This document shows, one piece after another, positions 1-64,000 of a DNA stretch of 64,000 bases. Every line of letters starts with the position of its first letter. Position 1 is the first letter of the stretch. Made by a program: the position numbers and the translations under genes. The DNA lies in contig OZ020262.1 in NCBI GenBank assembly GCA_963971285.1, forward strand, positions 10,360,745 through 10,424,744. The letters are read 5' to 3'. The stretch is from Astropecten irregularis (lineage: Eukaryota > Echinodermata > Asteroidea > Paxillosida > Astropectinidae). The notes below the pieces were generated by a model. It was not told the origin of the DNA. It was given only the letters and a program-made list of their open reading frames with translations, and did not search any database.

Positions 1-369
1 AAATTCCAAGTGATAACGCAATAACAAAGCTTGTTAATGATGCAATCCAAACAAATTGGAAAAAGATATTTATGTTGAGCCTTTTCATGTTATTTTTCTT
101 TATATGAGTCTGAAGTATTTTGATTATTACCGACATTCTGACAAGAATGACTGCTACTCAAAACTTTCAGAACTGGCTCAACAAAACCCCTCCAAAAATA
201 TTTATATCCAGAGTCAACATATCAAAATGAAACACCAAAAAAGTTCACTGGAGATCAGAAACCCATAATGGGGATTGTACCAAACAGAATACACTGGGAT
301 AAAGAAAATAAAGACGTATCACACTTTTGTGGATAAAAACAATGCTAACAATGACGATTGCAAAACATC
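1..369. other. Unassigned sequence at window start
   Basis: AT-rich sequence with no recognised gene. A short open frame near the left edge reads into the window but has no recognisable domain or convincing splice site, so it is not called as coding. Confidence 0.4.
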
Positions 370-541
370 AATAGGGCTCCGCGCTTGAGCTATTTATAGA
401 ATACGCCCTTTGTTATCCACAGCTGTAGTTACCCGGATGTTCGGACAAACATCACAACGTTTACGTGTAAGTTAATGGGGCCACGTGCGACTTGTTTGTC
501 CGAACTTTTGAATGTGACGTCATGTGTGTGGAGCCCTATTT
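370..541. mobile_element. Short MITE with AATAGGGCTCC ends
   Basis: The stretch begins AATAGGGCTCC and ends GGAGCCCTATT, an 11 bp inverted repeat about 170 bp apart with no coding capacity. This is the structure of a miniature inverted-repeat transposable element (MITE). The family is not assigned and no second full copy was seen in the window. Confidence 0.5.
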
Positions 542-876
542 AAACAAAAACTGTTTAAAATTCAATATTTGTGGTCCTTCTATGCATTGGAAAAACATGT
601 CGAGGGAAAACCCCCATTCTATTCATATGAAGGAAAACTGATGTAAGAAAAGATGAAATTGCCACAGTTTACAATGCAATCTCTATTATGCTGGGCATTA
701 ATAATTAATTAACACTAACAGTCAATATATTGAATTAGTTAAATTCATGAGGAAAAATACAAACAATTAGCAGAAGGATTGTACAAATCTGTCCCCAAAT
801 CACACTCAGCATTGTTGAGTGGGATAATCCAATTACTTACATTACATGTGTATTGTGTAATAATTTGAAAAAAAAA

Positions 877-2720
877 CTAGAAGTTTGTCTGTCAACTGAC
901 AGAGCAAATGACTTTTTCGCCTTTTCTCAATTCGAATTTGTTTGTTCAAAGAACGCGCATTCAAGGAAGTATAAAACCTGAAAACAGCATGTTAAATTTC
1001 CATTGTGATTTTTAAGCATCAATGTTTTATTTCGTTTCACTATGTATTGTCCGCTTAAAGGATTATTGTGAAGCAATTTAATACCTAAAACTTTGCCACA
1101 GATTTCAATCAAAAGTTTGATGAGGTCATAGGTCAAATTTTTAATAACCACATTACTGCCAGAGACTGACATCGTTGAAACCAAGTTCGTATCTTGCTCC
1201 AATTTTTAATTTGACCCTAATTTTTACCGTTTTTGATCACGAAACTTCACGCACACGAGAAAAATATTTTAAGGTTGCTTGACACATTTTTAAAAACAAG
1301 AAAGTCAAGTACGATTGAATATTCAAAATTCCGTTAAAAACATTACTTGTTGACGTCATCATGTTCTTGGGTCGCCCCTGCACAAAGGTTTTTCATTGTT
1401 ACAATTTGATGATGATCCAAACTTGAAAAAGCAAGGGGTAAGGGGAAAAACGCATACAAACTGAATGGGCTGTTCGGGTTTAATACAGTACACACAGGGA
1501 TGGGGTGAACGAACTTTGAGACAACGCACGGGTTGTGCGATGCACAAAATACGTGTACATGTACATGTGTACATTGATGGTTGACACACGTAATAATCAA
1601 GATTTAAGTCTCCGTACATGTACAATGTATGTGCACACAAGTACACTCACCCCTGTACATGTGAGTTGTGTCGTTGTTTAATTCGAGGCATAGTTTTGGG
1701 GTGTCCAAATACAATTTCAAGCCTATCGCATTCGCAGGGCATGTCCAAGCTCACTGATCACATAGAAACATAAATATACCACAGAACTACCTTTATCCTG
1801 CTATTTCTAAGAAAATCAAGATTGTATCTCTTATGGTTGATTTTTCAGCTTTTTTAATTTTAAAGAAAAAAATAGTTTTTCCATTGTAACTTCCGGACTG
1901 ATGACGTCATCAATCTAAATCTTGGCACCGTTGTTGTCTGGTTGAAGCTCATCTTAAATATATATTTTGGAGCAATTACCTCAAACTTCGCCACAGACAT
2001 CAACTAAAAATGCATTTTTGAATTTTTTTCAACTTGTCGCTAGAGGGCGCTCGAATGTTTGATGACGTCATCAATCAAATTGGTAAACACCTCATCACTG
2101 TCAGATACTGACATCATTGAAACCAAGTTAATATCTTTCTAAAATTTTAAATTATAAGACATTTCCTGTTTTGACGTTTTCGACCGGAAGTAAGGGTCAC
2201 GTGACTTCACGCACATGAGATAAAATTAAGATCTAGGATTACTTAACATATTTTCAAAAATAGTAAGGCAAGGGAAAGTACGGTTGAATTGATATCGATT
2301 TTTGAAGATTAAAACCTATCCATTTTTGATTGCTTGTAATATGACACCTGATGACGTCACGATGACGTCATTCTTTATGGTGATACTCTGTCATAGGATA
2401 TATGACTCTTCAAAGTTTAGTCAAAATCAGAGATTGTTTAATTGCTAAAAAGGCGAACGGAAAAATGTAAATTTATTCTTGGAAAACGTGTACAAAGTGA
2501 ATGGGGCAAAATAAATATTCAAAAATCTATAAAAAATCACGTGATGACGTCATCATGACGTCATTGCTTTTAGGATCATCCTTGCATTAGGGTCCTTCAT
2601 TGGTATAAGTTTGATGATGATCCGAACTTGCAAAAGTACTTAAGTCGTGCTTTGAAAAAACGTGTACAAATTCTCATAGACTTTTGGAGAAGAAGAAGAA
2701 GAAGAAGAAGAGGAAAAAGA
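877..2720 (-). mobile_element. Helitron-like non-autonomous element E1 (diverged)
   Basis: The 3' end, read on the minus strand, is CTAG at 877-880, preceded by a stem-loop (arms CTGTC and GACAG, outer arms TTTG and CAAA). The 5' end is an AAG/CTT microsatellite at about 2690-2712. The interior carries TGACGTCA palindromes at about 1350, 1905, 2065, 2355-2370 and 2540-2555. It has no reading frame of its own. A hairpin followed by CTRR at the 3' end is the classic Helitron terminus; the assignment is inferred from structure. It is the most diverged member in the window. Confidence 0.55.
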
Positions 2721-2722
2721 AA

Positions 2723-4161
2723 CTAGAGGTTGTGTCTGTTGAAAACAGAACACATGGCTTTTCCGCATATGATTCATAAAACAAACTGTCAAATTAATTC
2801 ATATTACTTATTTTGTTTGATAAAGACATGGTTAAATAGAATCCATATTTCAATGTAGAAAACTAAACATTTAACCCATTTGTTGCAGGGTTGATGAAAC
2901 AAATTGCTTGTCAATTAGAATTGTGTCACAGAGAAAGACCTTGCATAACATTGACTTATGGTGAAAGAATCATGATCATAGCTCTTACCACTTTCAAATG
3001 ATATGTTACTTCCTTTTTGACCGGAAGTAGAGGTCACAGGGGTCAACCAATGTGTCACATAGAAAGACCTTGCCTAACATTCACTTTTGGTGAAAGAATT
3101 ATGATCATAGCTTTTACCACTTTTAAATGAGAACCTACTTCCTGTTTGACCGGAAGTAGAGGTCACAGAGGTCAAGCAATGTATCACAAAGAAAGACCCT
3201 GCCTAAAAATCACGTTTGGTGAAAGAATCAACTTAATATCTCAATCCGTTGATTTTCTGTTGATTTTCAAATAAAATACTGACACCACCGCAGTTTCTTG
3301 TTTTAATCCAAAGAGGGCGCCATTCAAAACCGTGTGCTTGCTTCATGCATTACTTGAAAGGTAGATTTTTACGCATGCGTAGTTTTCTTGTCAAAACAGT
3401 ATTTACGCTGGCAACTATGATAAGGAAATGAAGGAGAATACGGCATATATTTAACACAGGCAATCAACCACATGCCCGCGCCTTGCATTTAATGACCAAT
3501 ATTTTTACGTACAAGTCAATGGGCTAACGTGAAAAATATTTTTTTTAAATCATAAAAAATAAAGAAATGACGCTGTCTTGACGTAACTTCATAATTACTA
3601 TTCCAAACCTCCATTTTACCAACCTACCAATTTTCCATGCGATCGGCCGTTCCTACTATGCGTTATAAAAATCGCATTTTTTATGACGTCATGATGACGT
3701 CACCGAATTTTTGTCTATGCAGTGTTCATCTATGGTGTATGCTGAAGAATTATCAAAAGGAAATTCAAAAAAATCTTCTTTCGTTTACTAGATATCGTTA
3801 AAAGAACTTTAATGACCCAAAATTTCAATAAATCATTAAAAATCAGGAAATGACGTCATGATGACGTCATTGCAATTTTTCGATATAACACTTCCCGACT
3901 TAGATACATACCAAGTTTCAACTCAATCGGACTAAGGGTTCGTTCATAATTGATGTCTGAAGTTTGCCCCTTTAAGACACTGTCACGTGACACCTGATGA
4001 CGTCATGACGATGTAAAGTTTCGGCAACCAACTACGCTGTGGGGACTTTGTTTTGACCAAGTTTGATTAAAATCGGCAATTTAAAAGTGGCCAAAGTGGC
4101 ACCGAGAATGCACATGTGCTTTGTCTATAGGAATTCCAACGACAAGAAGAAGAAGAAAAAA
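2723..4161 (-). mobile_element. Helitron-like non-autonomous element E2
   Basis: Minus-strand element whose 3' CTAG is at 2723-2726, preceded by the TGTG/CACA stem-loop and the motif GGCTTTTCC. It contains imperfect ~126 bp sub-repeats at about 2930-3240 that include the ETS-type CCGGAAGT and the AGGTCA pair at 3160-3174. It then has paired TGACGTCA sites at about 3690 and 3850 and one at about 3997. It ends in the AAG-rich tail at about 4141-4160, directly against the next copy. It has no coding frame. Confidence 0.6.
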
Positions 4162-5451
4162 CTAGATATTGTGTCTGTTGAAAACAGAACACATGGCTTT
4201 TCCGTTTTATGATATTAAAATTTTTTCAAAACATTATACACAAAAAAACATTTGATTAAGATATTAAACTTTATACTTTTGGAGAGTGCACCTTTAATCT
4301 GAAGTCACTTGACTTGGTCATGTTTGTGTCACAGGGAAAGACCTTGCCTAACATTTACTTTTGCTGAAAGAATCATGATCCTAGCTCTTACAACTTTTAA
4401 ATGAGGAGCTACTTCCTGTTTGACCGGAAGTAGAGGTCACAGAGGTCAAGCAATGTGACACAAATGAAGGAAATTGCCTAACATTCACGTTTGGTGAAAG
4501 AATCATGATCATAGCTGTAACCACTTTTAAATGAGGAGCTACTTCCTGTTTGACCGGAAGTAGAGGTCACGGAGGTCAAGCAATGTGTCACAAAGAAAGA
4601 CCTTGCCTAACATTGATATTTGGTGAAAGAATCATGATCCTAGCTCTTACCACTTTTAAATGAGGAGCTACTTCCTGTTTGCCCTGTACAAGTCAATGGG
4701 CTATAGCGTGAAAAATATTCAAAAAATCATAAAAAAAAAAAAAATGACGCTGTCTTGATGTAACTTCATAATTACAACCCCGAACCTCCAATTCACCAAT
4801 GTACCAATTTTCAAGGCCATCGGCCGTTCCTACTATGTGTTATAAAAATCACATTTTTTATGACGTCATGATGACGTCACTGAATTTTTGTCTATGCAGT
4901 GTTCATCTATGGTGTATGCTGAAGAATTATCAAAAAGAAATTCAAAGATATCTTGTTTCATTTACTAGATATCATTAAAAGAACTTTAATGACCCAAAAT
5001 TTCAATAAATCATAAAAAATCAGGGAATGACGTCATGATGACGTCATTGCAATTTTTCGATATAACACTTCCCGACTTAGATACATACCAAGTTTCAACT
5101 CAATCAGACATAGGGTTCGTTCATAATTGATGTCTGAAGTTTGCCCCTTTAAGACACTGTCACGTGACACCTGATGACGTCATGATGACGAAAAGTTTCG
5201 GCAACCAACTTCGCTGTGGGGACTTTGTTTTGACCAAGTTTGATTAAAATCGGCAGTTTAAAAGTGGCAAAAGTGGCACCTAGAATGCACATGTGCTTTG
5301 TCTATAGGAATTCATACGACAAGAAGAAGAAGAAGAAAAGAAAAAAAAATCAGAACAAAAACAATACCTTTTCCATTGAACATGGAAAAGCCAAAAAAAA
5401 AATCAGAACAAAAACAATACCTTTTCCGTTGAACACGGAAAAGCCAAAAAA
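4162..5451 (-). mobile_element. Helitron-like non-autonomous element E3
   Basis: Minus-strand copy nearly identical in sequence to the plus-strand units at 9.5-14.16 kb. The 3' CTAG is at 4162-4165. It has ~126 bp sub-repeats at 4320-4680, paired TGACGTCA sites at about 4860 and 5030, one at about 5173, and the AAG tail at about 5320-5337. Two copies of a ~50 bp hairpin unit (5338-5450) lie beyond the tail and abut the CTAG of the next element. The high identity to distant inverted copies suggests recent amplification. Confidence 0.65.
5338..5450. repeat. Two ~50 bp hairpin units
   Basis: Two tandem copies of a unit that contains ATCAGAACAAAAACAATACC and then a hairpin. The first hairpin has arms TTTTCCA and TGGAAAA; the second has TTTTCCG and CGGAAAA, a paired A-T to G-C change that keeps the stem. 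The same unit recurs at 9341-9506 (three copies, inverted) and 11741-11798 (one copy). Confidence 0.7.
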
Positions 5452-5762
5452 CTAGAGGTTATGTCTGTTGAAAACAGAACATAAGGTTTTTCCGAGTATG
5501 ATATAAAACACCTCACATCTGAATATACATTCCTCTCAGTTAATTTGATTTGTTCAGATCTATGGTTTAAAATGTACTATATTTCTGTTGATGTATAAAA
5601 TTATTAGCTGTAAACCCATTTGGTTGTAGGGTTACACAACTGTCCCTAATTGAAGGCACTATTGTCTCATTATGATTTATTAATTTATTTGTTTAATGAC
5701 AAGGACATTTCCCAGGGCATGAATAAAGATTGAAAGGGAACGAAATAATTTGGTAACAATGA

Positions 5763-6596
5763 GGTCAACTCGTACCTTCGCCAACTCGTACTTTTGTCAA
5801 CAACTCGTACACTCGCATATGCAAGGTCATACCAACTCGTACGTACCTTTGCCCACTCGAACTTTCGGTTAAGGCATTTTGTGCCTTTCCACCAAGTCAA
5901 CTCGTACGTTGTCATAAATTAATTCAACACGTTTATGCTTTATTCCTCGATGCTTCGGTTAAGACAAGTTGTACCGTCGCGCCAAGTCAATCCACGGGAG
6001 TTTGATATTAGGATTGAGTTTTGCAAAATGTTTCTTTTTATTTTTACCCAAAATCATCATTCAAAATTGTTACAAAAATAAAATTGATTCAAATAATTAT
6101 AGGTTACCCCAATTAAAAGAGATGTCTCGTAATGAAACACCAAATAGTGAGTTTGAAAAGGTAAATCCCAAAATCTCCATAAAAAAAATAAATAATAATA
6201 ATAAAAAAGATTCAAATATACCCCGGCCAATAATTAATAAACAATGAGAAAACTTCTTTCCGTTATATTAAATAATTAAGCAATTGTTAAGAGCAGAATT
6301 CCGCACTTTTGTGTAGACTTCTTCTGCACTACGGACGGATACGTACTTGTTGAGTTCCCGTCTTCAAAACCGTCGACCACATCGTATAACCAAGAGAGAA
6401 AAGGTTGGGAAATGATATTTACACAAAAAATATCAATTCCGATTCACAGTATGTTTGATCAAAGACACTTTTTATGGTGTTTCAACATTATTCTAAACCC
6501 ACAACTGAAAAAATATGGACATATGTGGGACTTAATTCCCAAGGTACGAGTTGTCTTAACTCAAATGTATGAGTTGGCAAATGTATGAGTTTTAGT
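5763..6596. mobile_element. Inverted-repeat element with CAACTCGTAC motifs
   Basis: CAACTCGTAC occurs about five times in direct orientation between 5763 and 5910. Its reverse complement appears as GTACGAGTTG at about 6544, with decayed copies GTATGAGTTG and GTATGAGTT just after. The middle is AT-rich and non-coding. Repeated subterminal motifs in opposite orientation at the two ends are typical of transposase-binding sites in DNA transposons. The superfamily is not assigned. Confidence 0.5.
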
Positions 6597-7035
6597 TTAT
6601 TTTTGGCATTATTGGCATTATTATTGCTTTCGACTCAACTCGAAAGCAATAATTTCACTGAATGACACACAATTATTATGTGGGCATGAATGACATGATT
6701 TATAGTGCAGAAAAAAAAAACTCTGGCTTTCATTGATTTAATGTAAAATAAAAAAAGGTGAAATTGACACCTAAGTAGAGAAACACATGTATTGCAATCC
6801 TTCTAAACAATTACTTTTCGCAAAATATTGATAAGTTGTATAAGCTTTTAAAGTCCAATATTAATGACATACTGTGCAACATACATACATCTATAACATT
6901 CTGGTAAGGATTCTATGTTTGAAAATGATAAAAAAAAGACGTACGTGCGTGTGCATTGTATAATGGCTAAAATTGAAAAGAAGTATACTAGCAGACTAGT
7001 GAATAGGTCCAAATCAGTCCGCGGAGCTCATTAAT

Positions 7036-7390
7036 TTTTTGTATACCCTCAAAATCTTTCTTTATAAGAGTATTTACAGAGCCTTACATGGGAATTCTTG
7101 TAGAAAACAGGTAAACAACTCGGTCTCCATAGTTTGGACATTCACTTGTCAGTTGGTTGGATGAAATCCGGCCCCAAAGTCGCTCTACTTTTCTGCGTAG
7201 TGGAGGGATAATCCAGATAAGCCAAACATACAAGTTTTCGAACATTAGAGGGCGTCTTACCAATTTTCTTTTGCACGCAGTCGGAGAATTCGAAAGGCTT
7301 GCGGCGTACGTGCCATTTTGCTGGACAAGTCATGCAACGCAGGGCTCCCCAAACGCTTCGAAATGAAATATTTTGAGGGTATACACAAAA
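7036..7390. mobile_element. MITE with TATACCCTCAAAAT ends
   Basis: TGTATACCCTCAAAAT at the left is matched by ATTTTGAGGGTATACA at the right, giving a ~350 bp element with no useful frame. The open frames across it on both strands are shadows of the inverted repeat. Confidence 0.6.
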
Positions 7391-8228
7391 TTCATGAGCT
7401 GGCGAACAGAATTTGGCCCATCTGCAAGCCTTGTCCCTGTAATGAAGATGCGCGAATACCGGTAAAGGTTGAATTCTTTGAGACAAAGAAAGCTTACAAT
7501 TTTCAAAAATGCATAAAAAAATCCACCAAGATGCTGTCGTGTCGTGGTTTCACATTTAGCTTCCCGGGCTTACATGCTTTAAACCCACCAACTTTCATGA
7601 CGATCGGCCATTGTCTTCATGACAATCGGCCTATCGGCTATTGTGTTTCCAAAATCTCATTTTGATGACGTTATGATGACGTCACAGTATTTTGCTTCCA
7701 GAGTGTTGATCTCTGTTGCACATTTAAAAATTACAAAAAGAATTTTAAAGATACCGTCTTTCGTTCACTAGTAATCGTTAAAATTACTTTAATGACCCTA
7801 AAATTCAATAAATCATAGAAAATCAGAGGATGACGTCATGATGACGTAATTGCAATTTTTCAATATAACACTTCCCGACTTAGACACGTACCAAGTTTCA
7901 ACTCAATCGGACTTAGTGTTCGTTCATAATTGATGTCTGAAGTTTGCCCCTTTAAGACACTGTCACGTGACAACTGATGACGTCATGTTGGCGAAATTTT
8001 TCGGCACACATTTACACTATATAGGGACTTTGTTTGGGCCAAGTTTGGCTAAGATCGGCTGTTTAAAAATTACCAAAGTGGGGTGTAGAAAGTCTGTGTA
8101 CAAAGTCTACGGGGTTTACTTTGAACGTAACGATCGAAATAGTTTTTCCGAAATTTCATTCGGAAAAACCAAAAATCAGAACAAAAAGAATAACTTTTTC
8201 GCACTCGAAAGTGCGAAAAAGTCAAAAA

Positions 8229-9340
8229 TATAAATTCTCAATAAGCAATTTATTATGGAGTATGTACATTTTAAGGCCACTATAGTCATATAACAAAAAA
8301 AAAGAAAAACCCTGATAAAATAAGCAAAATCCTCCGAAATTTCACTGAGAATTAAAATGCTGAAAGACCATAGGTAATACAAGTACTGTTGAGAGATGTG
8401 ACCTCCATTAAGTGGCTGAGGTTTCCTTTCTGAATAGATTGAATGTGTATTAAAACAGCCATTGATAGGGACGTGTGTCCTTACAACATGACACTAACAG
8501 AAACAAGTGCATGTCTCCTCGCTCTCATGTAAGTCACAGTGTCACCCTAAGACACAGATATGCCCACTAGTAGTAGTACATTATTACTGCATAAGGCTTA
8601 GGTAAAAATCATAATTTATGTAGCCCTCACGATATTGAAGTTTGATTAAAAAAATTCTTTCAAAAAATGCATTCGGGTCATCCAAATATTGGAATAAATA
8701 TTGATCCTAAATTCCATTCTACTTGTATTCAAACTCTCTGATTTACATGTACATGTACTACTGATTTTGAGGGAGTCTCCAAATTATACCCATGACATTA
8801 TATTTTTATTGCTGACATTCGGTTTAATCATTTTCCTCCTAACAATAAAAAAATACTTCCAAGAAATTGTTCTACTATCTACAGTACTACTATACATTGT
8901 ACATTACAAGCTAGATTAGTGTTTAAATCAAGTCTGAAAGTCTGAAAACTGTTTCATTTAGTATGAATGCACATAAGGTATAACGACATTCAGAATGGAG
9001 CTCAAGTCTAGGAGCAGACACCTGACTCCGCCTATTGTGGCATTGCGTGCTAGGGGAATTTCCCTGATGAGCAACATTGCTTCAGTATGGAAAGCCTATG
9101 ATACAAAACACTAGATTCTTGTTTTGAATTTTGTTTTTGAATTCAACACTCGAACCTTTATATATAAGCAGGGTTCTCCCCACGTACAAACTTGTGTATC
9201 GGGGCCGATACGCGAAAATATCTGCCGATACTCACTTTTTCAACCCCGATACGCACAATATGTTTTTAACAAGGACCTGTATTTATTCCACGATCTTGAA
9301 TTATGTGTATTTTTAGCTGTTTCGCATGCGGCGGAACAGC
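8229..9340. other. Gene-free AT-rich spacer
   Basis: No gene, RNA or clear transposon end was recognised between the minus-strand and plus-strand Helitron-like arrays. The sequence is AT-rich with short runs of ACATGTACATGT type. Confidence 0.4.
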
Positions 9341-9506
9341 TATTGTTTTTGTTATTTGGCTTTTCCATGTTCAATGGAAAAGGTATTGTTTTTGTTCTGA
9401 TTTTTGGCTTTTCCATGTTCAATGGAAAAGGTATTGTTTTTGTTCTGATTTTTTTGGCTTTTCCATGTTCAATGGAAAAGGTATTGTTTTTGTTCTGATT
9501 TTTTTT
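9341..9506. repeat. Three tandem ~50 bp hairpin units
   Basis: Three consecutive copies contain GGCTTTTCCATG...AATGGAAAAGG followed by TATTGTTTTTGTTCTGATTT. Each copy has a stem of about 7 bp. They sit directly upstream of the first plus-strand Helitron-like unit and are the inverted form of the units at 5338-5450. Confidence 0.7.
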
Positions 9507-10686
9507 TCTTTTCTTCTTCTTCTTCTTGTCGTATGAATTCCTATAGACAAAGCACATGTGCATTCTAGGTGCCACTTTTGCCACTTTTAAACTGCCGATT
9601 TTAATCAAACTTGGTCAAAACAAAGTCCCCACAGCGAAGTTGGTTGCCGAAACTTTTCGTCATCATGACGTCATCAGGTGTCACGTGACAGTGTCTTAAA
9701 GGGGCAAACTTCAGACATCAATTATGAACGAACCCTATGTCTGATTGAGTTGAAACTTGGTATGTATCTAAGTCGGGAAGTGTTATATCGAAAAATTGCA
9801 ATGACGTCATCATGACGTCATTCCCTGATTTTTTATGATTTATTGAAATTTTGGGTCATTAAAGTTCTTTTAATGATATCTAGTAAATGAAACAAGATAT
9901 CTTTGAATTTCTTTTTGATAATTCTTCAGCATACACCATAGATGAACACTGCATAGACAAAAATTCAGTGACGTCATCATGACGTCATAAAAAATGTGAT
10001 TTTTATAACACATAGTAGGAACGGCCGATGGCCTTGAAAATTGGTACATTGGTGAATTGGAGGTTCGGGGTTGTAATTATGAAGTTACATCAAGACAGCG
10101 TCATTTTTTTTTTTTTTATGATTTTTTGAATATTTTTCACGCTATAGCCCATTGACTTGTACAGGGCAAACAGGAAGTAGCTCCTCATTTAAAAGTGGTA
10201 AGAGCTAGGATCATGATTCTTTCACCAAATATCAATGTTAGGCAAGGTCTTTCTTTGTGACACATTGCTTGACCTCCGTGACCTCTACTTCCGGTCAAAC
10301 AGGAAGTAGCTCCTCATTTAAAAGTGGTTACAGCTATGATCATGATTCTTTCACCAAACGTGAATGTTAGGCAATTTCCTTCATTTGTGTCACATTGCTT
10401 GACCTCTGTGACCTCTACTTCCGGTCAAACAGGAAGTAGCTCCTCATTTAAAAGTTGTAAGAGCTAGGATCATGATTCTTTCAGCAAAAGTAAATGTTAG
10501 GCAAGGTCTTTCCCTGTGACACAAACATGACCAAGTCAAGTGACTTCAGATTAAAGGTGCACTCTCCAAAAGTATAAAGTTTAATATCTTAATCAAATGT
10601 TTTTTTGTGTATAATGTTTTGAAAAAATTTTAATATCATAAAACGGAAAAGCCATGTGTTCTGTTTTCAACAGACACAATATCTAG
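9507..10686 (+). mobile_element. Helitron-like unit E5 (array copy 1)
   Basis: 1180 bp unit that begins TCTTTTCTTCTTC and ends in a stem-loop followed by ATATCTAG. It contains five TGACGTCA sites (about 9665, then paired at 9800 and 9970), one GTCACGTGAC, and three ~126 bp sub-repeats with TGACCT pairs and CCGGAAGT-type sites on the other strand. It has no coding capacity. Confidence 0.7.
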
Positions 10687-11740
10687 TTTTCTTTTCTTCT
10701 TCTTCTTCTTGTCGTATGAATTCCTATAGACAAAGCACATGTGCATTCTAGGTGCCACTTTTGCCACTTTTAAACTGCCGATTTTAATCAAACTTGGTCA
10801 AAACAAAGTCCCCACAGCGAAGTTGGTTGCCGAAACTTTTCGTCATCATGACGTCATCAGGTGTCACGTGACAGTGTCTTAAAGGGGCAAACTTCAGACA
10901 TCAATTATGAACGAACCCTATGTCTGATTGAGTTGAAACTTGGTATGTATCTAAGTCGGGAAGTGTTATATCGAAAAATTGCAATGACGTCATCATGACG
11001 TCATTCCCTGATTTTTTATGATTTATTGAAATTTTGGGTCATTAAAGTTCTTTTAATGATATCTAGTTAATGAAACAAGATATCTTTGAATTTCTTTTTG
11101 ATAATTCTTCAGCATACACCATAGATGAACACTGCATAGACAAAAATTCAGTGACGTCATCATGACGTCATAAAAAATGTGATTTTTATAACACATAGTA
11201 GGAACGGCCGATGGCCTTGAAAATTGGTACATTGGTGAATTGGAGGTTCGGGGTTGTAATTATGAAGTTACATCAAGACAGCGTCTTTTTTTTTTTTTTT
11301 ATGATTTTTTGAATATTTTTCACGCTATAGCCCATTGACTTGTACAGGGCAAACAGGAAGTAGCTCCTCATTTAAAAGTGGTAAGAGCTAGGATCATGAT
11401 TCTTTCACCAAATATCAATGTTAGGCAATTTCCTTCATTTGTGTCACATTGCTTGACCTCTGTGACCTCTACTTCCGGTCAAACAGGAAGTAGCTCCTCA
11501 TTTAAAAGTTGTAAGAGCTAGGATCATGATTCTTTCAGCAAAAGTAAATGTTAGGCAAGGTCTTTCCCTGTGACACAAACATGACCAAGTCAAGTGACTT
11601 CAGATTAAAGGTGCACTCTCCAAAAGTATAAAGTTTAATATCTTAATCAAATGTTTTTTTGTGTATAATGTTTTGAAAAAATTTTAATATCATAAAACGG
11701 AAAAGCCATGTGTTCTGTTTTCAACAGACACAATATCTAG
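10687..11740 (+). mobile_element. Helitron-like unit E6 (array copy 2, one sub-repeat shorter)
   Basis: Nearly identical to E5 but about 126 bp shorter: it has two internal sub-repeats instead of three, as expected from unequal exchange or slippage between sub-repeats. It ends CTAG at 11737-11740 and is followed by one ~50 bp hairpin unit (11741-11798). Confidence 0.7.
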
Positions 11741-11798
11741 TTTTTTTGGCTTTTCCATGTTCAATGGAAAAGGTATTGTTTTTGTTCTGATTTTTTTT

Positions 11799-12978
11799 TC
11801 TTTTCTTCTTCTTCTTCTTGTCGTATGAATTCCTATAGACAAAGCACATGTGCATTCTAGGTGCCACTTTTGCCACTTTTAAACTGCCGATTTTAATCAA
11901 ACTTGGTCAAAACAAAGTCCCCACAGCGAAGTTGGTTGCCGAAACTTTTCGTCATCATGACGTCATCAGGTGTCACGTGACAGTGTCTTAAAGGGGCAAA
12001 CTTCAGACATCAATTATGAACGAACCCTATGTCTGATTGAGTTGAAACTTGGTATGTATCTAAGTCGGGAAGTGTTATATCGAAAAATTGCAATGACGTC
12101 ATCATGACGTCATTCCCTGATTTTTTATGATTTATTGAAATTTTGGGTCATTAAAGTTCTTTTAATGATATCTAGTAAATGAAACAAGATATCTTTGAAT
12201 TTCTTTTTGATAATTCTTCAGCATACACCATAGATGAACACTGCATAGACAAAAATTCAGTGACGTCATCATGACGTCATAAAAAATGTGATTTTTATAA
12301 CACATAGTAGGAACGGCCGATGGCCTTGAAAATTGGTACATTGGTGAATTGGAGGTTCGGGGTTGTAATTATGAAGTTACATCAAGACAGCGTCATTTTT
12401 TTTTTTTTTATGATTTTTTGAATATTTTTCACGCTATAGCCCATTGACTTGTACAGGGCAAACAGGAAGTAGCTCCTCATTTAAAAGTGGTAAGAGCTAG
12501 GATCATGATTCTTTCACCAAATATCAATGTTAGGCAAGGTCTTTCTTTGTGACACATTGCTTGACCTCCGTGACCTCTACTTCCGGTCAAACAGGAAGTA
12601 GCTCCTCATTTAAAAGTGGTTACAGCTATGATCATGATTCTTTCACCAAAAGTGAATGTTAGGCAATTTCCTTCATTTGTGTCACATTGCTTGACCTCTG
12701 TGACCTCTACTTCCGGTCAAACAGGAAGTAGCTCCTCATTTAAAAGTTGTAAGAGCTAGGATCATGATTCTTTCAGCAAAAGTAAATGTTAGGCAAGGTC
12801 TTTCCCTGTGACACAAACATGACCAAGTCAAGTGACTTCAGATTAAAGGTGCACTCTTCAAAAGTATAAAGTTTAATATCTTAATCAAATGTTTTTTTGT
12901 GTATAATGTTTTGAAAAAATTTTAATATCATAAAACGGAAAAGCCATGTGTTCTGTTTTCAACAGACACAATATCTAG
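11799..12978 (+). mobile_element. Helitron-like unit E7 (array copy 3)
   Basis: 1180 bp copy with the same internal order as E5. Its terminal CTAG at 12975-12978 is followed without any spacer by the TC start of the next unit, so this is an exact head-to-tail junction. Confidence 0.7.
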
Positions 12979-14158
12979 TCTTTTCTTCTTCTTCTTCTTG
13001 TCGTATGAATTCCTATAGACAAAGCACATGTGCATTCTAGGTGCCACTTTTGCCACTTTTAAACTGCCGATTTTAATCAAACTTGGTCAAAACAAAGTCC
13101 CCACAGCGAAGTTGGTTGCCGAAACTTTTCGTCATCATGACGTCATCAGGTGTCACGTGACAGTGTCTTAAAGGGGCAAACTTCAGACATCAATTATGAA
13201 CGAACCCTATGTCTGATTGAGTTGAAACTTGGTATGTATCTAAGTCGGGAAGTGTTATATCGAAAAATTGCAATGACGTCATCATGACGTCATTCCCTGA
13301 TTTTTTATGATTTATTGAAATTTTGGGTCATTAAAGTTCTTTTAATGATATCTAGTAAATGAAACAAGATATCTTTGAATTTCTTTTTGATAATTCTTCA
13401 GCATACACCATAGATGAACACTGCATAGACAAAAATTCAGTGACGTCATCATGACGTCATAAAAAATGTGATTTTTATAACACATAGTAGGAACGGCCGA
13501 TGGCCTTGAAAATTGGTACATTGGTGAATTGGAGGTTCGGGGTTGTAATTATGAAGTTACATCAAGACAGCGTCATTTTTTTTTTTTTTATGATTTTTTG
13601 AATATTTTTCACGCTATAGCCCATTGACTTGTACAGGGCAAACAGGAAGTAGCTCCTCATTTAAAAGTGGTAAGAGCTAGGATCATGATTCTTTCACCAA
13701 ATATCAATGTTAGGCAAGGTCTTTCTTTGTGACACATTGCTTGACCTCCGTGACCTCTACTTCCGGTCAAACAGGAAGTAGCTCCTCATTTAAAAGTGGT
13801 TACAGCTATGATCATGATTCTTTCACCAAACGTGAATGTTAGGCAATTTCCTTCATTTGTGTCACATTGCTTGACCTCTGTGACCTCTACTTCCGGTCAA
13901 ACAGGAAGTAGCTCCTCATTTAAAAGTTGTAAGAGCTAGGATCATGATTCTTTCAGCAAAAGTAAATGTTAGGCAAGGTCTTTCCCTGTGACACAAACAT
14001 GACCAAGTCAAGTGACTTCAGATTAAAGGTGCACTCTCCAAAAGTATAAAGTTTAATATCTTAATCAAATGTTTTTTTGTGTATAATGTTTTGAAAAAAT
14101 TTTAATATCATAAAACGGAAAAGCCATGTGTTCTGTTTTCAACAGACACAATATCTAG
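12979..14158 (+). mobile_element. Helitron-like unit E8 (array copy 4)
   Basis: 1180 bp copy that begins TCTTTTC immediately after the CTAG of E7 and ends CTAG at 14155-14158. Internal content is as in E5, with three sub-repeats and five TGACGTCA sites. Confidence 0.7.
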
Positions 14159-15000
14159 TTTTTTTTTTCTTTCTTTTTTTTTTTTTATTCCACTTTTTTC
14201 CCATAGACATAACACAGGGTTTTTATACAAGTCACTTCTACCCTTATGCCAGTTCCGATCAACTTCATACTTTGCACATAGTTAGACCACCACCCCAGGT
14301 GCCATGCCGAAACATTTCGTCATCATGACGTCATCACGTGCACCATGACGTCATCATAAAAGTGCAAATTTCAAGGCTCTTTATCTCCGGAACTGCAAGT
14401 CAGATGCAACTCAAACTTGGTATGGAAGTATATGGGGACGTGATATAGACAAAAATTACAGTCACGTGCTGATGACGTCATCGTGCGATTTTATACGAAT
14501 TATTCAATTTTTGGACCTTTTCTTTATAACTCATGAACCACAAATCGTATTTTCGTAATTCTTTCGTCAAAATGTTTGTTAGGCTATAGGCACATGCCAC
14601 AAAATACCAAAAAGTGGTGACGTCATGATGACGTCATCAAAAAGCCGATTTTCTGATTCACATATAAGGGAATATCCAATGGTGATAAAACTTGGTGGAT
14701 AGGTAGGGAATGGTACCAGTATCCTAAATTTGAAGTGACGTCACGATGACGTCATCGGCTGATTTTTTATTGATTTTTGAATATTTAATTTCGCCATTTT
14801 TTCCTAGAAACACATATAAGCGTATATCCGATCGTAATGAAACTTGGTGGGTAGGTACGGAATGGTATTAGTATCCCTAATGTGAAGTGACGTCACAATG
14901 ACGTCATCGCCTGATTTTTTATTGATTTTTTTTAATGATTAATTTTGCCATTTAGAGTCAAACATGGAACTTTTTGGACCGCTGATATGGCTATCCATAG
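14159..15000 (+). repeat. Diverged TGACGTCA-rich relative of the Helitron-like units
   Basis: After a T-rich tract the sequence carries about nine more TGACGTCA sites between 14325 and 14910, mostly in pairs. They alternate with phrases like AACTTGGTGG and a GATTTTTTATTGATTT spacer in a ~150 bp rhythm. It shares the modular plan of the adjoining units but not their exact sequence, so it looks like an older or sister family. Confidence 0.5.
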
Positions 15001-17620
15001 TAGTGGGCCAATTATGTACAGGCAAACGTAGCACGACGAGCTAGAAAATCAGTCATTTTGCTGTTTCCACCGTCAATAAGCACAACCATACATACTACGC
15101 GGGTTGGCATATAGTAGACTCGGCCATTTCTGTGTTTCTCGTGGCCGTGTTTATGAATCTGTATACGTGTATTGATGGACGACTGACGACGTTCCTGATA
15201 CATGTAGTTGTTTAAAACAATAAAGACACCGCTGATAAAGTATTTCTCCATCCTGGGCCAATTGTGTACATGTTTGTTTGTACATTTTATAAAACATACG
15301 CGAAACAGCTCAGTGTTTGTTGCTACAAGTACAAACACAGGTCTAGTTCCACTTGCAATGCGCTGGTATCTGAACAACAGCTTATTATTTCGGGTGTTTG
15401 AAGCCAGAAAGATCGATGGAAACTTCGGCCGACAACCATTGGCACACGTACGTTGATTCCTCGTGCACCGTGTGATCGGTGGCATGATCGGTACGGTGTG
15501 CATGTGTGGTAAGCACGGTGCGTGATTGATTGTATTCTAGCGTAGGCCAGTTCGCAATTCGGCAGGAGTAAACTTGTTACAAAGCTACCACCGCTTCGCA
15601 GCAAACACGATCGACTCTATGTGCAAACGGTGTTGGCCCTTGTGCTCGCTATGCACAAGGTTGCTGGTAATTTGGTGTCCTTTAGTCGTAAAAACATCAT
15701 GGCCTTCATTTTTCAAGATTTTATTTGAAAAGAAGTCCTGGATTTTGCGTTACAATGGCAGTGCGTTTAGTATCAAAATTTGTTAACAAGTGAAAGGACT
15801 TGGGCTACTCTATGGTTTTTGCAGACTGGTACCCTGCGTGTTATAACTTATGCTCACTCTATTCAAAACACGGTGCCAGACTACTATCAGACACCGCGTG
15901 CCTCGTGGCATACCGATTCGCGAACGGAGTAATTTGCACAATTCGTCAAAGCGTGTGTGAACGATCTTCCGTGTTTAGCCTTTAGGCACGAAATGGATCA
16001 TAGGCCTAGGCCTATTTCTGTTCACTCTTTCTGGATTTTATTTCGATTTTCTGAAAATCGGAGTATTGCTCGTACATTCACGAAACCATAGGATGCCTTT
16101 TTTGGAAATTTTTAGCTACATTATGCTTACGTAAAGATGAGTTTGAGACTGCAATTATTGACAATTCTTGCCACAACGGGATTTTACCGTACCGCGACGT
16201 ACCGTGTGACGGCCGTGGGGCTAATGCTTCGTGTGGCCGGTCAACATTCCGCACGGGTACGCTACCTACGTTGTATGCCGCGTTGCACGTAAACATTTGT
16301 GGTTTTTATCTCCATGCAAGAATATTGCGTGTTAATCTGTTAATGGATTGTTTTTCACTCTTAAACTTAGAATTACTTTTATTATTTGTCATAAGTCATA
16401 ACTTTTGTAATGAATGGAAATTTCTCTTTTGATTTTTCTGTGAAATTTTATAGTAGATGTTATAAAGCTAGACCCAACTGTCTAAAAAGAACTTGCCTCG
16501 ACAAGAAGCAAATTTAGTGCAACCTCCTTGGGCTATGCTAAATAAATTCATATTTTTCGTTTTAAATAGTGTTTCTTCTAATTGGCATTGGTCAATATTA
16601 ATGTTCTTGTTGGTACAGTATGTAGTTTCAATTATAAATCTGCCAGTGAATCCTTTTTATATTTTTGAATTTGAATTTTGTTGTAATAAATTTAAAATGA
16701 CAAAATTATTATTTCTTTTCATACTGCATCTAAATGAAAACTATTTGAAAACAAACTTGCCACTTAATGATTGAAAAATTACCAGTGTTTGGTCAAACAT
16801 GTCAAATGTTGGTAAAATCCCAGAAATCTATAAAAATAAAAAAAAAGATGGGGAAAAAAAATTATGAAATAAATGCAGACAAAAAAGGAAAAAAGAAGTG
16901 AAATCCCATTTTATTTTCCATGACAAAAAGCTATAAAGAAAGCTCCTGAAATACTCTAAAATGCACCAGAGAGCATCTAAAGCCCAAAATTTTCCGGGGC
17001 CCTTAAGCGGGCCCCGAACCCCACGCCATGGCTTCGCATATTAAAAAATCCCCCACACTTTTGAAAAATCCTGGGGAGAACCCTGATAAGGGTCCTAACT
17101 TGCAGCAAATTTACAAATTTTGTGCCTAATTATGGGAAATTGAATTGTTTGCCAAGGCATCTGATGTTAGTTTTAACAAGGAGGTAGACAGAATTAGATT
17201 CTACCTCCTTGGTTTTAACATGGTTCTAACACGAGAAATTGGGCTTGCATGTTGATTTGTGCTGTTGAAATCTGTAAAATGAACAAAAGTAGGTCATTTG
17301 ATTGCAACATGCACCCTGGAAACCCAAATTTCATTTACTTTAAAATGTATTTATGCTCCAACTGATTCAGCAACAGGGGTTTTCCAAATTAATACATGAT
17401 TAATAGTACTGTACATACATTTACTGATTTGTATGTTGGGGAAGATGAAGTTGGACTAATTAGTTGGATTAAAAGAAAACTTTCTGGCCTAATCAAATTC
17501 AAAATCTAGAATTATAGGCCTTAGCCCTAATAAAAAAGTTAGCTTTTTTCAATCCTGCAGGGGTGCTATTTGTTATGTTTTTCATGTAAGCTTGTTTCTA
17601 ATCTCATTTTTACTGTACAG
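15001..17620. other. Gene-free stretch
   Basis: No supported gene. The 163-codon minus frame at 15012-15503 has no domain and unusual composition. Small palindromes are visible: GGGGCCC and GGGCCCC around TTAAGC at about 16997-17016, and an AGGAGGTAGA/TCTACCTCCT hairpin at about 17180-17211. This could be intronic if the exon at 17.9 kb is real, because later exons of that gene would lie to the left. Confidence 0.4.
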
Positions 17621-17629
17621 TCTATGGGG

Positions 17630-17860
17630 GTTTACGAAACGGAGGCTCAGGCTCAGGCTCAGGCTCAGGCTCTGACATCCATATGCTGAAAATATAGGTT
17701 GTGGTTTTTCATTGAAGCTGAAACTCTGTTTTCCTTTTCAAACTAGAGAATCTACTTCAGAACCGCAGCCAAAAGCCTCTATTTTGATACCCGTTATTTT
17801 AGAATGGATTCACGAAATGGTGCTGGAGCCTGAGCCTCCGTTTGTAACTTCCTGTTTTGT
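17630..17860. mobile_element. GGCTCA-type terminal-repeat MITE, copy 1
   Basis: Left end ACGAAACGGAGGCTCAGG with several GGCTCA hexamers; right end GGAGCCTGAGCCTCCGTTTG. The core includes ATATAGGTTGTGG and CCGCAGCCAAAAGCCTCTAT. Family members are at 42.6, 47.7, 50.7 and 62.4 kb. Confidence 0.7.
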
Positions 17861-17935
17861 ATGTTTTCTACATGTTCTTGCAAAAGTAATAAATGGAATG
17901 AAATGAAAAAAAAGAATTTTTAAAAATGTACTTAC

Positions 17936-18035
17936 CCCTCTTTCTCTTGATGAGGCCATACCGGTTTGGATGGGTTGAGCACCTGCTTGATCCATGGGGT
18001 AATTCGATGCCATGTCGAGTGAGAATCAGGCCGTT
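17936..18035 (-). CDS. Candidate first coding exon of an unidentified gene
   Basis: On the minus strand a TTTAG acceptor is followed by a short leader, an ATG at 18013, 26 codons and a strong GTAAGT donor at 17935-17930. The peptide starts MASNYPMDQAGAQPIQ and is Ala/Gln/Ser rich, with no domain or signal peptide. Later exons would lie below 17.9 kb, but none was recognised through the repeat block, so the gene cannot be named. It could be a chance splice pair. Confidence 0.3.
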
Positions 18036-18133
18036 CTAAACAACACAAAACACAGACCGAATCGTATTTTTAAAATGTTGTCGTGCCTATAGTATACACA
18101 TCATAATGAAAGCCAAAATCGACTATGTATTAA

Positions 18134-18502
18134 ACTAAAGGTATAGTATCATACTTTGGTAAGAGACCAAAACAGAAATGTTCACAGATTTACATATAAC
18201 TTACAGGGTATGAAGATGGTGATGGTACAAACATACCGTTACAATTTTTCCCCCTGAAATGGTGTATTTATCCAGAAAATAGTAAAACAATGACCAAAAA
18301 TCTTTTTGATCTTTTAAAAGATCAAAAATCAAAGAGAAAAGACTTAAGAAATACTGTGGCCGTTTTTCACTGTTTTCTCAAAAAGTGGACACCGTATGGG
18401 ACTGAAATTTTCACAGATGACTGTTACTGCATCTGTCTTGATATTTTTGCCCATGAATCTGTATTTCTTTGATAAAAACCAAAGTATGATACTACCTTTA
18501 AA
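18134..18502. mobile_element. TTAAAGG MITE family A, copy 1
   Basis: Ends are AAAGGTATAGTATCATACTT and ACCAAAGTATGATACTACC. The interior carries CTTACAGGGTATGAAGATGG, GAAATGGTGTATTTATCC and a TTTTAAAAGATCAAAA palindrome. It is non-coding, ~365 bp, with at least eight relatives in the window. Confidence 0.75.
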
Positions 18503-18738
18503 GACCTGCGCAAACTGGGGGTGGATCTAGGAATGTTCATGGGGGGGGGGGTTCATACATCTGCACCGTCTGTAGGGGACCTCCACACAGAAAATTTACG
18601 AGGATAAAAATGAAATTTCCTGCTACTTCATAGCAAATTTGCATGAAAACAAATTTTTACTTAAAAAAAAACCCAGCAATTTTGTGAGTGGGGAGGGGGG
18701 GGGGGTGGTCGTACAGAGCAGGGCAGACCATATGGTCT

Positions 18739-19187
18739 CAGGTGGGGTTAGTGTGCTTTAGTCCACAAGGATCATTTCCAGACATGGCTTAAACTAAGAA
18801 AACTAATTCACATCAATAATAAATATGTTGACCAGTTGTGATTTCCTCTTCAATATTATTTATCATTAGCAAGATCAAATTTGCATTAGTGTCTTTATAT
18901 ATATTATTATTCAGTATTTATTTAGGTAAGAAACTGTTTTTTTTTACTGAAATATGGCCGAAATATGTGCATTTTAGGGTTTACAGGACTCATGAATAAA
19001 TTTGCTTGAAGTAACAAATCTCATTTTGGAACAGAACAAGCTAAATAAATACTGAAAATAATATGGGTGGCGTAAAAGACACTAACCCCGTTAAATTTGT
19101 GGAAAGAGGGCACTGCTTTGATGTTGAGGGAAATTATGGGGTCTGAAAATTCTCCTTGTGGACTAAAGCACACGACTAACCCCGTCT
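18739..19187. mobile_element. MITE with GGGGTTAGTGTGCTTTAGTC ends
   Basis: The left sequence GGGGTTAGTGTGCTTTAGTC is matched in inverse by GACTAAAGCACACGACTAAC at the right. A ~160 bp internal segment (about 18930-19090) is repeated at 56760-56935 in GFM1 intron 1, so the element is dispersed. Confidence 0.6.
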
Positions 19188-19589
19188 CACTCTTGAAATT
19201 GAGGCAAGGACTTGTTTCCCTGCCCCACAATATGGCAGGGCAGCTAGACTTACCGCCGACACTGACTGTTTTGTCTTGAATTAATACTAGGATTGGAATT
19301 TCCAACAGGTGGCAACGAGGTTTCAACATGGAGGAAGAATAAACAATGATGTGTGTCTTCCAAATGAAATCGGAGATTGTTTACTTCAAGGACATTGCTG
19401 TATGAAGGAATGTAGGCATTCGCCCTAAGGCTGAGTGTGTACATGTACATGTACAGTGTGATTGTTGCATGGTTAGGTTGCATTGAGCTTACCTTGACTT
19501 TCACGGGTTAAAAATGGCGTAGTTCTGCACTGCAGGCTGAAGTTCTAACACTTTCACCGTCAGCGTGTTGCCAACCAAATCCACAGTGT

Positions 19590-21835
19590 TCTGTATTCTG
19601 TCAAAATTCGGTAGCATATGTTGGTGCAACGCTGGGCCGAGTATTGAATACGCATCACGTACTACGTCCGTATCCGTATCCGGATCCGACCCCGAATCCG
19701 CACCACTGATATTGCGCGCGCCTCTCTATACATTACTGTATGTACAATCGCCTGTATACTGTATGTACAATGTACATGTACATATGTACATGTACTGTAC
19801 ATGCACTGTTCACAGTGTATTCTGTGCCGCACATGCACCCGAGTTATTCTCGGCTGAGACGAGCGCCTATACTCTTCACAGGGTTGCTCCACATCTAAAC
19901 TTATACTAGTGTACATTGTAGTATCCTGCAGTTATCGGTTTTCGCTCCGATAACAGTAAAGTTTCTCAAAAATGGAAACGAAATGGAATATCAGAAAAAT
20001 CACTCCTCACACCTTTCAACTGGACACTTCCAGATTATTATCTGTAAAAATCCTTGAAGTTCAAGTCTTTTCTTTGAAAATATTGTCCGTCATTTACAGG
20101 GACACTAATTCCGCTCTGTAAACGCGACGTCATGTGTTTTCACCCCCTTGGCTGAGTGGCAAAGTTCATTGACATCGGAGTAGCTATGGCGCACCAAGTC
20201 ACTCAAAAACGGCTGGAATATTGTCCTGACTTGATTCTTTTTACTGGATTAATTGAGTTTATTTTTAAAAGGTTCTAAAACAGTCTTGATTCCAAGATTG
20301 TGAATTATAGATAATTTATCAACAATATCATGCATGACATATTTAAAGGCAAATAAAATTAAATCTAATTGTTTATCTTGATGCGAAATATTATCACAGC
20401 ATTTTTCATAATATCTGGCATCATTATGAGAGGCCTAAACATGGATACATCAGCTTATCAAAGTTAAAATTTAAAGGAGAAAAATAAAACACTGTCACTC
20501 CGATTTGAGAAAGACTTTAACACTTTTGTCTCGTTGGCACGCCATAAAAACCCAGATCGCAACAGGGTCACATGACCTGCCATCTGACATCGGAAGAATG
20601 AAAGTTGCTTGAGCAGACGACAGTTTAGTTTGGAATTTTTGACCACAGATTGTGTCTTTTATAAACGTTTGAACATTAGCCTTAAAATGCATTAGTAATT
20701 TACACCCAAAAACACATACTAGTTTTTAACTTTTGAGTATCACTCACGACTGGAAACTTTATTTTCAACATCCTGAATGTTGGAGATAGCCCTGAGTGTA
20801 GTCATCACTTTAGGGATACTGATCACAAAGAATCTCGCACGATCTCGCGGTAAAAGGGAGTCGAATTTAGGGAGCGAAAACACATGTCGGGTGAAAACAC
20901 ATGACCGGACGATAAATTATTCTCGGCTGAGACGAGCGCCTATACTCTTCACAGGGTTGCTCCACATCTTAACTTATACTAGTGTACATTGTAGTAAATT
21001 ATTCTCGGCTGAGACGAGCGCCTATACTCTTCACAGGGTTGCTCCACAACTTAACTTATACTCGTGTACATTGTAGTAAATTATTCTCGGCTGAGACGAG
21101 CGCCTATACTCTTCACAGGGTTGCTCCACAACTGAAGTTAACTTATGCCAGTGTACATTGCAGTAAATTATTCTCGGCTGAGACGAGCGCCTATACTCTT
21201 CACAGGGTTGCTCCACAACTTATCTTATACTCGTGTATATTGTGATCAATTATTCTCGGCTGAGACGAGCGCCGATTCTTCACAGGGTTGCTCCACACTT
21301 TCTTAACTTATACTTACTGTACATTGTAGTAAATTATTCTCGGCTGAGACGCGCGCCTATACTCACAGGGTTGCTCCACAGGGTTGCTCCACAACACTAG
21401 TATAAGTTTAGTAATAATTTATTACAATGTACAGTTAGTATAAGTTAAGTTGTGGAGCAACCCTGTGAAGAGTATAGGCGATCGTCTCAGCCGAGAATAA
21501 TTTATTACAATGTACACTAGTATAAGTTAAGATGTGGAGCAACCCTGTGAAGAGTATAGGCGTTCGTCTCAGCCGAGAATAATTTTCTACAATGTACACT
21601 AGTATAAGTTTAGATGTGGAGCAACCCTGTGAAGAGTAAGCGCTCGTCTCAGCCGAGAATAACTCGGGTGCATGTGCGGCACAGAATACACTGTGAACAG
21701 TATATGTAGGCGCGCGCAATATCAGTGGTGCGGATTTGGTGTCGGACCAGGATACGGATACGGACGTAGTACGTGATGCGTATTCAATACTCGGCCCAGC
21801 GTTGCACCAACATATGCTACCTCAAAATTCGACTG
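19590..21835. mobile_element. 2.2 kb fold-back element
   Basis: The left arm (19590-19920) and right arm (about 21600-21835) are imperfect inverted copies. They share GTAGCATATGTTGGTGCAAC with its complement, TGATATTGCGCGCGCC with its complement, and the CACCCGAGTTATTCTCGG block. Tandem ~83 bp repeats in both orientations lie between them. Long inverted arms that contain tandem repeats are typical of fold-back DNA transposons. There is no transposase frame. The non-repeat filler at 19930-20915 may be an unrelated insertion. Confidence 0.55.
20915..21665. repeat. ~83 bp tandem repeat array, six forward and three inverted copies
   Basis: The unit contains TTATTCTCGGCTGAGACGAG, CTTCACAGGGTTGCTCCACA and a TATACTAGTGTACATTGTAG-like linker. 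Six copies run forward (20915-21385), three run inverted (21430-21665), and a single forward copy is at about 19843-19918. All open frames here are translations of the repeat. Confidence 0.8.
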
Positions 21836-22208
21836 CAGCCACCGCCGTACTGTCAAGTACACGAAGCCCAGTACAAATCCCGATGAATACTGCCAAATCA
21901 CGGGTAATGTTGGGGTCTAAAGATCGGGTCTAAAGAAGTCTGGCAAAACTCAGCATCCTTCAATAATGGTTTCGTGGTTGATACACCGATTATGCTGTCA
22001 ACTCTACCGTGTTTTCCTGCTGTGTGAGAGTGTCTAGCTAGTCACGAGCTTCCCCACGATTCCTCGGCAATTGCAATGGCAAGGCAAGGCATGGGCCATG
22101 GGCCAACTACACACATGACGTCTGTGCTACATACAGGGTCCAATTACATAGCCACGCCCACTTCTCCGTGAAGTTACGCCCCTTTTGAATATCTGAATTC
22201 TGTCTCGT

Positions 22209-22822
22209 CTAAGGGGCCACTCAAAAATGCTCAATGTTTTTAAAATGTCTACCTTTTTTTTCGGAATAGTGGGTGGGTGGGTCAAGGAAACAAGTGAAGT
22301 AAACTGTTCATCAAAATTTACTTTTTACATTAAAATCTTTTATTCTGACTATTGCCTGAAATACATTTACAATGGTCAATGCAATTGGTTGCGATGATCG
22401 TAACCCTCGCGGGTCTGACATGGGGACTGGGACCAATTAACGTAAGGTGTTTTTAGGCCTATAGGTCTATTTTAAATTTAACTTCGGGTGCATTCGTTTA
22501 GCTCACTCGGGTCGATACCAGTCAACCTCGTCACCATTCTCTCGCTTGTTTTGTGCAGTATAACGCGACCATTCCCAGTAAGGGCTGACCCGTGTTAGCT
22601 AAACGAATGCACCCCGCATGGAATCACATAAAGACGGTCAAATTAATTATAGATTTATGCATGTATTTTAATTAATAAATGCATATACAATGTATAAGCT
22701 AGATGAACAATCCGGGAGTTTCTTTCTTTTTTATCGAAATTGGGGATGGGTTGCGGTGGGTCAAACAAATTTGGAAAAAAATCGAAATTTAAAAACATTG
22801 ACAATTTTGAGTGGCCCCTAAG
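22209..22822. mobile_element. Inverted-repeat element with CTAAGGGGCCACTCAAAA ends
   Basis: CTAAGGGGCCACTCAAAA at the left and TTTTGAGTGGCCCCTAAG-like sequence at the right form terminal inverted repeats of about 35 bp, with a second shared block TCAATGTTTTTAAA. A separate small MITE (22486-22614) is nested inside. Confidence 0.6.
22486..22614. mobile_element. Nested 129 bp MITE
   Basis: GGGTGCATTCGTTTAGCT at the left and AGCTAAACGAATGCACCC at the right are perfect inverted repeats of 18 bp around a 93 bp core. Confidence 0.75.
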
Positions 22823-23345
22823 TACATAATACACGGTATGTGTAGGGTTTTCCCGGAGTCGTGAAACATGCATACGCAATGCCATTGCCATGACTGACGT
22901 ACTGGGGAGTATTTCGCAACGATTTTCACATCTGGAAATTCCCAATCTGTGAAATAGGCGCCAGCTTCGGGATTTTTTTTTCAAAATGAATGAATCATTA
23001 TCGCCCTTACCTCTGTATGTTAGCGCCAAAAAAAAAAAAAACCTGGACAATACAATAGTCGATCCTCCATGATCAAAGCATACAATGCAAATAAAATATT
23101 AAAGTTATGGAGCCTTTTCAACACAGTTTACAAAGCAAGTTTTGCCACTCATTTTTATATGCAAGTTTTTTTTAAGACGGGTAATTTATAGCTACATGTA
23201 TTTCATATCATTCATAATTATGCCATCCACGTTAAAGGAACTCGAATTTCTTGTGAAAATCTTATGGAGTGAACGTGCAACGTCTTCTAAAGCTGCATTA
23301 CGAGGACACATCTTTTGTGATGAAGTCCACATTGGACGCAACAAG

Positions 23346-23579
23346 CAGGGGCGGATCCAGGGGCGTACGCCTCCTTTTCTTTCAGTTCAAAAACCCCAAT
23401 GAGTAGAGGGAGATAAACTCAAAATTTCTAAAATCATCAGCAGACTAGAGTAAGCAAAACACTCTTAAAAGTTTGTGCCCTCGTCGGGGACTTTATACCA
23501 TTTGTAATTGCAATTGGTACATTTTGTTTCCACCCCCCCCCCCCCTGGACAATCCTGGATCCGCCCCTGACAAGAAGGG
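23346..23579. mobile_element. MITE with CAGGGGCGGATCCAGG ends
   Basis: CAGGGGCGGATCCAGG at the left and CCTGGATCCGCCCCTG at the right are perfect 16 bp inverted repeats. A C14 run lies just inside the right end. CAGGGGCGGATCC-type ends are widespread among animal hAT-like MITEs; that assignment is inferred. Confidence 0.7.
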
Positions 23580-24015
23580 GTAGGGTAACTGCAGCATTAA
23601 CTTTTTAAAACTACATGCAGATACACCCTGAAAATATAAAAGAGTTGTAATCCACGTTCGTTAATGAAGATATTACTTGACAGTTTCCTGAAAGTATAAC
23701 AAATAAGAATGTGTACACAAATTCACAATAGTTTTCCTTTGATTGAATAATTATCTTTTCTTTATTAGACAAGCCATGCAATTATAAGCATTATATTACC
23801 ACTTATATTGATGTTTATTTTTGTTTAATGTTTATTTACTGATACGTCTACTTCTTATTCATTATTGTGTTTGTTTGTTTGTTTGTCAGGGTGTTTGTTT
23901 TTTTGTGGTCTAGTGAATTGGTGATATTTATGTTTAGCCCACGAAAATTGTTTGGAGTGATCTCCTTTGTTTTGATGCACAACAGAAAACACAAATTATT
24001 TTTACCAATTTCTTC

Positions 24016-24497
24016 TAAAGGTAGTATCATACTTTGGCAGCATACCAAAACAGAAATCTTCACAGATTTACCTATAACTTACAGGGTATAAAGATGGTGA
24101 TGGTAGAAACACACCGTTAAAATGTTTCTGCCTGAAATGGTGTATTTATCCAGAAAAGAGCAAAACCAATGACCAAAATGTTTTTTGACCTTTTAAAGAT
24201 CAAAAATAAAAGAGTGAATATGTAAGAAATACTGAGGCCGTTTTTTACTGTTTTCTCAAAAAGTGGGCACTGTATGGGACTGAAATGTTCACAGATGACT
24301 GTTACTGTATCTTCCTTGATATTTATGCCCATGAATCTGTACTTCTTTGATAAAATATATTATATATTTTTCCATAACCGCGGTACTTCGAATTGAACGT
24401 TTCTCAATATGCATTATACTATCCAAAGCAGCTGTACTTCTCACCAAGTAAGTTTTTATTGCCATAAATTTTCAGAGTCATTACCAAACGTATGCAA
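24016..24497. mobile_element. Family A MITE abutting a family B fragment
   Basis: 24016-24352 is a family A element whose right end is lost at a TATATTATATAT tract. It runs directly into 24360-24497, the right part of a family B element (GCAGCTGTACTTCTCACC, then ATTACCAAACGTATGCAAAG). One element inserted into or recombined with the other. Confidence 0.65.
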
Positions 24498-24693
24498 AGG
24501 ACTGACACTGAAGTTATAGCTGACACTACAGATGTGTCTTTGCTTTCAGGTTTATAAACGGCAAGTGTTAGAGCAGGCTGTTGACGGCTTTTCAGTTTTC
24601 ATACTACAACAAAAATACATTTCAACACATGTAAAATCGTTGTTTGAGAGGCCCTTAAGTCTCAAGTTCAACTCATCACTGATTTGTGATGTA

Positions 24694-26964
24694 TTACAGT
24701 CCTTTCTGGATTATGTTTTGTATCGTGGCGACCAGGGGGCTGTAATTCCTGGCATTGCCAGCCGACGGCTTGCCAGCGCTGAAGACACACCAGTTTCCAC
24801 CTTGACGTGCCAACCAGCCCATGACGATAGCTTGGGAGAAGTTCAGCTTTTTGATGGTGTCTTCACAAAGCATTTTATCTGGGTTGGACTGCTCGTAGAA
24901 CCGCAAGCTGGGGTTGGGGTACTTTGAGATGTTGGGGGAGTCCCAGGCACTCAGAGTGAAGAACAGGTGGGTGGTGGAACTGGGAATGTTGTGCAGCTCC
25001 ACGTTGATAAGGTGGTGTCCCTTTCGCGCATAATCATCCATCAAGTCTCCTGAATGCTTCATGGCAGGTTGGTGTCTGTGACGGTAGTCAAGAACCCCGC
25101 AGAACTTGCTTCCAGCGAAGACCAAGACACTTGCGTCAAGATAATCTCTGCCATGTGCTGGATAGCCCCAGTAGAGATCAAACACAACCTTGTCTAAACC
25201 GGTGGGCACGGAGTACAGGAGCCGTCTGACGTGGATGGTTGTATTTGGCTGAACCTGGTAGTAGCCGAGAGTAGCCTGGGTTTGAGTAGCGGTGTGGTCC
25301 TGATCGAGACATAAGAGATGAAAAGAACAAAAAGAAAATTATGAAAAAGTCTGAATTGTAAGGTCCGCATTACGGTTTGATAATGCTCAATTCCACAAAA
25401 CATCTGAGAGACAACATCATAGCAAGATACTTCACAAAAACCTGCCTCTAGCTAGGAGGCCTACTTAACCACACATAGTTCCTTCTTCGTTTTTGTGCCT
25501 CAGCACCTTACAACCTGTAAGCCTAGCTATCTATTCTAAATCATTCAGTCATCGGGAGGAGGGATTGGAAATCATTTCACCCTTTCACACGCAGATCCAA
25601 CATGGAGCAGCAGGACAATGGCTTGAACAATGTGGGGTATTGTTGTGAGAGTACAGGTGATGATGCATGGTGTCAGTGGCGATGAGGGGAGAATTTAGGG
25701 TAAATAGGGTGGTAGTGGAATGGTGGAGATGGTTCATGGTGAAGGCAGTGGGTTTTTTTTGGATGAATGATCTGACAGAATCTCACATTGAAATTGAAGC
25801 CTAATTTACCTTCATCTCTTTCCCGTTGTATATCAGTTGTTGATTCAGGAGTGGCACTTGGAGCCTGGCTTTGACGGTGTTCCTCAGCTGGGATACCTTC
25901 AGGTTCGGCTCGTAAGCTACACTGGTGCTCTCTCCGTTCAGCATGGCCACGCTGACGTAGCCTCCTCCTGCAGCACATGTCACCTGGACGGGGACAAAGT
26001 TGGGCTCGTACTCGGGAAAGAGCGCCTTGAGCTGGAAGATGCACTCCTTGAGACGACTCGAGTCTGGAGCTATTGCATTCTCACACTGGGAGCACACACC
26101 GTGATGTTCAGCATACGATGTCACGCACTGAAAATAACAATGTAATCACCAAATAACCACTGAATTCTACGTCATTGAAAAGAAAACAAAGAACAATTGA
26201 CTGCAGCAGGGTTCAAACCAGCGACCTCCAGTACATGTGGTAATCAGGAGGTCGCTGGTTCGCATCCCACTCCAGTCAATTTTTCTTTGTTCATTGTTCA
26301 ATGAAAATAACACTGAAATAACAATTGAATATAAACAATTCATCATGAAACTGAAACAAAATGGTTAATCTGATTTTCCATGTACTGAATTAAAACCGAA
26401 GATTACGTTTCACTTTCCATAAAAAAATTAAAATACAATTGCTTGCAAAGTTAATAATATACTGCTGCATATACAGGGTATAGGCCCTACTAGTTCTAGC
26501 TAATACTCCATGAGCTGAGAGTAAGCTTTCTAAATCTAGAAGTAGCCCTACATAGGGGTCAATTTCATAGAGATGCTTAGCACAAAAAATTGCTTAGCAC
26601 AAAAATGTTTTGCCTTTATATAAAAGAAACTACCATTGAAAATTCAATTTGATAATGATGATATTCATGGTCAGCAAACAGCAAAAGAACAATTGCAAGT
26701 GATACACAACACATGGACATTTGGTTCTTAATCCTCTTTTTATTAAAATAGGATAGAAATGTCATGCTTAGCAATTTTTGTGCCAAGCAGCTCTATGATG
26801 AAATTGGCCACAGGGCAGGCAGCACGTTAAAAACCTTGATAATGGCGTCAAGATGGAATACTTACCCGCAAACAGTGAAGGGCAGCATGGTTACACGACT
26901 CAACCAGCGTCCACGATGGGAACTCATTGGAGAGTTTATGGACTCCACACTTTCCACACTTCAT
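24694..26964 (-). CDS. RING - ubiquitin-like - TerD protein (paralogue 1)
   Basis: Exons are 26866-26964 (possibly extended to 26983), 25810-26127 and 24694-25299; the joined frame is open and encodes about 340 residues. Residues 3-48 give a RING-like pattern: CGKC, then C-x-H-x4-C-x2-C across the first splice, then CSQC. Next comes a ubiquitin-like fold that ends in QQLIYNGKEM, with its last strand (TTIHVRRLL) at the start of exon 3. The C-terminal ~175 residues match the TerD/tellurium-resistance family: GYPAHGRDYLDAS, KHSGDLMDD, the SLRFYEQ strand and a final NWCVFSAGKP. RING plus UBL suggests an E3 ligase or ubiquitin-pathway scaffold. TerD domains bind Ca2+ in characterised bacterial proteins. 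The start codon is uncertain because the acceptor upstream leaves the frame open; a 5' exon may exist. The cellular role is unknown. Confidence 0.8.
26184..26292. mobile_element. Hairpin element with tRNA-like T-arm
   Basis: AACAATTGACTG and CAGTCAATTTTTCTTTG are inverted ends, and GGTTCAAACCAGCGACCTCC pairs with GGAGGTCGCTGGTTCGCATC. The second arm looks like the T-arm region of a tRNA. The element is a small snap-back repeat in intron 1 of the RING-UBL-TerD gene. Confidence 0.5.
26558..26815. mobile_element. Family C MITE (CATAGAGCTGCTTAGCAC type), copy 1
   Basis: Left end CAATTTCATAGAGATGCTTA; right end a diverged complement, AAGCAGCTCTATGATGAAAT. The interior contains CACATGGACATTTGG. 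It lies just 3' (on the plus strand) of exon 2 of the neighbouring gene, inside its first intron. Relatives are at 39.8, 40.1 and 43.0 kb. Confidence 0.65.
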
Positions 26965-27955
26965 AGTGCTTTGCCAATGGAGGCTAGTAGTAGTACAAGA
27001 AGGCCTACACTGTTGTTAGATATAGATTTGCACTCTGAAGAATTAATAAATGGCGTAAATGGCCACATGCACACAGCTCACTCCGGTATTTTGGTGACGG
27101 ATTTCTGCAGTAGGCCTACAGTTTTTCAAGATCACCGTGACTTCAACTATCAGTACCTGGTTGTATCGTGGATGCCATGGGTTACTTTCATTGGAAATGA
27201 TGATCGTAGTGCAGTGTACACAGAGTGTCGTATTACGAACGGTGCATATACAATGTGCACTCATACTCGTACTCATCATAGGCGATACATAGCTTCTCTA
27301 TTATTATTTGTCACAATTGGCCTTCCATACTCCTTGCGCAATTTTCCCGTCAAAACTTCCCGGATTAGGCCCCGCCCCCTTATTATAATGAAGTCATTTT
27401 CTGACAGATGTAATTCCCCACAAGAATGAAACTGTTCTGCGCCTGAAATTGGCAGGCTACACAAAATACCGATAAATAAGGGTATCGAGTGTCACCTTTT
27501 GACCTTTGTACCGAGACAGCCTGAGCTAAAAAGAAATACAAGGAAACTGCTCATAATATTACTGCAGTGGAAATCGTTGGGTGATTTCTCACTCATGTAA
27601 TTTCCCATCGAGAACTTGAACATGAAAAACCAATTATGACTCATTATAGTTCTGTTGGTTTTGCTTTGCAATGTCCTGGATTGGTTTTCTGTATTTCAAC
27701 TCTATCTCTGCCAAAACACATTTTACAATTTGGCCTGCAAATTTATGCAGACTTTAATGCACACTTTGGTACAATTACAACAGCATTTATGCCTATATAA
27801 ACAAATTAAATTGCAATTTGAATTACGATTTGTACTATTTCCTTTATTAAATCTATTTTATTTATTAATTAATTACGCTGTGGAGAGCTCTCAGTGCTAT
27901 ATAGTGCAGTGTGATGAAGAAAAATCAGATAATTTCTCACCATATGATACTACCT

Positions 27956-28339
27956 TTAAAGGGATTGCATACGTTTGGTAATTTGAGCCTACTCTTTGTT
28001 TCAAACCAATATAATTGTGTATATATACCATAAAACTAACCTGTGAAAGTTTCACTTCAAAAGGTGGTAGCGTTTTTGAGATTTTGGCGACAAACTAGAG
28101 CGGTTATTTCACGCCAGATAACAGTAAGTCAATAGCTGAGAAGCGTTACGGCCATAACGCTTCTCAGATTCGTAATTTTTGGAGATAAAAAGTGACATAT
28201 TTTTCCATAACTGCGGTACTTCGAATTGAAAGTTTCTCAATATGCATTATACTATCCAAAGCAGCTGTAGTTCTCACCAAGTAAGTTTTTATTGCCATAA
28301 ATTTTCAGAGTCATTACCAAACGTATGCAATGCCTTTAA
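27956..28339. mobile_element. TTAAAGG MITE family B, copy 1
   Basis: Begins TTAAAGGGATTGCATACG and ends CGTATGCAATGCCTTTAA. In the centre a near-perfect palindrome (GAGAAGCGTTACGGCCATAA with its complement) forms a hairpin. It is ~384 bp and non-coding, with one full copy at 34.4 kb and a fragment at 24.4 kb. Confidence 0.8.
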
Positions 28340-28775
28340 GTCAGATTATAAGCATTTTAAAGGGGTTTAATTGCCCCTTTTCTAGCATGTATCAGCATTG
28401 TACACTCGAATAAAAAATAGATATACGAGTAAATTCATGATAGCTTGTAGGACTTTCCCAAAGATCGACATTTAAGGCCTTCTTCACACTTGAGCAAATT
28501 TGGGGTTCACGGTCAAAGTTGTCATGGTATCGTGTGACATCACACCGTGCTCAAAAATTACAAAGTTTTGTCGAAGTGAATATCGGACAGTTTAAGTTTA
28601 GTACAAAATGCAGCTTTAAGGGTTTCTCAGTAAAAATAAACATAAACATACATCCTAAATTGTTTATAATTTAACTACAAAACAAGGTGTCAACTGTATA
28701 TTTTACAGAAAGATTTAGTTCAATGCCCAATAAGACTACAAACAACAATATGGACAAACAGTTTAATAATCAGAC

Positions 28776-28812
28776 CATGGAGGTATAAAAAGGTCCTTTT
28801 TATACCTCCATG
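28776..28812. repeat. Perfect 18 bp-arm hairpin
   Basis: CATGGAGGTATAAAAAGG, one base, then its exact complement CCTTTTTATACCTCCATG. It is probably a minimal snap-back MITE. A looser cousin built on AGGAGGTAGA is at about 17180. Confidence 0.7.
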
Positions 28813-28861
28813 ATGAGACAGACTTACAGACGAATACCATCTTGCTGGAAATAATGAAAAA

Positions 28862-29041
28862 AAAAATTGTGGCAGTGAGTCATGCTGGTGAGCTTGCTTT
28901 TTCCCTCACTTTCTACGAACCACTGTGACTCGGGTTCAAATCCCCACCAGGACCCAAAATTGGTTACCAGCGATCAGTCCCCACCTGACTCAATGATGGT
29001 TTCCTTGGCCTAAACGAGGTCTTAGACTCTTAGACTCTTAT
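28862..29041 (+). mobile_element. SINE-like element with tRNA-type B box
   Basis: Contains GGGTTCAAATCCCC, a good match to the Pol III B box, and ends in a direct repeat CTTAGACTCTTAGACTCTTA that resembles a short SINE tail. The tail stops three bases before the stop codon of the second TerD gene, so the element forms the beginning of that gene's 3' UTR in antisense orientation. Confidence 0.45.
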
Positions 29042-29044
29042 TAA

Positions 29045-31261
29045 TTACATCCCATCTGAAATAATGGCTCCTATTGTCTTGTAAAGAGGTTCATAGTCCT
29101 CAGAGTTGCCAGGCGAAGGCTTGCCGGCGCTGTACACACACCAACGTCCCTGATTCCTGGACAGCCAGCACATCACGATGGCCTGGGCGTTGCTCCTCTT
29201 AGTGATGGTGTCCTCGCACAGCATCTTCCCTGGATCGGACTCCTCGTAGAACCTCAGGCTTGGATTGGGAAACTTGGCGATGGTCGGCGACTCGTAAGAG
29301 CTCAGAGAAAAGAAGATGTGTGTGAAGGAAGCGGGCACCTTGGGCAGGTTGATCGTGATCCTGTGGTGTCCCGTCCTCGTGAAGTTGTTCATCTCATCAC
29401 CCGAGTGTCGCAGAGACTCGTGCGACAACTTCCTGTAGTCCAGGTAATCGACAAGCTGGGTTCCGTTGTAGATGATGGCTGTCGCATCCAGGTAGTCTCT
29501 ACCTTGTTGTGGGTAGCCCCAGCTGAGGTCGAAGACGACCTTCTTGAGGTTATTGTCGGGAGCGGCATATAAGAGACGACGCACATATATGGTAGATGTT
29601 GGCATCAGCTTGTAGAAGCCAAGAGTGGCAGCAGCCTTTCCACTGGTGAATTCCTTCATTGAGGTCAAATGTAAAACAGAAACAAAATGGTGATTAACTA
29701 ATCATCTCCAACTTACTCAAGTTTACTGAGGTAGCAAATTCTGAATCTCCAAACCGAGCATTCAGACAAGGACCTGATTGTCGGGGGGGGGGGGGGGGAT
29801 GTCCCAATAATCGGGGCTTTCCCTAGCAAAAACATAGTGTGGATGCTTTGGGTTTGCTAGGGAAAGTCTTGTTTATCAGGACTTTCTCCAATAACCAGGA
29901 GTAGAACCAAGTTTGAATGCAGAATTAGTCAATGTCTTTGCCCTTGAGCATCCAGAATCCAGAATCCACAGTCTGCACCAGAATCTCTTTTCATTTGAGC
30001 AACTTTAGTCACCCAATTTTGTAAGAATGGACCAATCGGGACATATTTTGTTGTCATACCTTCATTTCCTGTCCATTGTATATCAGTTGCTGACTCTGAG
30101 GTGGCACGCCCAATTCTTTCCTGACGATCTCCCTCAGTTCAGCCACGGTCATGGCCGTGTTAAGCTCCAAGGTGACGCAGTCCCCGTTCAGCATGGCCAC
30201 ACTGATGGGACCTTTCTTCCCGCTGGCACCGACGTCCGTCTGGGGTAGACAGACTGGCTCGTACTCAGTAAACAATGCCCGCAGTTGATCGTAGCAGAGT
30301 TTCAGGTTTTGGACATCGTCACTGACTTTGTTCTCACACTGGGAACACTGCTGATGCTTTTCTGCGTGCTCTGTCACACACTAAAATCAAATTAGGATCA
30401 GAACAAATTTCAAAGTTATCAGCAAAATTTTAATTTTCCACTAAGTATTCAAAAATCATTCTTCTTGTTCATGTTTTTATTTACTTAATTTCCACACAGA
30501 TGGAGAAATTTGTGGAAATTTTGAAATAATCACAAGGAAAACAAATCAGAAATGTCACAACAACATTTTGGCAAAAAAAAACAAAAATGCAGCTCGGATA
30601 TCCATGATGTTGTTTCTTTCCTCAGTGTTTACTTATGGAACAAGATAAAGTGGGGCATAAATATTCAATTTTGGAAAGAATGCTGTTTGTGACTATAATT
30701 TCACTGAAATGTCACAGATTCTAAAAAGTTCTTCATTCATTCAACATGAAGGGGTAGACCTCTTTTTATGACCAAGATAGTTTGAAGTTTTGCAGTGTAT
30801 ATTTTGACAACACCGGCATTCTTCCTGAAAATGCTATTTTGCCGGGTGCCTTACTCTGACTGGCCAATTCATACTCTTAGAATGTACCTCCGGCAAAATA
30901 ACTTTTAGAGAAAGAAGGCCTGCATGACGTATCGAGAATTGGCCAATCAGAAGAATGGCATTGCTGCCAAAATATACGCTAATTCCTTGAAGTTTGAACG
31001 ACCCTTGCCTGGTTGTTGAGGCTCCAAGGAAGAAAGTGGATTTCGGAAACAAGAATTATGGGACAAGTTCGACCAGCATTACCTCAATACCATGAAAAAG
31101 GACTATTTTGTTGTCGATTTTCTCATTGAAATGAATTTCTGAAAGTAGAATAACTTCATTACCCGTAGACAGTGCAGAGCAGCGTGGTTGCACGTTTCCA
31201 GCAAAGTCCATGACGGGAACTCATTGGAGAGTTTGTGAATTCCGCATTTAGCACACCTCAT
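29045..31261 (-). CDS. RING - ubiquitin-like - TerD protein (paralogue 2)
   Basis: Exons are 31163-31261 (or to 31278 if the AATGTCGCC acceptor is used), 30060-30380 and 29045-29653; all junctions are phase 0 and encode about 342 residues. RING ligands are C3, C6, C24, H26, C31, C34, C45 and C48. The ubiquitin-like domain spans roughly 91-163, with QQLIYNGQEM near its end and STIYVRRLL as its last strand across the intron. The TerD-like domain spans about 166-340: GYPQQGRDYLDAT, RHSGDEMNN, a SLRFYEESDPGK strand and RWCVYSAGKP. Exon boundaries are the same as in paralogue 1, so the two arose by tandem duplication. They differ at many positions in every domain, so the event is old. The first coding exon is partly copied just upstream (32093-32203). 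Function is unknown; a ubiquitin-linked stress or immune role is inferred. Confidence 0.8.
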
Positions 31262-31570
31262 GATGGGATGGCGACATTCTAAAGGAATAGAGGAGTTTAC
31301 AAACACCGGAGCTTACATTTTTGCTGTATGCTGAGTATACTGTTGTACGGAGATTGTAGTTTTGCTCTGTGGCACGGCAAATTCGCTGGTTTGCTATTGG
31401 TTTTTGTTTCATTCTATGGGAAAAACTTTAACATTAGACAAGCTTAGATGATGTTTCACCAACGTGGAAGTTATATCGTGACTCTGACAGCTAGCTATAC
31501 TAGTGTCTCCCTCCCAAATTCTCCCTTGTTAGATTTGTTAAAGAAGTGGACGATAATCTCGATAAAATAT

Positions 31571-31804
31571 GCAAATTAGGCTTGCCCTTCACCGACGTGG
31601 ATGAGCGCTGTATACTCAGTGCTTGTGAGAGCACGTGAGAAAAAATCACATGCTTGCTCAGGTGGGATTCGAACCCACGACCTCCTGCTTACTAGTGCAG
31701 ATGCCTTACCTGCTAGGCCACCGAGCTCTTTTTTTCTCACGTGCTCTCACAAGCACTGAGTATACAGTGCTCATCCACGTCGGTGAAGGGCAAGCCTAAT
31801 TTGC
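31571..31804. mobile_element. Hairpin element enclosing a tRNA-Thr-derived cassette, copy 1
   Basis: Long inverted arms (GCAAATTAGGCTTGCCCTTC with its complement, continuing through CACGTGCTCTCACAAGC) flank a ~71 bp tRNA-like core at 31656-31726 on the minus strand. The core has a D-arm-like GTGGCCTAG, an anticodon region CACTAGTAAGCAGG and a T-arm GTGGGTTCGAATCCCAC. It resembles tRNA-Thr(AGU) with one extra loop base and an acceptor mismatch, so it is a derived cassette and not a functional tRNA gene. The arms look like the ends of a MITE. Confidence 0.7.
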
Positions 31805-32492
31805 ATTATATCTATTTCCCGACCAAAGATCATCAATATTCATAATCTCGATAAACTCAATAGTAAATCCAATAACTAAAGAAAGTAATAACTAATATAG
31901 CTAGGCTAATTTAGTAATTGCTCCATGTCAAAATCATTTTTAAAAAGTATTGCATGTTTCAGTTACTGAATCGATTCATAGCGCTATTCATGCTGAATAT
32001 TTGAAGGGCTAGTGCTATGGTAGCTGCAGTAACTGTAAACCTATTACTCCTTAGTCCTTGTTTACAATTGTGACATTGTCGTCAGAATTGTAAGTGCAGA
32101 GCAGCGTGGTTGCACGTTTCCAGCAAAGTCCATGACGGGAACTCATTGGAGAGTTTGTGAATTCCGCATTTAGCACACCTCATGATGGGATGGCGACATT
32201 CTAAAGGAATAGAGGAGTTTACAAACACCGGAGCTTACATTTTTGCTGTATGCTGAGTATACTGTTGTACGGAGATTGTAGTTTTGCTCTGTGGCACGGC
32301 AAATTCGCTGGTTTGCTATTGGTTTTTGTTTCATTCTATGGGAAAAACTTTAACATTAGACAAGCTTAGATGATGTTTCACCAACGTGGAAGTTATATCG
32401 TGACTCTGACAGCTAGCTATACTAGTGTCTCCCTCCCAAATTCTCCCTTGTTAGATTTGTTAAAGAAGTGGACGATAATCTCGATAAAATAT

Positions 32493-32726
32493 GCAAATTA
32501 GGCTTGCCCTTCACCGACGTGGATGAGCGCTGTATACTCAGTGCTTGTGAGAGCACGTGAGAAAAAATCACATGCTTGCTCAGGTGGGATTCGAACCCAC
32601 GACCTCCTGCTTACTAGTGCAGATGCCTTACCTGCTAGGCCACCGAGCTCTTTTTTTCTCACGTGCTCTCACAAGCACTGAGTATACAGCGCTCATCCAC
32701 GTCGGTGAAGGGCAAGCCTAATTTGC
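32493..32726. mobile_element. Hairpin element enclosing a tRNA-Thr-derived cassette, copy 2
   Basis: Second copy of the element at 31571-31804, produced by the 922 bp tandem duplication rather than by new insertion. The tRNA-like core is at 32578-32648 (minus). In this copy the right arm reads AGCGCTC, which restores pairing with the left arm. Confidence 0.7.
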
Positions 32727-33432
32727 ATTATATCTATTTCCCGACCAAAGATCATCAATATTCATAATCTCGATAAACTCAATAGTAAATCCAATAACTA
32801 AAGAAAGTAATAACTAATATAGCTAGGCTAATTTAGTAATTGCTCCATGTCAAAATCATTTTTAAAAAGTATTGCATGTTTCAGTTACTGAATCGATTCA
32901 TAGCGCTATTCATGCTGAATATTTGAAGGGCTAGTGCTATGGTAGCTGCAGTAACTGTAAACCTATTACTCCTTAGTCCTTGTTTACAATTGTGACATTG
33001 TCGTCAGAATTGTAAACAAGAGGCTACAGTAACACTGACAATATTGCTGTTGCATGGCAGGCAGTGCACTGCAGTCAGTCAGTAGTGAAGTCACAAATCG
33101 AGCTGCAATTTATTAATTAATTAAGTAACAACCAATAGTCAATGATGAAATAATGTTTGTTCGTACTCACCCTAAACCATCGACGTAAGTAAGTAGGTTA
33201 GCTAGTGCAGAAGCAATAAGACTTAGGCCTAACGTTAGTGGTATCTGCGACAGGTAAGTTTCGTACAACACATCGAAATATCACATCGTTACTGTCTTGG
33301 GGGATTTCCCTTAATGGCACGCATGCGCGTGTATGTGTCCCAACTTTTCGCTAATGACATAGAGTTAACTCTATGGCTAATGATAAAGACGCCCTCATGA
33401 TGTCAAGCATGTCCAGGCCGTCGGGTTATTAT

Positions 33433-33792
33433 TATCATACTTTGGTTTTACTCAAAGAAATACAGATTCACGGGCAAAAATATCAAAGTAGATACAGTAA
33501 CAGTCATCTGTGAACATTTCAGTCCCATACGATGCCCATTTTTTAGAAAACATTGAAAAACGGCTACAGTATTTCTTTATAGCCTTTTCTCTTTCATTTT
33601 CGATTTTTTAAAAGATCAAAAAGATTTTCAGTCGTTCTTTGTATACTAATTTCTGGATAAATACACCATTTTCAGGTGGACAAAATTTACGGTATCTTCT
33701 ACCACCACCATCTTCATACCCTGTAAGTACGTTATACGTAAATCTGTATGTGCACATTGATGTTTTGGTTTCTTACCAAAGTATGATATACA
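33433..33792. mobile_element. TTAAAGG MITE family A, copy (inverted, left end truncated)
   Basis: Starts ATTATCATACTTTGG and ends TTACCAAAGTATGATA. The interior has the family markers AAAAGATCAAAAAG, GGATAAATACACCATTT and CATACCCTGTAAGTACG. Confidence 0.7.
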
Positions 33793-33942
33793 TGTACATG
33801 TACTACTAAATTAAAGGGGTGTGGGATACCCTGCCCGAGTCGCATCGGGGACAGACAATATTTTTTTCGAATGGAGTTTAAAACTCCGTTTATTCCTAAA
33901 TGAGTTGCATCGGGCCGGGGACAGAAAAATTTAACCCTACCC

Positions 33943-34233
33943 TGAAAACAAATCCTAACGCACTTTAGTAATCATGTACAAACCTATGGACGGAGGCTGG
34001 GAACTTGACCGTATTTTACTAGCTATGCCAAACATAATCAATGACCATTTCATGCGACAGTTTGTCTAAGGTAAACGCAAACCCAATGTGGGTCCACGCA
34101 GGGTATGCGTGAAACAGTTGATGATTATTTTCGGCATAGCCAGTAACATACGGTCAAGTTCCCTGACTTCGTAATATGGTTTGTACATGCGCTCATTGGT
34201 CATTGCTAAAGTGCATGAGGGTTTTTTTTCAGT
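33943..34233. mobile_element. MITE with ~100 bp terminal inverted repeats
   Basis: The left side (CGCACTTTAGTAATCATGTA, then GGGAACTTGACCGTATTTTA) is matched inversely by TACGGTCAAGTTCCCTGAC and GGTTTGTACATGCGCTCATT on the right. Arms are ~100 bp with several mismatches; the element is ~290 bp and non-coding. Confidence 0.65.
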
Positions 34234-34429
34234 GTAGATCTGCCTCTATCTTTAAATACACCATTTAACCATGTGAGGAATACCCTCAGTATCAGTTTCG
34301 GTTTTATTTGTTAGTTGGGACGTAGTAAAGTTCGGGAGAAAGTTAATTAATTAATCTTATTATATTATGTAATTACCAGTATGATAGGTCCTTCGTCCTT
34401 CTGTCTTCAGTAATGTAAATAAGTTATTG

Positions 34430-34812
34430 TTAAAGGCACTGCATACGTTTGGTAATGACTCTGAAAATTTATGGCAATAAAAACTTACTTGGTGAGAAAT
34501 ACAGCTGCTTTGGATAGTATAATGCATATTGAGAAACGTTCAATTCGAAGTACCGCGGTTATGGAAAAATATGTCACTTTTTATCTCCAAAAATTATGAA
34601 TCTGAGAAGCGTTATGGCCGTAACGCTTCTCGGCTATTGACAAACTGTTCTCTGACGTGAAATAACCGCTCTAGTTTGTCGCCAAAATCTCAAAACGCTA
34701 CCACCTTTTGAATTGAAACTTTCACAGGTTAGTTTTATGGTATATATATTCAATTATATTGGTTTGAAACAAACAGTAGGCTCAAATTACCAAACGTATG
34801 CAATCCCTTTAA
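34430..34812. mobile_element. TTAAAGG MITE family B, copy 2
   Basis: Inverted relative to the copy at 27956. It begins TTAAAGGCACTGCATACG and ends CGTATGCAATCCCTTTAA, with the central GAGAAGCGTTATGGCCGTAA palindrome. High identity to the first copy suggests recent spread. Confidence 0.8.
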
Positions 34813-35054
34813 ACAAACGGACGACAAAAGATTTGAACAAAAAACTAAGAAAAGCGACCAGTAGATTACCAGAATGAGTACTCCGAAAAATTCGACCAAC
34901 AAAGGGAATTATGTTTAATTTATGTACTGTATAATAAACAAATCCTGCAACTGGCCAAAAGCGCGCAAACACGTCCACAATACTTATACAAACAAAAAGT
35001 TAGAAATAAATAGTCTATGATCCCAAAGTCCGCTATCATGATGTCCGGCGAACG

Positions 35055-35195
35055 GTACCGGGTCCGATTTCACTAACGCTTTTTGATCATCGCTAAAGCC
35101 CAAATTGATCGCTACGTTGTGTAGCAATTTTCCATTCATAAGCAATGGATTTGGGCTTTAGCGATGATCACAAAACGTTATGATGAAATCGGCCA
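35055..35195. mobile_element. Palindromic short MITE
   Basis: GGTCCGATTTCACTAACGCT and its near-complement ACGTTATGATGAAATCGGCC bracket the paired blocks GATCATCGCTAAAGCCCAAA and GGGCTTTAGCGATGATC, so almost the whole element folds on itself. Confidence 0.7.
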
Positions 35196-35442
35196 ATCTG
35201 CTTCAATTTCCGCCAGCGCCACAAGAGCCCAAACTCATGCAGTGACTCGGTCAAAATGAACTTCCTTTTATTGTTTATTATACGATTCTGATCACCGTAC
35301 AACGGGTTGGACTAAATTTGTTTCCACCGTAATATACCTAGAAAGTATACCATTATTAATGTTTCATGTTGATAATGACTAATGTTTTGACTTTGAAGCT
35401 GGCGTGTTCCTTAAATGCCACTTTGTAGTGCCCGGATAATCC

Positions 35443-35807
35443 TTAAAGGCAGCGTACAGGATTTGCAAGGCCTCCAACAGTTCGCAAACAGTGCAAACAG
35501 TCACCATGGGAAATCTTGGTTCGTCACATGCTGGGTTTTTCAAGGAAATCGAGATTTAGTGTTTTTAAAAAGATCGTTTGTCCGAACGATTTATATAAGG
35601 GCCTAGTAAAGCGAAAGCGTGGTGTAACCGTGAAGGATTCGGAGGGGGGGATGTCAAGATTTATATTTCGGCCGTATTTCTGCTATCCAGATGAACAAAG
35701 CGTAAAAAGGTACATGAAACAACGTCTGTAAGGAATTTTAAGACCTTCACTTCTGTTTAAGTTCCAAGCTCAGCCAAAACGCACATCTTTGCAAATGCTC
35801 CCTTTAA
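35443..35807 (+). mobile_element. TTAAAGG element family F, copy 1
   Basis: Starts TTAAAGGCAGCGTACAGG and ends GCAAATGCTCCCTTTAA. It contains a short frame that ends in YFCYPDEQSVKRYMKQRL and a stop; the same ending is present in the inverted copy at 44442-44840. The rest of the frame is not well conserved, so coding is doubtful. Confidence 0.65.
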
Positions 35808-35840
35808 TAGTTCCGCTTCATTTCTTTTCCAGAGTCTGAA

Positions 35841-35908
35841 CATGAGCATGAGCATGAGCATGAGCATGAGCCTAAGCCTAAGCCTAAGCCTGAGCCTGAG
35901 CTGCGTTC
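35841..35908. repeat. GAGCAT/GAGCCT hexanucleotide array
   Basis: About eleven hexamers drift from GAGCAT through CCTAAG to CCTGAG, directly 3' of the Myb/SANT gene's stop codon. They are probably derived from the GGCTCA-type MITE ends seen elsewhere. Confidence 0.75.
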
Positions 35909-35932
35909 GTAAAGGCCTAAAGGGTGTCTCAT

Positions 35933-37920
35933 TTAGCTCTGGCTGCCGTGTCGAGGTAGAGAGTTCATCTTCAGTCTTCGATATCTTCTCTTCTCTTCCA
36001 TCACTTGCATCTCGAGACGGTGCCGTTGTCTCGTCTGTTCTCGCATCTCCCGGGCCAGTTCTCGTTGCTCGTGAGCTGTCTCCATCTGGATCGTCAGCAG
36101 CGCCATCTTGGCCTCGTGTTCGTTGCGCGCGTAATCCATCGCCGTCCAATGGCCGGCGTTGGTGGCGCTAGCACTGCCATCGGCCGCGTTGCTGCTGCCA
36201 GCTTCCGCCAGGCCTGCGACTGTTTCGTGTGTGAAATCCTTGTCGTTCACGCAGCGAAATACATCCCCTGTGACGGATACGGAAATCCAAACATCATGAA
36301 TCAGTCACATCATAATCTCAACCCATTGTTGGACAATATTTTATCAAAGAATATACATGATTATCCATGCCGAATTCCTGGTTCGGCTTACCACATAATC
36401 CGAAGCTTACCATTATGATTATTCCCTAATACATTATTGGTAAGCAGTAAGTTATATGATCCGCTTGCCGCGCTGAGTACGCGAACAAACTGGCTTATAC
36501 AAGGTGCAGGCCAACAATAGTATTTAAGCTGAAGATTCCTTGCTTATCTATGAGAATGACTCCAATAATAAGCCTCGTTAATTGCTTTTAGTTGGAAAGC
36601 TCTGATTCTATAAGCTCAGTACGGTATAAGCTTTACGGTGAGGCCGTTCCTTCTTCCGTGACTTTAGCAAAGCCATAACTACATCATTCATGCCCTTGGG
36701 TATAAGTTCACAAAAGGCCAAGATTGAAATCGTATTAAAGGTAGTATCATACTTTGGTTTTTGTCAAAGAAATACAGATTCCTGGGCAAAAATATCAAGG
36801 AAGATACAGTCACAGTCATCTGTGAAAATGTCACTCCCATATTGTGCCCACTTTTTGAGAAACCGTGAAAAACGGCCACAGTATTTCTTAAGTCTTTTCT
36901 CTTTTATTGTTGATCTTTTAAAAGATCAAAAAGATTTTCGGTCGTTGTTTTACTAATTTCTGGATAAATAAACCATTTCAGGCGGAAAAATGTTAACGGT
37001 ATATGTTTCTACCACCGTGCACCATCTTAAGTTCATACCCTGTAAGTTATACGTAAATCTTCTTTTTGGTTTCTTACCAAAGTATGATACTACCTTTAAC
37101 CAAACATCTTATCAATCGGGTGACGTCACAACAGACGTTACTATGGTGATATTGACAAAAACTCATCTAAATCGTGAATAGCTTTGTGAAATCGAGCACA
37201 GGCTGGCCTGATAAAATAGCTGTCTTGAGATAAAAGCAAGATCGAGGACTCTGGAGTAGTTTCATTGTTGAGCAAATTGTATGCATAATCCAATAATTAT
37301 ACCGTACCCATTTCTTCATCATCCGAGTTGATAAGATCTACTTCATCTTCAAAGTCTCCTCCTCCAGCATCACCGTTACCATGGTACCCCTCTGCCTCAT
37401 CATCAACATCATCATCACCCAACGATGCCTCCAGGAGAACCGGTTGATGGTCCCCGCCCCCAAAATGAAAGGAAGAGGAGGAGGAAGAAGCTGGTTCGTC
37501 CTTGATAAGAGCATCTGGAAGTGGAGGTGGACTATTTGTGGCATCGGGACAACCCTGAGCTGGGTTGACGTCCCTCTGGGGTGACACCGTGCGTGGGGCT
37601 GGGTGATGGGCAGGCCCGGTGAAGCTCCGCGCCCGGGACGCTGCCTGCGGTAGCGTGACCGCTGCGTACCCGGTGTTGCTAGCCGACTTCTTGGCTCGCA
37701 TCTTCAAGTTGTTCCAGTACTTGCGAAGCTGGCGGTGCGTTCGCCTGACCACGAGACGCTCGGCGTTGAACCGGGCCACGATCCTGGCCCAGGCTTTGTC
37801 CTTCTGCCGTACCGTCACGGAGTCGTTCTTCTTGGACTCGACGATCTCAATGTCCTCCTCGATCAGACGGAGGAGAACGTTCCTCTCAATCACGGAGAAA
37901 TTGAGTCTTTTAGTAGACAT
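35933..37920 (-). CDS. Myb/SANT-like DNA-binding protein, MSANTD3-like
   Basis: Two exons, 37308-37920 and 35933-36267, join in phase 1 through a GTACGG donor and a CACAG acceptor; the product is 315 aa. Residues about 6-80 form a Myb/SANT-like domain (Myb_DNA-bind_5 type) with conserved aromatic and basic positions: NFSVIERNVLLRLIEED, KAWARIVARFN, RRTHRQLRKYWNNLK. The middle is low-complexity (Pro/Ser/Gly, then an acidic DDD/DEE tract). The end is a long charged coiled coil (HEAKMALLTIQMETAHEQRE, then REQTRQRHRLEMQV). That order matches the MSANTD3 family: SANT domain, acidic linker, C-terminal coiled coil. A nuclear DNA-binding role is expected from the family. The single intron holds a family A MITE, and the end of exon 1 is duplicated in inverted orientation at 39 kb. 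Confidence 0.8.
36735..37099. mobile_element. TTAAAGG MITE family A, copy in the Myb/SANT intron
   Basis: TTAAAGGTAGTATCATACTT at the left and AAGTATGATACTACCTTTAA at the right. It belongs to the segment that was copied in inverse at 39.0-39.67 kb. Confidence 0.8.
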
Positions 37921-38910
37921 GGTGATGCTCACTCCCCTGACACGGTTGGCCTTAGGTCGTGTTGAATTCTGAGCCCGAGTAGGACGGCCAACTCAATGAG
38001 CAAAATCTCTTTCTACAAATTCACTTTCCTTCCTCCACGCTCAAAATAACGCCAGGCTTTATATTATTGTATCAATACTATTGTATCAATATAAAACATG
38101 ACAGGCCTTCGATGGAAATGCAAATTTTACATTGCTTTTTAATGGCGTACAGTGTAGTGAATTATACCATGGGTTCCTTCCTCCATGATTATACTAGTTA
38201 GACCTTGTGATGTTCAGTTGAGTTCCGTGTGTCTGTAGCTGTACTGCGCGTGATATACACGGCATATGCGGGTAGCGTACGTACAAAAATAATGTACAGT
38301 ATTTTCCATTAGCATTCAGTACATGCCTAACCAAGGTTGACCTTTTGTGAGCTGGCTTTACGCCTCGCTGGTGACCGGCCTCGAGCACAGCTACACACAC
38401 GGGCTGTGCATGCACTGCCATGTGATGTGAGTGTGACAGGGTACCGGCGATGATCAGGCATTATGGCTCATCTCAAGTGGCATTGCATTATAATTTTACG
38501 CACGACTCAAAGTACGTGGCCTACTCAATATTCAACCGCACACAGTAGCTTACCCGAGCGGCAACTCATCATACAGCCATATAGAACAGAGAATTTTGCG
38601 GTGTCGAGTCGACCTTTCAACCAAAGACTGACACTGAAGTAGGCCCCAAACCCCAATAGCCCTACTCAGTCATAATTATGTAAATGTAGTCGACCATTTC
38701 GGTGACTCAGGCTGTTTTCGGTGCCCGTGGCGTGAGACCATGCTCGAATTTAGACGATTGAACAAACTGCCCATCAGGCAGAATAAATAAATGACCTGAA
38801 ATTTATAAAATGCTTAGAAGTTAAGAGGGCCTGACATGCTTCAATCCTAGCAGGATCTTCAAGGCTCAGTAAAATTGCCTTCGATAAGAATCACAGGATC
38901 GAAACCGCGT
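37921..38910. other. Upstream region of the Myb/SANT gene
   Basis: No coding region was recognised. A hammerhead-like or Penelope-type fragment may lie at about 38810-38882 on the minus strand (GAAGATCCTGCTAGGATTGA). The rest is non-repetitive and presumably includes the promoter of the minus-strand gene; no clear TATA box was seen. Confidence 0.4.
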
Positions 38911-38913
38911 CTT

Positions 38914-39034
38914 AAAGGTAGTATCATACTTTGGTAAGAAACCGAAACTGAAATCTTCACAGATTGGCTTTTAAATTACAGGGTATGAAGATGGTGGTGG
39001 TAGAAACATACCGTTCAAAGTTTTCCACCTGAAA
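38914..39034. mobile_element. TTAAAGG MITE family A, 5' fragment
   Basis: Begins AAAGGTAGTATCATACTTTG and stops abruptly after CCACCTGAAATGA. At that point the inverted copy of the Myb/SANT exon begins, so the breakpoint of the duplication lies inside this MITE. Confidence 0.75.
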
Positions 39035-39668
39035 TGATGCTGGAGGAGGAGACTTTGAAGATGAAGTAGATCTTATCAACTCGGATGATGAAGAAATGGG
39101 TACGGTATAATTATTGGATTATGCATACAATTTGCTCAACAATGAAACTACTCCAGAGTCCTCGATCTTGTTTTTATCTCAAGACAGCTATTTTATCAGG
39201 CCAGCCTGTGCTCGATTTCACAAAGCTATTCACGATTTAGATGAGTTGTTGTCAATATCACCATAGTAACGTCTGTTGTGACGTCACCCGATTGATAAGA
39301 TGTTTGTTTAAAGGTAGTATCATACTTTGGTAAGAAACCAAAAAGAAGATTTACGTATAACTTACAGGGTATGCACTTAAGATGGTGCACGGTGGTAGAA
39401 ACATATACCGTTAACATTTTTCCGCCTGAAATGGTGTATTTATCCAGAAATTAGCAAAACAACGGACCGAAAATCTTTTTGATCTTCTAAAAGATCAAAA
39501 ATAAAAGAGAAAAGACTTCGGAAATACTGTGGCCGTTTTTCAATGTTTTCTCAAAAAGTGGGCACCGTATGGGACTGGAATTTTCACAGATGACTGTTAC
39601 TATATCTTCCGTGATATTTTTTTGTCCATGAATCTGTATTTCCTTGACAAAAACCAAAGTAGGCCTAT
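39035..39668 (+). pseudogene. Inverted duplicate of Myb/SANT exon 1 end, intron start and MITE
   Basis: 39035-39668 is the reverse complement of about 36735-37372 with very few differences. It carries the last ~65 coding bases of Myb/SANT exon 1 (the GGAGGAGGAGACTTTGAAG stretch to the splice donor), the start of the intron and a complete family A MITE. It lacks a start codon and the SANT domain, so it is a fragment and not a gene. Confidence 0.85.
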
Positions 39669-39808
39669 TACCATAGCCTCCATCCAATAAAGACCTAATA
39701 TGTACAAGTATTCAATCATCATAACTTAATTCTTGGTGATTCGAGGCCAAGTTGACACGAGATGGTGCACTAAAAGGCGTACGCCTAAACCTATAGCTAG
39801 TTCACTAT

Positions 39809-40376
39809 GGGGCCAATTTCATAGAGCTGCGCGCTTAGCACAACAATAGCTTGCCCAATAAAACAAACCACCATTGGAAATTCCATTTGATATTCTATTT
39901 GTGTACTGGGGTTGCTTGATATGTGCCCCCCCCCCCCTCCAACCCTATCCCTGTAAAATAATAATAAAACAAGGAAGTTCCGGAACCCGGATGCACCCAG
40001 CTTTGTTTGGAGCACATGATGTTTTGATGTGCATAGCAACAGGCGCTGATTGTTGTTTTACAGGGGGAAATATAAGACAATTGGTTCAATGCACTAATTG
40101 AAATGTCTAATTTATTATGTGTATGAGCAGGCGCCAATTTCATAGAGCTGCTTAGCACAAAACTGATTCGCTAAGCATGACAGTTCTGTCTTAACTTAAA
40201 AACAGGATCAACAGCCAAATGTCCATGTGTTGTGTATCACTTGATATTGGTCTTTGGCTGTTGTTCGCTGACCACGAATATTAAATGGAATTTTCAATGG
40301 TGGTTTGTTTTAGTGGGCAAGCTATTTTTGTGCTAAGCATTCTTTGTGTGCTAAGCAGCTCTATGAAATTGGCCCC
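39809..40376. mobile_element. Family C MITEs, one partial and one full copy
   Basis: A partial copy starts GGGGCCAATTTCATAGAGCT at 39809. A full copy spans about 40130-40376, beginning CAATTTCATAGAGCTGCTTA and ending AGCAGCTCTATGAAATTGGC. They lie directly upstream of the amidase gene promoter; the right copy ends ~90 bp before its TATA box. Confidence 0.7.
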
Positions 40377-40465
40377 TGATGTTGTTTTGACGGCTCATCC
40401 ACGCAGTGTGCGTGTGACACCATTGGCACGATTCCACAAGAAATCACGAACATGGTAGGTAGGCC

Positions 40466-40502
40466 TATATAAGTAGGGCCAAAGAGGGCCTATACCTCAG
40501 TC
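40466..40502 (+). promoter_or_regulatory. TATA box and initiator of the amidase gene
   Basis: TATATAAG at 40466-40473 lies 33 bp before the A of a TCAGTC initiator (40497-40502), the usual metazoan core-promoter spacing. Transcription would start near 40499, giving a 5' UTR of ~140 bases before the ATG at 40641. This focused promoter fits an inducible or tissue-specific gene. Confidence 0.65.
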
Positions 40503-40640
40503 TGAGCTGTTTCTGCATGTACGTTGCCTTTCGTTCCTGAGCACTGACACCATCACTCCAGCCCGTATACACTGACGGTTTGAGTTCATCTTAACGCTTC
40601 TTACAAGTTGTCGAGCATCTTCCCACAAGCCTCTTACAGC

Positions 40641-43600
40641 ATGGCCTTCGTGAAGCTGGTACTTTTGCTGCTGGTGGGCTTGGCAAGTGTGAACTGCGTG
40701 AGTAAATATTGTGTATTCATACCTTGAAGAACTTGTAGTAGGCTACCATTGGCTTTTTTGGTACAAAATCTTTCAATTAATTTTCAAACGAAGTATCTCA
40801 CTCGGACCGATCCGACAGCGTGACATAGGCTTACTATATACCATCCGCCATTACTGTGGTGTCCACACCCGCCTTTTGTGTGGCAACAAACGAATTTCCG
40901 CTCCGTCACACTCTATACTGCACGGTGTAAGTCCCCCGATACACCGCAGGGCCAATTACAGTAAATCGCAAGTCGGATTCGTGTATACATAATTAATTTA
41001 CTTTTTACTGTCATTCATCATGTTAATAAAATGGAACCGACATCTCAAAATAAGCAGGATTTTAGTTATAGGCGCTGGAATGTTCGATGATGAAGAATAT
41101 GAAACGAAAATGATAGTTTTGTAAATCTTTTAAATGTGTAATATACATGTACATGTACATGATTGGTAAAGGTCACAGAACATGACTTAATTGTCAGATC
41201 CAGCATGTACATAAAATGATACTAACCTGTGAACATTTGAGCTCAATCGGACATCTGAGTCACAAGAAAACTCGATTATCAATTTTTCTTATAAAACATA
41301 AAGAATGGTTTTCATCTTACCCCGAGATCAAAACTGTTTTCGGATTTTTTTTTTTTTTTTTTTTTACTAATTTCTGGATAAATATACCATTTCAGGCGGA
41401 AATATTTTAACGATCTTCATACCGGGAAAGTTATACATAAATCTGTTAACATTTCTGTTTGGGTATGTTACCAATCCTGTACTGTATACCTTTAAATGTG
41501 AGGTAAACAGAATCTCGTAATGTTTTGTGACCCGAAAGCCTCTCAAAAGACGAATTACACAACGCTCCACAAATATTCCCGCCTTTTATTACACGTTTTT
41601 CAAAGAAACTTTCAGCTCAAGATAATTTCTTTGGTAGGAGTTCAATTCTGAAATATAAATATATGAACGTTTTAAAAGTAACATCATAGCATACCAAAAC
41701 ATATTCTTCACAGATGAACCTATAACGTATACCGTGGGGTATAATGATAGTGATGGTAGAAACATATACCGTTACAATATTTCTGCCTGAAATGCTTTAT
41801 TTATCCAGAAAAGTGTACAATTGGCAAAAATCAAAACAAAATTGCGGCGCCATTTCTGAGTTTGAGCTTTTGGTAAAGTAATCTTTTAAAGGTACAGTAC
41901 AGGATTGGTAACATACCCAAACAGAAATGCCCGCAGATTTACGTATAACTTACAGAATATGAAGATGGTGCTGGTAGAAACATATCGTTAAAATATTTCC
42001 ACCTGAAATGGTGTATTTATCCAGAAATTAGTCAAACAATTGATCTCGGGTAAGATCATTCTTTATGTTTTATAAGAAAAATTGAGTCGGGTTTTCGCTA
42101 TTTTCTCGTGACTCAGATGCGATTGAGCTCAAGTTTCCACAGGTTTATCATTTCATGATCAGACAAACGGTGTGAGTGCTGTTCTGTGACTTTTACCAGT
42201 CATGTATTATACCTTTTGTGAACTTACAGCGTGGCATGATTGAGCAAAGTAGTACGGGTGAGACGATCGCCAGTATCGCAGAGGGATACGAAGGAAGCCG
42301 TATGTGGAGTAACAAAGCCTGGCATCCCCTGACCGGCAGAAACACTAACAAATGCAACATCTTTGTTGCAGATGTGGTGATGGAGACAGGACGCAGAGTT
42401 CCACAACGGTGAGTAGGCTCCATGATATCATGCCTGGGGTCGATTTCACCAAACTCTTCGTAACTTACTATCAATCGTAGGACTATCATTGATGCATTAC
42501 AGCCCCACGTAGGATAGGTCCCCTACGATGGGTTATCCTTCGTAACTCGAGTTACGATCGATGCAGGCTTCGTGAAATCAGCCCCTGGACCCTTTTCCAA
42601 ACCTCGGCTTCGGCTCAGGCTCCGGCTCCATTTTCGTGAATACATTCTAAACTTACAGGTATCAAAATAGAGACTTTTGGCTGCGGTTCGGGAAGTATAG
42701 ATTATCTGGTTTGAAAAAGGAAAACAGAATATACAGCTTCAATGATAATCCACAACCTATATTTACAGCATGACAGAAACGAGGCCAGAGCCAGAGCCTG
42801 AGCCTGAGGCGAGCTTTGAGAAAGGCCCATTGACTATCGGTTCAAGTTCTTCGAATATCTTATGAGTGTTGCAGATCACCCGGTAATTCCCATCATACAA
42901 TATTTAGTGACCTTTCTTTTGCAACGTCACACGCCCGAGTTTTTGCCAACCAAGATGGCGGAAACTATGGCGAGCCACCAAAGCCAATTAGCAAAACCAT
43001 ATCATGTGAACACAATTTGTATACATGTACAGGGGCCAATTTCATGGCGCTGCTAAGCACAAAAATGTCTTGCCCAGTAAAACAAACCACCGTCAAACAT
43101 TTCAATTTAAAATGTTCATGGTCAGTGAACACCAGCCAAAGAACAATCACAAGCGATACATAACACATGGAAATTTGGTCACTAACCCTGTTTTTATTAA
43201 GAAAGAAATGTCATGCTTAGCAAATTGTTGTGCTAAATTGGCCACAGAACGTTTCATAAACATTGAAAGACGGATGAATGTAATGGAAACAACACAAGCA
43301 ATGATGTTATGTATTTTGTACAGCTACGGAAAGTTTGATAATGTTGAATTTGGTCACGCCGTCTTAGTGTCGAAATGACGAAATGATTTGCAACATTTCA
43401 AGTTGGCCGCCCATGCCAACCACGAGCCAATATTTTGTAAATAAAAGAAAGGTCTATATATCTTGCTGCTCTTTCTCTTCACAGGAAGTCACGGTTGATT
43501 CGGAGTCCGATCGGTGCTGCGGAATGGGCAAACCCCAACTCCGAGAAGATCGCAGATGACCCGTGCTGGGAACGGAGTTACTACGCCTGCCGTGGGTGCG

Positions 43601-43743
43601 TGATCGCTGGTCAGGGGCACGTGGGCATAGTGACCGGTCCAAGCCAAACGACAAGCGCTAGCAGTGTAACCCCGCAGCGAGTTGTGACCAACTCCTGGGG
43701 CTTTGAGGGGGAGAGTGTCATTTTCTGGGAATGCGTTTGTTAG
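40641..43743 (+). CDS. Secreted NlpC/P60-like amidase, Dae2/Tae2-like
   Basis: Three exons, 40641-40697, 42230-42408 and 43485-43743, with GTGAGT donors and AG acceptors; the product is 164 aa. Residues 1-19 are a signal peptide (MAFVKLVLLLLVGLASVNC), so the enzyme is exported. The mature part has the layout of compact NlpC/P60-like peptidoglycan amidases: a Trp-rich lead, NTNKCNIFVADV with the likely nucleophile Cys61, a GAAEWANPN segment, then GQGHVGIVTG with the likely catalytic His124, and a last NSWGFEGE strand. This order is that of the type VI secretion effector family Tae2 and its animal Dae2 descendants, which cut bacterial cell walls. Six further cysteines could form disulfides, as expected for a secreted form. 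The first intron holds MITEs and a MITE follows the stop directly. The substrate and family branch are inferred from motifs only. Confidence 0.72.
41212..42150. mobile_element. Inverted pair of a family A variant
   Basis: 41212-41494 and 41895-42150 are inverted relatives of each other. They share CAAACAGAAAT, CCAGAAATTAGT, TTTATGTTTTATAAGAAAAA and the ACCTGTGAAC end. Their internal sequence differs from typical family A elements, so they form a subfamily. A third partial copy is at 41686-41830. All lie in intron 1 of the amidase gene. Confidence 0.6.
42436..42588. mobile_element. Palindromic MITE (CGATTTCACCAAACTC type)
   Basis: GGGTCGATTTCACCAAACTC at the left, with the near-complement GGCTTCGTGAAATCAGCCCC at the right, around internal GTAACTCGAGTTAC and CCTACGATGG blocks. 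A related copy is at 54226-54345 in a GFM1 intron. Confidence 0.65.
42591..42832. mobile_element. GGCTCA-type terminal-repeat MITE, copy 2
   Basis: Starts in CGGCTTCGGCTCAGGCTCC, has the core GACTTTTGGCTGCGGTTCGG, and ends GCCAGAGCCTGAGCCTGAGG followed by AGAAAGGCCC. It lies in intron 2 of the amidase gene. Confidence 0.75.
43033..43260. mobile_element. Family C MITE, copy in amidase intron 2
   Basis: Starts GGGGCCAATTTCATGGCGCT and contains TTAAAATGTTCATGGTCAGTG and CACATGGAAATTTGG. The right end is degraded. Confidence 0.6.
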
Positions 43744-43935
43744 GCCTAAATGTATTACCATACTTTGGTAGCACACCGAAACAAAAATCGCCACAGACAG
43801 ATGTACCTATAACTTACAGGGTATAAAGATGTATGGTAGAAACGGACCGTAACACGTTCCGCATGAAATGCTGTATTTATCCAGAAAAGAGTTTAACCAA
43901 GGACCAAAATTATGTTTGGATCTTTTAAAGAGTCA
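43744..43935. mobile_element. TTAAAGG MITE family A fragment at the amidase stop codon
   Basis: Family A sequence (GTATTACCATACTTTGGTAG...) begins within ten bases of the TAG stop and would form the 3' UTR start of the amidase mRNA. It is truncated at about 43935. Confidence 0.65.
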
Positions 43936-44329
43936 ACTTATCTTGTTATGTCATGTTATGTAATGTAAAGTAACATTATGTTTAAGAAAGTTACCTAACA
44001 TAACATTAATATGTTACGCTATCTTACATTATGTTCCATTCTGTTTTTGTTTTGCCTTTTTTTTCTGACGTAGCAGCAAGGAATATGATATAAGTTTGAA
44101 GTTTGTTCTTCAGTAACGGAATCAAAATTTTATATCATAGCCAAAAGAAAATTCATAAAATTGTTCCTCTTCCCCCGACCACACTTGCCCACCTCTATCC
44201 TTTCTTTGTGGCTTCACAGCCTTATTGCATGCTTTCCCTGTTTCCCTGGTCACTCTGGTTCCCCTACGTTCTGATCCTCTCATCCATTTGTTTGTATCTT
44301 TACCAAGTTGCATGTTCTTGTCATTTAGC

Positions 44330-44368
44330 ATTTGAGAAAGATCCTGCTAGGATCGAAACGTCGAGCTC
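44330..44368 (+). ncRNA. Hammerhead-like motif, copy 1
   Basis: TTGAGAAAGATCCTGCTAGG followed by ATCGAAACGTCGAG. A GATCCT/AGGATC stem is followed by CGAAAC and GTC, as in the 3' half of a hammerhead core, but CTGANGA is degraded to TTGAGAA. Such motifs mark Penelope-like retroelements and related satellites. Activity is unlikely here. Confidence 0.4.
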
Positions 44369-44441
44369 TCCTAACTAAGCAAAATAAACAAAGATAAGCT
44401 GTTTAATGTATCACCATTGTCAAGTTAAGCAAACCATTGTT

Positions 44442-44840
44442 ATTAAGGGAACATATAATATAGGATTTGCAAAGATGTGCGTTTTGGCTCAATTTGGTAC
44501 TCACAGAAGTGAAGGTCATAAACTTCCTTACAGACGTTGTTTCATGTACCTTTTTACACTTTGTTCATCTGGATAGCAGAAATACGGCCGAAATAATCTT
44601 GCCACCTCCGAATCCTTCACGGTTACACCACGCTTTCGAAATGCTACTATAAAATCGTTCGGACGAACGATCTTTTTAAAAGACACTAAATCTTGATTTT
44701 CTTGAAAACCCCCAGCATCTGATGAACCAAGATTTCCCATGGTGACTGTTTGCAATGTTTACGAACTGTTAAGTCCATTTTCTGTCTCAAACTCAATATT
44801 TGTTTTTGGAGGCCTTGCAAATCCTGTACGCTGTCTTTAA
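44442..44840 (-). mobile_element. TTAAAGG element family F, copy 2 (inverted)
   Basis: Reverse-complement relative of 35443-35807, with a short extra segment near its right end (TCTCAAACTCAATATTTG). The minus strand again carries a small frame that ends YFCYPDEQSVKRYMKQRL. Confidence 0.65.
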
Positions 44841-45363
44841 GGAGATAATGTCTGCTAATGTAGTGAAAACAATATTCAAGGAACTCATTTGGCAAAATAA
44901 TTGTAGACCCAAGTGAGGCACTGTATACTCTCAAAGGTGGACGTATCACACTTACATTAAGTCCATTCAACTTTCAATTGCATGAATTTGTTCGAAACAA
45001 TTTTAGTATTACAGTAATTACACTGATGCCTGATTAAAAGTTTTTCAAAATGACTTCAAAAGTTTCAATCTCTTTCTTTTTATTTCTATTATTTAATATT
45101 TGATATTTTGATACAACATACATTTGAGAACATGGTTAAAAAAATTTGCCGTCAGAATTTTTTTTACACAAAAAATCGTTTCCCTTTCGTCACAGAGGAG
45201 CGCATAATTCATCATATCTTGTTTTGATAGACAACCATCCAGTTCTTCAAATCTAGTTTGGAATATTAATGCTAAAAAAAAATCCCTTTCAAGTCTATTT
45301 CAATTCTGCGCAGATAGTTCCTGCAAAACAAGAAAAAACCTGTCAACATGATTTAAAGTCTAC

Positions 45364-45727
45364 TTAAAGGTAGTATCATACTTTGATAGGAAACCAGAAC
45401 AGAAATCTTCACAGATTTACCTATTTCTTGCAAGGTAAAAAGATGGTGATGGTAGAAACATACCGTTACAACTTTTCTACCTGAAATGCTGTATTTATCC
45501 GGAAAAAGAGTCAAACCAATGACTAAAACCAATTTTGATCGCAGGAAGATCAAAATTCCCGTGAAAGGAGTTTTAAATACCGTGAGCGTTTTTCACTGTT
45601 TTCTTAAAAAGTGGGCACCGTATGGGGCTGAAAGATTAAAAAAAAAATGTTACTGTATCTGTCTTGATATTTTTGCCATGAAATTGCATTTCTTTGACAA
45701 AAAACAAAGTATGATATTACCTTTCAA
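45364..45727. mobile_element. TTAAAGG MITE family A, copy 3' of GFM1
   Basis: AAAGGTAGTATCATACTTTG at the left and CAAAGTATGATATTACCTTT at the right, with the family's GAAATGCTGTATTTATCC core. It lies downstream of the GFM1 stop (minus strand). Confidence 0.75.
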
Positions 45728-46393
45728 TTACAAAAGGTACAACAAAGACTTTTATTCTGTTTCTTTTCGAGTGCCAGCACATAGTTTAGTGAGTGGCAAC
45801 TGCAATAAAAATGAAACAGACAAACAGGTGACTGGAAGCAAATCTTCAGGGAAGTTCAGGCGATGGTTTCCTAAATGAACTCTCACTTTTTAGCTGTGAA
45901 AATAACAGCTCGTGCGAGCATACTCTTAGAGTCATATGAACAAGACGGTGTACAACCTCACCCAAGGTGAACTATCTGGAACCAACCTAGAGGGCGTGGT
46001 TGTACTGGTTATGGTTCTAAACAAGGAAGGTTTGCAGTGACACCGCGTAATCTCTTCTGTAAGTGTTGATGAAACAAATTGATGGTTTAAACACTCCACG
46101 TTCCGAACAGTGTGCTTTTTTCGTCTTCAGGGGGGGGACTTAGATTCTATCGTAAACTACGACACCTGTATCTAGCAAGTAGAGACATGTGAAGGTGTTT
46201 AATCAGATGATAAGGTCTGGTAGACCACCTCCAACCAACCTCCAGGGTAGGACTCCAACATTCAACCAGTAGCTACCTATTCAGGATAAACTACAGCACT
46301 AGGCACCAGAAGACACCAGTACCAGTACCCTCAATAAATTAAAAACAGAACATCTCGGTGAAAATTTCACCAGGTCAGGTGACGTTGGCTTCA

Positions 46394-57154
<10,761 letters not shown>

Positions 57155-60100
57155 GTCTGCAAACTTATCTTCCCTTTCTACGGATATTTGTCTGATGATA
57201 ATTAATAACTTATCGTTAAAATAAATAGAAACTTGTTACGGACAAAAACATGATCGGTCGCCGGTTTTTACACAACGTGACAGGCTAAGTGCAGTGTTTA
57301 CGCAATAGTATTATAGAGGGCGCTATTTACAATAACTGCAGATAAAAATCTAGCAAAATCAAAATAAAACACACGCACACAAAAAGATCAAAAAGGGGAC
57401 CAATTCCCCGCCTGTCAACCCCTTAATTGTGATCGTAGCAGACTGATTTTGCATAAGCTAGGTCTCTAGAAATTACATTCGTAGTCCTTTGGATTTGACA
57501 TAATAATAACGATTGCATGGGAAAGGCATTAGGCCCTATACCCGTGGGTTTTTCCATAAGGTTTAATTCCCATGTAATTAGCGGGCATCACGCGTTTCAA
57601 TTTTTTTTTCTTTTTGCAATTAATGTGATCCCATCGATCGAAGTTCCATACGGGATATCACGGAATTCTCCATAAAAGTTTCACCAAGAGGGCATCATAA
57701 TTTTCCAGCAAGCGCGAAACCTAGAATGACTGCACGGCACCAGGTTCAGATCCATTTTTGTGCTAGAGTTGGAAATAACTCTCTCAATAGTTCTCTATAG
57801 GCCTTTAGCTATATTTTCCATGAGGGCATTACGAGAAGTTGTGGAATTTTTGACTTTTTCTTCAAGAGGGTGGGGTCACGTCGTTTTACATCTTTAATAA
57901 ACCCCAAAAACTAATTGCTATGAATATCCGATAGAGTCACATAATCATACAATTCATATTTTTTTTTTTTGGTTTATTTCGTCTGTGAATTAAATTCACT
58001 CTCATTTTCTTATTATTTAAATACAGCCATTTTATGATTTCGTACACCTTCACTACTCTTATTCAGACTACCACCTTTTACAGAATATTATACACATTGT
58101 CATAAAATATTTTGTATACATAAACGATCTTGAATTAAGCTTGAAGATTTTGAATATTAAGTAATTCAATGCAATCTTAACACGGTCCGGATTGTCAAAC
58201 AACAAATACATAATGTAGAGTCTATACCAAGCAGGCTGCAGCCAATGAAATGTCTTAATTGCCTTTGGGGCAATGCGCGTGCGCGGTTTTATACGCAGTC
58301 TAACCTCGTCCCCAGGGGTACGATATAACTACGTTGGGATGCACACGCGCCGATTGTGTCGAGGTTGCATGGAATTAAAGTAAATAATACAATAAACTAA
58401 GAAGAGTACTTGTATGTAAATGTGTTTAATTTTTGTTATGTAACATTTATATTGGAAAAGTTCATGATAAAAATATTGTACAATTTATTATCCAGAAACC
58501 CTTATTATCTCCCACATATCTCGACTCATATTTTGTACAATTTAAAACAAATTATGTTACTGCATTTATTAATTGGGACTTTTCGGTTAAAACAATTGAA
58601 TTTCAACTCAATGTTATACCTTGGGAAAAAATTAAAAAATATATATTTAGTACCGTGAATAAATCATTGAAGTATGCTGTTTCTATAAACATTTCCTTTG
58701 CATGATTTAATTTTTTTTTAAAGAGTAAACTTGTAAAAACGTATACTTTTGGTCTTTTAACAATTGTAAATGCTTTGACAAAATGTCAATCAATGACTTC
58801 GTTTTTTTCTTATCAAAGTTTGCATAAAATATACAGAATTACATTTTTGTTACAATTTGTTTACATTTAGTACTCTGGAACAATGCTTTACAGTTATAGT
58901 CCCTTTACACAGTCATGATACAAAATGTTTCACTTCAAAAAAAAATTCCCTGATGTAACATTAAATAAAAGCTTAAAAAAAAAAATTAAAAACATGATTG
59001 TAAGCCTATAAAAGCTTGCAGAAAATTTAAGTCAATAAATTTACATTACAACTTTCGTTTATCAATGTCGTTTCCCTGTTTATCACATAGCTAATGACTC
59101 TGTTTTTTCGAAGAAAGAAATATACAAGTGTCAGATTATATAGGGTGTATAGTTTGAAAAGAAAAATGGCGCCCGCTGAGCTGGCTACACAAATGTTTTC
59201 CCATTATACAGTTTCCCTGTTCGGTTCTGTTGAAAGTGAAACAGGATTTTCGGTTTCGGCGCTCGATTTGTTTGTCTTCTTCCATGGCGTGCCAGTAGCT
59301 AACAATAAAAAAAGAACGGTTCGGGGAATTTCCAATGAATGGCATTCCTAAAGAATAAAAAAACAACGGCCATAGATAAAAAGCATAAAAAGCCCCCCCC
59401 CCCCCCCAGTGGCGATGAAATTATTTTCCATTCAAGTTCAGGTTGGTTTTTTGTGTGAATCCTACACACATGACCAGCTTCATCAGAATGGTTGTGGGCA
59501 GTTAAATAGGGGTATACAAAGTTTCAAGCATAGGCCTATACTTAAACAAGTTCCAATATATGAGTTTTAACAACAGCGTGCTAAGAAACACACTATGTAA
59601 TACCCCTCATAGATTTACATACATTCCATGACAAACCAAAATTTCTATTCATGTTGCTGGGTGACTCAGAATTTCATTTTTTTTGTTCCCCCAAAGTGTG
59701 CAACACATGCCTCATTTTGACAGAGCCAGCCACACAAGCAACGACAGCCGTGTGCACTGCTACGATAGCCTGGCACTTGTGGTGTGTTTTTCTGCTCTAT
59801 TGTGCCGAGTCACAAAGCAAGTATAATTCAGTACAAAATATGGCCTTATATCGGCCTTCAAATTGTTTGCCGTGATTCGATGACCGAAAAAAAGGGACCC
59901 CTCTTTCTATCATTATAATTTTGTAGCCAAAAATAATAAAGATCTAGTTATTTGTGCCAATTCGAGACCAAGATGGTGGGAAATTTCCCCCTGGGTGTTA
60001 TGAGAGCTTTGTTGGTGCAATTAAATTTCAAGAATTGGTTACGAAGAATTGAGGTCAAGAATCCGGACAAAAAAGATCACGCACACTAGCAGGAAAGGGA

Positions 60101-61660
60101 ACAGAGTTCACGCAAACACTCCAGTGCAGGTTGTACCCCTGTAATGTCTTTCGTACAGAAATTAAATGTTTGCTTTTAAATTTCGATAACGTTCTTGAAA
60201 ACCATTCCAACTCACTCTCTGGTTTTCGTTGGACCCTAGTTGGACGTTAAGTTCCCCAGGGCGGGATTTCACCCACTTTAAGATCAGGGCCCAATTTCAT
60301 TGAATCCATTACGGGCTATTTTGGTGCTTACGGGCTATTTTGGTGCTTACGGGCACCGCACTGCTATGCGTGAAATCTATTTCATGGAATCCGTGAGACT
60401 CTCGGTTAGCGAAGAATTTCTAACCGCCTAGGGACAAAACCCATAAAGCACTAAAAACCTTGCTAAAACATAACAAAAACTCGCTTAGTAAAATCAGGTT
60501 ACCAGCTAGACAGACCCAACGTGAATGCACAAGTGATGACACAGGAATTTAGCTGGTATCCTGTTTTTCATCAAGGAAAATTTTTAAAGTGAAGATTTTT
60601 TTTTTTTTTTTTTGGCGCTGAAGCAGTTTTGTGAACTTGGCAGGTCAAATTTCGTTATAGTCCGCTAGATTACTGAGGACTGATATTTGGTAGAAGATAC
60701 ACCAAAAACAAATATTATGCAGCAAATTAAGTCATAAAAGTCATAAAGTCATAAAAAAAGAATAGAAAAGTTTTTCACTACAGTATAAGTCTTCTAAACC
60801 AGGTGATACAAATTAATTACGGGTAAATAAAAATCATGTTTATATATACAAACACACCAATGGGGAATAATTATTATAAAAGTATCAAAAGTCGCTTAAA
60901 ATGATAAAGGAATGAAAAGAAAAGAAACCCTTTTTGATTAAAAAAAAAACACTGACAGTTTTTGCGACAGCATTGTCGTTTCCATGGAAACTTACTATTA
61001 TTTCCGAAAGTTGTCATTTTATCTAATTTGTACAGATTTCGTGATAACTATCTATATACTGCCAAAAAAATCGTTTATTGTAATCCATATGAAAATTAAG
61101 TTTACATACAGAATTATTTATCAACTGTGCAACGTGTGGCAATAATTCCGTATAAAATTCGTTCGTTTTTTTCTTGTAAAATGTCATTTTCCCCATTACT
61201 AGCTTGTTAGTTGTCTCTTATTATACCTTTGTCATATTCCCATCCTAATAATAAAAAGACAAAGAGTGCCTCTTCTGTTCCCAAAATTATTCATACATAA
61301 TTATGTGGTCAGCCCCGTGATTCTACATGTATGTTCTACAAGTTCTTCGCGAAACTTCGTCTGAAGTGTCAATTTAATTGCAGCGCCAGAGTTTACAGGC
61401 GTAAGACTCTTATATATAGGTATCATAACTTGCTTCATAAAAAAAGGTCGCGTTATACAAAACTGGGTCAGCAAACAACATTCCACGTCTTGTGTTTTGC
61501 TCTCAAACTTTACCAAATTGCTCTACATTTACTAACTATGTCTTGGCATAAAAGGAAAACAATATTATACATTTTAGATATAAGATTGAGTGGAATTGGC
61601 CAAACACCCATTTTAATTTTATACCAAGCGTTTTCTTCACCTTAGCAACGTGACAGCTGC
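57155..61660. other. GFM1 upstream region and gene-free spacer
   Basis: No supported gene between the GFM1 start codon and the 3' end of the PTB gene. The first few hundred bases must hold the GFM1 promoter; no TATA box is obvious. Visible items are a C16 run at about 59394-59409, and a 22 bp direct repeat ACGGGCTATTTTGGTGCTT at about 60310-60350 inside a palindromic CAATTTCATTG element. The short open frames here are AT-rich and unsupported. Confidence 0.45.
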
Positions 61661-61664
61661 ATTG

Positions 61665-61940
61665 ACCCTTTTGTGAATAGACCGGAAGTGTGCAGTTGAG
61701 GTGTATGTCAAATGCATTGTGGGACAGTTCTAAAAAGTTGGCGCAAAAAATAGCAGTCTGGTTCCCTGCCCAAAGATTCCCTGACAACTCTTATTAAAAA
61801 TCTTAGATTTGACAGACAATAGTCGGGAGATTCTTGGGTCTGGGAAACAGACTTACAAAATAGTTGGCGTAAAAGTTTGAGTGGAAACTGTCCCAGAATG
61901 CAGTTCTCACATACCTTCACTGCACACTTCCGGTTTGATG
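61665..61940. mobile_element. MITE with ETS-site ends (ACCGGAAGTGTGCAGT)
   Basis: Left ACCGGAAGTGTGCAGT and CAAATGCATTGTGGGACAGT are matched inversely by ACTGTCCCAGAATGCAGTT and ACTGCACACTTCCGGT on the right; arms are ~55 bp. It lies ~85 bp downstream of the PTB gene stop codon and so probably within its 3' UTR. It is non-coding. Confidence 0.7.
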
Positions 61941-62024
61941 GATTCTTCCTCAGCCTGTCTGGATTGAAATTCTCGCGAGACATCACGATTCTCACGAGAC
62001 ATCACGAGAAGTGCATATTAAGCT

Positions 62025-64000
62025 TTACTCCCAGTCCGGGCGAATATCGTAGACGATTTGCTGTTGGCGATCGCGATCGCGTCCCCGCCTCCCACCGTGA
62101 TCCTGCCTGACGTAGACCTCTTCCTGCGGGTAATCATCTTCCTCATCATCATCTTGGAAGCTGTACCGCAGGGAGTAAGGCTCGGGCTCCGGGTCCCTCC
62201 GGCCGCCACCACCACCACCCTGGCTCCGGGAAACGATCAGGCGATCGGGGAGGGATGGCAACTCATCTTTGGGCCTTTGGTTGTATGCGGAGATGTTGGG
62301 AAGAACACCGTCGTGCCAGTTACGGAAGTATTCTGACGGATATAGAGGACGTAAAATACACGGATATAATTATTGCAAGACTAGGGGCGTTTACGAAACG
62401 GAGGCTCAGGCTCTGTCTCAGGCTCCGGCTCCATTTTGCGAATCCATTCCGTGAAATAACTGGTATCATTCGTATCAAAATAGAAGTTTTTGGCTGTGGT
62501 TCTCTCTACAGTAGACCCTCTGATTGGAAACAGAGTTTCAGCTTCAGTGAAAAACCACAGCCTATATTTTCAGCATAAGGATGTCAGAGCTGGAGCCTGA
62601 GCCTAAGCCTCCGTTTCGTAAACGCCCATTAGTATCCGTCGTCAAAATGAAAGACTAATTTTTCGTTATTCTGAGGTGTGGCGCGGCCAGGACAGTGAGA
62701 GGGCGCTATCTCTTTGCAGCTGGTATACCAAAGGGTCTTTCGGCTCTGGCTTCGTCTCCACTTCGCACATCCATTTTATTTAGTATTAAAAAGGTATCAA
62801 AATAGATGCTTTTGGCTACGGCTTTCGGCATTAGATTATAGTAATAGTAGTAATATAGTAGACACAATTTTAACGGTATGTTTCTAACATCATCAGCTTT
62901 ATACCCTGTAGGTTATAGGAAAATCTGTGCCGATTTCTGTTTCGGTATGCTATCAAAGTATGATAGTACCAGTAGTGTAGACACGTCCTCAGACCTGGGG
63001 GAGTTGATCGTGTAGCTGGGTCGTACTTCCATATACGTTTGTGCACAAAATCATTTTTTATATATATAACAAGTGAAAACCTGGGGGGGGGGTTGCAACC
63101 CCCCTAGCCCCCCGGGATCTACGCCCATGGATAGTACCTTTAACATTTAAAATCGACTTTGTGGAGAAAAATCATTATCTTTACCCGACAGGTTTTTATT
63201 CGGAATTGAAACTACATGTACTTACCGGCGCCACCCATGTCCATACGGGCCCTGCGGTCCTCCATGCGGGACTGATTCTCCTCGTTACGGACCCATTTCT
63301 CGTAGGCCAGACGGAAGGCGTCTGAGATTGAACGAGTGATCGTCTTGCACTCCTCCGTGCTGTTGCACTCGAAGACGTGGCAGAGGAAGCGGTTGCTGCG
63401 TCCGCGAGCTACCATGGAGAAGACCCTGTCGTAGGAAGGATCGGCTGCCACGTAGTGGATCATGTTGATGGGGATGTGCTGAACGTCCCTGGTCTCTGAA
63501 GGAGGAAAGAACATAACGAAACAAATACAAGTAATTACCTTAGACCTATTTTGTGATTTTGGTGAGTTTTCCTTGATTTTGTTTTTCTTGTGGTTGTCTG
63601 TAAAAAAAAGAAAAGAGGAAGGTATGTTTGCGGTGACACCATGTAATCTATTATGTGAGAGTGTGTGGTTCTGAGAAGAACCGATGGTATTATCTCGACG
63701 TTCCGAACAGTGTGCTCTGTTCTTCTTCAGGAGAGTGTTTGTAAACTTACGGTTTTCCATAATGGATATTTTTTGAGCGGTGATATTGAGAGTGTAGCGA
63801 GGGATTGCGACTCCTCGCTCTTTGTAAACTCCGGCGCGGTCTCGTATCTCCTTCACCAGACCGTTCAGCTCCACCACGCTGGGCTCGGAGGACTTCACGC
63901 GAGTGGCTCCGAGGAAGACCAGTCGGAAGAAGGTCTTGGAGAACTTGTCGGCAGCGTAGTCGCCATTTGGTGACGAGTCGACTCCGTTGTGTTCAGGGGA
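62025..64000 (-). CDS. PTB-domain adaptor protein, 3' part
   Basis: Three exons are visible, 63751-64000 (open at the window edge), 63226-63495 and 62025-62332; phases fit and give at least 275 codons before the stop. A phosphotyrosine-binding (PTB/PID) domain starts near FRLVFLGATRVK, continues through YTLNITAQKISIMEN and IPINMIHYVAADPSYDRVFS, and ends in the usual C-terminal helix SISDAFRLAYEKW. The tail is charged and low-complexity (a Gly6 run, DDDEEDDYPQEE, an Arg/Asp-rich stretch, IVYDIRPDWE). PTB domains of this type (Dab, GULP, LDLRAP1, Numb) bind NPxY-type tails of membrane receptors, so a cytoplasmic endocytic or signalling adaptor is likely. It is not assigned to one subfamily. The N-terminus is outside the window. 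Confidence 0.8.
62385..62632. mobile_element. GGCTCA-type MITE, copy 5 with intact ends
   Basis: Begins GGGGCGTTTACGAAACGGAG and ends CCTCCGTTTCGTAAACGCCC, with GGCTCA-type hexamers directly inside each end and the usual core (TTTTGGCTGTGGTTC, CACAGCCTATATTTTCAGCA). It is the best-preserved copy and defines the termini. It lies in the last intron of the PTB gene. Confidence 0.8.
62740..63142. mobile_element. Fragments of GGCTCA-type and family A MITEs
   Basis: 62740-62830 matches the left part of the GGCTCA-type family (TTCGGCTCTGGCTTCGTC, then GATGCTTTTGGCTACGG). 62870-62975 is a family A piece (CAAAGTATGATAGTACC). An inserted GGGGGGGGGTTGCAACCCCCC palindrome-like segment follows before a last family A end at about 63130-63142. 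Confidence 0.55.
63625..63735 (-). repeat. Penelope-type or hammerhead-like repeat fragment
   Basis: On the minus strand CCTGAAGAAGAACAGAGCAC is followed by ACTGTTCGGAACGTCGAGA. CTGAAGA, a GAACAG/CTGTTC stem and GGAAC-GTC resemble a hammerhead core with one substitution. GCGGTGACACCATGTAAT upstream recurs at 46037 and 49768. It lies in an intron of the PTB gene. Confidence 0.45.

Follow-up and report, generated by a model that had tools for sequence, protein, structure and literature searches.

What would a TerD domain contribute to an animal protein of the ubiquitin system? TerD is common in bacterial stress and phage-defence systems, and its recognition target is unsettled; a tandem gene pair of the sea star Astropecten irregularis raises the question in a new setting. 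The pair lies in the window, the whole stretch of 64,000 nucleotides that was analysed (contig OZ020262.1, positions 10,360,745 to 10,424,744). The mitochondrial genetic code, too, indicates an echinoderm. Both genes, termed A (within 24694-26964) and B (within 29045-31261), are encoded on the minus strand and specify proteins of 340 and 342 amino acids, respectively. Each consists of three exons with GT/AG borders, and both introns are in phase 0. Their sites match between A and B, as an earlier note on this DNA had stated. The span given there is exact to the base: the stop codon of gene A closes at position 24694, and the ATG of gene B opens at position 31261. Upstream of exon 1 of gene A, an in-frame stop is encountered without an earlier ATG; the pyrimidine tract at the exon 3 acceptor of gene B is weak. 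The individual features are (window positions):

26866..26964, minus strand: gene A exon 1 (99 nt), with the ATG and the N-terminal half of the RING-like Cys/His module; donor GTAAGT
25810..26127, minus strand: gene A exon 2 (318 nt), encoding the remaining half of the RING-like module, a linker and most of the ubiquitin-like domain
24694..25299, minus strand: gene A exon 3 (606 nt including stop), completing the ubiquitin-like domain with its last strands and continuing into TerD
26077..26127, minus strand: gene A RING-like module, exon 2 part, residues 34-50 (RING models not significant)
25810..25953, minus strand: gene A ubiquitin-like domain, exon 2 part, from residue 92 (PF00240 at residues 92-163, E 1.9e-10)
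25228..25299, minus strand: gene A ubiquitin-like domain, exon 3 part, to residue 163 (PF00240)
24766..25203, minus strand: gene A TerD domain, residues 172-317 (PF02342 E 1e-5; genome search E 8.0e-4)
31163..31261, minus strand: gene B exon 1 (99 nt), with the ATG and the N-terminal half of the RING-like module; donor GTAATG
30060..30380, minus strand: gene B exon 2 (321 nt), encoding the remaining half of the RING-like module, a linker and most of the ubiquitin-like domain
29045..29653, minus strand: gene B exon 3 (609 nt including stop), completing the ubiquitin-like domain with its last strands and continuing into TerD
30330..30380, minus strand: gene B RING-like module, exon 2 part, residues 34-50 (RING models not significant)
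30060..30206, minus strand: gene B ubiquitin-like domain, exon 2 part, from residue 92 (by alignment of residues 92-163 to ubiquitin)
29585..29653, minus strand: gene B ubiquitin-like domain, exon 3 part, to residue 163 (by alignment to ubiquitin)
29120..29557, minus strand: gene B TerD domain, residues 173-318 (PF02342 E 3.2e-9; genome search E 2.5e-7)
32093..32183, minus strand: truncated version of exon 1 of gene B that lacks the splice donor and lies within copy two of a 922-bp tandem duplication; the only part that looks dead

Against the TerD family of Pfam (PF02342; cut-off 25.3 bits), gene B scored 36.9 bits and gene A, barely over the cut-off, 25.5 bits. A profile built from 212 bacterial TerD domains yielded 50.3 bits for B and 33.5 bits for A, and no more than 1.7 bits for any of 120 shuffled sequences. 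When 177,635 distinct PDB sequences were searched with an exon-3 profile, four rows were returned at E ≤10, namely TerD 3ibz (E 1.1e-7), TerD 2kxt (E 2.2e-4) and two others at E 0.87 and 1.3; no non-TerD match fell below E 0.001. The second domain, PF00240, was likewise well discernible in both proteins (A, 40.8 bits, E 1.9e-10; B, 34.3 bits, E 2.1e-8; cut-off 25.4 bits), and exon 2 was sufficient for its detection (E 9.8e-7 for A and 3.3e-8 for B), irrespective of the fact that the domain straddles the border between exons 2 and 3. The positions of Leu8 and Ile44 of ubiquitin are kept. A C-terminal Gly-Gly for conjugation is absent from the domain, which ends with RRLLYS/RRLLYA and continues into TerD. 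The profile search of the joined products that the earlier note had suggested thus places TerD and ubiquitin above the Pfam cut-offs in A and B, and the core of its claim, an animal gene in two tandem copies that fuses TerD with a ubiquitin-like domain, is borne out by the agreement of Pfam, PDB profile and exon layout. Searched exon by exon, the 475.7-Mb assembly yielded no additional copy of TerD. A TerD gene of an animal was not found described in the available portions of the open-licence literature searched. Eukaryotic TerD fusions may be mentioned in the study of ter systems by Anantharaman, Iyer and Aravind (2012). The claim made here is kept moderate, because the RING-like/ubiquitin-like/TerD architecture may already be present, unnoticed, in annotated animal genomes.

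The proteins encoded by A and B are 56-57% identical (191 of 340 residues), and the genes differ at 124 first, 88 second and 179 third codon positions. A dN of 0.37 and a dS of about 1.97 correspond to a dN/dS of about 0.19, which is only a rough value because dS is near saturation. In both copies, purifying selection maintains TerD and the ubiquitin-like domain. That the genes are bacterial contamination, or copies that have decayed and lost their function, could be suspected from the bacterial nature of the TerD family and from a bacterial-looking contig (C131) included in the assembly; this explanation is hardly credible, given that the genes are spliced, contain a ubiquitin-like domain, are situated 10.4 Mb into contig C27 and maintain open frames at the dN/dS stated above.

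The best-conserved segment of the proteins is the first 50 residues (40 of 50 identical; dN 0.13), which contain eight Cys/His ligands, all invariant between A and B, with the spacing C-x2-C-x17-C-x-H-x4-C-x2-C-x10-C-x2-C. The RING pattern reads C-x2-C-x(9-39)-C-x(1-3)-H-x(2-3)-[CH]-x2-C-x(4-48)-C-x2-C; the module fails its strict form by one residue and passes when x4 is allowed after the histidine. No RING model reached significance (best, zf-RING_5 with E 0.62 for A and zf-RING_2 with E 2.4 for B), and zinc-ribbon models scored equally well or better (DZR_2, E 0.31 for A; Zn_ribbon_3, E 0.089 for B). The PDB profile search with the module returned two rows (E 0.097 and 1), neither of which is a RING. 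Active RINGs carry a proline in the last C-P-x-C and a basic "linchpin" residue after the last cysteine; both proteins read CSQCEN at this place, without either. A full-length genome search, of lower sensitivity, found no other gene with the same module, and no relatives of its profile were found in viral contigs. RING identity of the N-terminal module is plausible but not borne out by these searches. Of the three-part architecture proposed earlier, the ubiquitin-like and TerD parts pass the Pfam cut-offs and the "C3HC4-like RING" holds in the number and order of its ligands, but not as a significant model; the term "ligase" used along with it is likewise backed by the RING-like ligands and weakened by the insignificant models and by CSQCEN. 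The same features bear on another explanation, a non-catalytic adaptor or shuttle, in which the zinc module would stabilise the fold or a dimer, the ubiquitin-like domain would dock on proteasome or ubiquitin receptors and TerD would bring the cargo. The insignificant RING models, the equal or better zinc-ribbon scores, the replacement of C-P-x-C plus basic residue and the clear ubiquitin-like domain all favor it; RING-like ligand order within the best-conserved segment would be odd for a mere spacer, and we consider this explanation possible, albeit on the whole unlikely.

The TerD domains of A and B differ markedly from those of bacteria in the acidic pocket. For comparison, 247 bacterial domains were collapsed to 212 different rows; of the nine columns that are acidic in at least 85% of these, only two are kept in both paralogs. 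At D69, a column with 76% Asp, the residue is kept in B and replaced by Gly in A. In place of the bacterial GDDE loop, B has TGHHR and A has KGHHL. The bacterial loci had been fetched with patterns containing H[TSQ]GDN and Q[TS]F..V.NA, which enriches these columns by selection; the GDDE columns lie outside the fetch patterns. Which of the counted residues bind calcium in KP-TerD is presumed here. The acidic Ca2+ pocket is a functional feature of TerD, not one required for homology. From these data it appears that the TerD calcium pocket is lost or rebuilt in both copies, so recognition is probably not Ca2+-gated in the bacterial way. The earlier note had proposed a ligase or scaffold that owes its specificity or Ca2+ sensing to TerD; in the calcium version, TerD would sense calcium and thereby switch the ubiquitin modules. 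The domain is indeed TerD by Pfam and PDB profile, and KP-TerD is cited as binding Ca2+ (PMC8123226, citing Pan et al, 2011). With most acidic columns eroded, D69 replaced in A and the GDDE loop exchanged in both paralogs, calcium sensing in A and B has become very improbable.

Common to both paralogs are HSGD and, thereafter, GHH, where bacteria have H-T/S-GDN and GDDE; in gene B, H223, D226, H236 and H237, together with D196, are candidate residues of a histidine-rich site. It is conceivable, although a long shot, that the calcium pocket was rebuilt as such a site in an animal ubiquitin ligase. Such a ligase would take up a transition metal, or a ligand of another kind, and direct ubiquitination to stress-damaged or foreign proteins; if true, a bacterial stress sensor would have been rewired into the animal ubiquitin system. 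A nucleotide-type ligand, sensed by TerD and coupled to ubiquitin signalling, would be another option, by analogy to CapA/CapB of Dictyostelium, which are described as cAMP-binding proteins whose C-terminal half derives from a subunit of bacterial tellurium resistance (PMC3188802); TerD also appears among domains that might recognise nucleotide derivatives (PMC7159879). Nothing in the sequence of A or B points to nucleotide-binding residues, and we regard this option as improbable.

Where the animal domain came from was addressed with a tree of 34 rows, obtained by filtering at 62% identity to 38 and removing the four SCO0854-family rows among them. It resolved no bacterial donor; the branch of the animal pair is 3.19 changes per site long, and its exact place is not fixed. 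Recent transfer from a sampled bacterium was not supported, all tblastn matches in 2421 plasmid and 14 phage records being below 60% identity (E limit 1). Pattern searches of viral contigs and genome contigs found no relatives of the exon-3 profile. PADLOC returned no family, and PHROGs gave one match, phrog_5698, a family of unknown function. An exon-wise search of the assembly for TerB (PF05099) and TerC (PF03741) was without match, and there is consequently no sign of a bacterial-type ter system.

Taken together, A and B probably specify a protein of the ubiquitin pathway in which an old bacterial domain serves again, now lacking its usual calcium site. We tentatively favor an E3-like protein or adaptor of the ubiquitin system with TerD as the recognition part, while conceding that this may well be wrong. 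The paralogs would be soluble proteins; the N-terminal Cys/His module would form an atypical RING that holds two zinc ions and engages an E2 or an E3 partner, the ubiquitin-like domain would dock on proteasome or ubiquitin receptors or else restrain the Cys/His module, and the TerD β-sandwich would select a protein, a nucleotide-like ligand or a damaged substrate. The role of TerD is uncertain even in bacteria. We favor the E3-like or adaptor reading because both Pfam domains exceed their cut-offs in both proteins and the PDB search was TerD-specific, because all eight ligands are invariant in the best-conserved 50 residues, because the overall dN/dS is about 0.19, because the acidic pocket is eroded in both copies in a genome without TerB or TerC matches, and because bacteria, too, pair a Prok-RING_4 RING with a TerD-like C-terminus. 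It is weakened by the insignificant RING models next to zinc-ribbon models that are as good or better, by the missing C-P-x-C and basic linchpin, and by the distribution of Prok-RING_4, which matches six places in this genome, none of them on the window's contig.

Among known systems, Parkin and HOIL-1 are E3s with a built-in ubiquitin-like domain first, followed by RBR. A and B resemble them in combining a ubiquitin-like domain with zinc modules in one chain, but have the RING-like module first and TerD last. CapA/CapB are by their description, like A and B, eukaryotic proteins with a C-terminal TerD-type half; they differ in being described as cAMP-binding, and the available part of that description does not mention ubiquitin-system modules (PMC3188802). 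The bacterial TerD family (PF02342; 3ibz, 2kxt; TerZ/TerD/TerE of ter operons) represents the same domain according to Pfam, PDB and the bacterial profile. Its best matches carry SFxGQTF, and the top pairwise identity to the animal domain among the 212 is 27.9%. In the animal proteins, by contrast, the end of the ubiquitin-like domain takes the place of the first strand or overlaps it, the acidic pocket is largely lost, eukaryotic-type modules are fused, and the genome searches found neither TerB nor TerC. In the bacterial MXAN_6230/SCO0854 family (NF041916; Prok-RING_4, PF14447), RING and TerD-like parts share one chain with the RING first, as here; of four such proteins scanned, three contained Prok-RING_4 and all four the TerD-like C-terminus. 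These proteins are, however, 740-920 amino acids long, with a long helical-looking middle and no Pfam ubiquitin-like domain, and their RING belongs, as far as tested, to a different family from the animal module. Direct links are weak (NF041916 against exon 3, 11.7 bits and E 0.05 for A, at a cut-off of 600 bits, and no match for B; hhalign probability 0.4% against a Streptomyces relative), and descent from this family, although considered, is not supported by them; it is treated as an analogue only. A eukaryotic TerD linked to ubiquitin-system modules, and maintained by selection in two copies, gives new access to the domain, the binding target of which could be revealed by the animal interaction partners or ubiquitination targets. 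It would also be a further example of a stress domain of bacteria being drawn into ubiquitin signalling, comparable to the pairing of RING and TerD-like parts in bacteria.

Two paralogous genes, A and B, each encoding a RING-like module, a ubiquitin-like domain and a TerD domain, lie in head-to-tail order, both read from the minus strand, and the extent given for them in the earlier note (24694..31261) proved correct at both ends. Their exons are as follows:

26866-26964, minus strand, gene A exon 1
25810-26127, minus strand, gene A exon 2
24694-25299, minus strand, gene A exon 3
31163-31261, minus strand, gene B exon 1
30060-30380, minus strand, gene B exon 2
29045-29653, minus strand, gene B exon 3

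All four introns are in phase 0 with GT/AG borders, at matching positions in the two genes; the pyrimidine tract at the acceptor of gene B exon 3 is weak. An in-frame stop, with no ATG between, precedes the start codon of both genes, and the products comprise 340 (A) and 342 (B) residues. Codons of A and B differ at 124 first, 88 second and 179 third positions (dN 0.37, dS ∼1.97), and dN/dS (∼0.19) is only rough because dS is near saturation. Identity was 40/50 residues in the RING-like module, 17/39 in the linker, 37/77 in the ubiquitin-like domain and 97/174 in TerD. A 922-bp tandem duplication (31171-32092 and 32093-33014; 921/922 identical) takes in the beginning of gene B together with the sequence upstream of it; its second copy carries gene B exon 1 cut short before its end and lacking the donor. 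The duplication is either very recent or an assembly artefact. Two tRNA-like stretches (31654-31727 and 32576-32649; ARAGORN, anticodon not called), flanked by 77-bp inverted arms, are probably a tRNA-derived SINE.

The TerD assignment held. Pfam TerD scored 36.9 bits for B and 25.5 bits for A (cut-off 25.3), so that the match of A is marginal by Pfam alone. Against a profile built from 212 bacterial TerD domains, B scored 50.3 and A 33.5 bits, compared with 1.7 for the best of 120 shuffled sequences, and all PDB matches of the exon 3 profile at E < 0.001 were TerD structures. This animal profile also matched 31 of 31 bacterial genomes, all preselected as TerD carriers. An exon-wise search of the whole assembly returned these two TerD exons only; a protein search returned 35 places, of which 7 lie within the window and the other 28 belong to a polyubiquitin array. 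The phage family phrog_5698 (PHROGs, listed function unknown) is probably a TerD family, because it matches the animal TerD exons (E 2.8e-10 and 2.6e-12).

In the tree, the animal pair fell into the half where the TerZ-like domains with SFxGQTF group; its branch is very long and only roughly placed. Because of this branch and a best identity of 27.9% between gene B TerD and the 212 bacterial domains, the domain is either old or fast-evolving in the lineage of this animal; the transfer may have gone in either direction and may have been early or late. No such arrangement was found in the literature searched, and it may already sit unnamed in annotated animal genomes.

The acidic loops of bacterial TerD are presumably those binding Ca2+ in Klebsiella TerD. 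In the alignment with 212 bacterial rows, nine columns were at least 85% acidic; both paralogs retain D56 and D86 (exon 3 numbering) and have lost the other seven, which argues against the Ca2+ sensing through TerD proposed previously. The bacterial run D/E, G, D, D, E reads R-T-G-H-H in B and R-K-G-H-H in A. The alignment has a gap near Y54-L55-D56, and D53 may sit close to the first Asp of DLD. The bacterial loci were collected via a pattern including HxGDN, which inflates conservation there and leaves the GDDE columns unaffected. PMC8123226 states, for the Klebsiella protein as a whole, that it binds Ca2+.

The ubiquitin-like domain was equally borne out (Pfam ubiquitin, 40.8 bits for A and 34.3 for B; cut-off 25.4). 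Residues 92-163 of gene B align with ubiquitin, and the domain therefore spans the exon 2/3 border; ubiquitin positions Leu8 and Ile44 are Leu and Ile in this alignment. Both paralogs lack the Gly-Gly end, reading RRLLYS or RRLLYA before TerD. Because of this, and because the chain runs on into TerD, the domain is a built-in one and not a modifier.

The RING claim is plausible but was not confirmed. Within residues 1-50, the best-conserved part of the protein, eight ligands (C3, C6, C24, H26, C31, C34, C45 and C48) occur in RING order and are invariant between A and B; H9, H30 and H42 are further conserved, and intron 1 cuts the module between R33 and C34. However, the H-x4-C spacing is one residue longer than in the usual RING pattern, no RING model was significant (zinc-ribbon models scored equal or higher), and a PDB search with the module returned no RING. 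Prok-RING_4 had six matches in the genome, none on contig C27, which carries the window. A C-P-x-C motif and a basic residue following the final Cys are common in active RINGs; A and B both have CSQCEN at this place. We therefore call the module RING-like, with ligase activity as a possibility.

Elsewhere in the window, an exon with a Myb/SANT-like DNA-binding domain (PF13873, E 4.3e-17) lies at 37300-37992, minus strand, and exons at 63218-64000, minus strand, encode a phosphotyrosine-interaction domain (PF00640, E 6e-11); their gene extends past the window's end. A ∼130-bp tandem repeat forms five arrays, in both orientations (2922-3230, 4325-4681, 10167-10523, 12459-12815 and 13639-13995). 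In the assembly, contig C168 (16,335 bp) is mitochondrial, with a COX1 frame open under codes 5, 9 and 13 (four tried). Among those tried, code 9 alone yields the typical Asn and Ile (NHKDIG), which points to an echinoderm, a code also used by flatworms. A partial COX1 copy with seven TGA codons in a large contig (C25:9951047-9952018) is probably mitochondrial DNA copied into the nuclear genome. Contig C131 (102,890 bp), with intron-free cytochrome oxidase genes (COX1 552 aa; seen at C131:28000-37999), looks bacterial and would be a contaminant or symbiont.

From the domains observed, we infer that the A/B protein most likely works in ubiquitin signalling, every functional step being a proposal. 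The Cys/His module would make contact with an E2 or E3; docking or restraint would fall to the ubiquitin-like domain, and recognition of the target to TerD. An exon-wise search of the genome detected neither TerB nor TerC, so that a bacterial-type ter complex is unlikely in this animal.

A weak NCBIfam match of gene A exon 3 (E 0.05) pointed to the bacterial MXAN_6230/SCO0854 family (NF041916). Prok-RING_4 was found in three of four family proteins scanned (E 1.7e-6, 1.4e-19 and 1.3e-19), the Deinococcus protein lacking it. Pfam TerD matched none of the four at E up to 1; the bacterial TerD profile gave them 26.7-31.4 bits (shuffles ≤1.7), and several relatives are named TerD family protein in plasmid annotation. 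A RING together with a C-terminal TerD-like part therefore occurs in bacteria. A shared origin with the animal genes found no support from hhalign with one family member (probability 0.4%).
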